Below, piece after piece: positions 1 through 64,000 of a DNA stretch of 64,000 nt. The position numbers and the translations under genes were made by a program. The stretch is from Kiloniellaceae bacterium. GTDB lineage: Bacteria > Pseudomonadota > Alphaproteobacteria > Kiloniellales > J153. The stretch covers positions 1 through 64,000 of the forward strand of contig JAJFGO010000035.1 of the NCBI GenBank assembly GCA_021776095.1, given 5' to 3'. The notes under the pieces were generated by a model. That model was not told the origin of the DNA. It was given only the letters and a program-made list of their open reading frames with translations, and did not search any database. How positions within the stretch are numbered: the first letter of the stretch is position 1; every line of letters begins with the position of its first letter.

Positions 1-161
1 GGTGATCGGTTTCACGGTGTGCCTCCTTCGTGTGCGCCGGGCGGCGGGGTGCTCTGGGGCCAGGGTGCCCGGCACAATTATACATCGCGATTCGGGCCAC
101 GCCACGCGCCACGCCGACATCCGAGCGGGATCCTATTCGGACATCGCGCGGGGCGCGCCCT

Positions 162-188
162 CGTCCTTCGACAAGCTCAGGATGAGGG
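162..188 (+). repeat. Dispersed repeat (TTCGACAAGCTCAGGATGAG type)
   Basis: The core TTCGACAAGCTCAGGATGAG occurs here, again inverted at 307-332, and with one change (ACAGG for ACAAG) at 10277-10302. All three copies lie in intergenic DNA. The same short sequence is common between genes of alphaproteobacterial chromosomes. I assign no function to it. Confidence 0.75.
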
Positions 189-203
189 CGCTGGTTCCAG
201 GAC

Positions 204-289
204 CTATCCTCACCTTAAGCCGGGATCTATCCTCAGCCTGAGCCGGGATCTATCCTCACCTTAAGCCAGATCCTATCTTCACCCTGACC
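204..289. repeat. Short tandem repeat, about four 23-bp units
   Basis: Three full 23-bp units begin at 204, 227 and 250 and a partial one at 273. Each starts CTATCCTCA (CTATCTTCA in the last) and continues with CCTTAAGCC or GCCTGAGCC. The units differ by a few substitutions, so this is an old array. It lies in the gene-free first 450 bases, next to two copies of a dispersed palindrome-derived repeat. There are no spacers, so it is not a CRISPR array. Confidence 0.8.
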
Positions 290-306
290 TTCCTCATCCC
301 GAACTT

Positions 307-332
307 CCTCATCCTGAGCTTGTCGAAGGACG
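307..332 (-). repeat. Dispersed repeat, inverted copy
   Basis: This is the reverse-complement copy of the repeat at 162-188 and matches it over about 24 bases. The pair flanks the 23-bp tandem array and so forms a large imperfect inverted repeat in the gene-free start of the window. Confidence 0.75.
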
Positions 333-450
333 AGGGACGAAGGGCGGGGATGGATCCTGTAAGCGGAGGCCGCCCCGCAGCCTCTCTTGGCTCCGGTCCC
401 TGCCCCGCCCCCCTTGCCGGTTTCCCTTTGCGCCCCTATAGACTCTGGCC

Positions 451-1482
451 ATGCCTGATTTCTGGCGCGATTCCGGGTTTCATTTGCTGACGCGCGACGA
501 GCGCGGCCACTTGGCCGTGAGCGACGATTTTCTACGCGCGTATTTCCAGCGGCCCGAGGTGCGCCCGGTGGAAGACTCCTGCGCGGCCGAGCGGACCCTG
601 CACGAAGCCCTGCTGAAGAACCCGCGCGAGGCGGTGGCGGTCGCGCGCTTGGCCGCCCTGGTCGACCCGGACGCGCGCGAGAACTATCAGGTTGTGCTCG
701 GCTTTCGCGACCGCCTGGTGGCGGCCGGGACGGTCGAGGAATGCTATCTGGGCTGCTTTCTGGGCACGGCGGAGGGAACGACTGCCGGTGCCCCGGTCCC
801 ACCCCTGTTCATCGACCAGATGGCTCACGTCATCGCCCGCAACATTCTGGAGGGCACCGAAGACCCCCTGCGCGCCCGCGCCGGGGAGCTGCTGTTCCGC
901 GAACAGAAGGTCACCATCAACGACGGCGTCATCATGGCGGCCGATGCCGAGACCGTGGACATGTACGCCACCACCGGCGGCTTCGGCGGCCTCGGCCGCC
1001 TGGTCGCCGAGGCGCAGACGCCCATGCGCACGGTCGAGCTCGACGTGCTGAGCGAGGCCAACGCCGAGCTCTATTGGAGCCGCGACCAGGCCCACGATAC
1101 CGTGCTCGACCTGTCTTTCGCCGGTGCCGGGCTGGACGCGCTGGCCCGCTTGCTGGAGGGCTGGGTGCGCCACTTTTTGGACGTCGAGGTCTCGATCCAG
1201 CCGGTCCAGAAAATCGCCGACGAAAAATGGGTCTGGCACATCGGCCTGGATGCCCAGGGCAGTGCGCTGCTCAACGACCTCTACAACGGGGTCGAGGTCG
1301 GCGAGGAGCGCCTGGCCCGCCTGCTGAGCCTGTTCCGGCTGGAGTTCGCCGAGCCCAGCGTCATGCCCGCCGCCATCGCCGGCCGGCCGGTCTATTTGGC
1401 CCTGGCCATGACCGAGGGCGGCGCCCTGCGCCTCAAGCCGCAGAACCTCCTGGTCAACCTGCCGCTCGCCGAGCGGGCCTAA
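451..1482 (+). CDS. DUF6352 family protein
   Basis: This 343-residue protein of unknown function begins MPDFWRDSGFHLLTRD, the highly conserved opening I associate with DUF6352, a family found mostly in Alphaproteobacteria and Betaproteobacteria. It has no signal peptide, membrane segment or recognisable catalytic motif, so it is probably cytosolic. Length and the collinear N-terminus fit a complete gene. The start is the first ATG after a gene-free stretch with repeats. The gene is convergent with the M48 peptidase gene, with one base between the two stop codons. Family membership is from memory of the N-terminal signature, and no biochemical role is implied. Confidence 0.85.
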   Translation: MPDFWRDSGFHLLTRDERGHLAVSDDFLRAYFQRPEVRPVEDSCAAERTLHEALLKNPREAVAVARLAALVDPDARENYQVVLGFRDRLVAAGTVEECYLGCFLGTAEGTTAGAPVPPLFIDQMAHVIARNILEGTEDPLRARAGELLFREQKVTINDGVIMAADAETVDMYATTGGFGGLGRLVAEAQTPMRTVELDVLSEANAELYWSRDQAHDTVLDLSFAGAGLDALARLLEGWVRHFLDVEVSIQPVQKIADEKWVWHIGLDAQGSALLNDLYNGVEVGEERLARLLSLFRLEFAEPSVMPAAIAGRPVYLALAMTEGGALRLKPQNLLVNLPLAERA

Positions 1483-1483
1483 A

Positions 1484-2518
1484 TCAGCCCAAATCGCGCA
1501 AGCGTTCGATACGCGCCGGAGTCGGCGGGTGGGTCGAGAACAGCGCCCCCGCCTCGGCACCGAACTTGCGCAGGGGATTGGCGATAAAGAGGTGCTGGAT
1601 CGCCCGGTTGGCGCCCTGGAAGCGCTCGGGCGTGGCATCGATCTTTTCCAGCGCGCCGATCAGGCCACGGGGCTGGCGGGTCAGCTTCACCGCGGTTGCG
1701 TCGGCCAGGTATTCGCGCTGGCGCGAGATCGCCATCTGGACCAGCCGGGCGGCGAGCGGCGCCAAGATCAGGCAGATCACCAGGATGACCAAGGCGATCA
1801 GCGCCAGCGCCCCGGCCCCCTTGTCGCGGCCGCTGCGCCTGCCGCCACTGCCGATCCGGCCGTAACGGGCAATACGAAGCAGGGTATCCGAGACCAGCGC
1901 GATCAGCCCGACCACCACGCCGACGGCGGTGGCGTAAAGCACGTCGTTGTTGGCGATGTGGCTCATCTCGTGGGCGACCACGCCCTGAAGTTCGTCCCGG
2001 TCCAGGGTATCGATCATGCCCCGGGTCACCGCGATCGCCGAGCGCTCGGGGTCGAGCCCGGTGGCGAAGGCATTGAGGGCCGGGCTGTCGATCAGGGCCA
2101 CGCGCGGCTTGGGCAGGCCGGCGGCGAGCGCCATCTCCTCGACCACGTTGTGCAGAACCGGCGCCTCTTCGCGCGCGACCTCGCGGGCGCCGGCCATGCG
2201 CAGCAAGATGCGGTCCCCGGCCGTGAGCGCGACAACGATCCAAAGGCCGGAGAGCACCGACATGGCCGCGGTGCCGGTGAGGCCCCAGTCGCTGACCCGC
2301 AGGGCCAGGGCCCAGGGATCGGCCGCCGACATTTCGGGGGTTGGCGCGACCTGGATCAGATAGACGATCTCAAACGCCCAGCCGATGACATAGCCGAGCA
2401 GCGCCCCGACCAAGACCATAACCGCGCACAACCACACGGTATTGCGCTGGTTGCGCCGGATGGCGCCGTGAAAATCCGTGCGCCTGAGGCCGGAGTCGTT
2501 GGTCGCGGACTCGGCCAT
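1484..2518 (-). CDS. M48 family zinc metallopeptidase (HtpX-like)
   Basis: This is a membrane-bound Zn-dependent endopeptidase. The zinc site is the HExxH motif in VVAHEMSHIANND near residue 170, with the downstream glutamate in QREYLADATAV near residue 270. Hydrophobic segments lie near residues 25-50 and 80-105 and after the HExxH region (near 180-200 and 220-245), as in HtpX-type quality-control proteases. The C-terminal STHPPTPARIERL is also typical of M48 proteins. At 344 aa it is longer than E. coli HtpX (about 290), mainly through the N-terminal region. It lies 12 bases downstream of the lemA-like gene on the same strand. LemA-M48 pairing is common, which argues for co-transcription. 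The substrate is unknown. Confidence 0.9.
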   Translation of the reverse strand: MAESATNDSGLRRTDFHGAIRRNQRNTVWLCAVMVLVGALLGYVIGWAFEIVYLIQVAPTPEMSAADPWALALRVSDWGLTGTAAMSVLSGLWIVVALTAGDRILLRMAGAREVAREEAPVLHNVVEEMALAAGLPKPRVALIDSPALNAFATGLDPERSAIAVTRGMIDTLDRDELQGVVAHEMSHIANNDVLYATAVGVVVGLIALVSDTLLRIARYGRIGSGGRRSGRDKGAGALALIALVILVICLILAPLAARLVQMAISRQREYLADATAVKLTRQPRGLIGALEKIDATPERFQGANRAIQHLFIANPLRKFGAEAGALFSTHPPTPARIERLRDLG

Positions 2519-2530
2519 GGCGGCGCCCGG

Positions 2531-3103
2531 CTAGCGCAGGTCGACCTTGACCGGCTCGAGATCGCCGTCGGGAACCTCGAAGAAGACCGCTTTGGCGAAA
2601 TTGAAACTGTTGGCCACGATCACCGCGGGGAAGGTCTCGACCAGGGTGTTCAGGACCATGACCGAGTCGTTGTAGTGCTGGCGCGCGAAGGCGATGCGGT
2701 TCTCGGTCGAGGCCAATTCCTCCTGGAGCCGGGAGAGGTTGCCGTCGGCCTTGAGGTCGGGATAGTCCTCGGCGAGCGCGAAGAGCTTGCCAAGCGCCGC
2801 GCCCAGCAGCCCCTCGGCCTGCATCGAGGCCTCCGGCCCCTGCTCGCGCGCGGACACCGCCTGGGACCGCGCCTGGATCACCCGCTGCAAGGTTTCCTGC
2901 TCGTAGTCCATGTAGTCCTTGGCGACCTCGACCAGGTTGGGGATCAGGTCGTGGCGGCGCTTGAGCTGAACGTCGATCTGGCTCCAGGCCGCGGCCACCT
3001 GGTTCTTGCGCCCGACCAAGCGGTTGTAGAGGACGACTCCGTAGAGCGCGACAAACCCCACCCCGCCGAGGAGGACGATCAAAAGGACGGTGCCGGTGGT
3101 CAT
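2531..3103 (-). CDS. lemA: LemA family protein
   Basis: This 190-residue protein has one N-terminal membrane anchor (residues 5-25) followed by a helical domain. The signature region is NQVAAAWSQIDVQLKRRHDL followed by IPNLVEVAKDYMDYEQETL (residues about 34-72), the LemA hallmark. Family members are typically about 185-200 aa, so the gene is complete. LemA proteins are membrane-anchored helical bundles of unclear function that often sit beside M48 peptidases, as here. It is the first gene of the likely two-gene transcript with the M48 gene. Confidence 0.92.
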   Translation of the reverse strand: MTTGTVLLIVLLGGVGFVALYGVVLYNRLVGRKNQVAAAWSQIDVQLKRRHDLIPNLVEVAKDYMDYEQETLQRVIQARSQAVSAREQGPEASMQAEGLLGAALGKLFALAEDYPDLKADGNLSRLQEELASTENRIAFARQHYNDSVMVLNTLVETFPAVIVANSFNFAKAVFFEVPDGDLEPVKVDLR

Positions 3104-3464
3104 GGGCGCGCTCCCCCTCCCGAAGCCGAATTCCGATCGTAAGGTGATAGCTACCGAGCCGTAAAGGGCGGCTTAAGCGCCCCTCGGGGCCGGTCCGCAA
3201 GCCGCACCGAGCGAACCCGCAGAAAACTCCCGATCTCGTCGTCTTCCACCAGATTTTTGAATCTTCTTGTGGCAGGCCACAGCATCTTGTGGTTAAATCC
3301 AAATCGACCACAACACTTGTGCTTTCGGCCTGGGGGGCGGGAACGCGGGGGCGGTCGGCCAAGAGCCCCAGGGGCCCCGATTCGGGTAGAATCGGCCATG
3401 TCCGGACGGGTGTTGGCGCGGGGACGATACCCATTCACATCAAGCCGAGGGGACACCTAGAAGC
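3104..3464. other. Intergenic region between divergent lemA and nrdJ
   Basis: The 361 bases hold the divergent promoters of lemA (minus) and nrdJ (plus). The only structure I can support is the inverted-repeat cluster at 3266-3321. Open frames crossing this stretch on either strand lack family resemblance and plausible start sites. Confidence 0.6.
3266..3321. promoter_or_regulatory. Inverted-repeat cluster upstream of nrdJ (candidate operator)
   Basis: Within 56 bases there are TGTGGCAGGCCACA (perfect 5-bp arms, 3268-3281), a second TTGTGGT at 3287-3293 matched by ACCACAA at 3307-3313, and CACAACACTTGTG (perfect 5-bp arms, 3309-3321). All use the same TTGTG/CACAA half-site. It lies about 145 bases upstream of the nrdJ start. 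NrdR boxes use similar half-sites (CACAA-N4-TTGTG), but here the spacing is 3, so NrdR binding is only a possibility. TTGTGGTTA also resembles a DnaA box with one mismatch. Confidence 0.45.
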
Positions 3465-6400
3465 ATGCGGATCGAGCGCCGTTTCACCGAAGCCGGGCAA
3501 GACGTCTACACGAACATCGCGTTCCGCCGGACCGCGAGCGAAATCAAGAACCCCGACGGATCGGTGGTGTTTCGGGCCGAGGACATTCAGGTCCCCGCCG
3601 CCTGGAGCCAGGTCGCCTGCGACATCCTGGCCCAGAAGTATTTCCGCAAGCGCGGCATCCCCAAGATCGCCAAGCGAATCGAAGAGAACACGGTGCCCTC
3701 GTGGCTGTGGCGCTCGGTGCCCGACGAGGCGGCCCTGGCCGCCCTGCCCGAGGACCGGCGTTTCGAGGGCGAGCGCGACGCGCGCCAGGTCTTCGATCGC
3801 CTGGCCGGCGCCTGGACCTACTGGGGCTGGAAGGGCGGCTATTTCGACGGCGAGGAAGACGCCCGGGTCTATTTCGACGAGATGCGTTACATGCTGGCGC
3901 GCCAGATGGCGGCGCCCAATTCGCCGCAGTGGTTCAACACCGGCCTGCACTGGGCCTACGGCATCGACGGGCCCAGCCAGGGCCACCACTACGTCGATCA
4001 CGAAACCGGCGACGTCATGCCCTCGGCCTCGGCCTACGAGCGGCCGCAGCCGCATGCCTGCTTCATCCAGTCGGTCAACGACGATCTGGTCAACGAGGCC
4101 GGTATCATGGACCTGTGGGTCCGCGAGGCGCGCCTGTTCAAATACGGCAGCGGCACGGGGACCAATTTCTCGCGCCTGCGCGGCGAGGCCGAACCCCTGT
4201 CGGGCGGCGGCAAGTCCTCCGGCCTGATGAGTTTCCTGAAGATCGGCGACCGCGCCGCCGGGGCGATCAAATCCGGCGGCACCACCCGGCGCGCGGCCAA
4301 GATGGTCACGGTCGACATCGACCACCCGGACATCGAGAGCTACGTCAACTGGAAGATGGTGGAGGAGCAAAAGGTCGCGGCCATGGTGACCGGCTCAAAG
4401 CTGTGCCGGCGCCATTTGAACGCGATCATCCAGGCCTGCCACGCGACCGGCCTGGACGGCGAGGCCCATTTCGATCCCAAGCGCAACCGGGCGCTCAAGC
4501 TGGCGATCCGCGCCGCGCGCCGCAGCGAGATTTCGGAGAACTATATCCAGCGGGTGATTCAGTTCGCGCGCCAGGGCTTCACCGAGATCGATTTCAAGAC
4601 CTACGACACCGATTGGGATTCCGACGCCTACCTGACCGTCTCGGGCCAGAACTCCAACAACTCGGTCCGGGTCACCAACAACTTCATCGAGGCGGTGCTG
4701 AACGACGGCGACTGGAATTTGATCCGGCGCACCGACGGCAAGCCGCACAAGACCCTGAACGCCCGCGCCCTGTGGGATCAAATCGCCGGCGCGGCCTGGG
4801 CCTGCGCCGATCCGGGCATTCAGTTCGACAGCACCATCAACGAGTGGCACACCTGCCCGCAAAGCGGCCGGATCAATGCCTCGAACCCCTGTTCCGAGTA
4901 CATGTTCCTGGACGACACGGCCTGCAACCTGGCCTCGCTCAACCTCATGGCCTTTCGCCAGGACAGCGGCGCGGCGGACGACGCCACGGCACAGGAAAAA
5001 GCCAAGACCCTCGACATCGCGGCCTTGGAGCACGGCGTGCGCCTGTGGACCGTGACCCTGGAAATCTCGGTCCTCATGGCGCAGTTCCCGGCGCATGAAA
5101 TCGCGCGCCTGTCCTACGAGTACCGCACCCTGGGTCTGGGCTACGCCAACATCGGCGGGCTGCTCATGGCCGCCGGCCTGCCTTACGATTCCGAGGCCGG
5201 GCGCGCCGTCTGCGCCGCGATCAGCGCGGTCCTGACCGGTGTCGCCTACGCGACCTCGGCCGAGATGGCGGCGGAGCTGGGCCCCTTCCCCGGCCACGCG
5301 CCGAACCGCGAGGACATGCTGCGCGTGGTCCGCAACCACCGCCGCGCCGCGCACGGCCTGAGCAAGGGCTACGAGGGCCTGGCGGTCAGGCCGGTGCCGC
5401 TCGACGCCGAGGCTTGCCCGGACCCGGTGCTGGCCCAGGCCGCGACCCGGGCCTGGGATCGGGCGCTCGCGCTCGGCGAGGCCCACGGCTTCCGCAACGC
5501 CCAGGCCAGCGTGATCGCGCCGACCGGGACCATCGGCCTGGTCATGGACTGCGACACCACGGGCATCGAGCCGGACTTCGCCCTAGTCAAGTTCAAAAAG
5601 CTGGCCGGCGGCGGCTATTTCAAGATCATCAACCGCACGGTGCCCGAAGCCTTGCGCACCCTGGACTACAGCGAAAGCGAGATCGAGGACATCGTGCGCT
5701 ACACGGTCGGCCGCGGCACCTTGGAGGACGCACCCGGCGTCAACCACGCCCGCCTGCGCGAGAAAGGCTTCACCGACACCGCCCTGCAACTGATCGAGGC
5801 CGGGCTGGGCAGCGCCTTCGACATTAAGTTCGCCTTTTCCAAGTATTCCCTGGGTCAGGATTTCTGCACCGAGGTTCTGGGCCTCAAATCGATCCAGATG
5901 GACGACATCGGCTTCGACATGCTGGCCGAGATCGGCTTCACCCGCCAGGAGATCGAGGCCGCCAACGCCTATTGCTGCGGCGCCATGACCCTGGAGGGCG
6001 CGCCGCACCTGAAGACGCGGGACCTGGCGGTGTTCGATTGCGCGACGCCCTGCGGCCGCAGCGGCACCCGCGCGCTGAGCGTGGAAAGCCACATCCGCAT
6101 GATGGCGGCGGCGCAGCCTTTCATCTCCGGCGCCATTTCCAAGACCATCAACATGCCCAACGACGCGACCGTCGAGGCCTGCAAGGACGCCTACATGCTG
6201 TCCTGGCGTCTGGCGCTCAAGGCGAACGCGCTGTACCGCGACGGCTCCAAGCTGTCGCAGCCGCTGGCGTCCAGCCTGTTCGAAGGCATCGAGGACGACG
6301 ACGAGGAGGCGGAGACCTTCAGCGAGAAAGTCGCCGCCGCCCCGGCCCAGGCCCGCGCCAGCCTGGTCGCCGAGCGGGTTATCGAGCGCATCGTCGAACG

Positions 6401-7235
6401 CAAGGTGCAGCGCGCGCGCCTGCCGCTGCGGCGCAAGGGCTATACCCAGAAGGCCGTGGTCGGCGGGCACAAGATCTATCTGCGCACCGGCGAGTACGAG
6501 GACGGCAATCTCGGCGAGATCTTCATCGACATGCACAAGGAAGGCGCCGCCTTCCGCAGCCTGATGAACAACTTCGCCATCGCCATTTCCATCGGCCTGC
6601 AATACGGCGTGCCCCTGGAGGAATTCGTCGAGGCCTTCACCTTCACCCGCTTCGAGCCCTCGGGCATGGTCGAGGGCAACGACGCCATCAAGATGGCGAC
6701 CAGCGTGATCGACTATCTGTTCCGCGAGTTGGCGGTGTCATATCTGGGCCGGACCGATTTGGCCCATGCCGAACCGGGCGACTTGCTGCCCGATTCCATC
6801 GGCGCCGGCGAGGCCCAAGGCTCCCTGCCGGAGGAAGAGCGCGACAACGTGGTGGAGACCATGCGCCGCATGGCCTCGACCGGCTATATGCGTAACCAGC
6901 TCGTGGTCCTGAACGGCGGCGCGAACGGCGGCAACGGCACCAGCGCCAAGGGCGGCGCCGCCCCGGGCGCGGGCAACGCCAAGAGCCAAGCGGCGAGCGC
7001 CCCGGCCGGCGTTCCCTCGGGCGCGCCGGTGAGCGTCGGCGCCATGGCGGCATCCGTGAGCCTGGGTACCGTGGTGACGACGGAGCGGGTCGACATCCAC
7101 CTGGAGCGCGTGCGCGAGGCGCGCATGAAAGGCTACGAAGGCGACCCCTGCGACGAATGCGGCAACTTCACCCTGGTGCGCAACGGCACCTGCATGAAGT
7201 GCGACTCCTGCGGCGGCACCAGCGGGTGTAGTTGA
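3465..7235 (+). CDS. nrdJ: Adenosylcobalamin-dependent (class II) ribonucleoside-diphosphate reductase
   Basis: It makes deoxyribonucleotides from ribonucleotides with adenosylcobalamin as radical source, so no oxygen is needed. At 1256 aa it has the length of the long bacterial B12-dependent enzymes. Visible marks are [11 protein letters not shown] near residue 475 in the active site, [20 protein letters not shown] near 683-702, and the C-terminal thiol-shuttle tail with [14 protein letters not shown] and a final CS. A Gly/Ala/Ser-rich linker (about residues 1145-1200) separates the catalytic part from the Cys-rich tail. The ATG at 3465 follows a purine-rich stretch. No other reductase gene or cobalamin riboswitch is visible nearby. 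Its likely control element is the inverted-repeat cluster upstream. Confidence 0.96.
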
Positions 7236-7547
7236 GGGATATTTATGATGAGGGTGAAAGACGAGTTGCCTGAACGCTGCAGAATGGCGCGTAGATTCAC
7301 CGCCGTAGTTCACCATTTTCTTTGTATAGATTGACTGCAACTAGACATAACGACGACGCCTCGAATCGAGGCAGAAGCGAAAGTTGATTGCCAGAGAAAA
7401 GGCCGGGGTTGCAGCCCCGGCCTGTAACTGGTTTCCCGCACAATTTTTTGGAGCCGTTGCGGGACGTGTCTGAATAGGTGACAAAATTTAGTATATCCGA
7501 TTCGGATGCAGGTCAAGCGGCTCCCCTACAAATGAAGGAGATCGTAA
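7236..7547. other. Intergenic region after nrdJ
   Basis: The 312 bases separate nrdJ from the DUF3892 gene. GC content falls sharply after nrdJ. The one clear structure is the GC-rich hairpin at 7400-7423. A ribosome-binding site AAGGAG at 7535-7540 belongs to the next gene. No convincing gene is seen. Confidence 0.6.
7400..7423. terminator. GC-rich hairpin, probable nrdJ transcript end
   Basis: AGGCCGGGG pairs perfectly with CCCCGGCCT around a 6-base loop (9-bp stem). There is no T-tract on either side, so it may be a processing barrier or a factor-assisted end rather than a classical intrinsic terminator. It lies 165 bases after the nrdJ stop. Confidence 0.5.
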
Positions 7548-7784
7548 GTGACCAAGAAGCGTAAAATTGTAGATGCCCGCGCGGACAGCGAGGGCGATAT
7601 TACTCACGTTAAATTCGAGGACAATTCTCGTTTCACGTCGGTTGAGCAAGCCATTCCCATGGCGGACCGGGGCGAAATTGAGAATACTCATGTTGTCCGA
7701 GCTGCCGACAAGAAAACGCATCTTCGCACAAACCCGGACAGCAAGAAGTCAAACAACCTTGACGATATGGCTGGCGACAAATAG
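7548..7784 (+). CDS. DUF3892 family small protein
   Basis: This 78-residue cytosolic protein has the DUF3892 pattern: a KRKIVDARADSEGDITHVKF opening, a central MADRGEIENTHVV segment, and the closing THLRTNPDSKKSNNL. These proteins are short, basic-acidic and of unknown function, and are found scattered in accessory regions. The start is GTG at 7548, supported by AAGGAG seven bases upstream. The gene begins the low-GC accessory patch and is not obviously in an operon. Confidence 0.8.
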   Translation: MTKKRKIVDARADSEGDITHVKFEDNSRFTSVEQAIPMADRGEIENTHVVRAADKKTHLRTNPDSKKSNNLDDMAGDK

Positions 7785-8047
7785 CGCCATAACGTGAAGT
7801 CGCGCTCCATCACCCGACCTGACCGATATTTTTCCAGATTTTGGTAAAAGTCTGCGGTGATGGAGCCGTCTTCAGAATCTCGCTCCAACACACGGGCAAA
7901 GCACTTCTTGCCTACTACAACGAGAAAACAATCCCCGTATGTGGTGGGCCCGCTTGATGCGATTAGCGCGACTTTGACGGCGGTTTCAACTTCCTCAGCA
8001 CTGTTTCTAAAAACTTCGGGTCAGCCGATAAGTCAGGGATCATTGCC
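7785..8047. other. Gene-free low-GC stretch
   Basis: Nothing convincing is seen in these 263 bases. Short open frames on both strands have no family resemblance or good start sites. The next gene's promoter probably lies here. Confidence 0.5.
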
Positions 8048-8671
8048 ATGGCAGGAACCACTATAAACCTAATTCCAATTGAAGAGATACCACCCTACGC
8101 TGAACCCATTGTTCGTGCTATTGGGCTCGCGCATCTTAGTTGGGGAAGGCTAGAACAGCACCTAGATATTCTTCTCAGCGCTGTAAACAATGACCGCTAC
8201 GTGACAGGGGCAGCGCCGCCTCCAAAAATATCTTTTCGCCTAAAGTCCAAACGGTTCAAACAATTATACGCAAAGCACCCTAGCTTTAAGATAGTGCACG
8301 ATATTGCCGGTCCGGTCTGCGATGGGCTCAAGAAAGCAAACATAAGTCGCGTTCGGTTAACTCATTCCAATGTTCAGAGTTTTTCTCCCGGACCGCCAGC
8401 AACTATCAACGTCAGAATCACGAATTTTAGTGGCCCTGACCTGAGAACCAAAGACGGCGCCTGGACGCTTCAAGAAATTGAGAACTTCAATTCACTTCTA
8501 ACTCTACTCAGCACTGATTTTTCAAGAATCAGCGAGCTGACGATGAACGAAGCGTTCCGGAAATCTCTCAAAAAGGAACTATCCCAAATTCAAAGGGCAA
8601 AGCTATGGGTCAGTGATCGTCTACGCCGTTTGCCGCGTCTTCGTATTGACAAACCATCTTCTCGATTTTAG
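8048..8671 (+). CDS. Hypothetical protein, low-GC accessory gene
   Basis: I do not recognise this 207-residue protein. The N-terminal part contains IGLAHLSWGRLEQHLDILLS and, further on, KISFRLKSKRFKQLYAKHP and RVRLTHSN. This order (Trp-x-x-Glu helix, Lys/Phe-rich helix, then an R-x-x-L-x-H motif) recalls orphan helical accessory proteins of the HEPN-like kind, but the likeness is weak. There is no signal peptide or membrane segment. Base composition is clearly lower in GC than the flanking chromosome, and the neighbours are a DUF3892 gene and REP/RAYT elements, which suggests horizontal acquisition. The ATG at 8048 has only a modest upstream AGGGAT. Confidence 0.65.
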   Translation: MAGTTINLIPIEEIPPYAEPIVRAIGLAHLSWGRLEQHLDILLSAVNNDRYVTGAAPPPKISFRLKSKRFKQLYAKHPSFKIVHDIAGPVCDGLKKANISRVRLTHSNVQSFSPGPPATINVRITNFSGPDLRTKDGAWTLQEIENFNSLLTLLSTDFSRISELTMNEAFRKSLKKELSQIQRAKLWVSDRLRRLPRLRIDKPSSRF

Positions 8672-8695
8672 CCGCCAGCGCGGAGGAGCATCCCC

Positions 8696-8955
8696 TCAGC
8701 CCGCGTAGGGCGGAATAGCGAAGCGTATTCCGCCGGATGCCTCGATGCGGCATACTCGGCCTGGGCCTATCCAAAGTAAGGGGATGTGACGGTGCAGGAC
8801 TATCGGCGCATCCGGGTTCCCGGCGACTGCTTTTTCTTCACCGTGACCCTGCTGGAGCGACACGGGCTCTAGCCCATCGAGTGGGCAGCGCGAAGACGTC
8901 ACGGCCGGTGAACCGGGCGAATGAGTCATCCGGCGCTACGCGCTAACGTATTGGT
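8696..8955 (+). mobile_element. Internally deleted RAYT/REP element (non-autonomous derivative)
   Basis: This copy matches the complete RAYT element at 9285-9970 at both ends but lacks its middle. It has the left REP (8705-8734), the leader, and the first roughly 80 bases of the transposase gene up to CACGGG at 8861-8866. After six bases it then resumes at CCCATCGAGTGGGC, which in the full copy lies at 9867, near the end of the gene. About 400 bases are missing. The right REP hairpin is only half present (arm and loop, then divergent sequence from about 8948). It cannot encode a transposase but could be mobilised by one. Confidence 0.8.
8705..8734 (+). repeat. REP hairpin with GTAG head
   Basis: GTAG at 8705-8708 is followed by GGCGGAATA pairing with TATTCCGCC around GCGAAGC. 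This is the layout that RAYT transposases recognise: a tetranucleotide next to a hairpin foot. It is identical to the copy at 9300-9329. Confidence 0.85.
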
Positions 8956-8980
8956 CCGAAAGTTCGGGGGATGTTTGGTG

Positions 8981-9277
8981 TTGCAGTTAAGATACCCATC
9001 GACAGCATTTGCGGCGGCTTGGGCGGAGGCGCTGAGAAAGGGCGTCGATTTCAGTGTCGAAGCCAAAATCAGCAAATTCAAACTGAAATCTATTCATGGT
9101 CTCATTGACTTCATGTCCGGTGAAGGGGGAAATGGCCTTTCACTGTTGGGCTCCGCATTGTTCTGCGGTCAACTTCACGTGTGTGTAACCAAAGCTATCG
9201 GTACCAAGCAATACGACGTTGGTTATTCAATAATCGAGTCAGGTACTGTGATCAAATTTCATCGTAGGGGATCCTAG
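8981..9277 (+). CDS. Hypothetical protein between two RAYT/REP elements
   Basis: An open frame runs through from the deleted RAYT element (from 8921) to 9277. Its first part is REP-derived, so the gene, if real, begins after about 8955. TTG at 8981 is the first in-frame candidate and would give 98 residues. The protein has no recognised domain. It is mixed alpha/beta in character, with a Gly-rich centre (MSGEGGNGLSLLGS) and Cys residues near FCGQLHVCVTK. GC content is lower than in the surrounding chromosome. It may be an intact orphan, or a fragment whose 5' end was lost when the REP element inserted. Confidence 0.35.
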   Translation: MQLRYPSTAFAAAWAEALRKGVDFSVEAKISKFKLKSIHGLIDFMSGEGGNGLSLLGSALFCGQLHVCVTKAIGTKQYDVGYSIIESGTVIKFHRRGS

Positions 9278-9299
9278 CCTCGCAGCCCGCGTTGCCTAC

Positions 9300-9329
9300 G
9301 TAGGGCGGAATAGCGAAGCGTATTCCGCC
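9300..9329 (+). repeat. REP hairpin with GTAG head, left of RAYT
   Basis: GTAG at 9300-9303 precedes a perfect 9-bp stem (GGCGGAATA with TATTCCGCC). It is the same sequence as at 8705-8734 and lies about 57 bases upstream of the RAYT coding sequence. Confidence 0.85.
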
Positions 9330-9386
9330 GGATGTCTTGGTTTGGCATACTCGGCCTGGGCCTATCCAAAGTAAGGGGATGTGACA

Positions 9387-9926
9387 GTGCCGGACTATCG
9401 GCGCATCCGGGTTCCCGGCGGCTGCTTTTTCTTCACCGTGAACCTGCTGGAGCGGCACGGGAACGACCTTTTGACGCGGCGGGTCGATCTGCTGCGTGAC
9501 GCGGTCCGCCGCGTGCGGCGGGTGCGGCCATTTTCAATTGATTCCTGGGCGGTGCTGCCCGATCACATGCATTGCGTTTGGACCCTGCCGCCGGGAGACG
9601 ACGATTACGCGACCCGTTGGCGCCTCATCAAGACCGAATTCTCCAAGGGACTGCCCGCCACCGAACGCCGATCCGCGGCGCGGCGCCGGCGCGGCGAACG
9701 CGGTGTTTGGCAGCGACGTTTCTGGGAGCACGCCATTCGCGACGACGCGGACTATGCCGCGCATATGGATTACGTCCACTTCAACCCGGTTAAGCACGGG
9801 TATGTCCGGCAAGCGTCGGACTGGCCGTATTCGACCTTTAAGACCTGTGTGCGGCGCGGCCTTTATCCCATCGAGTGGGCGGGGGGCGCGCACGAAGACG
9901 TCACGGCCGGCGAACCGGGCGAATGA
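9387..9926 (+). CDS. REP-associated tyrosine transposase (RAYT, Y1 family)
   Basis: It is a single-strand transposase related to IS200/IS605 TnpA that acts on REP hairpins. The 179-residue product begins MPDYRRIRVPGG, the usual RAYT opening. The metal-binding pair is H60-M-H62 within LPDHMHCVW, and the likely nucleophile is Tyr129 in HMDYVHFNPVKHG. ATR WRLIKTEFSKGL and a basic RRSAARRRRGERGVWQRRFWEH segment follow the family order. GTG at 9387 is preferred over GTG at 9381 because AAGGGG at 9373-9378 is then correctly spaced and the protein starts at the family's usual position. The frame looks intact, so the element may be active. It is a stand-alone gene bounded by REPs. Confidence 0.9.
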   Translation: MPDYRRIRVPGGCFFFTVNLLERHGNDLLTRRVDLLRDAVRRVRRVRPFSIDSWAVLPDHMHCVWTLPPGDDDYATRWRLIKTEFSKGLPATERRSAARRRRGERGVWQRRFWEHAIRDDADYAAHMDYVHFNPVKHGYVRQASDWPYSTFKTCVRRGLYPIEWAGGAHEDVTAGEPGE

Positions 9927-9927
9927 G

Positions 9928-9970
9928 TCATCCGGCGCAATACGCTAACGCTATTGCGCCGGATGACTAC
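9928..9970 (-). repeat. REP hairpin, right of RAYT, inverted
   Basis: The arms TCATCCGGCGCAATA (9928-9942) and TATTGCGCCGGATGA (9952-9966) pair perfectly around CGCTAACGC. CTAC at 9967-9970 reads GTAG on the minus strand, so the head faces inward-out opposite to the left REP. The left arm overlaps the RAYT stop region by a few bases beyond 9926. Confidence 0.85.
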
Positions 9971-10190
9971 GGGGCGACGGGGCCGTATTCATCTCGCGGA
10001 ATCTCCACAGTCCTCGCGTTGCGCGGAACCGGGCAACCGCTAGGCTGGCCCGAAGCCATGTATGCGGTGTGGAGCGAGGCTCATGGGATTTCTCGACCGC
10101 CCTTTCGATACCTCTTTCGGCGGCGCTTTCGCGCGCGGGCCCGGCCGGCACCCGGCCGTCGCGAAATCGCCGGCGCCGGTTATCCTGATA

Positions 10191-10220
10191 TTTCCCTGTT
10201 CAGTAGGGAATAACAGGGAA
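10191..10220 (-). repeat. Dispersed palindrome (TTCCCTGTT...AACAGGGAA)
   Basis: The hairpin has arms TTCCCTGTT and AACAGGGAA with an inner GAATAACAGGGAA. With its flank TCCTGATA it is nearly the exact reverse complement of the sequence at 42966-43002, differing in the loop (ACTGAA versus GCTAAA). Two copies 33 kb apart in opposite orientation show a dispersed intergenic element. Confidence 0.8.
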
Positions 10221-10276
10221 TGGGATTCCGGCAATTTCACGCCTTTTTGCGCCTGCCGCGCTCGTTCTTTGTCCTT

Positions 10277-10302
10277 CGTCCTTCGACAGGCTCAGGATGA
10301 GG
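10277..10302 (+). repeat. Dispersed repeat (TTCGACAGGCTCAGGATGAG)
   Basis: This is a variant of the repeats at 162-188 and 307-332 with one base change in the centre. It is followed at once by a partial second copy, AAGCTCAGGATGAGG. Confidence 0.75.
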
Positions 10303-10431
10303 AAGCTCAGGATGAGGGCTGGAGGTGTGCGCCCCTCCCCCATATCCCGCCCCGGCGGGACGTGACCCGGCGCCGGGTTTGACCTATCCTGGGCCCATGC
10401 GACGCCGAGGAAACCGAGGGCTACACCGAGC

Positions 10432-10938
10432 ATGACAGACAGCCTAAGCCAAAAAATCGTCGACGACCTGGTGGCCAACCAGATCGCCTTCGTGACCACG
10501 GTGCCCTGCAAGCAGTTGGCCGGGGTGATCGAGGCCATCGAGGACTGCGAGCGCATCCTGCACGTGCCCTCGAACAAGGAGGACGAGGGCATGGGCCTGT
10601 GCGCGGGCGCCTACATGGGCGGCAAGCGGCCGGCCATCGTCATGCAGAACACCGCGCTGGGCGTCACCCTTAATACCCTGGCGACCCTGATCCAGTTCTA
10701 CCAGATCCCCCTGCCCATGCTGATCAGCTATCGCGGCGAGATCGGCGAGAAGGTCGCCTGCCAGGTCGAGATGGCGGTGCACACCAAGGCGCTGCTCAAC
10801 CAGCTTGCGATCCCGACCTATCACTTCCACCGGCCCGAGGACGCGGCGGAACTGGACGGCATCCTGAAGCACACGCAGATGTGCAAGAAGCCCTCCGCCA
10901 TCCTCATGGACGCCACATTTTGGAGGGGCGCGGCATGA
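10432..10938 (+). CDS. comD: Sulfopyruvate decarboxylase-like, alpha subunit
   Basis: This 168-residue protein corresponds to the pyrimidine-binding half of a split thiamine-diphosphate decarboxylase. The conserved glutamate that activates the cofactor is in VPSNKEDEGMGLCAGAYMGGK (residues about 44-63). ComD with ComE decarboxylates sulfopyruvate to sulfoacetaldehyde in coenzyme M synthesis, and in some marine Alphaproteobacteria in sulfolactate breakdown. Phosphonopyruvate decarboxylase is a close relative and cannot be excluded. The gene overlaps comE by four bases (ATGA), so the subunits are translationally coupled. No sulfolactate dehydrogenase, sulfoacetaldehyde acetyltransferase or coenzyme M genes are in the window. 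Confidence 0.85.
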   Translation: MTDSLSQKIVDDLVANQIAFVTTVPCKQLAGVIEAIEDCERILHVPSNKEDEGMGLCAGAYMGGKRPAIVMQNTALGVTLNTLATLIQFYQIPLPMLISYRGEIGEKVACQVEMAVHTKALLNQLAIPTYHFHRPEDAAELDGILKHTQMCKKPSAILMDATFWRGAA

Positions 10939-11501
10939 TCCGCAGCGAGGTCCTGAAATCCATCGTGCCGGTGCTCGACGGCCGGCTGGTGGTCTGCAAC
11001 ATCGGCCTGCCGTCCCAGGAGCTTCACCTGCTGCACGATCAGCCGAGCACCTTCTACATGCTGGGCACCATGGGGCTGGCCTCCTCCATCGGCCTGGGCC
11101 TGGCCCTGGCGCAGCCGGACAAGGTCGTCGCCATCGACGGCGACGGTTCGGTGCTGACCAACCTGGCCACCCTGGCGACCATCGCCAACAACGTCTGCGA
11201 CAACTTCGTGCTACTGATTATCGACAACGGCAGCTACGGCTCGACCGGCGATCAGCCGACCTATGCCGGCCGGAAAACATCCCTCGCGGCGGTCGCCACG
11301 GCCTGCGGCTGCGCCCATGTCATCGAGTGCGACGCGGCGGAGACCGCCGACGTTCTGCGCCACGCCCTGGAGTCCGACCGCATGACCGTCATCGTCTGCA
11401 AATGCGAGTCGGGCAACATCCCGGTGCCGGTGATCGAGATCCCGCCGGTCGTGATCCGCGACCGCTTCATGGCCGCTGTCAAGTCGCGCGCGGCCTCCTA
11501 A
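10935..11501 (+). CDS. comE: Sulfopyruvate decarboxylase-like, beta subunit
   Basis: This 188-residue protein carries the diphosphate-binding half of the split enzyme. The ThDP motif is IDGDGSVLTNLATLATIANN running to IDNGSYGSTG (about residues 68-105), with GDG, the NN pair and the following IDNG. The start is the ATG that overlaps the comD stop. An upstream in-frame ATG at 10881 lies inside comD and is unlikely. The gene converges with the MscS gene, and the two stop codons overlap. Its role follows that of comD: sulfopyruvate to sulfoacetaldehyde, or possibly another 3-substituted pyruvate. Confidence 0.85.
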   Translation: MIRSEVLKSIVPVLDGRLVVCNIGLPSQELHLLHDQPSTFYMLGTMGLASSIGLGLALAQPDKVVAIDGDGSVLTNLATLATIANNVCDNFVLLIIDNGSYGSTGDQPTYAGRKTSLAAVATACGCAHVIECDAAETADVLRHALESDRMTVIVCKCESGNIPVPVIEIPPVVIRDRFMAAVKSRAAS

Positions 11502-13255
11502 CCTGACGACGACGTCACCTCACGCACTTGGCGCATCTTGCCGGCCGGGTCCGGCGCGGCGGCGCGTTTTTCCGGCGGGGCGATCTTGGGGTTCCGGGGG
11601 TCGCTCTGATAGGCGGGAGTCATGATCTGCACGCCCTGCTCGTTGAACACGTCGAGGACGTTTTCGTGGAGCTGCGAATAGAGCCGCGGCATGGACGCGG
11701 GGTCGTCGGCATAGACGTTCAACTCGTACTGGACGCAGAACTCCCCCAGGTTGCTCTTGAGAATGAACGGCGGCGGCTGGCGCAGCAGCCCCTCGGTGCG
11801 TTCGGCGGCCTGCAGCAACATGGCCTCGACCTGGCGCCAGGGCACTTCGTAGCCGATCCCGATCGCGGTGTGCAGGATCAGCCCTTGGTCCTTGGCCAGG
11901 GTGCTGTAGTTCACCACTTCGTTGTTCAGGATAACCGTGTTCGGCACCACGATCTCCTCGTTCCTGAGGGACCGCAGGTGGGTTTCCAAGAGCCGCATCT
12001 CGATCACGTCACCGACGGTATCCTTGACCTTGATGCGGTCGCCGATCCTGAAGGCGCGGCGATAGGTCATGGTATAGCCGGCGATCAGGTTGCCGATGAT
12101 CGAGGTCGAACCCAGCGAGAGCACGAGGCCGAGGAATATAGAGACACCCTTGAAGGCGGCGGAGTCCGACCCGGGTATGTAGGGATAGGCCACCACCACA
12201 GCGATGGCGATTGCGAACAGCCGGATGATCTTGTAGGTGGGCAAGGCCCACTCCCGGTCGAAGCCGGCCAGCTTAACCCGCCCCAAGGCAACCGCGCTGA
12301 AGAACAGCCGGGTCATCTTGAGCGCGTAGCGCACGATCAGCACCAGGATCAGAATGAAGATCAGGTTGGGCAAGGCAGCGAGCGTAGCCGCGCCTATGGT
12401 CTCGAGCGGCCCTAAGATCAAACGCAGGAAGTGCAGCCCGACCGGCCGGGTCCAAGGAAAAAGTCCGAGCACATAATGCAGATAGCCTATGAGCAGGGCG
12501 AGCACGGCCAGCCCGTGCACGGTCCCGATGGCGCCGCGCATAGCCGACCAAAGGTCCTCCGCTTCCAGGAAATGAAAGGACTGGATTTGGACGTCCTTCA
12601 TGCGCGCCTTGTAGCGCCGCTCCAGGAGTCCATTGAGGCGCCTGAACAGCCAGGCGACGACGACCAGGACCACGATAACGGCCAGGCTGGCGCCGCCGGC
12701 GTACCAGGATTTTTCCAACACCACCGTCCGGGTCCGCTCGCGCCGGTAATCCTGGATCGCCCGCGCGATCCTGTCCTTACGAGCCCCGGCGATCGCCATG
12801 CGGGTCGAGCCCTCGGCCCGGGTGTCCAAATCGAAGACCGACATCACCAAGGATTTACCGGCCAGCACGTTGGTCTGATCTCTGAGATCGAAGACGCGCA
12901 GGGTCTCGACCATGATGTCCGGGTCTTCGGCTAGGGCCACGATCCGGGAGACGGTAGCTTGGGCGCGCTTGCGGGCCTGCTCCGCGGTGCCGGCGCGAAC
13001 GGAAAAGAGGACGTAGCCGTCGATTTCCACCGGCGCCGTTATGTCGGGCGTATCGGCGAGGGTGCCCGGTGGGTTTTGCAGGCCCAGGGGTGCGGTTCTG
13101 GCGGCGGCACCGGCTGGCGCCGATAGCATCGCAAAGGCCAGTATGAAAATGCCGGCCAAGACACACAGTGCCACCACGCTACGCCACGGCCGGGATGTTC
13201 CGGGTCCGCCTTGCCCTGGGTTCATGGCCGCCCGCCTTGGTTTGGCTGGGAGCAT
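11498..13255 (-). CDS. MscS-family mechanosensitive channel, periplasmic-domain type
   Basis: This 585-residue inner-membrane protein has an N-terminal hydrophobic signal/anchor (about residues 28-52) and a periplasmic region up to about 185. Several membrane helices follow (about 187-207, 245-270, 298-320, 355-375), then the MscS pore helix and beta domain: GLVLSLGSTSIIGNLIAGYTMTYRRAFRIGDRIKV near 385-420. The soluble vestibule continues to about 550, and the tail is Pro/Lys-rich. It releases solutes during hypo-osmotic shock, by family. MLPAKPRRAAM or the second Met (13225) could be the start. The gene converges with comE, and its regulation is not evident. Confidence 0.88.
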   Translation of the reverse strand: MLPAKPRRAAMNPGQGGPGTSRPWRSVVALCVLAGIFILAFAMLSAPAGAAARTAPLGLQNPPGTLADTPDITAPVEIDGYVLFSVRAGTAEQARKRAQATVSRIVALAEDPDIMVETLRVFDLRDQTNVLAGKSLVMSVFDLDTRAEGSTRMAIAGARKDRIARAIQDYRRERTRTVVLEKSWYAGGASLAVIVVLVVVAWLFRRLNGLLERRYKARMKDVQIQSFHFLEAEDLWSAMRGAIGTVHGLAVLALLIGYLHYVLGLFPWTRPVGLHFLRLILGPLETIGAATLAALPNLIFILILVLIVRYALKMTRLFFSAVALGRVKLAGFDREWALPTYKIIRLFAIAIAVVVAYPYIPGSDSAAFKGVSIFLGLVLSLGSTSIIGNLIAGYTMTYRRAFRIGDRIKVKDTVGDVIEMRLLETHLRSLRNEEIVVPNTVILNNEVVNYSTLAKDQGLILHTAIGIGYEVPWRQVEAMLLQAAERTEGLLRQPPPFILKSNLGEFCVQYELNVYADDPASMPRLYSQLHENVLDVFNEQGVQIMTPAYQSDPRNPKIAPPEKRAAAPDPAGKMRQVREVTSSSG

Positions 13256-13388
13256 GACTCACCGCGGCGACCTTAACGCCCTACGGTGTCGCCTTAGGCA
13301 ACGCCGCCCCCATATTTTCCTCATATTTCATATGGTTATTTTCGTCGCTTAGCCAAACACTTTTTTTCGTGGCGCACCTCCGTCCCAC

Positions 13389-13874
13389 CTAGTTCCAGAG
13401 CCGGCGCCACCAGCGCCGTAGGCTCGCGCGGGTCGGCCGCTCGGCCACCACGGCGGCCACCTGGCGGGTCGCGCTGAAGGTGACCGGCGAGCCATCCAGG
13501 GAATTCGTGCCCGCGCCGGTGACACGTTCCTTGTTGCGGGTCATGCGCGCCCGGGTGATCACGCTCGGATAACCGTCGATCACGATCTGCCCGGTCACCC
13601 GGCAGCGGCGCGAGATACCGATTTCGCCGCCGTCGACCTTGGCCCCGGTCTCGACGCCGTCTTGAGTCTTGAGCCGGCAATCCGCCCCGGCCCGCACCGT
13701 GCCGTTACGGGTGACCCCGATCTCGCAGGTCGTGGTGACAACGCCGCGGTCGCTGGTGCTGTCGGCGCGGAGGTCGTAGGTCCCCGCCAAATCGCGGTCC
13801 CGGCAGGCAGCCCAGGCACTCGCCGGTAAAGCAAACAAGACAACGACCAAACCGGCCGTGCGCAGTCTTTGCAT
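13389..13874 (-). CDS. Hypothetical secreted protein
   Basis: The protein has 161 residues, with a classic signal peptide (residues 1-22, ending ASAWA) and mature start ACRDRDLAGTYDL. The body is beta-rich with four Cys residues placed as in a disulfide-bonded periplasmic domain. The phrases GTYDLRADSTSDRG and RVTGAGTNSLDGSPVTFSATR recall small periplasmic beta-barrel-like proteins, but I do not recognise the family. The C-terminus is strongly basic (RASLRRWWRRLWN), which is odd for an exported protein. It lies downstream of the MscS gene's 5' side and is transcribed alone. Confidence 0.65.
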   Translation of the reverse strand: MQRLRTAGLVVVLFALPASAWAACRDRDLAGTYDLRADSTSDRGVVTTTCEIGVTRNGTVRAGADCRLKTQDGVETGAKVDGGEIGISRRCRVTGQIVIDGYPSVITRARMTRNKERVTGAGTNSLDGSPVTFSATRQVAAVVAERPTRASLRRWWRRLWN

Positions 13875-14080
13875 ATCAGCCTCCTAGCTGGAAGCAATGG
13901 ACGGTATTTATTTGAATTACCTACACATTAGATTGCCTTTAATAGCATTTCCTCTGTTGTATCGGCGTGACATTTGCAGGGAAAGGTTGTGGCCGCCCGG
14001 AGAAGATCCGGCCCCGACCCGGCCGGGCGCAGGCTCGGAAACCGAGGCGTCCGAGATGGCTCAAATACTGTCGATTGAAC
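13875..14080. other. Intergenic region
   Basis: These bases upstream of the secreted protein gene contain an AT-richer stretch (13900-13960) that probably holds its promoter. Nothing else is supported. Confidence 0.5.
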
Positions 14081-14296
14081 CTAGCGCCGGGTCAGCCGGC
14101 CCCAAGCCCGCAGAATCGCGGCCGGGATCGTGAGCAAGATGCCAAGCAGGGGCCCGGCGCCATCCGGCCGGCTACTGGGATCGAGCACCCGTTCCGAGCA
14201 GCTGCAACCTTCGCTCAGGATCGAGCGCTTGTAGTAACGCTCGAAACTTTCCGGGCGGTGCGTACCATAACCATGCCTTTGGGAGCTGCCGGGCAT
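14081..14296 (-). CDS. Possible small protein downstream of LysE exporter
   Basis: This open frame of 71 codons begins 12 bases after the lysE-type gene stop on the same strand. The C-terminal part has one hydrophobic segment (GAGPLLGILLTIPAAILRAW) ending in basic residues, and the centre (ERYYKRSILSEGCSCSERVL) looks like protein rather than a random high-GC frame. No family is recognised and no strong ribosome-binding site is visible, so it may be a chance frame. Confidence 0.35.
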   Translation of the reverse strand: MPGSSQRHGYGTHRPESFERYYKRSILSEGCSCSERVLDPSSRPDGAGPLLGILLTIPAAILRAWGRLTRR

Positions 14297-14308
14297 CGGG
14301 TCCGCGTC

Positions 14309-14923
14309 CTAGGTCCAGGCGTCGGCGACGATGGGGTAGAGCGAGGTCACCAGCAGCAGGGCCATGATCAAGTTGAAGACCCGGACCGCACGCGCGTTCC
14401 TGAGCAGCCGCTGCAAGGCCGTGCCGAAGCCGACCCAAAGCCCGCCGGAGGCGATGCCCAAAGACCCGAACAAGGCCGCGATCACGATCACGTTCAAAGG
14501 AAACACCGCGACCGCGGCATAGGTCGAGATGCCGCCAACCGCCATGACCCAGGCCTTCGGATTGATCCATTGGTACGCGGCCGCCTGCAGGAAGGTGAAG
14601 GGCCGGCCCCGGGCCTCGCCGCTCGCCTCGACCGGGCCGGCGTTCGCGATCGCCCAGGCCAGATATAACAGGTAGGCCGCGCCCAGGTACTTGATCGCGT
14701 CGTAGAGGACCGGATAGGCCGTGACGATGGCGCCGAGGCCCAGACCGATGCCGAACACCATGGCCCCGAAGCCGAGCGCCACGCCGAAAAGATGCGGCAG
14801 GGCGCGACGAAAGCCGAAGTTCAACCCGGTGGTCATGAGCATGACGTTGTTCGGCCCCGGCGTGAACAAGGTCACCACGCAAAACATCACCAGGGCGGCG
14901 AGAAGGTCCAGTTCGCCGATCAT
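14309..14923 (-). CDS. LysE/RhtB family amino-acid exporter
   Basis: This 204-residue inner-membrane protein has about six hydrophobic helices and the family motif FTPGPNNVMLMTTGLNFG at residues about 20-37. These transporters export amino acids or related metabolites (lysine, homoserine, threonine) by proton antiport, and the substrate here cannot be read from the sequence. Length matches the family (about 200-210). The ATG at 14923 places the first helix directly after MIGELD. It is divergent from ridA, and the 163-base gap holds both promoters. Confidence 0.9.
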   Translation of the reverse strand: MIGELDLLAALVMFCVVTLFTPGPNNVMLMTTGLNFGFRRALPHLFGVALGFGAMVFGIGLGLGAIVTAYPVLYDAIKYLGAAYLLYLAWAIANAGPVEASGEARGRPFTFLQAAAYQWINPKAWVMAVGGISTYAAVAVFPLNVIVIAALFGSLGIASGGLWVGFGTALQRLLRNARAVRVFNLIMALLLVTSLYPIVADAWT

Positions 14924-15086
14924 TGCGGCTCCGCTTTCAGGATTTCGTGGCCGTCAACTTGGGCCAATTGGCCGCCTCTCGCAAGATCTTGCCGGGTGCC
15001 GGGTGCCCGGCTATCCTCCGCGCTCTTTCGCCGCAGGGACGTAACTGGGGCGAAACACCAACATCCTAGAAACAGGGGAAAACGCC

Positions 15087-15554
15087 ATGGCGGGAAAGAT
15101 CGACGCACGCCTCAAGGAACTGGGCATCGAGATCGCGGCGGCGGCCGCACCGGTCGCCAACTATGTCGGCTACGTGCAGAGCGGAAACCTGGTCTTCGTC
15201 TCCGGCCAGGTCACGGTCGAGGGTGGCCAGTTCAAGCATCAAGGCAAGCTGGGCGCGGAGATTTCCCTCGAAGAGGGCCAAGCCGCGGCGCGGCTGTGCG
15301 CGACCAACATCATCGCGCAGTTGAAGTCAGCCTGCGGCGGCGATCTGGACCGGGTCCAACGGATCGTGAAACTGGGCGGTTTCGTCAATTCAACGCCCGA
15401 TTTCACCGATCAACCCAAGGTGATCAACGGCGCCTCGGACCTTATGGTCGAGGTCTTTGGCGATAAGGGCAAGCACGCCCGCGCGGCGGTGTCGGCCGGC
15501 TCCTTGCCCATGGGGGTCGCGGTCGAGGTCGACTGCATCGCGGAGATTTCCTAA
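15087..15554 (+). CDS. RidA family protein
   Basis: This 155-residue cytosolic protein of the RidA/YjgF group opens with AGKIDARLKELGIEI and has the core VSGQVTVEGGQFKHQGKLG and NIIAQLKSACGGDLDRVQRI. RidA proteins hydrolyse reactive enamines and imines made by PLP enzymes. This version, at about 150 residues, belongs to the longer RidA-like subgroup (YjgH/TdcF-like paralogues), in which the activity may differ. The canonical Arg of active RidA cannot be placed with certainty here. The gene lies 66 bases before the glutamine-synthetase homologue on the same strand, so a shared role in amine metabolism is plausible. Confidence 0.88.
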   Translation: MAGKIDARLKELGIEIAAAAAPVANYVGYVQSGNLVFVSGQVTVEGGQFKHQGKLGAEISLEEGQAAARLCATNIIAQLKSACGGDLDRVQRIVKLGGFVNSTPDFTDQPKVINGASDLMVEVFGDKGKHARAAVSAGSLPMGVAVEVDCIAEIS

Positions 15555-15620
15555 CCGGCCAGCGACTTCGGGATCGGCGCGCACGCGCTTTCTTAACCTT
15601 GCCGTGCGCGAAATGACACC

Positions 15621-17009
15621 ATGACCAAGCCCCCGGCCAAACCGGCGTCCAAGGTGGGGCGCGAGGCCGCCAAATTCCTGAGCGCACATCCGGATCTCGT
15701 GCACTTGGACACCATCTTCGCCGACCTGTCCGGGGTCGTGCGCGGCAAGCGCTACCCGATCGCCCAGTTGGAAAAGATCATGACGGACGGCCTGGCCTTT
15801 CCCGGCTCGGTCTTCCTGCTGGATACCATGGGGCACAGCCACGATCCCGCTGGGCTGGGCTTTAGTGACGGCGACCCGGACCGCAGCGCCAAGGCCATCC
15901 CCGGCACCCTCAAACCGGCGCCCTGGTCCGAACCGCCGTCGGGCCAGGTCATGGTCACCCTGACGCGCGGCGACGGTGCGCCGCACGAGTTCGAACCGCG
16001 CAACGTTCTGGCGGCCCAGGTCGCGCGCCTGGCGGAGCTTGGTCTCAAGCCGGTGGTCGCCTTCGAGCTCGAGTTCTATCTGATCGACCCCCAGCGCGTC
16101 GAAACCGGCGCGCCGCGGCCGCCCCTGTCGCCGGTGACCGGGGAGCGCGAAAGCGGTACCCAGGTCTATGGCATGGTCGAGGTCGACGCCTACGCCGGCC
16201 TGCTCGACGAGATCACCCGCGCCTGCGCGGCTCAGGATGTGGAAACCGGCGCGATCACCGCGGAATACGCGCCCGGGCAGTTCGAGATCAACCTGCAGCA
16301 TGTGGACGACCCCATGCGCGCGGCCGACCAATGCGTCATGTTCAAGCGGGCGGTCAAGGGCGTGGCCCGGCGCCACGGCTATCAAGTCACCTTTATGCCC
16401 AAGCCCTACCTGGACGCGGCGGGCAGCGGCCTGCACCTGCACGTCAGCTTGTTGGACCGGCGCGGGCGCAACGTCTTCGACGGCGGGCCGGAGGTCGCCA
16501 GCCCAATCCTGACCCAGGCGATCGCCGGGGTTCTGGATATCCTGCCCGAATCCATGGCGATCCTGGCGCCGAACGTGAATTCGTTCCGGCGTTACCTGCC
16601 CGATATCTTCGTGCCGATCCGGCGTTGCTGGGGCTACGAGAATCGCTCGGTCGCCTTGCGGGTGCCGCTCGGCCCGGGCAGCGCACGGCGCATCGAGCAC
16701 CGAGTGGCCGGCGCCGACGCCAACCCCTATCTGGCCCTGGCCACCGCCCTAGCCGGAATTCATCACGGGATCGCGGGCCAGCTTGAGGCGCCGCCGCCGA
16801 CCGAGGGCAACGCCGGCTACGCCTATGACGACGCCCTGCCCTTCCGGCCGCGCCGGGCCCTGGAGTGCATGGCCCAATCGCGCGTCCTGGCCGAGTATTT
16901 CGGGCCTGCCTACGTCGAGGCCTATGTCGCCTGCAAGCTGGCCGAACTCGATACCTTCGAGAACGAGATCAGCCCCAAGGAATACGCCTGGTACCTGCAG
17001 GCCGAATAG
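15621..17009 (+). CDS. Glutamine synthetase family protein (PuuA-like gamma-glutamyl ligase)
   Basis: This 462-residue ATP-dependent ligase has an N-terminal beta-grasp domain, including a LDTIFADLSGVVRGKRYP segment (residues about 29-46) typical of the gamma-glutamylpolyamine synthetase subgroup, and a C-terminal catalytic domain. FELEFYLID carries metal-binding glutamates, AGSGLHLHVSLLD the conserved His, and NRSVALRVPLGPGSARRIEHR the ATP/glutamate arginines. PuuA-type enzymes join glutamate to amines such as putrescine to start their breakdown, whereas nitrogen-assimilating GlnA has a different N-terminus and an adenylylation site that I do not see here. It neighbours ridA. The actual amine is unknown. 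Confidence 0.85.
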   Translation: MTKPPAKPASKVGREAAKFLSAHPDLVHLDTIFADLSGVVRGKRYPIAQLEKIMTDGLAFPGSVFLLDTMGHSHDPAGLGFSDGDPDRSAKAIPGTLKPAPWSEPPSGQVMVTLTRGDGAPHEFEPRNVLAAQVARLAELGLKPVVAFELEFYLIDPQRVETGAPRPPLSPVTGERESGTQVYGMVEVDAYAGLLDEITRACAAQDVETGAITAEYAPGQFEINLQHVDDPMRAADQCVMFKRAVKGVARRHGYQVTFMPKPYLDAAGSGLHLHVSLLDRRGRNVFDGGPEVASPILTQAIAGVLDILPESMAILAPNVNSFRRYLPDIFVPIRRCWGYENRSVALRVPLGPGSARRIEHRVAGADANPYLALATALAGIHHGIAGQLEAPPPTEGNAGYAYDDALPFRPRRALECMAQSRVLAEYFGPAYVEAYVACKLAELDTFENEISPKEYAWYLQAE

Positions 17010-17110
17010 GCTCGGTGCCGCATCGGCCCTGAGGGCCCGGTTCCCGCCAGGCGCGAATCCGCGTGGCATTTCAAGGCTTCATTCAGGCCAAGGCCACCGA
17101 TTCGGCCGAC

Positions 17111-17175
17111 TAGAGCAGCATCCGCTCCCTTGGAATCGCATTCAGCGATCCAAGGGACCGGATAAAGCTGCTCTA
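17111..17175. repeat. 65-bp palindromic element
   Basis: The sequence is bounded by TAGAGCAGC and GCTGCTCTA, with inner arms CTCCCTTGGAATCGC and GCGATCCAAGGGA. It folds into one long imperfect hairpin. Both it and its neighbour end in TAGAGCA/TGCTCTA-type termini, which suggests related miniature elements. Confidence 0.8.
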
Positions 17176-17188
17176 CCTCATTGAAGAG

Positions 17189-17250
17189 TAGAGCAATTTC
17201 ATCTGAACGAATCGAAGCGTATCGGTTCTATCCGTTCAGATATTGCTCTA
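17189..17250. repeat. 62-bp palindromic element
   Basis: TAGAGCAATTTCATCTGAACG at the left pairs with CGTTCAGATATTGCTCTA at the right around a 23-base centre. The AGAGCAAT...ATTGCTCT form with a TCTGAACG inner arm resembles palindromic intergenic repeats that are frequent in rhizobial and related genomes. It lies 13 bases after the first palindrome. Confidence 0.8.
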
Positions 17251-17446
17251 GCCGTCCAAATATGTGGATTCGGTCGAATTGGGCGCCACAAGGCGCGCCT
17301 CGTGGTATAGATATTAGGCCAACTCGCCGGCCGCCACTTCGCTCAAAGTGGGAAATGGCCGTAATCGTTAAGGTTTCGTGAATTTTTGCTATTGCGCTGC
17401 AACAAAACTATCGCAATTTGCTTCCGTTGTTGCTAAATTCAGAGAC

Positions 17447-17614
17447 ATGAGCAGTTCCGAGAAAAACTCCAAACCCGAACCCGACCGTCAATACGACACC
17501 AAGGCGCGTAAGTGCCTGAGGTGCCGAGAGGAGTTCATGAGCAGCTGGCCCGGCGAAAGGATTTGCCGGACCTGCAAGAGCTCGAGCGCTTGGCGCGAAG
17601 GCATCGCCGCCTGA
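17447..17614 (+). CDS. Small zinc-ribbon protein
   Basis: This 55-residue protein has two CxxC knuckles, CLRC and CRTC, separated by 14 residues with a conserved W-P-G-E-R-I turn (SSWPGERICRTCKSS). That pattern is common in small alphaproteobacterial zinc-ribbon proteins of unknown function. The N-terminus is charged and probably disordered. I chose the ATG at 17447 because it gives the usual short form; an upstream in-frame ATG at 17378 would add 23 residues without family support. The gene stands alone between repeats and the FemAB-like gene. Confidence 0.8.
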   Translation: MSSSEKNSKPEPDRQYDTKARKCLRCREEFMSSWPGERICRTCKSSSAWREGIAA

Positions 17615-17908
17615 CCCTCTAGAAGGCTTTTCCTTTACGCTTGGGGCTGTCCACGGCTCCCGGTAAGGCAGCCCTCCTGACTTTCGGACAACCCTCCCCC
17701 CAGGCACAGCCTCGGTTCGGGCAAGGGTATAGGTGCGCCTTGGCGGCACCGTGTACTAGGCGACATGTCCGTTGCCTGGCATATAATGATGTGTGCTCGG
17801 GGGGTGCCCCAACTCGTGACCAGACCCCTCTTCTGACCCTCCCAATAGGCCCGCGCCCAACCTATATTGGTTAGGTGCATTTCCGGCGCAAGCAGGCAGA
17901 GGCCCATC
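17615..17908. other. Intergenic region
   Basis: These bases hold a TATAAT-like hexamer in GCATATAATGATG (about 17780) that may serve the FemAB-like gene. No other structure or gene is supported. Confidence 0.4.
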
Positions 17909-19078
17909 ATGCCCGACGATGGCGACGCAATAAGCCTGCGGGTCCTGGGCGGTGTCCGCGATATCTCGGCCGAGGCCTGGGATGCCTGCGCCGGCCCGGA
18001 CGACCCGTTTGTCGGGCATGCGTTCCTGAGCGCGCTGGAGGACAGCGGCTCGGTTAGCGCCCAGACCGGCTGGCGGCCCCAGCACCTGGCGCTCGAGGCC
18101 CCGGACGGTGCCTTGCGCGGCGCGGTGCCGCTCTATCTCAAGTCCCATTCCTACGGCGAATACGTTTTCGACTGGGCCTGGGCCGACGCTTACGAGCGCG
18201 CCGGCGGGCGGTACTACCCCAAGCTGCAGGCCAGTGTTCCCTTCACCCCAGTCGCCGGACCGCGGCTTCTGGTCCGCCCGGGCGCCGACGCCGAGACGGT
18301 CCGGGCGACCCTGATCGCCGGGCTGATCGAGCTGGCGCGGCGCGCGGGTGTGTCCTCCCTGCACGTCACCTTCCCGACCCGGCCGGAATGGGACAGCCTG
18401 GGCGCGGCCGGATTCCTGCAACGCCGGGGCCGGCAGTATCATTTCGAGAATCCAGGCTACGCCGACTTCGACGAGTTCCTCGGCGCGCTCGCCTCGCGCA
18501 AGCGCAAGATGATCCGCAAGGAGCGCGCCAAGGTGGCCGAAAGCGGCATCGCGGTGCGCACCCTAACCGGGGACCAGATCGAGCCGCGCCACTGGGACGC
18601 CTTCTACCGCTTCTACATGACCACGGCGGACCGTAAGTGGGGCCAGCCCTATCTGACTCGGGAATTCTTTCACCTGCTGGGCGAAACCCTGGCCGATCGG
18701 GTCGCCCTAGTGGTCGCCGAGGACCAGGGCCGGCTGGTTGCCGGGGCCCTCAACCTGATCGGCGGCGCGGCACTCTATGGGCGCAATTGGGGCTGCCTGG
18801 GCGACTACCGCTTTTTGCATTTCGAGGCCTGTTACTACCAGGCCATCGAGTTCGCCATTACCCACGGCCTGAAACGGATTGAGGCCGGCGCGCAGGGCGA
18901 GCACAAGATCCAGCGCGGCTATCTGCCGGTCGAAACCTATAGCGCGCACTGGATCGCCGACCCGGGCCTGCGCGACGCGGTGGCGCGCTTCCTCGAGCAC
19001 GAGCACCGCGAGGTCAAAGCCGAGATCGAGATCCTGGGCGATTACAGCCCGTTCCGCCGGAACGTCGAAACGCCCTAA
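17909..19078 (+). CDS. FemAB-like / peptidogalycan biosynthesis family N-acyltransferase
   Basis: This 389-residue cytosolic protein belongs to the GNAT-fold family formerly called DUF482. The motifs are FVGHAFLSALEDSGSV near the N-terminus, LYLKSHSYGEYVFDWAWADA (residues about 74-93), RKRKMIRKERAKV (about 194-206) and the C-terminal EAGAQGEHKIQRGYLPVETYSAHW. These are the diagnostic blocks for this family. Annotation as peptidoglycan-related acyltransferase rests on FemAB similarity, and the substrate is not established. The ATG at 17909 is preferred to an upstream TTG. The 3' end overlaps the convergent DUF2189 gene by four bases. Confidence 0.85.
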   Translation: MPDDGDAISLRVLGGVRDISAEAWDACAGPDDPFVGHAFLSALEDSGSVSAQTGWRPQHLALEAPDGALRGAVPLYLKSHSYGEYVFDWAWADAYERAGGRYYPKLQASVPFTPVAGPRLLVRPGADAETVRATLIAGLIELARRAGVSSLHVTFPTRPEWDSLGAAGFLQRRGRQYHFENPGYADFDEFLGALASRKRKMIRKERAKVAESGIAVRTLTGDQIEPRHWDAFYRFYMTTADRKWGQPYLTREFFHLLGETLADRVALVVAEDQGRLVAGALNLIGGAALYGRNWGCLGDYRFLHFEACYYQAIEFAITHGLKRIEAGAQGEHKIQRGYLPVETYSAHWIADPGLRDAVARFLEHEHREVKAEIEILGDYSPFRRNVETP

Positions 19079-19893
19079 CCCGGTGCGGGGGCGACGGCGC
19101 GGCGATAGAGATGCCACGAGGCATGCCCGAGGATCGGTAGAACCACCAGAAGCCCGACCAATCCCGAAAGCAGAGACACTCCGATCAGCGCGGCGATGAC
19201 CGCGCACCAAACGATCATGGCGGCCGGGTTCGCCAAGACCACCTTCACACTGGTGATCATCGCGGTGACGAAATCGATATCGCGGTCGTAGAGCATGGGG
19301 AACGACGTCACCGACAAGGAGAAGACACCCAGTGCCAGGACCGCGCCCACCCCATTGCCGATCGCGAGAAACAGCAGACCCATGGGGGTTGTGAAAATCT
19401 CACGCAACAGCTCCGTGGCGCTTTGCGATTGCAGACCGAGAAAGCCGAAGAACAGCAGCGCCGCGATATCCATCCAGATGAACAGCGAGAATCCCGTGAC
19501 CAGGGCCATCCAGCCGAGATCGCGCCCGGCCGCACCGCGCACCGAACCTAGAACCTGGCCCCATGACAGCGGCTCGTTCCGTTCCAGTTGGCGGCTGACC
19601 GCATAAAGCGCGGTGGCGATAAAGGGCGCGATGAAGGCGAAACCCGCGGCCAGGGGATACACCAGGTACGGCAAGCCAAAGCGCACCAACAGCAGGATGA
19701 GAACCCAGCCGCCCAGGGTGTAAACGCCGCCGATGAACAAGCCATAGACCGGCGCGGCCCGGAAATCGCGCACGCCCGCCGCCAGGACTTCCAGAATGTC
19801 GCCCATGGCGACCGGCAGCACCGTGGGTGCTGTCGCCGGGGTCCCGCTCGAGGTGGGGCCGGTCTTCGCAGTCTCCATCATCCGCTTCTCCAC
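19075..19893 (-). CDS. DUF2189 family membrane protein
   Basis: This 272-residue polytopic inner-membrane protein has about six hydrophobic helices. The family features are the cytosolic N-terminal VAMGDILEVLAAGVRDFRAAPVYGLFIGG and the central SRQLERNEPLSWGQVL. DUF2189 proteins are common in Alphaproteobacteria and have been tied loosely to respiratory-oxidase neighbourhoods, but no function is proven. The first residues (MEKRMMETAKTGPTSSG) are poor in conservation, so the start could be the internal Met six codons on. It is divergent from the peptidoglycan-binding protein gene with a 96-base shared promoter gap. Confidence 0.88.
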   Translation of the reverse strand: MEKRMMETAKTGPTSSGTPATAPTVLPVAMGDILEVLAAGVRDFRAAPVYGLFIGGVYTLGGWVLILLLVRFGLPYLVYPLAAGFAFIAPFIATALYAVSRQLERNEPLSWGQVLGSVRGAAGRDLGWMALVTGFSLFIWMDIAALLFFGFLGLQSQSATELLREIFTTPMGLLFLAIGNGVGAVLALGVFSLSVTSFPMLYDRDIDFVTAMITSVKVVLANPAAMIVWCAVIAALIGVSLLSGLVGLLVVLPILGHASWHLYRRAVAPAPG

Positions 19894-19989
19894 GTCCCAT
19901 ATGAGTCGCTATAGGCCGAGATTGCCAAATACAGGATAACGCCTTCCGGCCAGGACTGGCAATTTGGTATAAGTCCGCTGGTTGAACCG

Positions 19990-20592
19990 ATGGAGTGGAA
20001 CATGCGGCGAAGTGAAAAGATCCTCTGCGCGATTCTGGGCTTGCTGCTGAGCGGAAACTCCGGCGGCGTGGCGGCGGCCGGTCCGGCAATGGAACCGGTG
20101 GCGATCCCGACGCCCGTGGTGCGCACCGCTGCAGACTTATATCAGACACCGGCCGGTGTCCGGACCGCCTACGTGCGTGGCATCCAAATGGAATTGCTGG
20201 CCCACGGCTATGGCCCGGGTGGGGTCGATGGCGTCATGGGCGCGCGTACCCGCGCCGCGATTCGCGCCTATCAACTGGACGCCGGTCTGACGATCGATGG
20301 GGAACCGAGCCCGGAGTTGCTCGATCACCTGAAATTCGTCCAGCCCAAGATCAATCGCTTCGGCGACCCCGTGATGGGGATCGTCCTGCAGGTGCAACGC
20401 GAATTGGCGAAGCGCGGTTACTACCTGGGACCGCACGACGGCCTAAACGGCCCGGGCACGCGCGGCGCCGTTAGGCGCTTTCGCGCGGATGCGCGATTGC
20501 TTGGCGACTACGCCATCGACTCACGGCTGCTACAGCAAATCCGCGATGCGCCCGCCGAGATTAAGGCCGAGCGGCTGTATTCGGACGGCTGA
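19990..20592 (+). CDS. Exported protein with two peptidoglycan-binding domains
   Basis: This 200-residue protein starts with a signal peptide (basic MRRSEK, hydrophobic ILCAILGLLLSG, cleavage around AAAG). Two PG_binding_1-like repeats follow. One runs from about residue 55, with MELLAHGYGPGGVDGVMGARTRAAIRAYQ; the other from about 133, with VQRELAKRGYYLGPHDGLNGPGTRGAVRRF. There is no catalytic domain, so it probably binds the cell wall or serves as an accessory to a wall enzyme. The start could be the ATG at 19990 or the fifth codon (20002), and the latter gives the cleaner signal peptide. It is a single gene. Confidence 0.85.
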   Translation: MEWNMRRSEKILCAILGLLLSGNSGGVAAAGPAMEPVAIPTPVVRTAADLYQTPAGVRTAYVRGIQMELLAHGYGPGGVDGVMGARTRAAIRAYQLDAGLTIDGEPSPELLDHLKFVQPKINRFGDPVMGIVLQVQRELAKRGYYLGPHDGLNGPGTRGAVRRFRADARLLGDYAIDSRLLQQIRDAPAEIKAERLYSDG

Positions 20593-20885
20593 GAGTATCG
20601 GTGACATTCGGGAGCTTTGGCGCACCCCCGGTGGATTTGTTTGTCGGCCAAGCGTGATAATGTAAATGCAGCGGTAGGCACTTCTACACAACCGTTCTTG
20701 GCCAAAAGCAGATGCTTAGTACAATTGCGCTGTGCTACGAAAGTCCAATGAGCCGTTCAATGCTGTTACAGGCTCTATAGTGGCTCAAAAGAATGATTCA
20801 GATCGGAGCGTTGGACATGCCGAAGTCGAGCAACATCTCTTCGTCTTAAATGCTTACTCTCGTGACTAGACCGCGTAGCCTAGAA
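20593..20885. other. Intergenic region
   Basis: The 293 bases between the peptidoglycan-binding protein gene and the 3' end of the IS-split gene show no hairpin, repeat or gene I can support. Confidence 0.45.
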
Positions 20886-21150
20886 CTAGACAAAACCCAT
20901 AAAAGTGATGATGTCTTTGAAATAGGCCCCAAGTGCTGCACCTAGAATAAGAGTTACTCCCCAAATTACCGCGGATGCGATCCTTCTTATTGTTTTGCCA
21001 TGTTCCGATTGCCGAACGAGCTCTTGACTAATGACTTCTTCCATCTCCATGCGCATAGCCGAAGCAGCTTCTTGATTCGTCTGCGCGAGTGAGGAATACC
21101 GTTTCACAAGCGACTTTTTTTCCTCTATTTCATTAACCAGTTGCTCCAAT
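20886..21150 (-). pseudogene. C-terminal part of membrane protein gene split by IS insertion
   Basis: This encodes the last 88 codons (including one target-repeat codon overlap) of an interrupted minus-strand gene, beginning EQLVNEIEEKKSLVKRYSSL and ending in one membrane helix (IASAVIWGVTLILGAALGAYF). The open frame continues upstream into the IS as nonsense. Deleting the IS and one CAAT copy joins it in frame to the fragment at 22412-22666, giving a 171-residue protein with a helical, coiled-coil-like middle and a C-terminal anchor. The family is unknown. The truncated part could not be expressed normally. Confidence 0.85.
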
Positions 21151-21216
21151 TGACCTGAGCCCCGCAAACTCCTCCAAGAATGAGTAGAGTCCGTCAGATG
21201 ATAAGGAGACGGACAG

Positions 21217-21483
21217 ATGAAGCGTTCGCGGTTTACCGAGGAACAGATTGTCGGGATTTTAAAGGAGCAGGAGGCGGGCCAAAGAACGGCGGATGTTTGC
21301 CGCAAGCATGGGATCAGCGAGGGGACCTTCTACAAGTGGAAGGCCAAGTACGGTGGCCTTGAGGTCTCTGACGCGCGGCGCCTGAAGGCGCTGGAGGACG
21401 AGAACGCGAAGCTGAAGAAGCTTCTGGCCGAGACCATGCTGGACAACGCGGTTCTCAAGGATCTGAACTCAAAAAAGTGGTAG
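21217..21483 (+). CDS. IS3-family transposase OrfA
   Basis: This 88-residue protein has an N-terminal helix-turn-helix ([20 protein letters not shown] then [20 protein letters not shown]) and a C-terminal leucine-zipper-like helix ([22 protein letters not shown]). It binds the element ends and is the N-terminal half of the OrfAB transposase. Its 3' end contains A AAA AAG (21471-21478), a typical site for -1 frameshifting into orfB, which overlaps it by seven bases. Confidence 0.93.
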
Positions 21484-22385
21484 GGCCCGCCGCCAAACGC
21501 GCTGCGGTGGCCTATGCCTGCGAGGGCCATGGGCTGAGCGAGCGGCGGGCCTGCCAGGTCATCGAGGCGGATCGGTCCTCGGTTCGCTACCGCTCTCTGC
21601 GACCGGACGATCCGGTTCTGCGCGGGCGCATCAGGGAGCTTGCCTGCGAGCGGCGGCGGTTTGGCTATCGGCGCCTACAGGTCCTGTTGCAACGCGAGGG
21701 CATCCATATGAACCACAAGAAGTTCCGCCGTCTTTATTGCGAGGAGAGGCTCCAGGTGAAGCGCCGGGGCGGCCGCAAGCGGGCCTTGGGCACACGCCGG
21801 TCTATGGTTCTGCCTTTGGCCCCCAATCAACGCTGGTCGCTGGATTTCGTCTCTGACGCTTTCACTGACGGCCAGCGCTTTCGCATCCTGGCCGTGGTCG
21901 ATGATTTCAGCCGAGAGTGCCTGGCGCTCGAGCCGGATACGTCCTTGTCCGGCATCAGGGTTGCCCGCGAACTCGATGTCATCATCGCCCGGCGCGGCAA
22001 ACCCACGACCTGTGTCTCGGACAACGGCACCGAGCTCACCTCCATGGCGATCCTCAAGTGGAGCCAGGAGCGCAAGGTCGAATGGCATTACATCGCCCCG
22101 GGCAAGCCACAGCAGAATGCCTTCGCCGAAAGTTTCATCGGCCGATTCAGGGACGAGTGTCTCAACGAGACGCTCTTTACCTCCCTGGCCGAAGTGAGGG
22201 CCGTGCTCGCCGAGTGGCGCGACGACTATAACCAAACCCGACCCCATTCCAGCCTGAACAACCAAACGCCGATCGCGTTTGCCAGGCAATGGGGCGGATC
22301 GCCTGAGCGCTATGGGGGCTCCACTCACCGCCCCATTGCGCAGCCAGCCCAGATGGGCCAAAACCAGAACGGGCTCTACTCTTGA
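21477..22385 (+). CDS. IS3-family transposase OrfB (DDE catalytic subunit)
   Basis: This 302-residue protein has an N-terminal HTH_21-type region ([20 protein letters not shown]) and an rve-type integrase core. The catalytic residues are the Asp in [10 protein letters not shown], the Asp in [11 protein letters not shown] and the Glu in [20 protein letters not shown]. The C-terminus contains the usual [15 protein letters not shown]. It is normally made as an OrfAB fusion by -1 frameshifting at the A-rich site in orfA. A GTG at 21477 could also start it independently. Confidence 0.93.
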
Positions 22386-22411
22386 CTGGAGGGAAGAAGG
22401 GGCTCAGGTCA

Positions 22412-22666
22412 CAATGTTTCGGTCTGAGCGTCGAGCTCCAGCCTCATTTCACTCATTATTCGTGCAGCGCTCTCCATGTGCTGCTTGGCCGCCGATAGGC
22501 GTTGGGCACGATCAAGCGCCTTCTCGTCCTCAGGAAATAGTTCGGCAAGATAGCGTCCCAAAGAGTGCTGGGTGATCTGCCTAATTTGCTCTTTTGTAAA
22601 TAACTGACCGGTTAACGTTCGAAGAATTTGAATGAACAGTTCATTGAATAGCGATTGCACAATCAT
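22412..22666 (-). pseudogene. N-terminal part of membrane protein gene split by IS insertion
   Basis: This is the first 85 codons of the interrupted gene, MIVQSLFNELFIQILRTLTG to RLELDAQTETL, after which the frame enters the IS and stops at once. The start is supported by AGGAGG just upstream on the minus strand (around 22671-22676). It is amphipathic and helical with charged blocks. Together with the part at 20886-21150 it makes a 171-residue, probably membrane-tethered coiled-coil protein of unknown function. Low GC relative to neighbours suggests an acquired gene. Confidence 0.85.
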
Positions 22667-22865
22667 CGCACTCCTCCTGCAGAGATGGATTGCAACCTAA
22701 ATGCTTTCGACATTGTTGCCGAATGCAAACTTAGTATAGGCCTTGGGAGTAGCGTCAGGTCCAAAAAAGGAAAATGTACGTCACCGCCGGAGATCAAGAA
22801 CAAGTGTCCCAGCAATCCTCCAGCAATAGCCGGCTTTGGTCACCACGCAAAACCAAGCATCCGCG

Positions 22866-23987
22866 CTAGTGCGTTTTCCAAGCCCTCAAAATCTCTCCGG
22901 TGCTCGCTTCGCGCAGCGGGTCGCGCGGTCTTGGGGTTTGGCTGTCGAAGAGGGCCGGGAACAGAACCTCGGTCCGGGCCTCGGGTCCCTCGGTTTCCCG
23001 GACCAGACCGCGGGCGCGTATGTGAGGATCGTCGGGCACCTCGCCCGGTTCCAGCACCGGCTGAAAACAACAATCGACTTCGGCCAGGCGCGCCACCCAA
23101 GTATCGCGGGTCTCGCACCGGATCGCGGCCGCGACCTCGTCCATGAGCGCGCGTTGCGGCAGGGCCTCGTTCTGGCGCACGATCCAATCGGGTCGTTCCA
23201 GAGCGGTGCAGAAATTGGCCCAGAACTTCTCCTCCAGCGCGCCCAGGGCGACGAAGCCCCCGTCGGCGGTCTCGTAAATCCCATAGCAGGCCGCGCCGCC
23301 GTTCAGCAGGCCTTGGCCACGCCCGGCCTCCGTCGCCGTGCGCCGGGCCCCGGTCAGCACGACGCCCTGCCAGGCCATTACCGTCTCCGCCAGGCTGATG
23401 TCGATAGACGCGCCCTGCCCCGACTTCACCCGGCGCAACAGCGCCGCGAGGATACTCAAGGCCGCCTGTTGGGCTCCGGCGAAGTCCGCCGTGGGCGGGT
23501 GCGCGAAGACCGGCCGCGTCGGCGTGCCCGAGGTCGCAAGGCCGCCGCCCAGCGCCATATAGGTGATGTCGTGCCCGGCGCGTTCGGCGTAAGGGCCGCT
23601 TTGCCCGAAGCCGGACAGCGCGCAATGCACGAGGCCGGGATTGAGCCCACGCAAATCCTCAGGCCCGAACCCCAGGCGGGCCATGACGCCGGGCCGGAAC
23701 GATTCCAAAAGCACATCCGCGCCGCGGACCAAGTCTTGCAGCATGGCCCGGCCCCGGTCCGATTTCAGATCGAGGCGCAGCACGGTCTTGCCCGCGTTGA
23801 TCAGCTTGTAGAAGGCGGAAACGCCGTCGCCGTCGCGCGGCCCGAAGGCGCGCATGGGATCGCCGACCGGCGGTTCGATCTTGACCACCTCGGCGCCCAG
23901 GTCGGCCAGCATCTGGGTTGCGTAAGGCCCGGGCAAATACTGCGAGAGATCGAGAACGCGAAAGCCGGCGAGAAGATCAAGGGTCAT
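22866..23987 (-). CDS. CaiB/BaiF family (family III) CoA transferase
   Basis: This 373-residue cytosolic enzyme transfers CoA between carboxylic acids or, in some members, racemises 2-methylacyl-CoA. The opening LAGFRVLDLSQYLPGPYATQMLADLGAEVVKIEPP is the family signature. The likely nucleophilic Asp is in HPPTADFAGAQQAAL (near residue 168), and ESFRPGVMARLGFG and ALSGFGQSGPYAERAGHDI are further family blocks. Length is normal (about 370-400). The substrate cannot be deduced. It lies alone, 114 bases from clpA on the same strand. Confidence 0.9.
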   Translation of the reverse strand: MTLDLLAGFRVLDLSQYLPGPYATQMLADLGAEVVKIEPPVGDPMRAFGPRDGDGVSAFYKLINAGKTVLRLDLKSDRGRAMLQDLVRGADVLLESFRPGVMARLGFGPEDLRGLNPGLVHCALSGFGQSGPYAERAGHDITYMALGGGLATSGTPTRPVFAHPPTADFAGAQQAALSILAALLRRVKSGQGASIDISLAETVMAWQGVVLTGARRTATEAGRGQGLLNGGAACYGIYETADGGFVALGALEEKFWANFCTALERPDWIVRQNEALPQRALMDEVAAAIRCETRDTWVARLAEVDCCFQPVLEPGEVPDDPHIRARGLVRETEGPEARTEVLFPALFDSQTPRPRDPLREASTGEILRAWKTH

Positions 23988-24101
23988 AGCGACGGGCGAT
24001 CAGCATAAGGACATCTTGAGGGCCGTGCGATCGCGGCGATCAAGCAAACGGTCTTTTCGATCGCTATGGGTATCGAGACAGACCAACCCCACCGGCCGCG
24101 C

Positions 24102-26486
24102 TTACTCCACCAGTTCGGGGGTGTCTTTCTTGGCGCTGCCGCCCTTGCCGGAGGGACCCTTGCCGGGCGAGACCTTGCGTGCCGACCCCTTGCCGGAGGG
24201 GCCCTTGCCGGGCGGCTTCTTTCCGGTGCCCTCGCTGGCGGCGAAGGTGAAACTGGGCTTGTCGTCCTCGATGCCGACGCGCACTACGCCGCCCTTGGCG
24301 AGCTTGCCGAACAGCAGTTCCTCGGCCAGGGCTTGCTTCAGGTGCTCCTGAATCACGCGGGCCAGAGGCCGGGCGCCGTTAAGTGGATCGTAGCCCTTGC
24401 GGGCCAGCCACTCGCGCGCCGCGTCGCTCAACTCGATCACCACGTTGCGGTCGGCGAGTTGGGTTTCGAGTTGCATAACGAACTTGTCGACAATGCGGGT
24501 CATGACATCCGGCGAGAGATTCTTGAAGCGGATGATTGCGTCCAGCCGGTTACGGAACTCCGGCGTGAACATGCGGTTGATCGCTTCCTCGTCGTCACCG
24601 GTCCGCGCCTCGCGCTCGAAGCCCATGGCGGGCTTGGCCATATCGGCGGCACCGGCGTTGGTGGTCATGATCAGAATCACGTTGCGGAAATCGACCGACT
24701 TACCGTTATGGTCGGTCAGCTTGCCGTAATCCATAACCTGAAGCAGGACGTTGAAGAGATCCGGATGCGCCTTCTCGATCTCGTCGAGCAGCAGGACGCT
24801 GTGCGGGTGCTGATCGATAGCGTCGGTCAGAAGGCCGCCTTGATCGAAGCCGACATAGCCCGGCGGCGCCCCGAGCAAGCGCGATACCGTGTGCCGCTCC
24901 ATGTATTCCGACATATCGAAGCGGGTCAGCTCGATGCCGAGCGAGCGGGCCAGTTGGCGCGCGACCTCGGTCTTGCCAACGCCGGTCGGTCCGGAAAAGA
25001 GGTAGGAACCGATCGGTTTTTCCGGCTCGCGCAGGCCGGCGCGCGCCAGCTTGATCGAAGCGGCCAGCGCGTCGATCGCCTGGTCCTGACCGAACACCAT
25101 GGTCCGCAAATCGCGGTCGAGGTGCATCAGCGCGGTGCGGTCGTCCTTGGAGACGCTCTTGGGTGGAATGCGGGCGATCTTGGAGATCACGGCCTCGACG
25201 TCTTTCACGCCCAAGACCTTACGCCGGCGCGATTCCGGCAACAGCATTTGCGACGCGCCAACCTCGTCGATCACGTCGATGGCCTTGTCCGGCAGGCGGC
25301 GGTCGCCGATGTAGCGCGCCGAGAGTTCCACCGCCGTACGAATCGCCTCGTTGGTATAGCGGACCTGATGGTGCTCCTCGTAATAGGGCTTCAAGCCGCG
25401 CAGGATCTTTACCGCGTCCTCGATCGAGGGCTCGTTCACGTCGATTTTCTGGAACCGCCGCACGAGGGCGCGATCCTTTTCAAAGTAGTTGCGGTATTCC
25501 TTGTAGGTGGTCGAGCCCATGCAGCGCAGGCTGCCGTTCTGCAACGCCGGCTTCAGCAGGTTCGACGCGTCCATCGCCCCGCCCGACGTCGCCCCGGCAC
25601 CGATCACGGTGTGGATTTCATCGATGAAGAGGATCGCGCCGTCGAGCGCTTCCAATTCCGAGACCACCGCCTTCAGGCGTTCCTCGAAGTCGCCGCGGTA
25701 GCGGGTTCCAGCCAAAAGCGAACCCATGTCGAGAGCGAAGATGGTGCTGTCGTGCAAGACCTCCGGCACTTGCTTTTCGGTGATGCGCCGCGCCAAGCCC
25801 TCGGCGATCGCGGTCTTGCCGACGCCGGCCTCGCCGACGTAAAGCGGGTTGTTCTTGGTTCGGCGGCACAGCACCTGGATCGTGCGGTCGATTTCGTGGG
25901 AGCGGCCGATCAGAGGATCGATACGGCCTTCGCTGGCCTTCTTGTTCAAATCGACGCAATAGGCGTCCAAGGCCTCGCGGCCTTTTTGCACGACCTTTTC
26001 GCCGCCGGCCGCATCCTCGGCGCCCTCGACGGTTCGCTCTTCGGATTGCCCGATCACCTTGGCGATACCGTGACTGATATAGTTCAGGGCGTCCAAGCGG
26101 CTCATTTCCTGCTCTTGCAGGAAGTAGACGGCGTGGCTTTCGCGCTCCGAGAACATGGCGACCAGGACGTTCGCGCCGGTCACCTCCTCGCGGCCGGAAG
26201 ACTGCACATGAATCGCGGCGCGCTGCAGGACGCGCTGGAACCCGGCGGTCGGCTTGGCGTCGCCCAACTGAACCGAAATCAGATTTGCTAGTTCGTTGTC
26301 GATGTAATCGTGGATATCCTCGCGCAGACGCTCCATGTCGACCCCGCAGGCGCGCAGCACGGCAACGGCGTCCGGATCCTCGGTCAGAGCCAGCAGCAAA
26401 TGCTCCAGCGTCGCATATTCATGCCGGCGCTCGTTCGCGTAGGCCAAGGCACGATGTAGGGTCTGTTCCAAATTGGACGAGAGCAT
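24102..26486 (-). CDS. clpA: ATP-dependent Clp protease ATP-binding subunit ClpA
   Basis: This 794-residue AAA+ unfoldase feeds substrates to ClpP. Order: N-domain that binds ClpS (residues 1-145), first ATPase domain with Walker [10 protein letters not shown] (near 220) and Walker [11 protein letters not shown], second ATPase domain with Walker [10 protein letters not shown] (near 500) and [11 protein letters not shown], then the IGF/IGL-type ClpP contact region. The last 50 residues form an unusual Lys/Gly/Ser/Pro-rich tail with repeats of GKGPSGKG that most ClpA proteins lack. It lies seven bases downstream of clpS, forming the usual clpS-clpA operon for N-end-rule degradation. Confidence 0.96.
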
Positions 26487-26493
26487 CCGGCGC

Positions 26494-26820
26494 CTATTCC
26501 TTTTCTAGGGTGCACTGAAGCGGATGTTGATGGCGTCGCGCGTAGTCGACGACCTGGGTTACCTTAGTCTCGGCGACTTCATAAGTGAAAACGCCGCAGA
26601 TTCCGACGCCCCGCTGATGCACATGCAACATGATCTTGGTCGCGTCCGCCCTATTCTTGCCAAAAATTTGCTCCAGCACGTGGACGACAAACTCCATCGG
26701 CGTGTAGTCGTCGTTCAGCATCAGCACTTTATACATCGACGGTGTCTTCGTCTTTGGCTTGGTCTTGACGATGACATCGGTCGAGGATCTGTCTTTACCT
26801 TGTTTGTCCTTTTGGCTCAT
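26494..26820 (-). CDS. clpS: ClpS adaptor protein
   Basis: This 108-residue adaptor recognises N-terminal aromatic or leucine residues and delivers such proteins to ClpA. The core is [20 protein letters not shown] with NDD and the binding-pocket residues, followed by [22 protein letters not shown]. Residues 1-28 are a charged, flexible tail ([16 protein letters not shown]), as in other ClpS. It is immediately upstream of clpA on the same strand. Confidence 0.95.
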
Positions 26821-27181
26821 GGCTGACGTTCTGGTCCCAAACTTGGTCGATCTTCGGTCAGTATATCCCTCACTCCATGCTCCCGGCGGCTAGTCTAGCG
26901 AATTCGTGACGCGGGAAAAATCCCCATAGACGCGAAACTTGCCCCTCCCCGCAAATCATGTGGCGGGGAATAGAAATATCTCAAGGGGGTTAACCAATTG
27001 ACCCGGCCGAAACAAGTCCGGGCCCGGCGGCGGCCGCCGGGCCCGAAATCTCTGGCGGCCCCCGATCCCTACCTGGGCCGGGTACCACTTTTGTTCGCAT
27101 TTGACGGCCGGCCGCTCGGGAACCGGTCCCCCAACTAGCTTTTTTGAATCCTACGGGTCGGTCCCGCGAAACCGCGACGAG
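26821..27181. other. Intergenic region between phasin and clpS
   Basis: The 361 bases contain the clpS promoter and the end of the phasin transcript. Structures seen: a 12-bp perfect hairpin (27019-27045) and a weaker CCCCGC/GCGGGG pairing near 26950-26972. No gene is supported. Confidence 0.6.
27019..27045. terminator. Strong GC hairpin downstream of phasin gene
   Basis: CGGGCCCGGCGG pairs perfectly with CCGCCGGGCCCG around a CGG loop, a 12-bp stem. It lies 137 bases after the phasin stop. There is no T-tract, so efficiency as an intrinsic terminator is uncertain. Confidence 0.5.
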
Positions 27182-27862
27182 TTACCAAAGGCCGCGTGTG
27201 GTTTCGGCAACCCGGGCCTGTATCGGCGCCATGAACTCTTTCGTTAGGTCCATGGACAGACCGGTTAGCTTGGCGAACTCGGTCGTCAAGCTGCCGAAGC
27301 TTTCGCGGGCATAGACGCTTTGCGCCTCGAAGGCTTCTTGCACGGTGTTGGCCTGCATCAGGGCCTCGGCGAGGGTGAGTTGGGCCTGAACCGAGCTACC
27401 CGCGAAGCTGACAACCTCCTTGCCCAGGCTTTCGGCGCCCTTGGCCGCGATCGCACCGTAGATTTCATAGGTTTCGATCACGTCCTCGCCGGCGGCGGCC
27501 AATTCGTCCTGGACCGCGCTGGGCGTGAGGTCGAGCCGCAAGGCAACTGACTGGGCCTCGGCCTGAGGGGTGGGTTTGACGGCAGGCGTAGGGACCGGCG
27601 CAACCGCGGCCACGACGGCAAGCTCAACCGCAGGCTTAGTCGCAGGCTTGCGCGCGGCCTTCACTGGCGTCGCCGGCGCCGGGGCGGATTTGATCGTCCG
27701 AACCGAAGCGGTGGTCCTGGTCGTCTTGGCTGCGGACGCCCGCTTAGCCGCGGCGGCAGGCTTTTTGCTTGGCTCAGCGCCAATCGGCAACTGTAGGGAC
27801 AACTCTCGCTTTACGGCCTTCGCGCGCGGCTTAGTCGCGGCAAGGATTTTCTTTCTGGCCAT
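27182..27862 (-). CDS. Phasin family protein
   Basis: This 226-residue protein has a basic, Ala/Lys/Pro-rich N-terminal half (residues 1-115: KKPAAAAKRASAAKTTRTTA and similar) and a C-terminal phasin domain (about 125-226). The latter is helical, with EDVIETYEIYGAIAAKGAESL, FAGSSVQAQLTLAEALM and the closing MDLTKEFMAPIQARVAET. Phasins coat polyhydroxyalkanoate granules. The Lys/Ala-rich extension resembles the PhaF type that also touches DNA, which is an inference from composition. The ATG at 27862 with GAGGAG upstream is chosen over an ATG 44 codons earlier. No PHA synthase gene is in the window. Confidence 0.85.
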   Translation of the reverse strand: MARKKILAATKPRAKAVKRELSLQLPIGAEPSKKPAAAAKRASAAKTTRTTASVRTIKSAPAPATPVKAARKPATKPAVELAVVAAVAPVPTPAVKPTPQAEAQSVALRLDLTPSAVQDELAAAGEDVIETYEIYGAIAAKGAESLGKEVVSFAGSSVQAQLTLAEALMQANTVQEAFEAQSVYARESFGSLTTEFAKLTGLSMDLTKEFMAPIQARVAETTRGLW

Positions 27863-28160
27863 TTGGGGATAACTCCTCGATCTGCGTTTTAAGTTGATGC
27901 GCGCCCGGCGCCGGTCTGACGAAGCGGCCGCCTTATTCACTTGGCATCGCGTTAGAGTTACGCGGGTACAAAGCTCCATAATGCTGCGGCGCAATAGCGC
28001 AGGAATTAGGAAGTTTCCTAACGTTTGTCAAGGTACGATTGTGCGATGCAGCACGAATTTGTCCGTCCCAGGCCTCCGGCTCATGACGCGCTTGCCGCGA
28101 TATTCCGGGCATGACAAAGTCGCGCGCGTTTCGGATATGCCTGAGCGGGAGCGAAGCCCC
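27863..28160. other. Divergent promoter region, phasin / Anbu-like gene
   Basis: The 298 bases contain the promoters of two divergent genes. I see no obvious operator or hairpin, and the open frame extending upstream of the Anbu-like gene is not supported as coding. Confidence 0.45.
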
Positions 28161-28922
28161 ATGACCTACTGCCTGGCCATGAAGGTCGAAGACGGCCTGG
28201 TATGCGTCGCCGACGGCCGAATCACCAGCGGCCGGCAACTCAGCAACGCACGGAAGGTGTCGCTGCACGGGCCGGACGCCCAGCCGTTTTGCGTCATGAC
28301 CTCCGGATTGCGGTCGCTACGCGACAAGACTTTGGCCTACCTCGACCGGGAGACCGGAACCCAGACCGGGGACGGCCCGCAGAGCCTGCTCGACGCGGTC
28401 GACGCCTATACGAAGTGCCTGCGGAGAGTCGCCAAGGAGGACAGATCCGCTCTCGAGGCCTCGGACCTGCCCTTCGACCTGCACGCCCTTATCGCCGGCC
28501 GCTTGGCGGGCGACCAAACGGCGACCGTTTTCCTGGTCTATCCGGAAGGCAACTGGATCGAGATCGACGAGCGCACGCCACACCTCTCGATCGGCAACAC
28601 CGCCTACGGCAAGCCAATCCTGGACCGGGCGCTAAAGCCGGAAACCTCGATCCGCACGGCTTTGAAGCTGGCCTACTTGTCGTTCGACTCCTGCCGGACC
28701 TCGTCGGCCGACGTCGGCTTTCCCATCGATATGCTGGTCCTGCCCGGCGGTGGGCAACAGTGGCGCCAGGTCCACTTCGAATACGACGACCTGCTGCAGC
28801 AGCGGGTGTGGTGGAACGAACACATCACCAAGCTGGCCGACGAGATGCCGGACGGGCCTTGGGCCGAGTCATTGCTGCCGCACGGCGGGAGCGACCGTCT
28901 CACGCTAGTTGCCGACGACTGA
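28161..28922 (+). CDS. Anbu-like proteasome-type peptidase
   Basis: This 253-residue protein of the Ntn-hydrolase fold relates to the bacterial proteasome homologue Anbu (COG3484). After Met removal the chain begins TYCLAMKVEDGLVCVADGR, with the N-terminal Thr as presumed nucleophile and the typical G-L-V-x-x-A-D strand turn. Later blocks FDLHALIAGRLAGD and YGKPILDRAL with SIGNTAYGK fit the family. The ATG at 28161 follows GGAGCGAAGC and puts Thr at position 2; upstream in-frame ATGs would destroy this. Anbu usually sits with transglutaminase-like and ATP-grasp genes, but here none is present. Its physiological substrate is unknown. Confidence 0.85.
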   Translation: MTYCLAMKVEDGLVCVADGRITSGRQLSNARKVSLHGPDAQPFCVMTSGLRSLRDKTLAYLDRETGTQTGDGPQSLLDAVDAYTKCLRRVAKEDRSALEASDLPFDLHALIAGRLAGDQTATVFLVYPEGNWIEIDERTPHLSIGNTAYGKPILDRALKPETSIRTALKLAYLSFDSCRTSSADVGFPIDMLVLPGGGQQWRQVHFEYDDLLQQRVWWNEHITKLADEMPDGPWAESLLPHGGSDRLTLVADD

Positions 28923-28931
28923 GACTGTTCG

Positions 28932-29723
28932 TTAGAACCGGGGCGCCAAGCCGCGCAGGCCGTTCTGGCCGACAGCTAGATCGAAGCGTGGGGTCGCGTC
29001 CTCCCGCACGCCGCCGCGCTGGACCCGGTCTATGGGGCCGACGTCGCGCGGCGGGTTGACTGGGACGCCGGTCGCGTCGTGGCCCAGCAGCAGATTCGGA
29101 AAGCGCAGTGCCGCGAAACGGTCACCTGGGAAGCGCCAGGCGTTAAAGTGAACCATGCCATCCCGACAGCCGACGAAAAGCCAATAGAATTCCTCCGAAG
29201 CCAGGCTGAGCCCGTCCGGCGCCGGGCCGAACGCACCGCTTTCCACCAGGGCCCGCTCCAGAGCCGCCATGTCCCCGGCGCTTAGGGCCGCCTCGGCCCT
29301 TTTCCAGCCGCCCAAGCCGCCCAGATCGCTCAGGGACAGCCCCGTGAGGTCGATGCCTCCACCGCTCTGGACCCTGACGGTCAGATTTCCGCCGCCGGGC
29401 CCGGCCCCTAGACCGCCCAGGATCTCGTAGGTTCGCACCTGGCGGTCGTATTCACCGTTGTAGACCAGGCGGTAGCGGGCCGGCGCACCGGGCACGCAGG
29501 CCTCACGGATGTCGTCGCCGTTAAGATAACTGAACCAGGCCACCTTTTGGGTCAGGGGCAGATCTATGCCGCCGCGGTAGGTACAGGCCGTGAGCAGCCC
29601 AAGACCGACCAGGCAGGCCACGGATACCGGGCCCCGGCACCAGGCAAAGCGGGATCCCCGGCTTGGTTTCTGCTTGGCTCTACCTCCCGAACCTAAGCGA
29701 AACTTGAGATACATACCCATCAA
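28932..29723 (-). CDS. Hypothetical lipoprotein
   Basis: The protein has 263 residues. After a long basic leader (residues 1-30) comes a hydrophobic segment, then the lipobox LLTAC (Cys near 47), so it should be a lipid-anchored envelope protein. The mature part has a Gly-rich region (LGGLGAGPGGGNLTVRVQSGGGIDLTG) and EEFYWLFVGCRDGMVHFNAWRFPGDRF, which appear structured. I do not know the family. The start may be a few codons in, because MMGM offers two Met choices. It converges with the Anbu-like gene with nine bases between stops. Confidence 0.65.
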   Translation of the reverse strand: MMGMYLKFRLGSGGRAKQKPSRGSRFAWCRGPVSVACLVGLGLLTACTYRGGIDLPLTQKVAWFSYLNGDDIREACVPGAPARYRLVYNGEYDRQVRTYEILGGLGAGPGGGNLTVRVQSGGGIDLTGLSLSDLGGLGGWKRAEAALSAGDMAALERALVESGAFGPAPDGLSLASEEFYWLFVGCRDGMVHFNAWRFPGDRFAALRFPNLLLGHDATGVPVNPPRDVGPIDRVQRGGVREDATPRFDLAVGQNGLRGLAPRF

Positions 29724-29800
29724 CTTTTAACCAAATAGCAAGGCCAGGGCCATTATCCTGGACATGGCCGGTTCAAGTACATAGAATTTCAACCTAAATC

Positions 29801-31150
29801 ATGAAGATACCGGTTTATTACTGGGGGCCCGTTTTGATTCAACTAACAAGCTACCGGGCCCACCAAGGTTTTCAAAGACTTCGCCCAGGCGCACTCGCGA
29901 CCGTTCTGGCCGTCGCTTTTACCATGCTATTCGCAGCCTCGGATGTCCAGGCGCGCTACGCCTCGATCGTGATCGATTTCGAGACCGGCAAGGTGATCGA
30001 GCAGACCAATGCCGACACCCGGAATTATCCGGCCTCGCTGGTCAAAATGATGACCCTGTACATGGCCTTCGAGGCCCTGCAAGAGGGCAACCTGACCTTG
30101 GATCAGGAGCTTCCGGTATCGCGCCGGGCGACCGGCATGCCGCCCTCCAAGCTCGGTCTGAAGCGCGGCGAGACGATCGCGGTGCGCGAAGTCATCCTGG
30201 CACTGGTCACGAAATCGGCGAACGATGCCGCGGTGGTCATGGCCGAGGCCCTGGGCACCAAGGAAAGCCGCTTCGCCCAAATGATGACCAAGAAGGCCCG
30301 CAAACTGGGCATGAAGCGGACCAGTTTCCGTAACGCTTCGGGCCTGCCCAATCGGCGGCAACTGAGTACCGCGCGCGACATGGCCATCCTGGCACGTGCC
30401 CTGATCCGCGATTTTCCACAGTACTACGAGTACTTCGCGACCAGCGAATTCACCTACAACGGGCGCAAGCACCGCAACCACAATGGCCTGCTGCGCAAAT
30501 ACGAGGGCACGGACGGTTTGAAGACCGGGTATATCCGGGCCTCCGGCTTCAATCTCGCCGCCTCCGCCATGCGCAACGGGCGGCGCATAATTGCCGTGGT
30601 GTTCGGTGGGCGTTCGCCAAAGTCGCGCGATCGGCAGGTCGCCCGTCTGCTCGACAAGGGATTCCTGGCGGCGGCAAGCCTGCCCCTCGTGGCAAAAGCC
30701 GGACCGGCGAATAAACCTAGGGCTAAGACCGCGGCGGCGGCACCGACCGACGCGGCGCATCCGGCCCCGGCCCTCGCCGCTGTGGCGAAGGATACGGTGG
30801 AAAAACCCGCGGCCAACGCGGGCAAGACTGTGCGCAAACAGCGGCCCGGCGGGGTTGAGCGGGTCTGGGGCGTTCAGGTTGGCGCCTATTACCGCTACCG
30901 CTTGGCGGAAGACGCGGCGATCAAGGCGGCGGCCCGGATTCCAGACCTGCTGGGCGATACCCGCGTCCATGTGCCCTCGATCCGCGGCCAGCGCGGGCGC
31001 ATTTATCGGGCCCGGCTGTTCGGCCTGAGCCGAAGCGAGGCGCGCGGCGCGTGCCGCAAACTCAAGGTTCTGAAAACCGACTGCCTGGTGGTCAAGGACC
31101 TCTCGGCCCTAGCGCTCAAGAATCAAGCGGACGCAGTCGCCACCAACTGA
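29801..31150 (+). CDS. D-alanyl-D-alanine carboxypeptidase (PBP5/6 type) with SPOR domain
   Basis: It removes the terminal D-Ala from peptidoglycan stem peptides in the periplasm. The 449-residue protein has an N-terminal signal/anchor (about residues 28-45). The S11 catalytic motifs are SLVK (S79-K82), SAN (S139-N141) and KTG (241-243). An Ala/Pro/Lys-rich linker (305-355) leads to a C-terminal SPOR-type domain (about 358-435; WGVQVGAYYRYRLAEDAAIK and VYRARLFGLSRSEARGACRKLK-like blocks) that binds denuded glycan at division sites. The combination is common in Alphaproteobacteria. It is a single gene; the ATG at 29801 could be replaced by a downstream Met without loss of motifs. Confidence 0.92.
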   Translation: MKIPVYYWGPVLIQLTSYRAHQGFQRLRPGALATVLAVAFTMLFAASDVQARYASIVIDFETGKVIEQTNADTRNYPASLVKMMTLYMAFEALQEGNLTLDQELPVSRRATGMPPSKLGLKRGETIAVREVILALVTKSANDAAVVMAEALGTKESRFAQMMTKKARKLGMKRTSFRNASGLPNRRQLSTARDMAILARALIRDFPQYYEYFATSEFTYNGRKHRNHNGLLRKYEGTDGLKTGYIRASGFNLAASAMRNGRRIIAVVFGGRSPKSRDRQVARLLDKGFLAAASLPLVAKAGPANKPRAKTAAAAPTDAAHPAPALAAVAKDTVEKPAANAGKTVRKQRPGGVERVWGVQVGAYYRYRLAEDAAIKAAARIPDLLGDTRVHVPSIRGQRGRIYRARLFGLSRSEARGACRKLKVLKTDCLVVKDLSALALKNQADAVATN

Positions 31151-31198
31151 ATTCTCGACGTCTGGAAACGAACTCGCCGGGCCGCTTCGGTAAGGCAA

Positions 31199-31813
31199 TC
31201 AGGGCGTGCAGGTCGGCGCGCCAGCCGGCACCGTACCGGGCGCGAGAGAGCTAAGCGCGCCAAAGCGTGGCCGGAACATCGCTTGGTGACGGACGGTTTT
31301 AGTCCCGATCACATCGGGCGCCACGAAGGGCACAAAATCGTATACCACTTCGGCGAAGATCGCGGATTCACCGTCGCGCAAAATAAAGCCGGTCGGCAAG
31401 GTCGCCGTTCCGCCCGAGACTCCCAGGCTGCTAATCGCAGTTATGCCGCTGTCGCCAATGCATTGCCAGTCCACGCTCGCGGCGCCGGCGGTTTGCGACA
31501 CGGATGACACGATCACGACCCCATCTTGGGTCAGATCGAAGGGGCGCATCACATAGTCTGCGGCCTGATAGAGGTTCGCCACCTGGGTCAAGGTAATGGT
31601 CGAATCCGTTTGCGCGATCAAATCGGACATTGAGGTCGCGGTTCGATTCAGCTTTTGCTGCAGCAAGGTAAAGCGGCCGACCTCGACACCGCTTAAGAGC
31701 AAGGCGGTGAGAACCGGCAATAAGATCGCGGCCTCGGCCAAGACGCCGCCGCGCCGGTCGGCCGCGAAGCGGCGCCAAGAGGCCCAAGCGCGTTTGCCCG
31801 CTCGGCTTAACAT
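31199..31813 (-). CDS. TadE-like pilus assembly protein
   Basis: This 204-residue protein has a short basic leader and the TadE-type pseudopilin region RRGGVLAEAAILLPVLTALLLSGVEVGRF (residues about 20-48), with the invariant Glu after the hydrophobic start, followed by a mostly extracytoplasmic domain with two Cys. TadE-like minor pseudopilins take part in Tad/Flp pilus assembly or secretion. The gene overlaps the upstream TadE-like gene by seven bases, so the two are one operon. No tadA/B/C ATPase or membrane genes are in the window. Confidence 0.85.
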   Translation of the reverse strand: MLSRAGKRAWASWRRFAADRRGGVLAEAAILLPVLTALLLSGVEVGRFTLLQQKLNRTATSMSDLIAQTDSTITLTQVANLYQAADYVMRPFDLTQDGVVIVSSVSQTAGAASVDWQCIGDSGITAISSLGVSGGTATLPTGFILRDGESAIFAEVVYDFVPFVAPDVIGTKTVRHQAMFRPRFGALSSLAPGTVPAGAPTCTP

Positions 31814-32433
31814 CCGGTGGTCCCCGGGCCCGCCGGTCCGGTCAAGAGCACGGCTGGGGTGCCGAATGGTTCGTTGCGGACCGCAAGGCTAACCGATAGC
31901 GGGATCTTGCCACCCGGACCAAAGAATTGCCCCATTATGGGTGTGAGCGCCGCCCAATCGTAAAACACCTCATACAGCACGATCGAGCCCGGCCCGCCCA
32001 AACCGGACGCGGCCATGTCGGAATCCCATAACAGGTTACCGTTCACATCGGTAAAGGCCTCACCCGGGTCATAGCTGCCGTTTGCCGGGTTGTCGTCCAC
32101 ATAGGGCTCCGGCTGACCGATCGCGTCGAAGCAAGGATAGACGCTAGTGGTAATCGTCAGCTCATTGGTATCGAGCAAACCGACGGTCGCATCGTTAACT
32201 TCCTGCAGAATCGCGTCTTCGCGCGTAATGCCCGCCGGTTGAAACCCGGTTCGGCCCAAACGCGACGCGCTCTGCAGGCCGCCCTCCATCAGGGAGGTGA
32301 CGAAAAGCACCATCATCAGATCGATGATGCCCGCGATAGCCAAAAAAATGATCGGCGCGACGAAGGCGAACTCGACCAGCGAGCTGCCGTCCTCGGATCG
32401 CAGGAAAGGGCGCCAGAATCGGTGATCGGTCAT
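31807..32433 (-). CDS. TadE-like protein with calcium-loop-like insert
   Basis: The protein has 208 residues, with a leader then SSLVEFAFVAPIIFLAIAGIIDLMMVL (residues 18-44), the TadE N-terminal helix with Glu at its start. Residues 113-138 contain DDNPANGSYDPGE and FTDVNGNLLWD, two Asp/Asn/Gly loops that resemble EF-hand-like or dockerin-like calcium-binding loops. A similar pair occurs in the divergent TadG-like protein. The ATG at 32433 is preferred because AAGAGGG precedes it and the leader is short, whereas the frame reaches back to 32511. It is the first gene of the two-gene tadE operon. Confidence 0.85.
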   Translation of the reverse strand: MTDHRFWRPFLRSEDGSSLVEFAFVAPIIFLAIAGIIDLMMVLFVTSLMEGGLQSASRLGRTGFQPAGITREDAILQEVNDATVGLLDTNELTITTSVYPCFDAIGQPEPYVDDNPANGSYDPGEAFTDVNGNLLWDSDMAASGLGGPGSIVLYEVFYDWAALTPIMGQFFGPGGKIPLSVSLAVRNEPFGTPAVLLTGPAGPGTTGC

Positions 32434-32733
32434 GTCAGCCCTCTTCCGTCTTTCACACGCGGTCCACATGGCACGTCGAATGTCCCGGCCACGCGGGGTC
32501 CATCGCGACACAATGCGGAGATTCTGAAGATCGCAAGTTAAATAACAATTAATCCGGCAGATAAATCATAATATCTACAAGTATATTATAATAATAGGAA
32601 ATATATATTAAATTAAATGTAAAAATATACGTGGCGAATTACATACAATTGCTTGAAACATTAATTTTCGGTTTATCTTTCAGGTGGAAAATGATCCGGC
32701 AAAAATGAACGCTGTCATCGATGAGGTGCAACC
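32434..32733. promoter_or_regulatory. AT-rich divergent promoter region, tadE operon / tadG
   Basis: From about 32525 to 32690 the sequence is extremely AT-rich (runs such as TATATTATAATAATAGG) in an otherwise high-GC genome. It separates the divergent tadE-type operon and tadG-type gene and likely holds both promoters. The composition would also suit binding by a xenogeneic silencer or nucleoid protein, which is an inference only. Confidence 0.6.
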
Positions 32734-34299
32734 GTGATCGCTTCAATTCTCACGCGTTTCTGTCAGGCATGCCGTCGCGCCTTGAAGGACGAAAGAGGCG
32801 GCATGGGTATGTTCATGGCCGTCGGCGCGGTGGCCTTTGTGGGGGTCGTTGGCATCAGCGTGGACGCCATGCGCGGCTATTTGGTGCAATCGCGCCTGTC
32901 GAGCGCGCTCGACGCCGCAGGCCTGGCCGGCGCGCGGGTGATGTACTCAGACACGCGCAACGCCGACATCCAAATGTACTTCGACGCGAACTTCCCGAAC
33001 GGCTATCTCGGCGCCACGGTTACCGGGCCGATTTTCACGATCGATCCGAGTAACGAGGTCATTACGCTGACCGCCGAGGCGACGATCGGCACGACGCTCA
33101 CTCAGGTTCTCGGCTTCGACAACCTAACGGTCGCCGCCACCTCGGAGATCACCCGGCAGACGGAATTGCTGGACGTGGTCCTCGCGATCGACATGTCGGG
33201 GTCGATGAACAAAGCCGTAGACGGCAGCAACAACCCACCGGCCGGCGAATCTCGAATGGAACTGGCCCGAGCCGCCGCATTAGATCTAGTGGATATTCTT
33301 TACGGGGCCGACGAACTGGCACCGCTGCTCAAAATCGGTGTGGTGCCCTGGAGCGGCAAAGTCAACGTCATGAATCCCAATATCGCCTTCAATGCCGGCG
33401 CGACCACGACGGTTGCGGTACCAGCTTTTGCCAACCCGATCACTGCGGCGGCCCAAAGCGAAGTTTACGTCCCGAACAATTCGCCCGTCCCGCTGCTGTC
33501 GATGCCACCGGCGGCGGAGCCCTTCGTCGATGACAACGGTAACGGCGTACGCAACTCTGGCGAAAGCTACACGGACGTCAACGGCAACGGCAAATACGAT
33601 GTCGAGTGGCAAGGGTGCGTGTTCACCCGTTACCTGACCGGCGGGGTCGGCGATGACGCGGACATGATGGTTGGTCCGGCCATTGGTGTCGGCGGCAAGG
33701 ATTGGCCGGCCTGGGAAGTGATCGACTGGCAGGGCGAGCCGGTCTCGGGCTTCGCTAAATGTCCCTTGGCGGTCTCGGGTTATGAATGCACTTCGTGCCT
33801 TTCCCACGGCATCACGCCTCTGCAAACCACCAAGGCTGCGATCACCGCAGCTATCGCGGATTTGACGTTGCCCGGTGGCTCGACCGAAATGCTCGGCGGC
33901 CTGGCCTGGGCTTGGCGGACGCTGGTCCCGGCGGCACCTTTCACCGAGGCTGACCCGGACCCGGACGGACAACGCACCCAGGCCATCATCCTGCTGACCG
34001 ACGGCGAGTACACCGGTTGGTCGGGCGACGGTTACAAGACCCAGCTTGGTTTCAACACCGGTGCGCAAACCTTGGCCAACCAACGGCTGCGCGATTTATC
34101 GACGATAATCAAAGAGTCGGGCGTGGTGATTTACACCATTCAGTTCGCCGTGAATTCCCCCACCTTGGAACAATTGATGAAGGACGTCGCGTCGGGCCCT
34201 GATTCGCCATTCTACAATAAGGCGCCGACCGCCGCGGACCTTCAAGAGGTATTCAAGGAGGTCGCGAACGACCTGTCACAGCTTCGCGTCTCCATGTAG
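32734..34299 (+). CDS. TadG-like vWA-domain pilus assembly protein
   Basis: The 521-residue protein has an N-terminal TadG/Flp-assembly segment, MGMFMAVGAVAFVGVVGISVDAMRGYLVQSRL with the following ALDAAGLAGA (residues 24-68), then a von Willebrand A domain. Its metal site is DMSGSM at 153-158, with ILLTDGEYTGW near 425. Between them, residues 266-289 contain DDNGNGVRNSGE and YTDVNGNGKYD, two loops like calcium-binding EF-hand or dockerin loops. Such proteins lie at the outer face of Tad pilus systems and may act in adhesion. It is divergent from the tadE operon and ends at a strong bidirectional hairpin. The GTG at 32734 is the start in the frame. Confidence 0.88.
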   Translation: MIASILTRFCQACRRALKDERGGMGMFMAVGAVAFVGVVGISVDAMRGYLVQSRLSSALDAAGLAGARVMYSDTRNADIQMYFDANFPNGYLGATVTGPIFTIDPSNEVITLTAEATIGTTLTQVLGFDNLTVAATSEITRQTELLDVVLAIDMSGSMNKAVDGSNNPPAGESRMELARAAALDLVDILYGADELAPLLKIGVVPWSGKVNVMNPNIAFNAGATTTVAVPAFANPITAAAQSEVYVPNNSPVPLLSMPPAAEPFVDDNGNGVRNSGESYTDVNGNGKYDVEWQGCVFTRYLTGGVGDDADMMVGPAIGVGGKDWPAWEVIDWQGEPVSGFAKCPLAVSGYECTSCLSHGITPLQTTKAAITAAIADLTLPGGSTEMLGGLAWAWRTLVPAAPFTEADPDPDGQRTQAIILLTDGEYTGWSGDGYKTQLGFNTGAQTLANQRLRDLSTIIKESGVVIYTIQFAVNSPTLEQLMKDVASGPDSPFYNKAPTAADLQEVFKEVANDLSQLRVSM

Positions 34300-34341
34300 C
34301 AGGCAGAGCGCCCACCAAGGGCGCGACCTCGAAGACCGGCG

Positions 34342-34383
34342 ACGGCCCGGCGGTGGAGTCTAAAATACCCACCGCCGGGCCGT
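34342..34383. terminator. Bidirectional hairpin between tadG-like gene and pgm
   Basis: ACGGCCCGGCGGTGG pairs perfectly with CCACCGCCGGGCCGT around a 12-base AT-rich loop, a 15-bp stem. It lies 42 bases after the tadG-like stop and just beyond the convergent phosphomannomutase gene stop (34391), so it can end both transcripts. Confidence 0.75.
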
Positions 34384-34390
34384 GCTGCGT

Positions 34391-35803
34391 TCAGCCGGTG
34401 GCGAGGGTATCCAGGTCGTCGGGAATAGCCAAGCCGCTGGCGACTATCTGTTCAGATAATGCTGCGAGCAAGCGCTTGAGACCCGCGTGGTTCGACGACT
34501 CGCACCGCGCGACCAGGACGTCTTGGGTATTTGAGGCCCGCAGCAGCCACCAGCCGTCCTCGGTCCGCACCCGCACGCCGTCGATCCCGTTGACCTGCGC
34601 CTTCTCGGCCTCCAGACGGTCGCGTACCTCCGCGATGACGGGGCGCTTACGCTCTTCCGCACAGGGGAATCGGATTTCCGGCGTGTTGACCACTGCCGGC
34701 AGGGAATCGCGAAAAGCCGCCAGGCTTTCCGGCGAACGGCTCATCAAATCGATCAGGCGAAGGGCGGCGTAGGGCGCATCGTCGAACCCGAAATAGCGGT
34801 CGGCGAAAAAGATATGACCGGACATCTCGCCGGCAAGAACCGCCCCGGTTTCAGCCATCTTGGACTTGATCAGCGAATGGCCTGTCTTCCACATGACCGG
34901 GTTGCCGCCGGCCCGGGCCAACTCGTCGAATAAAACCTGGCTGGCCTTGACGTCGGCGATCATGGTGGCGCCGGGGCGCCGAGACAGGATATCCCGGCCA
35001 TAGAGTATGAGAAGCTGATCGCCCCAAAGGATCCGGCCCTTCTCGTCGATCACGCCGATGCGGTCGCCATCGCCGTCGAACGCAATGCCGAAATCGCAGG
35101 CTTGATCCAAGACCGTCGATTTAAGCTGTTCCAGGTTTTTCGGCACGGTCGGGTCCGGGTGGTGCGCCGGGAAGGTCCCGTCGATCGTCTCGTTGAGCAG
35201 GATATGACGGCCCGGCAGGCGCGCGCTCATGGCCGCCATGACCTCGCCCGCCGCGCCGTTACCGGCATCCCAGGCGACCGTCAGGTCTCGCGGGCCGCCG
35301 TCAAAATCCTTCAGCATGCGAGCGACATAGTCGTCGAATACGGCTTGCTGTCGGGTCGTACCAGCACCGGTCTCAAAGTCGCCAGCCGCCGCCAGCCGGC
35401 CCAGATCCTGAATATCCTCGCCGAAGAACGAGCCCTTCCCCATCATCATCTTGAAGCCATTGTAGTCGGGCGGGTTGTGCGAGCCTGTAACCATGACACC
35501 GCCGTCGGCCCCCAAGGCGACCGCCGCGTAGTACAACATCGGCGAAGGGCCGCAGCCGATACGCACCACCTCGATCCCACAGGCGGCGAGGCCCTCGACC
35601 AAGGCCGCCTCGATGTCCGGCGACGACAAGCGCCCGTCGTAGCCGACGCAAACCGTGGCGCCACCGGCGCGGCGAACCCGCGTCCCGAAGGCGCGGCCCA
35701 GGGCCCGCGCGTCGTCTAGGGAGAGGGTTTGGCCGACAATGCCCCGCACATCGTATTCGCGCAGAACGCTAGGATCGAAGCGATGCGCCGCATCACTTGG
35801 CAT
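34391..35803 (-). CDS. Phosphomannomutase/phosphoglucomutase
   Basis: This 470-residue cytosolic enzyme interconverts hexose-6-phosphate and hexose-1-phosphate. The family marks are the active-site serine in [18 protein letters not shown] (near residue 100), the metal loop DGDGDRIGV (near 240), the sugar-binding [13 protein letters not shown] (near 320) and the phosphate-binding [12 protein letters not shown] near 425. Length and motifs fit the ManB/AlgC type that handles both mannose and glucose phosphates. The start overlaps the end of ugd by 11 bases. With galU and ugd it supplies nucleotide sugars for envelope polysaccharide. Confidence 0.93.
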
Positions 35804-37127
35804 GGTCGGTCCCCCCCTGACGCTGCGGGCGGCCGACGCTGGTGTAGTCGAAGCCGGCGGCCGCCATTTCTTCCGGGTTGTAGATGTTGCGCAGATCGAT
35901 CATGACCGGCGTCTTCATTTCCGCTTTGATCCGGGCCAGATCCAAGGCCCGGAAGGCGTTCCATTCGGTGACGATTACCAGGGCATCCGCGCCGCTCATG
36001 GCGTCGTAGGCGGACTCGCAATAGTCGACCCCGGTTAACAATTTCTTGGCCTCCTCCACACCCTGAGGATCGTAGGCCTGGATCTTGGCCCCCGCCGCCT
36101 GAAGCGCCGGGACGATTTCCAGGCTCGGCGCCTCCCGCATATCGTCCGTGTTCGGTTTGAAGGTTAACCCAAGAACCGCGATGGTCTTACCCGCGACCGA
36201 GCCGCCGCAGCGCGAGATCACCCGCTTGGCCATACGCTTTTTGCGCGTGTCGTTGATCTCAATCACGGATTCGACGATCCGCAGCGGCGCGTCGGCCTGC
36301 CGTGCGGTTTGCGCTAGCGCTAGGGTGTCCTTGGGAAAACACGAGCCGCCATAACCTGGCCCGGCGTGCAGGAATTTACGTCCGATCCGCCCGTCCAAGC
36401 CCATGCCCCGGGCCACGTCATGAACGTCGGCACCGACCTTTTCGCAAAGATCGGCGATCTCATTGATGAAGGTGATCTTGGCCGCGAGGAACGCATTAGA
36501 CGCGTACTTGGTCAACTCAGCCGTCTCGACCGTGGCATGAACGATCGGCGTTTCCATGAGATACAGGGGCCGGTAAATGCGCTGCAGCAGCTTGCGGGCA
36601 CGCTCGGACTCGGTCCCGATGACGACCCGGTCGGGGCGCATGAAATCGTTGATCGCCGCCCCTTCGCGCAGGAACTCGGGATTTGAGACCACATCGAAGT
36701 CCGCGTCCGGACGGGTTTCGCGGATGATGCGGGCGATCTCGGCCCCGGTGCCGACCGGCACCGTCGACTTGGTCACCACCACGGTGTAACCGTTCATGGC
36801 TTGCGCGATTTCGCGCGCCGTGGCATGGACATAGCTTAGGTCGGCATAACCGTCGCCGCGCCGGCTCGGCGTCCCAACCGCGATGAAGACCGCGTCCGCC
36901 AGCCCGACCGCCGCCTTTAAATCGGTCGAGAAGGTCAAGCGGCCCTCGGCAACGTTGCGCTCTATCAACTCGTCCAAGCCGGGTTCGTAGATCGGCACCT
37001 CGCCCCGGTTCAATCGCTCGATTTTGGCGGCATCCTGATCGATACAGGCCACCTCGATGCCAAATTCGGAAAAACAACCGCCGGACACCAGCCCGACATA
37101 ACCAGCGCCGATCATAGCGATTCGCAT
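35793..37127 (-). CDS. ugd: UDP-glucose 6-dehydrogenase
   Basis: This 444-residue enzyme oxidises UDP-glucose to UDP-glucuronate with two NAD. N-terminal Rossmann motif [18 protein letters not shown], then [17 protein letters not shown] and the catalytic Cys in [13 protein letters not shown] (near residue 260). The C-terminal UDP-binding domain has [20 protein letters not shown]. Length is normal. The gene is 27 bases downstream of galU and overlaps the mutase gene, placing it in the middle of a three-gene operon for UDP-glucuronate production. Confidence 0.96.
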
Positions 37128-37154
37128 TTCAGATAGCTCCCGTCAGAACGCCGT

Positions 37155-38066
37155 TCACGCGACCGTTGCGCCCGTGTCCGGTCCGGCCTTGCCGGTTTGG
37201 GCATAGCGCCGCAATATCCGGGTCATGTCTTGGTGTAGGTCGCTGCGTTCCAGCGCGAAGGCGATGTTAGCCTCGAGGAACCCGGCCTTGCTGCCGCAAT
37301 CGAAGCGCCGGCCTGCAAACCTCAGGCCGTGGAACGGAACCCGGCCGATGGTCCGCGCCATGGCGTCGGTGAGTTCGATTTCGCCCCCCGACCCGGCTTC
37401 CTGCCGGTTCAACTCGACCATAACCGCCGGGTCCAGAATATAGCGGCCGATAATCGAAAGGGTCGAGGGCGCGTCCGCGGGTGCCGGCTTTTCCACCAAT
37501 CCCTTGGCGGACGCCAGCTTGCCGTCGTCGCTGGACACGTCGAGGATGCCGTAACGTTCGGTCTCCTCGGGCGCAACGTCCATGACCGCCGCAATATTGC
37601 CGCCGGTCGTCATGTAAGCCTCGATCATCTGCTTCAGGCAGGGCGTCTTGGCCATGATCAGGTCGTCGGCCAAAAGGACCGCGACCGGCTCGTCGCGTAT
37701 CATGCGCCGGGCGCACCAGACGGCATGGCCGAGGCCCAGCGGCTCCTGCTGTCGGATATAGGCCACCTGGCCCGGATCCAGCAACATGTCCTCGACCGCG
37801 CGCAATTCCTTGTCCTTGCCACGGGCGCTCAGCACTTCGTTCAGTTCGGCGCCGTGGTCGAAATGATCCTCGATCGCGGTCTTGCCGCGGCCCGTAACGA
37901 AAATGAACTCCTCGATGCCGGATTCGCGAGCCTCTTCGACTGCATATTGAATCAATGGCTTGTCGACGATCGGTAGCATTTCCTTGGGCATGGCCTTGGT
38001 CGCCGGAAGAAACCGGGTGCCCAGGCCGCCAACCGGAAAAATTGCTGTGCGCGGTGGCCGTCGCAT
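37155..38066 (-). CDS. galU: UTP-glucose-1-phosphate uridylyltransferase
   Basis: This 303-residue enzyme makes UDP-glucose from glucose-1-phosphate and UTP. The N-terminal nucleotide loop is VGGLGTRFLPATKAMPKEML followed by PIVDKPLIQYAVEEA, and later EPLGLGHAVWCAR and the acidic VLLADD site are visible. It starts at ATG 38066 and is first in the galU-ugd-pgm transcript. The promoter lies in the 117 bases before the hairpin at 38184-38209. Confidence 0.96.
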   Translation of the reverse strand: MRRPPRTAIFPVGGLGTRFLPATKAMPKEMLPIVDKPLIQYAVEEARESGIEEFIFVTGRGKTAIEDHFDHGAELNEVLSARGKDKELRAVEDMLLDPGQVAYIRQQEPLGLGHAVWCARRMIRDEPVAVLLADDLIMAKTPCLKQMIEAYMTTGGNIAAVMDVAPEETERYGILDVSSDDGKLASAKGLVEKPAPADAPSTLSIIGRYILDPAVMVELNRQEAGSGGEIELTDAMARTIGRVPFHGLRFAGRRFDCGSKAGFLEANIAFALERSDLHQDMTRILRRYAQTGKAGPDTGATVA

Positions 38067-38183
38067 CGGGATTGGATATCCTCATGGGTGGTTTTGGCGG
38101 GGTGCTCCGCCGTCCCCCTGGGAGCCGGAGGAATTAGCCATGTCCGACCCGCAATATCAAGGACACGTGAATTTATTGTAAGT

Positions 38184-38209
38184 CCCGAGCCGGTACGCTG
38201 TGGCTCGGG
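38184..38209 (-). terminator. Hairpin after the J-domain gene
   Basis: CCCGAGCC and GGCTCGGG form an 8-bp stem with a 10-base loop. It lies 8 bases past the stop of the minus-strand J-domain gene, and it separates that transcript from galU. There is only a weak T-run after the stem. Confidence 0.55.
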
Positions 38210-38216
38210 CAACACC

Positions 38217-38948
38217 TCAGGCGCCAAGCAGAAAATCCTTGGCCTCGTTGATCTTAGCGGCCAGGTAGTTCGATCCGCCTCGGTCCGGATGCAGCTTTTG
38301 CATCAAACGGCGATGGGCCGCGCGAATCTGATCCGATGTGGCGCCTTGTTTCAGGCCAAGAATCTCCAGGGCCTCGTGCCGGGTCATGGCGCCTGCGCCC
38401 GCAGCCCCAGCGTGACTGCTACCCGCCTGCCCGGCGTCCGATGGGCCCGCGCCCGCCGCCTCGCGCCACTCGGGCCCGTGGCGCCGGTCCAGGTAAGCCT
38501 CAAGGACCGCCGCCGATTGGGCGTCGCCGGCGCGGCATTCCCGCCATAGGCTCTCTAGTTCCTCCATGGTCATGGTGCCGAGATCACGGCCCCGGAACTG
38601 ACCTTCGATGACCACTCCGTCCATATCCCCGGTATCGTGGTCCAAGGTCATACGCAGCATCCGGGTCTGGATCGACGAGGTCTGCCCGGGGCTGGGCCCA
38701 CGTGCCGCCTTGATCTGGTTCCACATGGCCCGCCAGCGCAGAATAAGCGGGATCAGCATGGGTAAGGTGATGGCCGCCAGGGCTTGGCGCCCGCCCCATA
38801 AGAGATAGCCGCCGACAACCAGACCGGCACCCGCCGCCGCCCAGCGCAAAACGCCGACCACCTTGCGCGGCTCCGAGGCCACGAACCAGCGGGCCAACAG
38901 CAAAAAGCCGATTAGCAGGCACAGACCCAGGAAAAAATATGAAATCAA
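38217..38948 (-). CDS. Membrane-anchored J-domain protein
   Basis: The 243-residue protein has two N-terminal hydrophobic segments (residues 3-22 and about 35-70), a charged middle, and a C-terminal J-domain (about 190-243). The latter has [20 protein letters not shown] and the invariant HPD in [21 protein letters not shown]. Placing the J-domain at the C-terminus behind a membrane anchor is the DjlA/TIM14-like arrangement, which recruits DnaK to the inner membrane. No zinc finger is present, so it is not DnaJ proper. It lies 22 bases downstream of the vWA gene on the same strand. Confidence 0.88.
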
Positions 38949-38970
38949 AAGTTACAGAGCCTTACTGAAT

Positions 38971-39675
38971 TTACTTAATCTGATGCGTTAGTAATTTGGC
39001 AGCACCGCCCCGGCGTTGACCGAAGTCTTCCAAGGCCCGGCGGCCACCCGCCGCGAACACGGCCACTGCCGAAAGCAAATCGCGCAGGTGTTGCGCGCTG
39101 TTGGCATCGAAGGGGCAATAGGCGCCGCCGGAGAGGCGAGCAATCTGTTGAAACGCTGACCGCGCCACGGGCTCCTCGCCCTCGTGAAACATGAAGCAGG
39201 GCACGCCGAGCAGACCCATCTGCCCCGCCAAATGGCCCAGCTTGTCGATATCCTCCTCGACACAATCGCCAACGAAGACCAGGGCGGCAACACGTTTGCG
39301 CTCGGTCTCGCGGATCGCGTGTTGCAGGATCTTGGCAATCTGTGTCTGCCCGGCCATGCAGAAAACGCCGGTCATGCGGCGCAGCAGATCCTTTGACGTT
39401 TTGACCCAGGGGCTGAATTTGCACTCCCCGAAACCGCGATAGTAGACGAGCTGGATTTCCAGACCGCCCAGGGCCGCCGTTTCGGTGAACATCTCGGCCT
39501 GAATATGGCTCGCGCGGTCCCAGGTTGGCTGCCGGCTGGCGGTCGCGTCCATGGCGAAGATCAGGCGGCCTTGACCCTCCCCCGCCGAAACGGCGGGGGT
39601 TACCGCGACCTTGCGCAGAAAATCGTCGACCGCGCTCTGGGTCGATCTATCGGGCAGTTTCTTATCGTCGGTCAT
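38971..39675 (-). CDS. vWA-like domain protein
   Basis: This 234-residue cytosolic protein has a fold like a von Willebrand A domain. It opens the domain with GRLIFAMDATASRQPTWDRA, where the D-x-[ST]-x-S metal site is modified to D-A-T-A-S, then AALVFVGDCVEEDIDKLGHL and a C-terminal SGGAYCPFDANSAQHLRDL. These three blocks recur in an alphaproteobacterial family whose function is unknown. It is the upstream partner of the membrane J-domain gene, so the pair may act together. No signal peptide is visible. Confidence 0.75.
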   Translation of the reverse strand: MTDDKKLPDRSTQSAVDDFLRKVAVTPAVSAGEGQGRLIFAMDATASRQPTWDRASHIQAEMFTETAALGGLEIQLVYYRGFGECKFSPWVKTSKDLLRRMTGVFCMAGQTQIAKILQHAIRETERKRVAALVFVGDCVEEDIDKLGHLAGQMGLLGVPCFMFHEGEEPVARSAFQQIARLSGGAYCPFDANSAQHLRDLLSAVAVFAAGGRRALEDFGQRRGGAAKLLTHQIK

Positions 39676-39741
39676 ACCCGATCATAACGCCTTGAAGGGG
39701 CCCGAAAAGGACGTCGCATCACTTAGAAATGGGCCGTACCT

Positions 39742-40722
39742 CTAGCCAGTTCCAGGGGCAGGCGCATCCGAGGCCTGCCGCTCGTGGATCTCGGTTTCCG
39801 TCAATTCGGTCTCGGCCGCCGGCCGCCCAGTAGCTTCGACGTCGGCCATGGCCCTATTTCCAGCCTCACTTGAAGCACCCAGCTTCGGCTCGCCGGTTAA
39901 GCCGACCGCCTGGAGTAAGGCCCGAACCTCTTGGCGGGCCGCGATGTGGCTCAGGCTCAGGCGAATTCCAGGCTGATTGTCCCGCAGGTCAAGCAGGGTC
40001 AAGCCCTTGGGAAACAACTCGCGGAAGATCACCCGCTCGCCGAACCCCGGCGCGATGCGGAAGTGGATGCGTTTGGCCAGTAAGTCCAGCAACGCCGCGA
40101 TCTCGCGCTTGTTGCGCGCGTCGACATGACCCAGGCGGTTGCGCATGACGATCCAGTCAATCGGTTTCAGCCCTGCCTTGGCCCGGGTCTGGCGCTGCTC
40201 CCAGACCATTTGGCTATAGGTGCTGGGACCCAAGACCGTGCGGCCTTGGACATCGATGCGCGCCAGAACGTCCAAGTCCAGGAAACTGTCGTTCAAGGGG
40301 GTGATTAGGGTATCGGCGCTGGCGTGACCGAGACGCGACAGGTAGCTGTCGCTACCCGGCGTATCGATAACGATGTAGTCGCGGTCGGCCAGAGCGCTCA
40401 AGGCCGCGTCCAGGGCGACTCGTTCCTCCGCGTTGGCAACGCCGCGCAAATCGGCGGCCGAGCCGTGGACCCTGTGCAGGGCCGGTATCTCGAGGGGGCT
40501 ATCGCTTGATTCGGCATAGCTACGCCGGTTTTCGATTTGGCGCGACAAGGTGCCCTGGCGTGCATCGAGATCTATGCAGCCGACGCTAAATCCGCGCTTC
40601 AACAGCGACACGGTCAAATGCATGGCGGTGGTCGACTTGCCCGAGCCGCCCTTTTCGTTGCCGAGCACGATGACATGCGGATGGCGCGGGCGCGCCGACG
40701 AGCCGTCGTCGGACCAGGTCAT
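39742..40722 (-). CDS. mipZ: Division-plane positioning ATPase MipZ (ParA family)
   Basis: The 326-residue protein starts HVIVLGNEKGGSGKSTTAMH (deviant Walker A KGGSGKS) and has VGCIDLDARQGTLSRQIENR and VIDTPGSDS. It is the MipZ branch of ParA-like ATPases: in Alphaproteobacteria MipZ forms a gradient from the poles with ParB and keeps FtsZ at midcell. About 60 C-terminal residues are acidic and Pro/Thr-rich. The ATG at 40722 overlaps the stop of the upstream oxidoreductase gene (ATGA), so translation appears coupled to it. An alternative ATG at 40737 would add five residues. Confidence 0.92.
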   Translation of the reverse strand: MTWSDDGSSARPRHPHVIVLGNEKGGSGKSTTAMHLTVSLLKRGFSVGCIDLDARQGTLSRQIENRRSYAESSDSPLEIPALHRVHGSAADLRGVANAEERVALDAALSALADRDYIVIDTPGSDSYLSRLGHASADTLITPLNDSFLDLDVLARIDVQGRTVLGPSTYSQMVWEQRQTRAKAGLKPIDWIVMRNRLGHVDARNKREIAALLDLLAKRIHFRIAPGFGERVIFRELFPKGLTLLDLRDNQPGIRLSLSHIAARQEVRALLQAVGLTGEPKLGASSEAGNRAMADVEATGRPAAETELTETEIHERQASDAPAPGTG

Positions 40723-42797
40723 GCCGGCCGGATCCAAATGGCGGTATCGTGAAACACCGCGCCACCGTTGGGGGGCCCGGCATCGGCGCTGACCAGGGTG
40801 TTGATGCCCAGGCCTTCCTCGAAGTCGGCATTCGGCCAGATACTCTCGACCACCACCACATCGGGCTGCACGCCGTCGAATGGCCGCACGTGCAGCACCA
40901 CGGAGCCCAAGCGGTTGCCGAGCCGGGCCCGGTCGCCGTCGCCGAGGCCCAGGCGGGTGCAGGTTTGCGGGTGGATCAGAACCGTGGGCCGGCCTTCGCG
41001 TTTGCGGCTGCCCGGGGTCTCGGTGAAGCTGGTGTTGAGGAACGTTCGTGCTGGCGCGGCCACCAGGCGAAACGGGTGCTCGTCATCCGCCGCGTCGATG
41101 ATCGGGGCATGTCCGGGCATAGGCGGCATCGGTGCCGGGTCTGGACCGACCGCGGCCCAATCGGGCGTAAAATGGAAACGTTTGTCCGCATGGCCGAAGC
41201 CATCCAAGAAATGCATGGTCTCGAACGGCAGGGCGCAGTCCAGCCAGTGCATATCGTACATGCTTTGCGCATCCGGCAGGCCCGAGGCCTTTAGGGTCGC
41301 GTCGATGATGTCCCATTCGCTCATAGCGAAGCCGGGATGCTCGGCGCCCAGCCGTGTCGCCAAATCGCAAATCACCGCGTGATTGGGCCGACAGCCGGCA
41401 CGGGGCTCGATCACCTTGCGCGTGACCTGCAGGTGGGTGTGCCCGCTGGCGGTGTAGATGTCGTCGTGTTCCAGGAAGGTCGTCGCCGGAAATACGATAT
41501 CGGCCATGGCGGCGGTATCGGTCATGAACTGCTCGTGGACGCACACGAAAAGATCGTCGCGCCGAAAGCCCTCGCGCACCTTTGCCGTGTCCGGGCACAC
41601 CACCATGGGATTGGTGTTCTGGATGAACAACGCCGTGACCGGGGGGCCCGCCCCCAGATCGCGCGGGTCGCCGGTCAGGACCGGCCCGATTCGCGATTGG
41701 TCCAGTACCCGGACCGATTTATCGAGACGGTCGAGCCCCTGGATCAAGCTCCGGTCCAAGGGATAGATTGTGCTGCTGGCATAGAGCGCACCGCCGCCCT
41801 CGTTACGCCAAGCGCCGGTGATGGTCGGCAGGCAAGTCACCGCATGCAGATTCGACGAGCCGTTGCGCGAGCGCGCGAAGCCATAGCCGACCCGGATGAA
41901 GCTGCGCGGCGTCCGGCCATAGAGCCGCGCGAATTCCACGATGTCCTGGGCCCGGAGGCCTGTAATCTCGGCTGCCCATTCGGGCGTGCTGGCGGCGTAG
42001 TGCGCCTCCAACGCCGGGTCCCAATCGCTATAGCGCGCCAGGTAGTCACGGTCGGCGAAACCCTCCGCCAAAAGAACGTGGCCAACGGCGGCGGCCAAGG
42101 CCCCATCGGTGCCGGGCTTGACCATTAGATGCACATCGGCCTGCTCGGCGGTGCCGGTGCGGTAGGGATCGACCACCACGAGCTTGGCGCCGCGATCCTT
42201 CCGCGCCTTGACGATGTGGGTCATGACATTGACCTGGGTCGAAACCGGGTTCCCGCCCCAGACCACGATCAGGTCGGATTTCGCGATCTCGCGCGCATCG
42301 ATGCCCCGTCGCACCCCGACCCCCGCTTGCCAACCGGAATCGGCCAAGGTAACGCAGATGGTCGATTTCTGGCGCGAGTATCCTTTGACGTGGCGCAGGC
42401 GCTCGATCCCGTCGCGCTGCACCAGACCCATGGTGCCGGCGTAGAAATAGGGCCAGACCGCCTCCGCCCCGTGGCGCTGTTCGGCCTTGATCAGACCGTC
42501 CGCCGTCGCATCCAGGGCCTCGTCCCAGGATATGGGCGTGAAGGCGGAAATCCCGACGCCCTTGTCCCCTATCCGCTTCAGGGGCTGGGTCAGGCGGTCC
42601 GGGTGATGAACCCGCTCGGCATAGCGCGCGACCTTGGCGCAGATGACCCCGGCCGTATAGCTGTTGTCCCGGGCGCCGCGCACCTTGCCAATCCGCGTCG
42701 CCGAGAGGCGCTCGACCTCTAGGGCGCACGTCGACGGGCAGTCGTGCGGACAGACCGAATGGACGTAGTGCGGGCTATCGGTGGTGTCGAGCGGCAT
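40719..42797 (-). CDS. Molybdopterin-dependent oxidoreductase
   Basis: This 692-residue protein of the DMSO reductase superfamily binds one [4Fe-4S] cluster through C16-x3-C20-x3-C24 and Cys53 (SVCPHDCPSTC then GVICAK). Molybdopterin motifs VWGGNPVSTQVNVM, VVDPYRTGTAEQADVHL, and the C-terminal domain TVLIHPQTCTRLGLGDGDRA follow family order. There is no Tat signal, so it is a cytosolic enzyme such as those resembling formate dehydrogenase or biotin sulfoxide-type reductases; the substrate is not determined. The ATG at 42797 gives the usual short N-terminus before the cluster, although the frame runs from 42869. It overlaps mipZ. Confidence 0.88.
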   Translation of the reverse strand: MPLDTTDSPHYVHSVCPHDCPSTCALEVERLSATRIGKVRGARDNSYTAGVICAKVARYAERVHHPDRLTQPLKRIGDKGVGISAFTPISWDEALDATADGLIKAEQRHGAEAVWPYFYAGTMGLVQRDGIERLRHVKGYSRQKSTICVTLADSGWQAGVGVRRGIDAREIAKSDLIVVWGGNPVSTQVNVMTHIVKARKDRGAKLVVVDPYRTGTAEQADVHLMVKPGTDGALAAAVGHVLLAEGFADRDYLARYSDWDPALEAHYAASTPEWAAEITGLRAQDIVEFARLYGRTPRSFIRVGYGFARSRNGSSNLHAVTCLPTITGAWRNEGGGALYASSTIYPLDRSLIQGLDRLDKSVRVLDQSRIGPVLTGDPRDLGAGPPVTALFIQNTNPMVVCPDTAKVREGFRRDDLFVCVHEQFMTDTAAMADIVFPATTFLEHDDIYTASGHTHLQVTRKVIEPRAGCRPNHAVICDLATRLGAEHPGFAMSEWDIIDATLKASGLPDAQSMYDMHWLDCALPFETMHFLDGFGHADKRFHFTPDWAAVGPDPAPMPPMPGHAPIIDAADDEHPFRLVAAPARTFLNTSFTETPGSRKREGRPTVLIHPQTCTRLGLGDGDRARLGNRLGSVVLHVRPFDGVQPDVVVVESIWPNADFEEGLGINTLVSADAGPPNGGAVFHDTAIWIRPA

Positions 42798-42921
42798 GGC
42801 CGTGTCGCGGGCTCCGAATCGAGGGGTGCGGGTCCGGGGCAATCTAGCGCCCTGGCCGTGGGGCTTCAATCAGTGTGGCGCGAACGGCACAAAGACCGGG
42901 TTAACGGCCGCGTCGCCGGCC

Positions 42922-42951
42922 AATTCCCTGTTATCGCCGGAACAGGGAATT
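42922..42951. repeat. Dispersed palindrome (AATTCCCTGTT...AACAGGGAATT)
   Basis: AATTCCCTGTT pairs with AACAGGGAATT around ATCGCCGG, an 11-bp stem. It is the first of two adjacent members of the family also seen at 10191-10220. Confidence 0.8.
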
Positions 42952-42965
42952 CCACCGCCGCCCGG

Positions 42966-42994
42966 TTCCCTGTTATTCCCTGCTAAACAGGGAA
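42966..42994. repeat. Dispersed palindrome, copy in inverse orientation to 10191-10220
   Basis: TTCCCTGTTATTCCCTGCT with AAACAGGGAA forms a hairpin and, with the following ATATCAGGA, is almost the reverse complement of 10183-10220. Two bases in the loop differ. Confidence 0.8.
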
Positions 42995-43202
42995 ATATCA
43001 GGAGCCCGCGCCGGCCGGGGCCGAGGGCGGCCAAACCGGGTTCCGGGAGCCCCCTACCCGTTCTCGAGTTTGGCGCCCGCACCGGCTAGCGCAACAGCCC
43101 GGCTGTGGAATTCGGGCCGGTGAGGATGGAGCGGAGATCGAAGACCGCACGGCGGAACCGCGACACATGTAATGCTGTTCGCCAGACCAAACTTTCGCGC
43201 CG

Positions 43203-44381
43203 CTAAATGCCGCGGATTTTCACGCTTTGCAGAAGCCCGCCGACAATCTTCATGTCGAGAGAGGCGCCGGGATTGGCGCAGAGGTACCCAATCAATAGAT
43301 CTGTACTGCCACTGCCGATCGTGGGGTAGCTCATTAAGCGTTGGCGGAACCCCAGGCATTCGGTGTTGTCCAGGCTTTCCAGTCGAAACTTGACCGTATC
43401 CAATAGCCCGTGGTGGCCCTTGTGCTTACCCTGTTCCCCGAACTGAAGGGTCTTTCGGCTCAACCAACCGACTTTCGCAATGGCGTCCTTGAGCGGGGGA
43501 AGATCGTCGATGAAATATCCCCGCTCGGCGGTATTCAAGACGACAACGGCGGACGGTCGAAAAACCCTGGGCCCGCGCCAATAGGCGTAATCGACGTTTA
43601 TGTGCTTTTTAGGGTACCGCGTCCGCAAATAGCGCGAGACATAGCCGTTGTCCGCGTTCTGTAGAATTTCGATGCGCGACGCCGCGGGCAAGACCGCGGC
43701 CCAATGGTGGCCGAAGTCGCGGGTAACCTTGGACGTCAGCTCCTCCAAGGTCTTGGCGACCTCGTGAAATTCGGCGCCTGGACGTAGCCGGGGGTCGTAT
43801 AAAATCGAAAGCGCTAAGTCGTCTGCCGGTGTCGGGCGATTCTCGCCGTGAACCGAACTGAGCACGGACTCCGCCGCCGTCGAATGAAATCGAAGCCCGA
43901 AAGCGTGACAGAGCTCGTGTGCGAGACAGTGCTCGATCTCCGCCGGTTTAGTAACGCCGATGCGTATATCGACGCGCTGAATAATGCCGTCGCTATCTTC
44001 GAACCTAGCGTAACACGGCGCCATTTCGCCGTTGATTCAATAGGAATCGCCGTCGCTCAAAACGATGACCAAATTCGCTTCGCCCGGCTCATCGACGTGG
44101 CTGGCTTCAAGCTTGGTCAGTCTGGTGAAATCTTCTAAATAGCCGGTGACTTGATCGCGGTAGTCATCCGCGCCCGGGCCCTCGATAGAGGCCCGCAAGG
44201 GGCCATTCCAGCGAATTAGCTCCCGCGCCACGGCAACGTGTTTGTCGTTCGGGCCGCCGAAGTACACCTCCCGGGCAAAGATCAGGATCTGATCCGACCC
44301 GGTGATACGGCTCGTACATGCGCCCAGGCTCATCGAAATTCCGATGGCGAGGCAGATGGAAAATATGCATTTGGGCATCAT
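43203..44381 (-). pseudogene. DUF2927 lipoprotein gene with in-frame TGA
   Basis: The two open frames 44381-44037 and 44024-43203 are in the same reading frame. They are separated only by TGA (44037-44039) and four sense codons. Together they make about 390 residues: leader and lipobox SLGAC, WNGPLRASIEG, then after the stop CYARFEDSDGIIQRVDIRIG and the metallopeptidase-like CLAHELCHAFGLRFHS with DDLALSILYDPRLRPG. This is the layout of DUF2927 proteins (putative secreted zinc-dependent proteins of unknown role). A single nonsense mutation is the simplest reading, and TGA readthrough or sequencing error are alternatives. Confidence 0.8.
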
Positions 44382-44474
44382 GGTCACATTGTTCCCGTCG
44401 ATACCGCTTGGCCAAGACAACGGCCCTACCGTATTGGGTCGCGGCCCGACCGAAACGCGGCGGGGCACAGGCAA

Positions 44475-44754
44475 CGACAGCCCACTCCGCCGTCAATGGA
44501 CCGAGTTTGACCCAAAGCGGCGCATGAACGCAACGGGGCCTCCAATTTGCGGGCACTAACGATGGTTCCACGTAAGAAGCGGTTCCGCCTGCCAGCCGCC
44601 ACTGGCCGTCGATCGACCGGCCGCTCTATTCAATCTATTTCTAATCCGCTAACCTCGAATGGAGACGATCGTACCTCCGCGTCCGGGACCCCAAAAAAGA
44701 GGCGGCGGAACGCTGGAGATCACAGGGAAACGAATACTTTTGGGAGCTTTTGAC
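44475..44754. other. Intergenic region, divergent promoters
   Basis: These 280 bases separate the DUF2927 pseudogene (minus; its promoter probably lies from 44382 on) and the secreted protein gene (plus). No repeat or hairpin stands out. Confidence 0.4.
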
Positions 44755-45438
44755 ATGCGACGTTTTGTCCTCTTTGTCCTGATCGCGCTGTTGCCCGGCC
44801 TGCCGGCCGCCGCGCAAAGCACCACCCCAGGGGCCAAGGAGCCCGTGGTCCTGCGGATCGATGCGGAACTGCTGCGGCGCGCGCGGGAGATGAACCTGGA
44901 CCTCGACGCCATGGTGGAAAAGCAGCTCCAAGCGGAATTGGGCGTCCAGGCCGGGGCGCCTCAATCGCACGAGGACCTTCTCGTCGCGGCCTTCGACAAC
45001 TTCGAGGCCATGATGTTCGAGCCCCTCAAGATCGACCAGACCACGCCGAAGGCGGCGGTGCGGGACGTTTGCCGGTCCATGCTCGAAAAAGCCGACCAGT
45101 TGGTGGCCCATGCCGAACTCCGGAAATCCATGGAATTGCCCACGACCCTGGAGGAGGCCCAAGAACTCGACCAATTGCAGGCCCGCCGCTTCCAGGCGCT
45201 CCAGGCACGCATGGGCGCGGCCGGCAGCAAGATGCAAGCATCGCACAAGATCATACAGGCCAATTGCGCGGATTTGGACCAAGACGAGACGGCTACGCAA
45301 GACGCCATGAAAACCGCCTTGGGCGGTTACGGCCCGGTTGGCTGGTGCCGCGTCATGATGCGCAAACCCCAGGCCCAATGGAACATGGAAGACGCCGGAA
45401 AGTTCGCCCAGCTCTGCCAAGGCGTGAAGCTGAACTAG
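44755..45438 (+). CDS. Hypothetical secreted protein with a CcdA-like segment
   Basis: The 227-residue protein has a good signal peptide (MRRFVLFVLIALLPGLPAAAQ). The start ATG at 44755 is preceded by GGGAGC. Just after the signal comes VVLRIDAELLRRAREMNLDL then VEKQLQAEL, which resembles the pattern of CcdA-type antitoxins, but a secreted antitoxin makes little sense and no toxin gene is adjacent. The rest is helical with paired Cys (VCRSMLEK, QANCADLD, GWCRVMM, QLCQG), as in a periplasmic helical bundle. The family is unknown. It lies 81 bases before the acyl-CoA synthetase gene. Confidence 0.65.
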   Translation: MRRFVLFVLIALLPGLPAAAQSTTPGAKEPVVLRIDAELLRRAREMNLDLDAMVEKQLQAELGVQAGAPQSHEDLLVAAFDNFEAMMFEPLKIDQTTPKAAVRDVCRSMLEKADQLVAHAELRKSMELPTTLEEAQELDQLQARRFQALQARMGAAGSKMQASHKIIQANCADLDQDETATQDAMKTALGGYGPVGWCRVMMRKPQAQWNMEDAGKFAQLCQGVKLN

Positions 45439-45519
45439 CCTAGTCCGCTAAGCGGGCCCGCCTGGGAGCCCCCGCCGAAGCCGGTACCTGGCGCGCGCCG
45501 GATCGTCTATGCTCCGGTT

Positions 45520-47160
45520 ATGCTCGAACGCGGCACCGATTACGAAGACACCTGCGCCAGGTTCCGCTGGCGCGTGCCGGCGCGCTACAACATCGGGATC
45601 GATATCTGCGACAAGTGGGCGGGCGAGCCGGACCGCCTGGCGCTGATCCACAAGCGCCGGCCGGACGAGCCCGGACCCGAGGTCGAGCGCTTCACCTTCC
45701 GCGGCCTTTCCCGTCTGTCGAACCAACTGGCCAATGCCCTGGCGGCGCACGGCATCGCGCGCGGCGATCGGATTGGTATCCTCCTGCCGCAAGCGCCGGA
45801 AACGGCGCTCGCCCACATCGCGGCATACAAGTTGGGCGCCATCGCGGTGCCCTTGTTCGCGCTGTTCGGCGCCGAGGCATTGGAATACCGCCTGGGCGAC
45901 AGCGGCGCGGCGGCCCTGATCACGGATAATGCGGGCCTGGCGACGGTCGCGGAGATTCGCGGGCAACTGCCCGCGTTGAAACTGATCCTCTGCACCGAGG
46001 GTACCGGCGCGGGCGCCCTGGGCTTCCACGAAGAAACCGCCAAGGCGCGCGACGCCTTCGCCCCCGCCGATACCCTGGCCGACGACCCGGCCATGATCAT
46101 CTACACCTCCGGCACCACCGGGCCGCCCAAGGGCGCGCTGCACGCCCATCGGGTGCTGCTCGGCCACCTGCCGGGGGTCGAGTTCCCGCAGGAATTCTTT
46201 CCCCAGGCCGGCGATCTGTTTTGGACCCCAGCGGACTGGGCCTGGATCGGCGGTCTAATCGACGTTTTACTGCCGGCCTGGCATCACGGGGTGCCGGTCC
46301 TTGCGCATCGCTTCGCCAAGTTCGAGCCGGAAGAGGCCTTCCGGCTTATGGCCGAGTTCGGCGTGCGCAACGCCTTCATGCCACCGACCGCGCTCAAGAT
46401 GATGCGCGGCGTCGACACCCCGCGATCGCGCTGGCGCTATGATGTGCGCTCGATCGGCAGCGGCGGCGAAACTCTGGGCGAAGGGCTGCTCGATTGGGGG
46501 CGCGAGACCTTTGGCCTGACCATCAACGAGTTCTATGGTCAGACCGAATGCAACCTGGTGGTCGGCAATTGCGCGGGATTGATGCCGGTCAAGCCAGGCT
46601 GCATGGGCCGCGCGGTGCCGGGCCATGAAGTCGCCATCGTCGACGACACCGGCGCCCCCCTGCCCCATGGCATGCACGGCAACATCGCGGTCAAGCGGCC
46701 GGACCCGGTGATGTTTCTGAAATACTGGAACAACCCGGAAGCAACAACGAAGAAGTTCGCCGGGGATTGGCTTCTGACCGGCGACACCGGCGCGCGCGAC
46801 GAGGACGGGTATTTCCGCTTCGCCGGGCGCGACGATGATGTGATCACCAGCGGAGGCTATCGCATCGGTCCCGGCGAGATCGAGGATTGCCTGCTCAAGC
46901 ACCCCGCCGTCGCCATGGCCGCCGTGGTCGGTGTGCCCGACGAACTGCGCACCGAGCGGGTCAAGGCCTTCGTCGTGCTGCGCGAAGGCGCGGTGGCGAG
47001 CGAGGCCACGGCGGCCGAGCTGCAGGCCCACGTCAAGGCGCGCCTGGCGGCCCACGAATACCCGCGCGAGGTCGCCTTCATCGACGCCCTGCCTATGACT
47101 GCGACGGGTAAGATCGTCCGCCGCGCATTGCGCCAGCGCGACGTCACCACCCAAACCTAA
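45520..47160 (+). CDS. AMP-forming acyl-CoA synthetase
   Basis: This 546-residue ANL-superfamily enzyme activates a carboxylic acid with ATP and CoA. Motifs: phosphate loop IIYTSGTTGPPKGALHAH near residue 190, NEFYGQTECNLVVGN near 335, TGDTGARDEDGYFRFAGRDDDVI near 420, hinge and C-terminal GYRIGPGEIEDCLLKHPAV and the catalytic lysine in MTATGKIVRRALRQ. These match the medium-chain/acetyl-CoA-synthetase-like group (MACS type). The substrate chain length cannot be fixed. The gene is followed by a divergent PAS/aminotransferase pair and is probably monocistronic. Confidence 0.93.
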   Translation: MLERGTDYEDTCARFRWRVPARYNIGIDICDKWAGEPDRLALIHKRRPDEPGPEVERFTFRGLSRLSNQLANALAAHGIARGDRIGILLPQAPETALAHIAAYKLGAIAVPLFALFGAEALEYRLGDSGAAALITDNAGLATVAEIRGQLPALKLILCTEGTGAGALGFHEETAKARDAFAPADTLADDPAMIIYTSGTTGPPKGALHAHRVLLGHLPGVEFPQEFFPQAGDLFWTPADWAWIGGLIDVLLPAWHHGVPVLAHRFAKFEPEEAFRLMAEFGVRNAFMPPTALKMMRGVDTPRSRWRYDVRSIGSGGETLGEGLLDWGRETFGLTINEFYGQTECNLVVGNCAGLMPVKPGCMGRAVPGHEVAIVDDTGAPLPHGMHGNIAVKRPDPVMFLKYWNNPEATTKKFAGDWLLTGDTGARDEDGYFRFAGRDDDVITSGGYRIGPGEIEDCLLKHPAVAMAAVVGVPDELRTERVKAFVVLREGAVASEATAAELQAHVKARLAAHEYPREVAFIDALPMTATGKIVRRALRQRDVTTQT

Positions 47161-47188
47161 GCCTGGGAAAAGTTGCCGTGCCGGGACG

Positions 47189-47662
47189 CTAACTCCTGTC
47201 GCCGGCTTTGCGGCGGACGATTTCCACAATGCTCCAGAACATCGAGACCTTGCCTAGGCCATCGCCAAGCGGGAGCAAGAGATTCCGGACGGTGTCGACA
47301 AGGTCGTCCGGTCCGGCGTAGGGCAGGCGCGCGCACACCGGCGCCTTGCGCTCGTAAGCCAGAGCGAAGAAGTCGTACATGCGGCTGGGCGGCGCCTGTG
47401 TCGGGATCTGCCTAACGGTCAAGCCAGTGTAGCTCGATCCGCTGATATCATGGATCGCGGTGCCGATCAGGCGGTACCGAAAATCCAAGGGGTCCGTCAG
47501 CACCTCGACCAACTCGGAATACGGCAGGGTATGGCGCGGCATTTCGACGGGATCAAGGGCTTGCGGATCGGGACAGCAGCGATCCGCACCGCAAATTTTC
47601 CGCCAGTGATCGTGTGCCGCGACGAAGTGCTCGCCCGCGAGGTCAATCTCCTCCACCTGCAT
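47189..47662 (-). CDS. PAS-domain protein (PAS_5 type)
   Basis: The 157-residue protein of the alphaproteobacterial PAS_5 family carries RCCPDPQALDPVEMPRHTLP, DFRYRLIGTAIHDISGSSYTGLTVRQ and the closing LLPLGDGLGKVSMFWSIVEI, typical of these small stand-alone sensory domains. There is no output domain. The ATG at 47662 after AGGAGGGGG is preferred to a GTG at 47689. It is divergent from the broken aminotransferase gene. Ligand and partner are unknown. Confidence 0.82.
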   Translation of the reverse strand: MQVEEIDLAGEHFVAAHDHWRKICGADRCCPDPQALDPVEMPRHTLPYSELVEVLTDPLDFRYRLIGTAIHDISGSSYTGLTVRQIPTQAPPSRMYDFFALAYERKAPVCARLPYAGPDDLVDTVRNLLLPLGDGLGKVSMFWSIVEIVRRKAGDRS

Positions 47663-47826
47663 CGAGTTCACCCCCTCCTGGACTGTCACATTGCGGCGTC
47701 TTTATCGCGAAAAGGTTGTATTTGCAACGCTTTTTACCACTCCGGCCAATTCGTCGCGCCTTCGCGTCGTGTGGACAAAAGGGTCCCAGACCGTCAGAGT
47801 TGTCCGGAAGATATCGAACACGACGG

Positions 47827-48767
47827 ATGAGGCCCGATGTGGCCGACACGAGGCCAAGCACCGCCGCCGCAACGCAGTTCCCCCCTGGCACGGCCTATGT
47901 GGACGGGCGCTATTGCGCCATGTCCGAGGCCAAGATCTCGGTGCTGGATTGGGGTTTCCTGCGCTCGGACGCGACCTACGACGTGGCCCACGTCTGGAAA
48001 GGGCGGTTCTTCCGCCTGGACAAACACATCGATCGTTCCTGAACTCGGTCGAGCGCCTGCGCTTGAAGCTGCCGGTCGGTCGCGGCGAATTGCAGGACAT
48101 CTTGATGCAATGCGTGCGCCGCGCCAGCCTGCGCGAGGCCTACGTGGAGATGGTTTGCACGCGTGGCTTTTCGCCGACCTTTAGCCGCGACCCGCGCGAT
48201 GCGGTCAACACCTTCCTGGCCTTCGCGATTCCCTACTCTTCGGTCGCAGACCGGGAGCAGCAAGCGCGGGGCCTGAACATTGCGATCTCCCGAATTCGGC
48301 GGATCCCGCCGTCTTCTGTCGATCCGACCGTCAAGAACTATCACTGGCTCGACCTGGTGGCCGGCCTGTTCGACGCTTACGACCGGGACGCCGAAAACGT
48401 CGTCCTGAGCGACGGCGAGGGCGGCGTGACCGAGGGGCCTGGGTTCAACATCTTCGCCGCCCGCGGCGGCGCGCTGCTAACTCCGGACCACGGCGTGCTC
48501 GAGGGAATCACGCGCCAAAGCGCGTTCGAACTATGCCACGAACTCGAAATCCCGGTGAGCGCGGGTGCGCTTTCGGCCGCCGATCTGGTGGGTGCAGAGG
48601 AGGTCTTCATCACCTCGACCGCGGGCGGCATCATGCCGGTAACCCGCATCGACCAGCGGCCGGTCGGCGACGGCCGGCCGGGGCCCCTCACCGCGCGCTT
48701 GAGCGCGCTCTACTGGGCGAAGCACGAAGACCCCGCGTGGTCCACGGCGGTCGACTACGGGCCCTGA
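47827..48767 (+). pseudogene. Class IV aminotransferase with one-base frameshift
   Basis: The first part (47827-48042) reads YVDGRYCAMSEAKISVLDWG through FFRLDKHIDRS and stops. The second part continues in the next frame as FLNSVERLRLKLPVGRGELQ. Adding one T in the TT at about 48036-48037 restores KHIDRFLNSVERL, the normal D-amino-acid/branched-chain aminotransferase sequence. The rest is intact, including the PLP lysine in VKNYHWLDL and EGPGFNIFAARGG. The enzyme would transfer amino groups using PLP. Sequencing error in a short T run is as likely as a real frameshift. Confidence 0.85.
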
Positions 48768-49161
48768 AGAGATGCCGCCGATAACCGCGCGGCCCGGCCT
48801 AATCTGGTAGCGTCCAGCCTGGCCGGGCCGCGCGGGCGCGCGTTTGTGGGCACGGCCCAGCCCGCCGGCGCCCGCAAATGCCCTCGCCAGCGGTTGCTAT
48901 TTTCCCATAAGGAAATTACAGAACATATTGATATATAATAATATTTTACGTTAAATTGCGAACGATTTTGAGACCTGGAGATTGAAAAGCCGCTTGCAAG
49001 TTTCTATGGGTTGTTTTACCTCTACCATAACTGGTTACACACGGCCTTGGCGATCAGCGCTGGTTCACGCCTAGCTGAGTTACTCCCAAGATAAGTGGCA
49101 CCCCAGTCTGCAAGTGGCGCCGCATGGTGTGGCGCCGGAGAGCCCGTCGAAGGGAGATACT
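48768..49161. promoter_or_regulatory. AT-rich leader of cold-shock gene
   Basis: The 394 bases upstream of the csp gene include a markedly AT-rich block (about 48895-48965) with TATAAT at 48934-48939, a candidate -10. A start there would leave a leader of about 215 bases, as is usual for cold-regulated csp mRNAs. A GCGCC-based hairpin (GTGGCGCCGCATGGTGTGGCGCC) lies at 49112-49135 close to the start. No -35 is clear. Confidence 0.55.
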
Positions 49162-49371
49162 ATGGCTACCGGAACTGTTAAGTGGTTTAACGCCGTCAAA
49201 GGATATGGCTTTATTCAGCCTTCCGACGGCACCAAAGACGCCTTCGTCCACATTTCGGCGGTCGAGCGCGCCGGGCTGGACGGCTTGCGCGAAGGACAGA
49301 AGGTTGAGTACGAGTTGGTAACGGGCCGCAATGGCAAGACCGCGGCGGAGAATCTGCAGGTTCTCGACTAA
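49162..49371 (+). CDS. Cold-shock domain protein (CspA family)
   Basis: This 69-residue nucleic-acid chaperone binds single-stranded RNA and DNA through the RNP1 motif KGYGFIQPSDG and the RNP2 motif DAFVHIS, with the starting MATGTVKWFN. It is complete. The ATG at 49162 follows AAGGGAG and is preferred to an upstream ATG in the same frame (49114), which would add 16 unrelated residues. It has a long leader and a clear terminator, so it is monocistronic. Confidence 0.97.
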   Translation: MATGTVKWFNAVKGYGFIQPSDGTKDAFVHISAVERAGLDGLREGQKVEYELVTGRNGKTAAENLQVLD

Positions 49372-49452
49372 TCCGGCCGACTGATTACCGCACCGTCCGA
49401 TGCCTGGCATTAAAGTGAGGCGCAAGACGGGCGGAAGTACTGAAGGCAGAGG

Positions 49453-49482
49453 AAGGGAGCCAATTCGGCTCCCTTCTTTTTT
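49453..49482 (+). terminator. Intrinsic terminator of cold-shock gene
   Basis: AAGGGAGCC pairs with GGCTCCCTT around AATTC, followed by CTTTTTT. It is a perfect 9-bp stem with a T-tract, 81 bases after the csp stop. It is the best intrinsic terminator in the window. Confidence 0.92.
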
Positions 49483-49526
49483 ATGACGAATACCGTCCCC
49501 GCGCCTGCATAACGGGCGGACCGGCC

Positions 49527-50105
49527 TTACAGGTCGAACTTGTTGTCGCGGCCAATCCGCTCCGTCGAGACAGGCGGGAACAAGGCCTGGGTCATTTGCG
49601 CGATCAAGTGCGTGAAGGCCGGATCGCGCGGCCCCAGCGGCCCGGCGACACTGCCATTAACCGAGGAGATCACGACCTCTCGGGCACACAAGGCGGCGGC
49701 GACCCGGTCGGATTCGCTCGGCTCCCGTCGCCGGGTCTCCGCCTTGCCGTCGCATAGGGTGCGGGCACTGGTGCCGTTGACCGGGTTCATGGCGAAGACC
49801 ACCCGGTAAGGTGAGGTATAGTTTTCAGGCGCCTGCGTGAAGAAAGGGATCTTTTGCCCGAAGTGGGATTTCTGCGCGGTCTCGACCACGGCGGCATCGA
49901 GCTCGCCCTTGGGTCGGGCGAAGGGATTGCCGACCACCTCGGTCAACATGCCTCCCTTACCTGCCGAATAATTGAGGATGTCCGGCGAATAGCCGGACGA
50001 GAGATTGACCGGCTGGACCACCGGCCCGCCGGCGCAACCCGCCACCAAAGCAAGAACCGACAGGGGACCGGCCAAGTGTGCCGCGCCGCGCATTTTGATC
50101 GTCAT
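49527..50105 (-). CDS. Hypothetical lipoprotein
   Basis: The 192-residue protein has a leader, hydrophobic LAGPLSVLALVAG and lipobox ALVAGC (Cys near residue 24), so it is a probable outer-membrane or inner-membrane lipoprotein. The mature part begins with a Pro/Val-rich linker and has SPYRVVFAMNPVNGTSARTLC and VAAALCAREVVISSVNGSVAG, which form a compact domain with two Cys. I recall similar small alphaproteobacterial lipoproteins, but no name. It is convergent with the csp gene beyond the terminator. Confidence 0.65.
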   Translation of the reverse strand: MTIKMRGAAHLAGPLSVLALVAGCAGGPVVQPVNLSSGYSPDILNYSAGKGGMLTEVVGNPFARPKGELDAAVVETAQKSHFGQKIPFFTQAPENYTSPYRVVFAMNPVNGTSARTLCDGKAETRRREPSESDRVAAALCAREVVISSVNGSVAGPLGPRDPAFTHLIAQMTQALFPPVSTERIGRDNKFDL

Positions 50106-50331
50106 GGCAAGACTACCTTCTCGTCATCGACATTGGCTTGGCGTGCAGACCGACACCCACCGGTCCGCGCGCCTTGGAGTATTACGTTAGAGATCGTCCC
50201 GGCGTCCCCGATTTTCCAGGTCGGCAGACATAATTGTCAAACTTGACCGGCTTTTTTACCGGACCGCCTTTTGCCCGCGGCCGCGCGGGTCTAGCCTAGC
50301 CCGCTTGAACAACTCACGGAAGGCGCGCCCT

Positions 50332-50928
50332 ATGGCTAAGGTCATCGACTACTACTTTTCCCTAAATTCGCCCTGGACATACCTGGGCAGCCTAGAACTG
50401 GAGAAGATCGCCGAGCGTCACGGCGCCGAGATCCGGGTCAAGCCAGTCAGCCTGGGCCAGATTTTTCCCAAGACCGGCGGCCTGCCATTGCCAAAGCGGG
50501 CCCCGGAACGCCAGGCTTACCGCCTGGTCGAGCTGGCCCGTTGGCCCGCCTTTCGCGATTTGCCGTTGAACCCGCACCCGAAGTTCTTCCCGGCGGACGA
50601 GACGCTCGCCGCCGGCTGCGTGATCGCGGCGGGCTACGAGAGTGGCGCGGCGCTGCGTCTTGCCCATGGAATTCTGCGCGCGGTCTGGGCCGAGGACCAC
50701 AACATCGCCGACGAAGCCACCCTGGCAGATATCGTCCGGGCGAGCGGCGCGGACGCCGAGGCCCTGTTCGCCCAGGCCCGCGCGCCGGGTACCGCACAAA
50801 CCTACCGGGCGCAAACCGAGGAGGCGCTCGCGCGCGGCGTTTTCGGCGCCCCAAGCTATATCTACAAGGACGAGTTGTTTTGGGGCCAAGACCGCCTGGA
50901 TTTCCTGGACCGGGCGCTCGCCCGATAA
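50332..50928 (+). CDS. DsbA-fold 2-hydroxychromene-2-carboxylate isomerase family protein
   Basis: The 198-residue kappa-class GST/DsbA-like protein has YYFSLNSPWTYLGSLELEKI at its N-terminus, where the catalytic Ser/Cys position reads SPWTYLG, and GVFGAPSYIYKDELFWGQDRLDFLD near the C-terminus. These are the marks of HCCA isomerases, glutathione-dependent enzymes of aromatic-ring degradation, though many homologues have other roles. No ring-cleavage genes are nearby, so the assignment is to the fold family. ATG at 50332 after CACGGAAGG is preferred to an upstream frame start at 50305. Confidence 0.88.
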   Translation: MAKVIDYYFSLNSPWTYLGSLELEKIAERHGAEIRVKPVSLGQIFPKTGGLPLPKRAPERQAYRLVELARWPAFRDLPLNPHPKFFPADETLAAGCVIAAGYESGAALRLAHGILRAVWAEDHNIADEATLADIVRASGADAEALFAQARAPGTAQTYRAQTEEALARGVFGAPSYIYKDELFWGQDRLDFLDRALAR

Positions 50929-51243
50929 CGCGACGGCGCCAGGGCGAGCTCAGGCCGCATTTAGACATTTTACTGTATCGGCCCTGCGAACATCGAGGCG
51001 CAATAGGCTGGTATCGCTCCCCTTCTCGTCCGTCGCAACTCGTGGCGCGCATGCCCGCGAGCGCGGAGTCCGATTCGGCCCAAATCATCAAAATTAGGTC
51101 GCTCAGGTTATAGAGTTAGGGCCTCGGGCAAACCGAACATGTATGTGTCACAATCTAATCGATGGTGTGATCGAGCGATGGCATAGCCATTTCGTCGCAA
51201 GTCATTGCGAACCGCCGAGTGCTCACAGGGAAGGAATAATGCC
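50929..51243. other. Intergenic region
   Basis: The 315 bases contain the BCCT transporter promoter. AGGGAAGGA at 51227-51235 is its ribosome-binding site. No other structure or gene is supported. Confidence 0.5.
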
Positions 51244-52902
51244 GTGAAGGATAATATGTCGCAGCATGTCGCCAAGGACGGCATGTGGAAGGGCCTTCAT
51301 CCCGCCATGGGCATTGCCTCAAAAGGCATGGTCGCGGCCTTCGTGGTTTTCACCGCCCTGAACGTGGACTTCGCCAACTCGATCTATTCATCGATTCGCG
51401 GCTGGATCGAGTCGGCGCTGAATTGGTACTACATCAGCGCCCTGGTCGTCATGATGTTCGTCTGTTTCTATCTCATGGTCAGCCGGTTCGGCAGCATCAG
51501 ACTCGGCGACGACGACAGCAGGCCTGAATTCAGCAACTTCTCGTGGTTCGCTATGCTGTTCTCGGCCGGGGTCGGCATCGGATTGCTGTTTTTCAGCATT
51601 GCCGAACCGATGTTCTATTTCGACAACACCCAGCCCTGGGGCTACCCTAACAATCCCTTCGCCGATCACGCGATGATTACCGAAATGAACGTAGACCGCG
51701 CGGTCCTGGCCATGCGCGTGACCTATTTCCATTGGGGATTTCATGGCTGGGCGGTCTACGTGATGATCGGGCTTTGTTTGGCCTATTTCGGGTTCCGAAA
51801 GAAGCTGCCTTTGACCTTGCGCTCCGCGCTTTATCCCATTTTGGGCGACAAAATTTACGGGCCGATCGGCCACGCGGTGGACCTGTTGGCGGTTTTCGGG
51901 ACCGTGTTCGGCGTCGCCACATCCCTGGGCCTGGGCGTCAGCCAAATGGCGACCGGCTTGAACCATCTCTTTGGAATCGATCCGGGCGTGACCACTCAGG
52001 TGATCCTGATCGCGATCATTTCCGTCGTCGCCACCCTTTCGGCGGTGTCGGGTGTCGGTAACGGAATCCGAATCATCTCCGAATGGAATATTTGGTTGAG
52101 CGTGGTTCTGCTCGCTTTCTTCCTGTTCGGTGGACCGACCAAGTGGCTCATGGGGTTCTTCGTCACCACGGTCGGCGATTATCTCTGGAACGTCATTCCC
52201 ATGGGCTTCACCACATTCAATGCTAAAGGCGACGCCGCCTGGCAGGGTGGCTGGACCATCTTCTACTGGGGCTGGTGGATCTCCTGGGCGCCCTTCGTCG
52301 GCATGTTCATCGCCCGGATCAGCCGTGGGCGTACTATCCGCGAGTTCATGGTGGGGGTCATGTTCGTGCCGACCACCCTGGCGTTCTTCTGGCTCTGCAT
52401 CTTCGGCGGCAATGCCATTTACTTGGAATTGAACGCAGCCGGCGGCGTGGGCACGGCCGGCGTCGCGCAGTTGATTCGAGATTGGAACCTGCCGTCGGCG
52501 CTCTACGGCACCATCGATCTGGTCACCGACTTCGCTTGGCTGAACTGGGCCATGGCGGCCTTGGCCACATTCCTTCTGGCGACCTGGTTCATCACCTCGT
52601 CCGACTCGGGCACTCTGGTCATCACCACCATGCTCAGCATGGGTGACGAGAACCCGCCGCAGCGATTCCGCATCGTTTGGGGCCTCGGGGAAGGCTTCGT
52701 GGCGGCGGTCCTGCTTCTCTCGGGCGGTCTGAAAGCGCTGCAAACCGCATCCATCGCGGCGGCCTTGCCGGTCAGCGTGATCATGCTTTTGATGACCTAC
52801 GGCATCATCAAATCGCTGCATGAAGATTCGAGCGCGGTGCCCGCACCCGGTGTGGCGAAAGCGCCCGACGGCACAAGTCTGGCAGGCGAACTGCACGCCT
52901 AA
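51244..52902 (+). CDS. BCCT family transporter (betaine/choline/carnitine type)
   Basis: This secondary transporter has about 552 residues and about 12 membrane helices. Family marks are NFSWFAMLFSAGVGIGLLFFSIAEPMFYF and MRVTYFHWGFHGWAVYVMIG, then the Trp-rich substrate region FYWGWWISWAPFVGMFIARISRGRTIREF. Substrates of the family are quaternary amines such as choline, glycine betaine and carnitine. Which one, and whether H+ or Na+ drives it, cannot be read. GTG at 51244 fits the ribosome-binding site spacing, and ATG at 51256 is an alternative. It is followed after 49 bases by a binding-protein gene, an unusual pairing for a carrier that needs no such protein. Confidence 0.92.
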   Translation: MKDNMSQHVAKDGMWKGLHPAMGIASKGMVAAFVVFTALNVDFANSIYSSIRGWIESALNWYYISALVVMMFVCFYLMVSRFGSIRLGDDDSRPEFSNFSWFAMLFSAGVGIGLLFFSIAEPMFYFDNTQPWGYPNNPFADHAMITEMNVDRAVLAMRVTYFHWGFHGWAVYVMIGLCLAYFGFRKKLPLTLRSALYPILGDKIYGPIGHAVDLLAVFGTVFGVATSLGLGVSQMATGLNHLFGIDPGVTTQVILIAIISVVATLSAVSGVGNGIRIISEWNIWLSVVLLAFFLFGGPTKWLMGFFVTTVGDYLWNVIPMGFTTFNAKGDAAWQGGWTIFYWGWWISWAPFVGMFIARISRGRTIREFMVGVMFVPTTLAFFWLCIFGGNAIYLELNAAGGVGTAGVAQLIRDWNLPSALYGTIDLVTDFAWLNWAMAALATFLLATWFITSSDSGTLVITTMLSMGDENPPQRFRIVWGLGEGFVAAVLLLSGGLKALQTASIAAALPVSVIMLLMTYGIIKSLHEDSSAVPAPGVAKAPDGTSLAGELHA

Positions 52903-52951
52903 CCCGGCAAACGACATCCATCGTAAAGGTCCGAAACGGAGGGAACACAAA

Positions 52952-54064
52952 ATGCGATCGTGTGACAGAGTGGCGGCCTTTGGTTTAACCCTTGTGCTTA
53001 TGGCCGCCGTCGCGGCGCCGGCACAGTCCGCGGCGCAGAAAGAACTGACGGTCGTGTCATGGGGCGGCACCTACACCAGGAGCCAGATGCTGGCCTATGT
53101 GCAACCCTACCGTCAAAAGAGCGGCGAATGGGTATCGATGGAAACCTATAACGGCGGCCTCGAGGAGATCCGGACTCAGGTCGAAACCGCGAACGTCGAA
53201 TGGGACGTTGTGGATTTCGAGCTCTCGGATCTGATCCGGGGTTGCCGCGAAGGCCTGCTGGAAAAGATCGACCACAGCGCCTTACCGCCCGGCGCTGACG
53301 GAACGCCGGCGAAAGACGACTTCATCCCGGGCGCCTTCACCGAATGCGGGGTCGGCCAAACGGTCTGGGCCACGGTGGTCGCCTTCGATAACGAATCCTT
53401 TGGGAATAGTCAGCCAAGCCAACTGGCGGACTTTTTCGACGTGAAAAAGTTTCCCGGCAAACGGGGCCTCCGGCGCGACCCTCGCGTCGTTATGGAGTGG
53501 GCCTTGCTGGCCGATGGCGTGGCGCCTGGCGACGTCTACGCGATGCTCGAAACCGAAGCCGGGCAAGATCGTGCCTTCAAGGTTCTAGACAACATCAAAA
53601 CCAGCATCGTTTGGTGGAAATCCGGTTCGGACCCGGTCAAGCTCTTGGAGACCGACGCGGTGGCCATGACCTCGGTCTGGAACGGGCGCGTCTACGGGCC
53701 GATTGTCGAGGGCGGTAAGCCCTTTACCATCATATGGGACGGGCAGATTTGGGACATCGATTCCTGGGGCATCCCCAAGGGAAGCTATAACCGGGCCAAG
53801 GCAATGGATTTCATCCGCTTCTCGACAGGCTCGCGCCCGCTCGCGGAGCAAACCAAGTACATCTCCTACGGCCCGGCCAGGAAATCGTCCATGGCCATGG
53901 TCGCCGACATCACCAAGACGCACCTGCCCACCGCGGCCGACAACATGGCGAACCCCCTGCAGAGCGACGCGGCCTGGTGGGCGGCACACCATGTGGAACT
54001 GTCGGCGAAATTCGAAGAGTGGCTGGTCAAAGGCGGGCGCGGCCTCTCGGGGACGGCCCGCTGA
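52952..54064 (+). CDS. Periplasmic binding protein, polyamine (PotD/SBP) type
   Basis: The 370-residue protein has a signal peptide (residues 1-30, ending APAQSAAQ) and a bacterial extracellular solute-binding fold: KELTVVSWGGTYTRSQMLAYV, SMETYNGGLEEIRTQVETANVEWDVVDFELSD and IDSWGIPKGSYNRAKAMDFI. The pattern matches spermidine/putrescine-type binding proteins. ATG at 52952 with GGAGGGA eight bases upstream. No ABC permease or ATPase genes follow (next is a CPA1 antiporter 219 bases on), so it may serve the upstream BCCT transporter, act as a sensor ligand-binding protein, or pair with an ABC system elsewhere. Confidence 0.88.
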   Translation: MRSCDRVAAFGLTLVLMAAVAAPAQSAAQKELTVVSWGGTYTRSQMLAYVQPYRQKSGEWVSMETYNGGLEEIRTQVETANVEWDVVDFELSDLIRGCREGLLEKIDHSALPPGADGTPAKDDFIPGAFTECGVGQTVWATVVAFDNESFGNSQPSQLADFFDVKKFPGKRGLRRDPRVVMEWALLADGVAPGDVYAMLETEAGQDRAFKVLDNIKTSIVWWKSGSDPVKLLETDAVAMTSVWNGRVYGPIVEGGKPFTIIWDGQIWDIDSWGIPKGSYNRAKAMDFIRFSTGSRPLAEQTKYISYGPARKSSMAMVADITKTHLPTAADNMANPLQSDAAWWAAHHVELSAKFEEWLVKGGRGLSGTAR

Positions 54065-54283
54065 GCGGCGACTTCCAGTCGCCACCATTTCCGTTGCTCC
54101 CGTAGGGCCGTTCCAGCTGTAGCCAGCGCGGCGTGGCGGCCACCGAAGATCGAATAGCTGACGTCAATTTCGGCTTTATGCTATGAGTTATTCCGGTTTC
54201 AAAACTGAAACGAAAACGGCGTCAACGTGATCCCAACCTTCGGCACCATGCTCTAGTGGTCCCTTAAGCAGGAGTGCCGCCCC

Positions 54284-55528
54284 GTGAACGCCCTCGATAT
54301 CGCCGCGACGCTGGTTTGCTTGGCAGCCGCGTTCGGAGTCCTCAATCACTTCTTCCTGCGCTTGCCCTCGACCATTGGGCTGGTGGTCATCGCGCTCGCC
54401 AGTTCCTTGGCGCTGATCGCCCTCGATGCGCTCGTGCCCGGCTTCGGTGTCGCCGAGGCGGTGCGTCGTCAATTCCTCGAGATCGATTTTTCCGAGGCGC
54501 TGCTTAAGGGCATGCTTGGCTTCCTGTTGTTCGCCGGTGCGCTACACGTGGACTTCGAGGCGCTGCGCAACCAGAAGTGGACGGTCGCCCTGATGGCCAG
54601 CATCGGCGTGCTGATTTCCACCACCATCGTGGCCACGGGGTTTCATTTCCTGGCCGGCGCGCCCTTCCTGATTGCCTTGGTGTTCGGCGCCTTGATTTCG
54701 CCCACGGACCCGGTCGCGGTGCTCGGCTTGCTCAAGGACGTGAAGGTGCCCAAATCCCTGGAGGCCAAGATCGCCGGCGAAAGCCTGTTCAACGACGGGG
54801 TCGCCTATGTGGTGTTTTTGATCGCGACCGCCATCGCGTTTCGCGCCGTGGGCGAGGAACCCATGGGCCTGGTCGAGGCGGGTGAACTTTTTATCGTCGA
54901 GGCCGGCGGCGGCGCGCTTCTGGGCGGCCTCGCCGGCTGGCTAGTGTTTCAAGTCATGCGGCGTATCGACGACTACGCCTTGGAGGTTCTGCTGACCCTG
55001 GCCCTGGTCATGGGCAGCTACGCCCTGGCCACCGCGGTGCACGTGAGCGGACCGATCGCGGTGGTCGTTGCCGGCCTGCTGATCGGCCATACCGGCGTCA
55101 AGTTCGGCATGAGCGCGGAAACCCACCGTTATGTCGAATCGTTCTGGCGCCTGATAGACGAGATTCTAAACTCGGTCCTGTTTCTCTTGATCGGCTTGGA
55201 GATCCTGGCCCTGGCCTTCGACGCCAATCATATTCTGCTCGGCCTGGCGAGCATTCCCCTGGTGATCGCGGCGCGTTTCGTTGCTGTCGCCTTGCCCATC
55301 AAGGCCATGGGCTTCCGGCGCAGTTTCACGCCGGGCGCGATCCCGATCATGACCTGGGGCGGCCTGCGCGGCGGCATTTCCGTGGCCCTGGTTTTGTCGC
55401 TCCCGGCGGGCGCCCATAAGCCCCTGTTGCTGACAGTGACTTATGTGATCGTCATCTTTTCGATTATCGTGCAGGGCCTGACCATGGAACGTGTGGTTCG
55501 GCGCTTTTCGCCACCGGACTCGCCGTGA
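54284..55528 (+). CDS. CPA1-family cation:proton antiporter (NhaP type)
   Basis: The 414-residue polytopic inner-membrane protein has about 12 helices. The conserved acidic ion-site region is ALVFGALISPTDPVAVLGLL near residue 140, then AGESLFNDGVAYVVFLIATA near 165. TWGGLRGGISVALVLSLP near 360 is another family mark. It exchanges Na+ or K+ for protons and so helps pH and salt control. Start GTG at 54284. It is followed by a methyltransferase gene after 34 bases, probably in one transcript. Confidence 0.93.
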   Translation: MNALDIAATLVCLAAAFGVLNHFFLRLPSTIGLVVIALASSLALIALDALVPGFGVAEAVRRQFLEIDFSEALLKGMLGFLLFAGALHVDFEALRNQKWTVALMASIGVLISTTIVATGFHFLAGAPFLIALVFGALISPTDPVAVLGLLKDVKVPKSLEAKIAGESLFNDGVAYVVFLIATAIAFRAVGEEPMGLVEAGELFIVEAGGGALLGGLAGWLVFQVMRRIDDYALEVLLTLALVMGSYALATAVHVSGPIAVVVAGLLIGHTGVKFGMSAETHRYVESFWRLIDEILNSVLFLLIGLEILALAFDANHILLGLASIPLVIAARFVAVALPIKAMGFRRSFTPGAIPIMTWGGLRGGISVALVLSLPAGAHKPLLLTVTYVIVIFSIIVQGLTMERVVRRFSPPDSP

Positions 55529-55562
55529 CTCTTCGGCGGCACGGCGAGGGAGGGCTTACGCT

Positions 55563-56393
55563 TTGAGCAGCTTCGAAAAATACGACGAAACCAGCCAGCA
55601 CTACGACGCGACCCGTCAGGCAGTCGGCAGTGAAATCATTTTAGGGTGTTTGGCCCGGCACGAAAAACCGCTCGGCGAACTCAGGGTCCTCGACGCCGGC
55701 TGCGGCACCGGGGCCTACTCGGCCGCCCTGGTCGCGCGGGTCGGGCGCATGGCGGCGATCGATCTCAGCCAAGGCATGCTCGCCCAGGCCCGCACCAAGC
55801 TGGCCGAGCACGAAGCCGCCGGCCAGATCGGATTCCACCAAGGGCCGATTACCGAATTGCCCTTCGAGGACCAAAACTTCGACGCGGTCATCATCAACCA
55901 GGTGGTCCACCACCTTGGCGACGCCGGAGAAAACTTCGCGCGCCTGCGCCAGGTCATGGGCGAGGTCGCCCGGGTGTTGCGCCCTGGCGGCATGCTGGTG
56001 CTCAACCACTGTTCCCAGGAGCAATTGCGCGACGCTTATTGGTACTACCGACTGGCCCCGCGCGCCCATGACAGGGTACAGCGCAATTTCGCGCCCATCG
56101 AGACCGTTCGCACGATCTGGACCGAGGCCGGCCTGGCCGCGCGCGGCGCCTTCGTGCCGCTCGATGCGGTGTGCCAGGGCGCGGCCTACTTCGACGGGCG
56201 CGGGCCCCTGGATAAGGTCTGGCGCGACGGGGATTCCTTTTGGGCCCTGGTTGATCCCGAAGAACTCAATGCCGCTCAGGACCGGGTGCGTGCTCTCGAC
56301 GCCGCCGGCAAGCTGGACGACTTTTTGGCCGAGCACGACGCGCGACGCCCCTCAATCGGCCAGATCACATTCCTCTGCGCCCTACGCGATTAG
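55563..56393 (+). CDS. Class I SAM-dependent methyltransferase
   Basis: The 276-residue methyltransferase has motif I ELRVLDAGCGTGAYSAALVA (residues about 40-59), followed by the acidic AIDLSQGM loop and the later VIINQVVHHLGDAG. Substrate is unknown. It resembles the generic Methyltransf_11/25 type. The start is a TTG at 55563 supported by GAGGGAGGG nine bases upstream; the frame reaching back to 55491 would begin inside the antiporter gene. It converges with the histidine phosphatase gene (25 bases between stops). Confidence 0.85.
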   Translation: MSSFEKYDETSQHYDATRQAVGSEIILGCLARHEKPLGELRVLDAGCGTGAYSAALVARVGRMAAIDLSQGMLAQARTKLAEHEAAGQIGFHQGPITELPFEDQNFDAVIINQVVHHLGDAGENFARLRQVMGEVARVLRPGGMLVLNHCSQEQLRDAYWYYRLAPRAHDRVQRNFAPIETVRTIWTEAGLAARGAFVPLDAVCQGAAYFDGRGPLDKVWRDGDSFWALVDPEELNAAQDRVRALDAAGKLDDFLAEHDARRPSIGQITFLCALRD

Positions 56394-56418
56394 CGGATCT
56401 TTACAAAACGGAACCGCT

Positions 56419-56922
56419 CTAACGCCCGAAACGGCGCTTGACCAATTGAGTCGGCCCATCATCGGGCACCGACAGGATGTAGATATCGCCGTAGGTGTTG
56501 GGCGGCGGCCCCTCACCGCCCAGGCGCGTGAAGATGTTGCCCAGGTTGGTGGTGTTGCCGACCCACATCACCGCTTGGCCCGGATGCTCGCCGACCAGCC
56601 GTTCGGGCACCCGGTCGATCTCGATGACCCTAATCTCGATGCCGCGCTGCGCGGCCAGGGGCCGAACCGTATCCAGGTTGCGCTCTCGCGGCGGGCTGTA
56701 GATCGCCGCGATGTCTAGGTCGGCGACCGCGGCAGGCAAGGCCGCCGCCCGGATCCGTCCATCATCGTTAAGGGCGTCCGCGGTATGAACCCGTTCCGCA
56801 TGACGGATCAAGATCACGGTGGTGGTGGTGCCGAGCGGGGAATTCACCCGCCCGGTGCAGCCGGCCAGGGCCGCCGGAATGAGCAAGACCAAACAGAGCA
56901 GGATACCTCGGGTCACGCACAT
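56419..56922 (-). CDS. Lipoprotein histidine phosphatase
   Basis: The 167-residue protein has a signal peptide with lipobox ALAGC (Cys at 22) and a histidine-phosphatase fold with the catalytic RHG-like motif as ILIRHAERVH (residues 37-46) and a second His in VGEHPGQAVMWVGNTTN. It is thus an exported, lipid-anchored phosphatase-like protein. Small members of this branch often have diverged activity. The ATG at 56922 follows AGGGAGGTGG. The gene lies 14 bases downstream of the PLP dehydratase gene and is third in the group. Confidence 0.85.
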   Translation of the reverse strand: MCVTRGILLCLVLLIPAALAGCTGRVNSPLGTTTTVILIRHAERVHTADALNDDGRIRAAALPAAVADLDIAAIYSPPRERNLDTVRPLAAQRGIEIRVIEIDRVPERLVGEHPGQAVMWVGNTTNLGNIFTRLGGEGPPPNTYGDIYILSVPDDGPTQLVKRRFGR

Positions 56923-56936
56923 GAGTGCCACCTCCC

Positions 56937-57896
56937 TTAGGCGATCGAGGATGGATCCACGTTGCCGCCGCAGACTAAAATTCCGACGCGCTCGCCCGGC
57001 GCAGGCTCGTAAGCGCCGCACAGCAGCGCGGCCAAGGCCGCCGCGCCGCCAGGCTCGGCCGCCGTGCGCAGCTCCTTCCAGAGCCAGGCCTGGGCATCGC
57101 GGATCGCCTGGTCGGGCACCAGCACGGCCTGGTCCACATAGGCCTGGGCGATCGGGAACATGAGTGCGCCCACGCTGCGCGCGCCGAGCGAATCGGCGGC
57201 GATGCCCGCAACTTCCACATCGACCGGAGCGCCGGCGGCGCGCGCGTCGTACAAGGCGCGCGACGTTTCCGGCTCGACCGCGACCAGCTTGACGTCGCCC
57301 TGGTACCAGGCCGCCATGCCGCCGATCAGCCCGCCGCCGCCGACCGCGACCAGGACGGTATCCAAGGCCGGCGCCTGGGCGGAGAATTCCAGGGCCACCG
57401 TGCCCTGCCCTTCCAGGGTCGCGGTCGCGTCGTAAGCATGGACCGGCATCGCGCCACTGCGCGCGACCCAATCCTCACTTGCCTGCAGGGCGTCGTTGTA
57501 GCGCGCGCCGCCGACCACGGCCTCGGCGCCGAAATCGCGAATCCGGGCAATCTTCGCCGGGGCGGAGATCTCGGGCACGAAGATGCGCGCCGGCACGTCC
57601 AGCTTGCTCGCGGCGTAGGCGACGGCGGCGCCGTGATTGCCGCCGGAGGCCGCGACCACGCCCGCCTCAGGGACCGACGCGCCGAGCAGGTTGTTGAAGG
57701 CACCGCGCGCCTTGAAAGAGCCGCTGTGCTGCAAAAGCTCGAGCTTGACGGTCAGCGGTTCGGAGAGGCCGAAGGCTGCGCCGCCGATCTCGATCACGGG
57801 CGTGTGGCGGATCCAGGGCGCGATGCGCCCGGCGGCGGCCGATATCGCCGCGCGACTCACTATCCCGGCCCCGACCGTTGGGGAAACATCGTTCAT
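56937..57896 (-). CDS. PLP-dependent threonine/serine dehydratase
   Basis: The 319-residue PLP enzyme of the tryptophan-synthase-beta fold has the lysine of the Schiff base in HSGSFKARGAFNNLL (S-F-K-A-R-G, near residue 58), the Asn loop SGGNHGAAVAYAA and the phosphate cup VAVGGGGLIGGMAAWY. Class members deaminate threonine or serine to 2-oxo acids. Specificity (threonine, serine, threo-hydroxyaspartate) cannot be assigned. It has no regulatory ACT domain, which points to a catabolic form. ATG at 57896. Middle of a three-gene group. Confidence 0.92.
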   Translation of the reverse strand: MNDVSPTVGAGIVSRAAISAAAGRIAPWIRHTPVIEIGGAAFGLSEPLTVKLELLQHSGSFKARGAFNNLLGASVPEAGVVAASGGNHGAAVAYAASKLDVPARIFVPEISAPAKIARIRDFGAEAVVGGARYNDALQASEDWVARSGAMPVHAYDATATLEGQGTVALEFSAQAPALDTVLVAVGGGGLIGGMAAWYQGDVKLVAVEPETSRALYDARAAGAPVDVEVAGIAADSLGARSVGALMFPIAQAYVDQAVLVPDQAIRDAQAWLWKELRTAAEPGGAAALAALLCGAYEPAPGERVGILVCGGNVDPSSIA

Positions 57897-57910
57897 GGTG
57901 GCGATACTAG

Positions 57911-59515
57911 CTAAGCGAACATCTCGGCAAAAGGCGAACGTCGACAGCCCCGGTCGCGCCAAGGTACCGGCGGACACAGCGAGCCACGGCCGCGGCGCGT
58001 CCCGCGGCGGCGCACCGGCCGGCGGCGCCCCTTTTGCAGGGCCAGGCGTTGCGGCCCCTCGGCCGCCTCGCCGCCGCCGGGCCGCACGACCCGGCACCAG
58101 ATATTGCGCGCGGCAAAGGCCGCGCAGAGCGCCCGCGCCCGCTGCCGGGTCAACTCGCCGCCCTGGACCCGGTAGTAGATACCCCGGCCGGGCCCCAGAT
58201 CGGCCCGCGCGACCGCGAGGCTCAGACCTTCAAGAAGTGTACCGTAGGCGCGTTTCAAGCGCCGCCATTCGCCCGCTGCATCGCCGGGTTTGCGGATCGA
58301 GGTCAGATGTATCCGGTAGCCCGTCGCTACCGACTCAGGACCCGCCACCATCGGCGAGGCGACCGACGGCGCGGCCAACTCGGGTTCCTCATCGACCACT
58401 GAACCCGCCGCCGATCCCGCTTCCGGGCCCGTAACGCCGCACCAAACGCCGCGCTTGGCAAAGGTGGCGCACCGCGCCTGCGCCGCCTCCCGCGCCAGAA
58501 ACCCGCCCTTGATCCGGTAATAGATGCCGCGCTTGGCCCCCAGATCGGCCCGAGCCACCTGAAGGGCCAGATCCGCCAGCAAACCGCCATACAAACGGCG
58601 CAAACGCGCCCATTCGGCGGGCGCGGCGCGCGGCTCACGGATCGAGGTCAGATGGACGGCATAGAGCGCATCGCCACTTGGCTGGCTGGTGGGCGCGCTA
58701 GGGGGCGGACTGGGCGGCGCCCGCGCCGCCGCAGCCGGGGGCGGCTTGGCGGCCGGCTTGGAGACCATTTTCCGGCTCGGCTTGGGCACCGGTTTAGGCG
58801 GCGGCTTCTTGCCCGGCATCGGGACCAGCTTCACGACCCGCCGCTCGGGCGCCGGGACCGCAGCCGGCGGAGGCTGTGCCGCGGTGGCTTCGGGCTTAGC
58901 CAACTCGGGCTTGGCCATCTCAGCGGCGGGTGGCTCGGTTTTTGCCGGTTCGGCCTTGGCAGGTTTGGCCTTGGCTAGTTCGGTCTTGGCTGTTTCGGTC
59001 TTGGATAGCTCGAGAGGCACCCGCAGCGCCAGGCTGGCCAGACGCCCGCCGGCGGCCTTGACATCGGGATGGTCGCCGCCCAGCACCGGAGCCCAGGCCG
59101 TAATGACCCGGCGATAGAGGGCCAGCGCCTCAGGCGCACGCTCGGTCGCTTCGTAGATCTCACCTAACTTGTTCAAGGTGCGCACGATTCCGGTCTGGTA
59201 CTGGGCCGCCGCACGCTCTTGAATCCGCAAGGCGCGCTCGTACAGCGGTTCGGCGTCGAGGTAATTCCCGCCGGCCACCTGGGCCCCGGCCACTTCATCG
59301 ATAATGGGGACCAGGGCCGGATCGTCGGCGCCAAAACGCTCCTCGGCCAACTCAAGGGACAGCAGGAAATACGGCAGGGCCTGGTCGGGCTTGCCGAGCT
59401 TGGCCAACTCGCGGCCACGGGTTACGTAGGATTCCAGCTCCACGATCTGCGCATGCAGCCCCGCCGCCCCGAGCGATAGGAGCGCGACAAGGACCGGTAG
59501 CAGGCGTCGAACCAT
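57911..59515 (-). CDS. Exported TPR protein with two SPOR-like repeats
   Basis: The 534-residue protein has a signal peptide (MVRRLLPVLVALLSLGAAGLHAQ), a TPR region of about 150 residues (ALPYFLLSLELAEERFGADD, YLDAEPLYERALRIQERAA, EALALYRRVITAW), then a long Lys/Ala/Pro-rich linker (170-283). Two matching domains follow at about 284-360 and 400-476, each with a YxxHLTSIR start and an ending like CATFAKRGVWC or CAAFAARNIWC. The domains look like SPOR modules, which bind septal peptidoglycan. The C-terminus is Arg-rich. First gene of the group with the dehydratase and phosphatase, which have no obvious link to it. Start ATG 59515. Confidence 0.82.
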   Translation of the reverse strand: MVRRLLPVLVALLSLGAAGLHAQIVELESYVTRGRELAKLGKPDQALPYFLLSLELAEERFGADDPALVPIIDEVAGAQVAGGNYLDAEPLYERALRIQERAAAQYQTGIVRTLNKLGEIYEATERAPEALALYRRVITAWAPVLGGDHPDVKAAGGRLASLALRVPLELSKTETAKTELAKAKPAKAEPAKTEPPAAEMAKPELAKPEATAAQPPPAAVPAPERRVVKLVPMPGKKPPPKPVPKPSRKMVSKPAAKPPPAAAARAPPSPPPSAPTSQPSGDALYAVHLTSIREPRAAPAEWARLRRLYGGLLADLALQVARADLGAKRGIYYRIKGGFLAREAAQARCATFAKRGVWCGVTGPEAGSAAGSVVDEEPELAAPSVASPMVAGPESVATGYRIHLTSIRKPGDAAGEWRRLKRAYGTLLEGLSLAVARADLGPGRGIYYRVQGGELTRQRARALCAAFAARNIWCRVVRPGGGEAAEGPQRLALQKGRRRPVRRRGTRRGRGSLCPPVPWRDRGCRRSPFAEMFA

Positions 59516-59666
59516 GAAGGCGAACGTTAAACGAGTCTGCCGAGTCGCCAATAGCCGATGATCGGGCTTGGGCCCGACCGAATCCGGGCCCCGGAACCGT
59601 ATCCGAACGCTGCCGGCCCGCCAGAACCGGCGCGGCCGCAGGACCTGACGGTCTGGTTCGCGAAGC

Positions 59667-60542
59667 TCAGGTAAACTTTCGAAACATCTTGGTCCGGTCG
59701 AACAATCCCTCAAGCGTTTTCATTCGGTCTTTGGTCTCTTCCCAAGTCGCGGTTTGCACCGCCGCCATGACCGCCTCGACAATAAACAGGGTGACCACCG
59801 AGGAATCCCAGGCCGAGGGCGCCTCGATGCGGGAGTGTAAACTGTAGGTCGCGTGTTTGGCGGCGGGAGAGCCCCATTGATCGGTGAAAAGGACCAAGGT
59901 CACACCCTTCGATTTGGCCATCTCGGCAAGCCGCGAAATCTCGTGCTCGTAGCGGCGAATGTCGAAGGCGACGAGTATGTCACCCGCCTGCATGTTCAAG
60001 ACGTAATGAGGCCAGGTATTGGAATTTGGCGCGATCAGCGTCATGCCATTGCGGATGACCTGCATATGGGTAAAAAAGTAATCGGCCAGGGACCGGGTGA
60101 TGCGGCCGCCAACCACATACACATCGCGGTCCCGATCCGAAAGCAGCGTGACGACGGCGTTGAAGGCTTCGGGGCTAATATGCCGCAGGGTCTGGCGCAT
60201 ATTATCCATCACCGCATCGGCGAAGCGGTTCAGAATATGGGTGTCCGGCGCGTTTTCCGCCCAGCGGTCGTGCTTCACGATCGGGTTCGAGATGGTGGCC
60301 TCAAGCTCGGCACGCAGTTCCGCCTGCAGTTCCGGAAACCCACCGAAGCCAAGTTTCCTGGCCATGCGCGCCACGGTTGGCGAGGACACGCCGGAGGCCT
60401 CGGCCACGGCGGTTATGCTGCCCAAGCCGGAGACCGGATAATTTTCCAGCATGGCATTCGCCAGTTGCCGCTCGGCCCGGGTCAGGCTCTCGAACTTATC
60501 GCGTATGCGTTCCGCGAGGGTCAGGCCCTGCCCGATCTCCAT
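59667..60542 (-). CDS. RpiR/MurR family transcriptional regulator
   Basis: The 291-residue protein has an N-terminal helix-turn-helix (RAERQLANAMLENYPVSGL then VSSPTVARMARKLGFGGFPE, residues about 20-60) and a C-terminal SIS sugar-isomerase-like domain (VYVVGGRITRSLADYF, DILVAFDIRRYEHEISRLAEMAKSKG). RpiR members usually sense phosphosugars, but some control amine or amino-acid loci. It is divergent from the N-formylglutamate amidohydrolase gene, and the inverted repeat TTCTGAA/TTCAGAA (60665-60686) lies between them. It probably controls that gene and the TRAP genes after it. Confidence 0.88.
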   Translation of the reverse strand: MEIGQGLTLAERIRDKFESLTRAERQLANAMLENYPVSGLGSITAVAEASGVSSPTVARMARKLGFGGFPELQAELRAELEATISNPIVKHDRWAENAPDTHILNRFADAVMDNMRQTLRHISPEAFNAVVTLLSDRDRDVYVVGGRITRSLADYFFTHMQVIRNGMTLIAPNSNTWPHYVLNMQAGDILVAFDIRRYEHEISRLAEMAKSKGVTLVLFTDQWGSPAAKHATYSLHSRIEAPSAWDSSVVTLFIVEAVMAAVQTATWEETKDRMKTLEGLFDRTKMFRKFT

Positions 60543-60648
60543 GTCTCCTTACCTCTCCAAGATGCCGGCGCGAACGCTCAACTCTAAGCATCACTGAATA
60601 GAATTCACCAGGCAATAATTCGATGATCGAAATCATACAGAAAAATAC

Positions 60649-60686
60649 TTGACTTCCATAACGGTTCTGAAAAAATATCTTCAGAA
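60649..60686 (+). promoter_or_regulatory. Candidate promoter with overlapping operator, amidohydrolase gene
   Basis: TTGACT at 60649-60654 (-35-like) is followed 18 bases later by AAATAT at 60673-60678 (weak -10). The perfect inverted repeat TTCTGAA (60665-60671) and TTCAGAA (60680-60686) straddles that -10. The pattern fits a repressor or activator site for the divergent RpiR regulator. A second near-palindrome, ATGATCGAAATCAT, lies at 60622-60635. Confidence 0.5.
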
Positions 60687-60718
60687 TAAAAAAATCAATA
60701 CGGGGGGCGGGTTTCGCG

Positions 60719-61531
60719 ATGCGGGTTGGCGGGGCGACAGATATACCGTCATGGGACAAAACGGTCGCGGTGACAAATCCCTCCGGCGCCGGAAAGTTCG
60801 TGCTCGTCTGCGAACATGCCTCCAACGTCATCCCGGTGGCCTTCGATAATCTGGGGCTTTCCCGCGATCTGCTGCAAAGCCACATCGCCTGGGATCCGGG
60901 TGCCCTGCCGGTCGCGCAGGTGATGTCGGTAAAGCTGGATGCGCCGCTCGTCTGGCAAAGAGTTTCGCGCCTCATCTACGATTGCAACCGTCCCTTGGAA
61001 GCGGAAAGCGCGATCGCCTCAATCAGCGAGAACCATGAAATTCCCGGTAACCGGAACCTTTCCACGGCGGAGCGGCAGGCCCGGGCCGAGCAATACTACG
61101 CGCCCTTTCACGGTGCCCTGGTCAAATGCATCGACCAGCAAGTGGCGGCACGGCGCCAGCCAGTCGTTATCACGGTTCACTCTTTCGCCCCGGTATTCGG
61201 GCAGGAGAAGCGCGACCTCGACATCGGCATTCTTCATGATACGGACAGCAGATTCGCCGACGCCCTGATCGACGTGAGCCAAGCCAAGAGCGACTATGTC
61301 ATTCGTCGGAACGAGCCCTACGGCCCGCAAGATGGGGTTATGCACACGCTAGCCACGCACGCCCTGCCGCGAGGCCTCTTGAACGTGATGCTCGAGATTC
61401 GGCATGATCTGATCGAAAACCCCGGCAATCAGCGGGCCATGGGTGAATGGTTGTCTGACCGCGCGGCGGAGGCGATGGCGTCAATGCCCAAGATGGTAGA
61501 TAACCCAGAATGCGTTTTGCCCACCGGCTAA
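60719..61531 (+). CDS. N-formylglutamate amidohydrolase family protein
   Basis: The 270-residue metal-dependent hydrolase has VLVCEHASNVIPVAFDNLGL near the N-terminus, RLIYDCNRPLEAESA, and AVVITVHSFAPVFG-like (RQPVVITVHSFAPVFGQEKR) in the centre, which are the family's metal and substrate blocks. Classical members cleave N-formylglutamate, the last step of one histidine-degradation route, but no hut genes are nearby. Related enzymes act on other N-acyl amino acids. The gene leads a transcript with the TRAP permease genes, and the likely role is hydrolysis of a compound that the TRAP system imports. Confidence 0.87.
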   Translation: MRVGGATDIPSWDKTVAVTNPSGAGKFVLVCEHASNVIPVAFDNLGLSRDLLQSHIAWDPGALPVAQVMSVKLDAPLVWQRVSRLIYDCNRPLEAESAIASISENHEIPGNRNLSTAERQARAEQYYAPFHGALVKCIDQQVAARRQPVVITVHSFAPVFGQEKRDLDIGILHDTDSRFADALIDVSQAKSDYVIRRNEPYGPQDGVMHTLATHALPRGLLNVMLEIRHDLIENPGNQRAMGEWLSDRAAEAMASMPKMVDNPECVLPTG

Positions 61532-61596
61532 GCGAGACTCTAGCGCAGTTCGGTCAGCTGGGACCGCAGTCGTAAAGGACAGACGAGAAGCAACGA

Positions 61597-62106
61597 ATGC
61601 CGAATTTTATAAAGGCATATGTCAGATACGTTGACGCGACAAACCGCGTAGTCGGTTTGTTCGCCATGTATTTGATTTTCGGCATGCTTGGGATTCTCTT
61701 TTATTCCACGATCAGCAAGAATTTCTTCGAGCCCTCCTTGTGGACCTTGGAAATGGCCCAGTTCGTGATGGTCGCTTATTACTTGCTGGGCGGTGGCTAT
61801 TCGATGCAGGTCCATTCCCACGTCCGGGTCGACCTGCTCTACGACCGCTGGTCGGATCGCACCAAGGCCGTGGTGGATGCGGTTACGATCCTGTTTTTGC
61901 TCTTCTATTTGGCGCTATTGCTGTTCGGCGGCATCTCCAGCACACGCTATGCCTTGCAGTACGGTGAGGAAAGCTATTCGGCCTGGGCGCCGTACATGGC
62001 GCCGATCAAGATCACCATGTGCATCGGTATAACGCTGATGATTCTGCAGGTCGTCGCCACATTCTTCAAGGATCTGGCAAAGGCCAGGGGGAAGCCGCTC
62101 TCATGA
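61597..62106 (+). CDS. TRAP transporter small permease (DctQ type)
   Basis: The 169-residue inner-membrane protein has four hydrophobic helices (about 20-38, 48-68, 83-105, 128-150) and the family-like ALQYGEESYSAWAPYMAPIK. TRAP transporters use an ion gradient and a periplasmic binding protein to import organic acids. The small permease holds the complex. The start ATG at 61597 is 65 bases after the amidohydrolase stop. The stop overlaps the large-permease start by four bases (ATGA). Confidence 0.9.
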   Translation: MPNFIKAYVRYVDATNRVVGLFAMYLIFGMLGILFYSTISKNFFEPSLWTLEMAQFVMVAYYLLGGGYSMQVHSHVRVDLLYDRWSDRTKAVVDAVTILFLLFYLALLLFGGISSTRYALQYGEESYSAWAPYMAPIKITMCIGITLMILQVVATFFKDLAKARGKPLS

Positions 62107-63425
62107 GCTACGAATTCATCGCGCTCATGATGTTCTCGACCATGATGGTGATGCTGCTGACCGGGCAGCGCGTGTTCGGCGCGATCGGGTTTGTCGCCGT
62201 TACCGCCGCCTTGCTGCTTTGGGGCGATGGTGGCGCCGAGATGGCCTTCAGCGCTACCGTCAAGCTGATGAAGTGGTACCCGCTGCTGACCCTGCCGTTG
62301 TTCATTTTCATGGGCTACATGCTGTCCGAGTCGAAGATCGCGGACGATCTTTACCGCATGTTCCATGTCTGGATGGGCCCACTCCATGGCGGTCTGGCGA
62401 TCGGCACCATCGGCCTGATGGTCGCGATCTCGGCCATGAACGGATTGAGCGTGGCGGGCATGGCGATCGGCGCTACCATCGCCATGCCCGAGTTGCTGCG
62501 GCGCGGATACGACAAGATCATGGTGACCGGGGTCATACAGGCCGGTAGTTCACTCGGCATCCTGGTTCCGCCCAGCGTGGTTCTGGTCCTCTATGGCATG
62601 ATCGCCCGGCAACCCATCGGTCAACTTTGGCTCGCCGGGGCGGTTCCCGGGCTGCTCATGGCGGGCCTCTTCATCCTGTACATCGCTGTTCGGTGCAAAT
62701 TGCAGCCGGAACTGGGCCCGCCCCTGCCGCTGGAAGAACGGCAAGTCGGCTGGACCGAGAAATTTCGTCTACTGCGCGCCGGCGTCCTGCCACTGGCAAT
62801 ATTCTTTTCCATGACCGGGTTGTTCCTCATGGGCATTACCAGCCTGGTTGAAAGCTCGGCGGTCGGCGCGGTGGCAGCGACCCTGGCGGCCTTGGTCAAA
62901 GGCCGATTGACCCGGAAGGTCATACACGACACGGTCCGCAAGACCTTAAGCGTGAGCTGCATGTTCATGTGGATCATCATGGCGGCCCTGTGCTTCGGCG
63001 CCGTGTTCGACGGCCTGGGCGCGGTCAAGGCGATCGAGGGGTTCTTTGTCGGGCAACTGGAACTGGGGCCGTGGGAAGTTCTCATCCTGATGCAGTTATC
63101 CTACATCATCATGGGCATGTTCCTGGACGATACCGCCATGCTGGTCATCGTCGCGCCCTTGTACGTGCCGCTGGTCGGCGCCCTGGGCTTCGATTTGATC
63201 TGGTACGGCGTGCTCTACACCATAACCTGCCAGATCGCCTACATGACGCCGCCCTTTGGCTACAATCTATTTCTCATGCGGGCCATGGCGCCGCCGGAAG
63301 TTACGCTGTCGGATATATACCACTCGATCATTCCCTTCGTGCTGGTCATGACCTTCGGGCTGATCCTGGTGATGGCGTTTCCGCAGATCGCCTTGTGGCT
63401 GCCCAATTTACATTATGGGCCGTGA
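62103..63425 (+). CDS. TRAP transporter large permease (DctM type)
   Basis: The 440-residue inner-membrane protein has about 12 helices. Blocks include LPLFIFMGYMLSESKIADDLYRM, AGMAIGATIAMPELLRRGYD, QAGSSLGILVPPSVVLVLYG, and GMFLDDTAMLVIVAPLYVPL near 365. These are DctM family landmarks. The start at ATG 62103 overlaps the dctQ-type stop, and an upstream in-frame ATG (62019) lies inside that gene. It transports with dctQ and the binding protein encoded downstream. The gene order Q-M-P is less usual than P-Q-M. Confidence 0.93.
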   Translation: MSYEFIALMMFSTMMVMLLTGQRVFGAIGFVAVTAALLLWGDGGAEMAFSATVKLMKWYPLLTLPLFIFMGYMLSESKIADDLYRMFHVWMGPLHGGLAIGTIGLMVAISAMNGLSVAGMAIGATIAMPELLRRGYDKIMVTGVIQAGSSLGILVPPSVVLVLYGMIARQPIGQLWLAGAVPGLLMAGLFILYIAVRCKLQPELGPPLPLEERQVGWTEKFRLLRAGVLPLAIFFSMTGLFLMGITSLVESSAVGAVAATLAALVKGRLTRKVIHDTVRKTLSVSCMFMWIIMAALCFGAVFDGLGAVKAIEGFFVGQLELGPWEVLILMQLSYIIMGMFLDDTAMLVIVAPLYVPLVGALGFDLIWYGVLYTITCQIAYMTPPFGYNLFLMRAMAPPEVTLSDIYHSIIPFVLVMTFGLILVMAFPQIALWLPNLHYGP

Positions 63426-63523
63426 ACTAAAGAATGAACTGAAGACCGACATGAAGAACGTCTGGCCAGGTAGGCCGAATGCCGTGAAGTTTCAATTCGA
63501 ACACCAAAACAGGGAGACGTAAA

Positions 63524-64000
63524 ATGACCCAAAGACGCGATTTTCTCAAAAAGGCCGGCATGGCGACAGCGGGCGCCGTGGCCGCGACGACGGTGAGCGC
63601 GCCCTATGTGAAGGCGCAGACCAAGATTAAATGGCGCCTGCAGACTTACGCCGGCCCAGCCCTGGCCGCCCACGTCATCAAGCCGTCCATCGACGCCTTC
63701 AATAAGGTGGCTAATGGCGACATGGAGATCGAGCTCTACACCGCCGATCAACTTGTGCCGACCGGCGAGCTGTTCCGAGCCATGCAGCGGGGCACCATCG
63801 ACGCGGTGCAGAGCGACGACGATTCGATCGCCGCGCCGGTGGATGTGTCCGTGTTCGGCGGTTACTTCCCCTTCGCGACCCGCTATTCCCTGGATGTGCC
63901 GGTGCTGTTCAACCAGTACGGCCTAAAGGAAATTTGGGAAGAAGCTTACGGCGAGGTGGAAAACGTCAAGTGGTTGAGTGCCGGCGCTTGGGACCCATGC
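63524..64000 (+). CDS. TRAP transporter substrate-binding protein (DctP type), partial
   Basis: Only the first 159 codons are in the window, and the gene continues beyond the end. The leader TQRRDFLKKAGMATAGAVAATT has a twin-arginine-like motif and suggests Tat export. Then comes KIKWRLQTYAGPALAAHV and DQLVPTGELFRAMQRGTIDAVQ, typical of DctP proteins. It binds the substrate for the adjacent permease. AGGGAGACG is seven to eight bases before ATG at 63524. It is 98 bases after the large-permease stop. Confidence 0.88.
   Translation, partial: MTQRRDFLKKAGMATAGAVAATTVSAPYVKAQTKIKWRLQTYAGPALAAHVIKPSIDAFNKVANGDMEIELYTADQLVPTGELFRAMQRGTIDAVQSDDDSIAAPVDVSVFGGYFPFATRYSLDVPVLFNQYGLKEIWEEAYGEVENVKWLSAGAWDPC

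Follow-up and report, generated by a model that had tools for sequence, protein, structure and literature searches.

How did a shortened copy of an element with a REP-associated tyrosine transposase (RAYT) gene come to lie beside its intact counterpart, and is it a mobile derivative of that element? The locus that raises this question belongs to a Kiloniellaceae bacterium (GCA_021776095.1; GTDB lineage Bacteria; Pseudomonadota; Alphaproteobacteria; Kiloniellales; J153). It lies in a window, the whole stretch of 64,000 nucleotides that was analysed, which comprises positions 1-64,000 of contig JAJFGO010000035.1. The intact element, unit B, has the following features.

9300-9970: unit B as a whole, REP to REP, 671 bp
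9300-9329, forward strand: left GTAG-headed REP hairpin (pattern search, folding)
9330-9380, forward strand: leader (A/B alignment)
9381-9926, forward strand: RAYT/TnpAREP gene, intact, 181 aa (profile, structure match, motifs)
9926-9970, reverse strand: right GTAG-headed REP, inverted relative to the left REP, with a 17-bp perfect stem (folding)

The protein of unit B matched the NCBIfam profile NF047646 (REP-associated tyrosine transposase) with 203.8 bits, against a cut-off of 80, and the structure of E. coli TnpAREP (4er8) over nearly its whole length (phmmer, 1.5e-57). It carries the HUH motif HMH at residues 62-64 and the catalytic-tyrosine motif YVHFNP at residues 131-136; the gene starts with GTG at either 9381 or 9387. 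The perfect hairpin of the right REP has a folding energy of -22.9 kcal/mol (z -9.0). Inverted GTAG/GTGG-headed hairpins were found on both sides of the RAYT gene at 35 of 77 usable RAYT loci, the window locus among them, compared with 1 of 1027 random placements. Taken together, the profile and structure matches, the motifs and the flanking inverted hairpins identify unit B as an ordinary REPtron of the E. coli TnpAREP type. As in the E. coli TnpAREP/RayT REPtron (PDB 4er8), a gene for an HUH protein with a single tyrosine lies between inverted GTAG-headed REPs, and E. coli rayT and its counterpart in unit B are about 44-51% identical. Unlike in the E. coli REPtron, the left and right REPs of unit B differ from each other, dispersed REPs are absent from the genome, and a gutted second copy adjoins the element. 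E. coli TnpAREP nicks its own REPs in single-stranded DNA (PMC8266576), and the RAYT of unit B presumably acts on its own REPs in the same way.

The second copy, unit A, lies about 330 bp upstream of unit B in the same orientation. Its features and the spacer between the units are as follows.

8705-8965: unit A as a whole, about 260 bp
8705-8734, forward strand: left GTAG-headed REP hairpin, identical to that of unit B (pattern search, alignment, folding)
8735-8785, forward strand: leader (alignment)
8786-8866, forward strand: first 81 nt of the RAYT gene, with the changes P4Q, G14D and N21T relative to unit B
8857-8876, forward strand: deletion junction, at which 399 nt of unit B are absent (alignment, repeat)
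8867-8924, forward strand: end of the RAYT gene, with an extra 8-nt frameshifting deletion (alignment)
8924-8965, reverse strand: remnant of the right REP, hairpin gone, CTAC changed to GTTC (alignment, folding)
8966-9284, unstranded: spacer between units A and B, low in G+C, unlike any other flank, with an ORFan frame (about 8978-9277)

Unit A aligned with unit B in two blocks. Positions 8704-8866, comprising the left REP, the leader and the first 81 nt of the gene, matched 9299-9461 with about 94% identity (E 1.9e-66), and positions 8857-8953, which cover the final ~66 nt of the gene and run into the first arm of the right REP, matched 9851-9957 with 81% identity (E 1.3e-21). Across this 3' homologous part (gene end and right REP start), identity was 81-92%. 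Such a pairing is far beyond chance. The 399 nt missing from unit A correspond to 9462-9860 of unit B, and the second deletion, which lies opposite 9881-9888 of unit B, breaks the reading frame. At the three changed positions most relatives keep the residue of unit B (P in 42, G in 57 and N in 58 of 69), indicating that unit A is the copy that decayed. Since its right REP is lost, unit A is no longer a possible substrate with two ends, and it presumably does nothing today. Unit A is thus a second REPtron copy that has been internally deleted and is dead, next to the intact unit B.

The initial annotation had described a full RAYT gene between two differing GTAG-headed REP hairpins, which the profile match and the hairpin folding bore out. 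It had also described a second unit with the same left REP and leader and with the start and end of the gene, lacking about 400 bases in between; the alignment agreed almost to the base and added the 8-nt deletion. The suggestion that the right hairpin of this unit is broken and the unit possibly dead was likewise confirmed, because the hairpin folded no better than shuffled sequences (z -0.5) and its CTAC is lost.

We searched the draft genome (5.0 Mb in 122 contigs, 95% complete), in which copies inside unassembled repeats may escape detection, and found no further full or deleted copy of the unit, the protein or the family beyond A and B. Apart from the two left REPs, the draft contained no dispersed REPs of the A/B type either, even when the search pattern was loosened; dispersed cognate REPs are a usual, not an obligatory, accompaniment of a RAYT. 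The sites inspected for an empty counterpart gave no comparable region: the DNA that follows the ribonucleotide reductase gene is different and non-syntenic in the four relatives examined, and the DNA beside an MscS-like gene in G001 is not comparable with the A/B site. With just two units in the genome, which was the first half of the refuting condition named in the initial annotation, the mobilisation of unit A in trans that had been proposed is unsupported. The accompanying description of unit A as a MITE-like derivative holds in one respect, namely that the unit is internally deleted from a REPtron like B, and not in the other, as a single copy is no proliferating non-autonomous element. 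Like MITEs and internally deleted derivatives of insertion sequences, unit A has the ends of an element and an internal deletion (399 nt less than unit B, the autonomy of which is putative). Unlike MITEs, which have both ends intact and several copies at different sites, it has one end destroyed, with the right REP unfolded, and is without copy number or shown movement. It resembles REPINs (Bertels and Rainey 2011, PMC3116915) in having had two inverted REPs with DNA between them. REPINs are gene-free replicating units, whereas unit A retains the leader and the gene ends, is present once and has a dead right REP.

The boundaries of the homology bear on the origin of the second copy. Units A and B are homologous from the left REP up to the right REP and not beyond, and for the spacer no homology was seen either to the upstream flank of A or to the downstream flank of B. 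In shuffle tests of the flanks, p was 0.34-0.86 downstream and 0.05-0.09 upstream, where the match near the REP was an exact 8-nt word. The sole possible exception is the 9-nt CAGCCCGCG, which occurs just upstream of both left REPs at positions offset by 9 nt. Homologues of the spacer ORF, which would bear on whether unit A interrupts a gene, were found in none of 385 genomes of the class and in no plasmids. Because the homology is confined to the interval from REP to REP and the spacer and flanks are unrelated, unit A arose as a REP-bounded unit and not by a simple tandem duplication that included the spacer.

Unit A is therefore most probably what remains, in decayed form, of a second copy of the element of unit B, which was bounded by REPs and stood 330 bp upstream. 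In the proposed course of events, the second copy would have been inserted as a unit, either by local RAYT transposition or through two insertions into one acquired segment. Slippage between short direct repeats would then have removed 399 bp, and the loss of the right REP would have followed in the absence of selection. A 10-nt imperfect direct repeat, GCGGC[A/G]CGG[G/C], is present at both deletion ends (GCGGCACGGG at 9453-9462 and GCGGCGCGGC at 9851-9860 in unit B), as would be expected of slippage. Counting against this explanation, CAGCCCGCG upstream of both left REPs could mean that some of the flank was copied too. RAYTs are described as single-copy genes and REPtrons as not transposing as units (PMC3116915, PMC6006769, PMC8266576), so that a second copy made by transposition contradicts the accepted view.

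The surroundings of the pair bear on a different course. In the segment 7250-9290 the G+C content is low (46-52% versus about 65%); it contains a DUF3892 gene (7548-7784) as well as ORFans (8048-8671 and about 8978-9277). This segment was absent from the corresponding position in the sister species and is probably acquired DNA. The A/B-type RAYT was not found in 60 other genomes of the order, and its nearest relatives (52-74% protein identity) have a scattered distribution, chiefly among alpha-, beta- and gammaproteobacteria; viral contigs yielded just one RAYT relative, at 46%. The scattered relatives and the absence from those 60 genomes make horizontal acquisition of the RAYT likely. It is conceivable, at lower probability than our preferred reading, that A and B arrived together with segment 7250-9290, already so arranged. 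In favour of joint arrival, unit A lies inside and unit B at the edge of this ORFan segment, which is missing downstream of the same gene in the sister species, and the RAYT type is absent from the 60 other genomes of the order that were searched. However, the G+C content of both units (60-66%) is that of the genome and not of the segment, and no donor with this arrangement was found, the closest relative of the B protein being 74% identical. Joint arrival is a matter of the time and place of origin of the second copy, and unit A could be a relic under it as well.

Gene pieces next to intact RAYT genes are not confined to this locus. Within 5 kb of an intact RAYT, such pieces were present at 11 of 80 related loci, compared with 0 of 80 in the reversed-sequence control (E<1e-5). 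The closest parallel to unit A is in Methylomonas sp. SURF-2 (L065, 4198-4672), where an internally deleted RAYT unit with 5' and 3' parts lies about 590 bp upstream of its parent and consists of a left REP and leader, the initial ~60 nt of the gene, the final 24 nt of the gene and downstream repeats, in that order. At another locus (L060), repeated units with REP-like ends (1470-1748 and 3669-3896) lie beside the RAYT gene and contain a 49-nt piece from its middle. At a third (L101:3826-3922), a left REP directly adjoins the 3' end of the RAYT gene, the kind of head-to-tail junction that a circle or a tandem copy would leave. Tandem segmental duplication, whether through replication slippage or through unequal recombination, with a later deletion and without any transposase, could produce RAYT fragments beside RAYT genes at other loci, and would fit the closeness and common orientation of A and B and the CAGCCCGCG that precedes both left REPs. 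We consider it unlikely here, since the homology is bounded by the REPs and nothing like the 330-bp spacer stands upstream of A or downstream of B. The form of duplication that includes the spacer is disfavoured, because the flanks lack homology.

REPs of the same superfamily as those of A and B occur in three sister species, with 3-5 scattered REPs each. Most form inverted pairs in which a left-type hairpin (loop GCGAAGCG) is combined with a right-type one over 86-145 bp from end to end, and these scattered pairs resemble REPINs; examples are G001:C6:14025-14170 and G003:C36:2629-2714 (L153, L156), in species without an A/B-type RAYT. No REPs of the A/B type were found around the distant RAYTs of the sister species, and remnants of the leader in the REP pairs were weak (shuffle p 0.006 in G004, 0.05 in G001 and 0.23 in G002) and carry no weight in our reading. 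That unit A was first internally deleted and then moved in trans by the RAYT of B to its present site is very improbable: it kept the left REP, leader and 3' end, parts that a RAYT might need, and the pairs of the sister species suggest that small REP-bounded units spread in the genus, but the genome holds a single deleted copy and no dispersed REPs, the right REP of A is dead and the parent is only 330 bp away.

Two other features lie downstream of unit B. A dispersed 27-nt repeat around CTTCGACAGGCTCAGGATGA is located at 10277-10303, with exact or near-exact copies, some in inverted pairs, at the sister-species loci L148, L149, L152, L153 and L157. Two overlapping frames at 10432-11501 hold, between them, the N-terminal and the C-terminal domain of a thiamine-pyrophosphate enzyme, which we guess to be of the sulfopyruvate or phosphonopyruvate decarboxylase type.

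Our preferred reading, a decayed second REP-bounded copy, makes the pair a minor counter-example to the view that RAYTs are single-copy and immobile; otherwise the locus is ordinary. As a dead relic, the single A/B locus proves no movement. Leaving the mechanism aside, local second copies such as those described above slightly qualify that view. A more general proposition, which we regard as quite doubtful, is that a REPtron of the E. coli TnpAREP type is able to insert a nearby second copy from REP to REP and that internal deletion of such copies is the origin of REPINs. If the proposition were true, a series would lead from the REPtron (671 bp) through unit A (about 260 bp) to the REP pairs seen in the sister species (86-145 bp). 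In published accounts, REPINs may descend from an IS200-like ancestor, of which they would represent the ends, by steps that these accounts leave unspecified. REP-bounded deleted RAYT copies beside intact RAYTs, here and in Methylomonas sp. SURF-2, provide a small set in which the route to REPINs may be examined.
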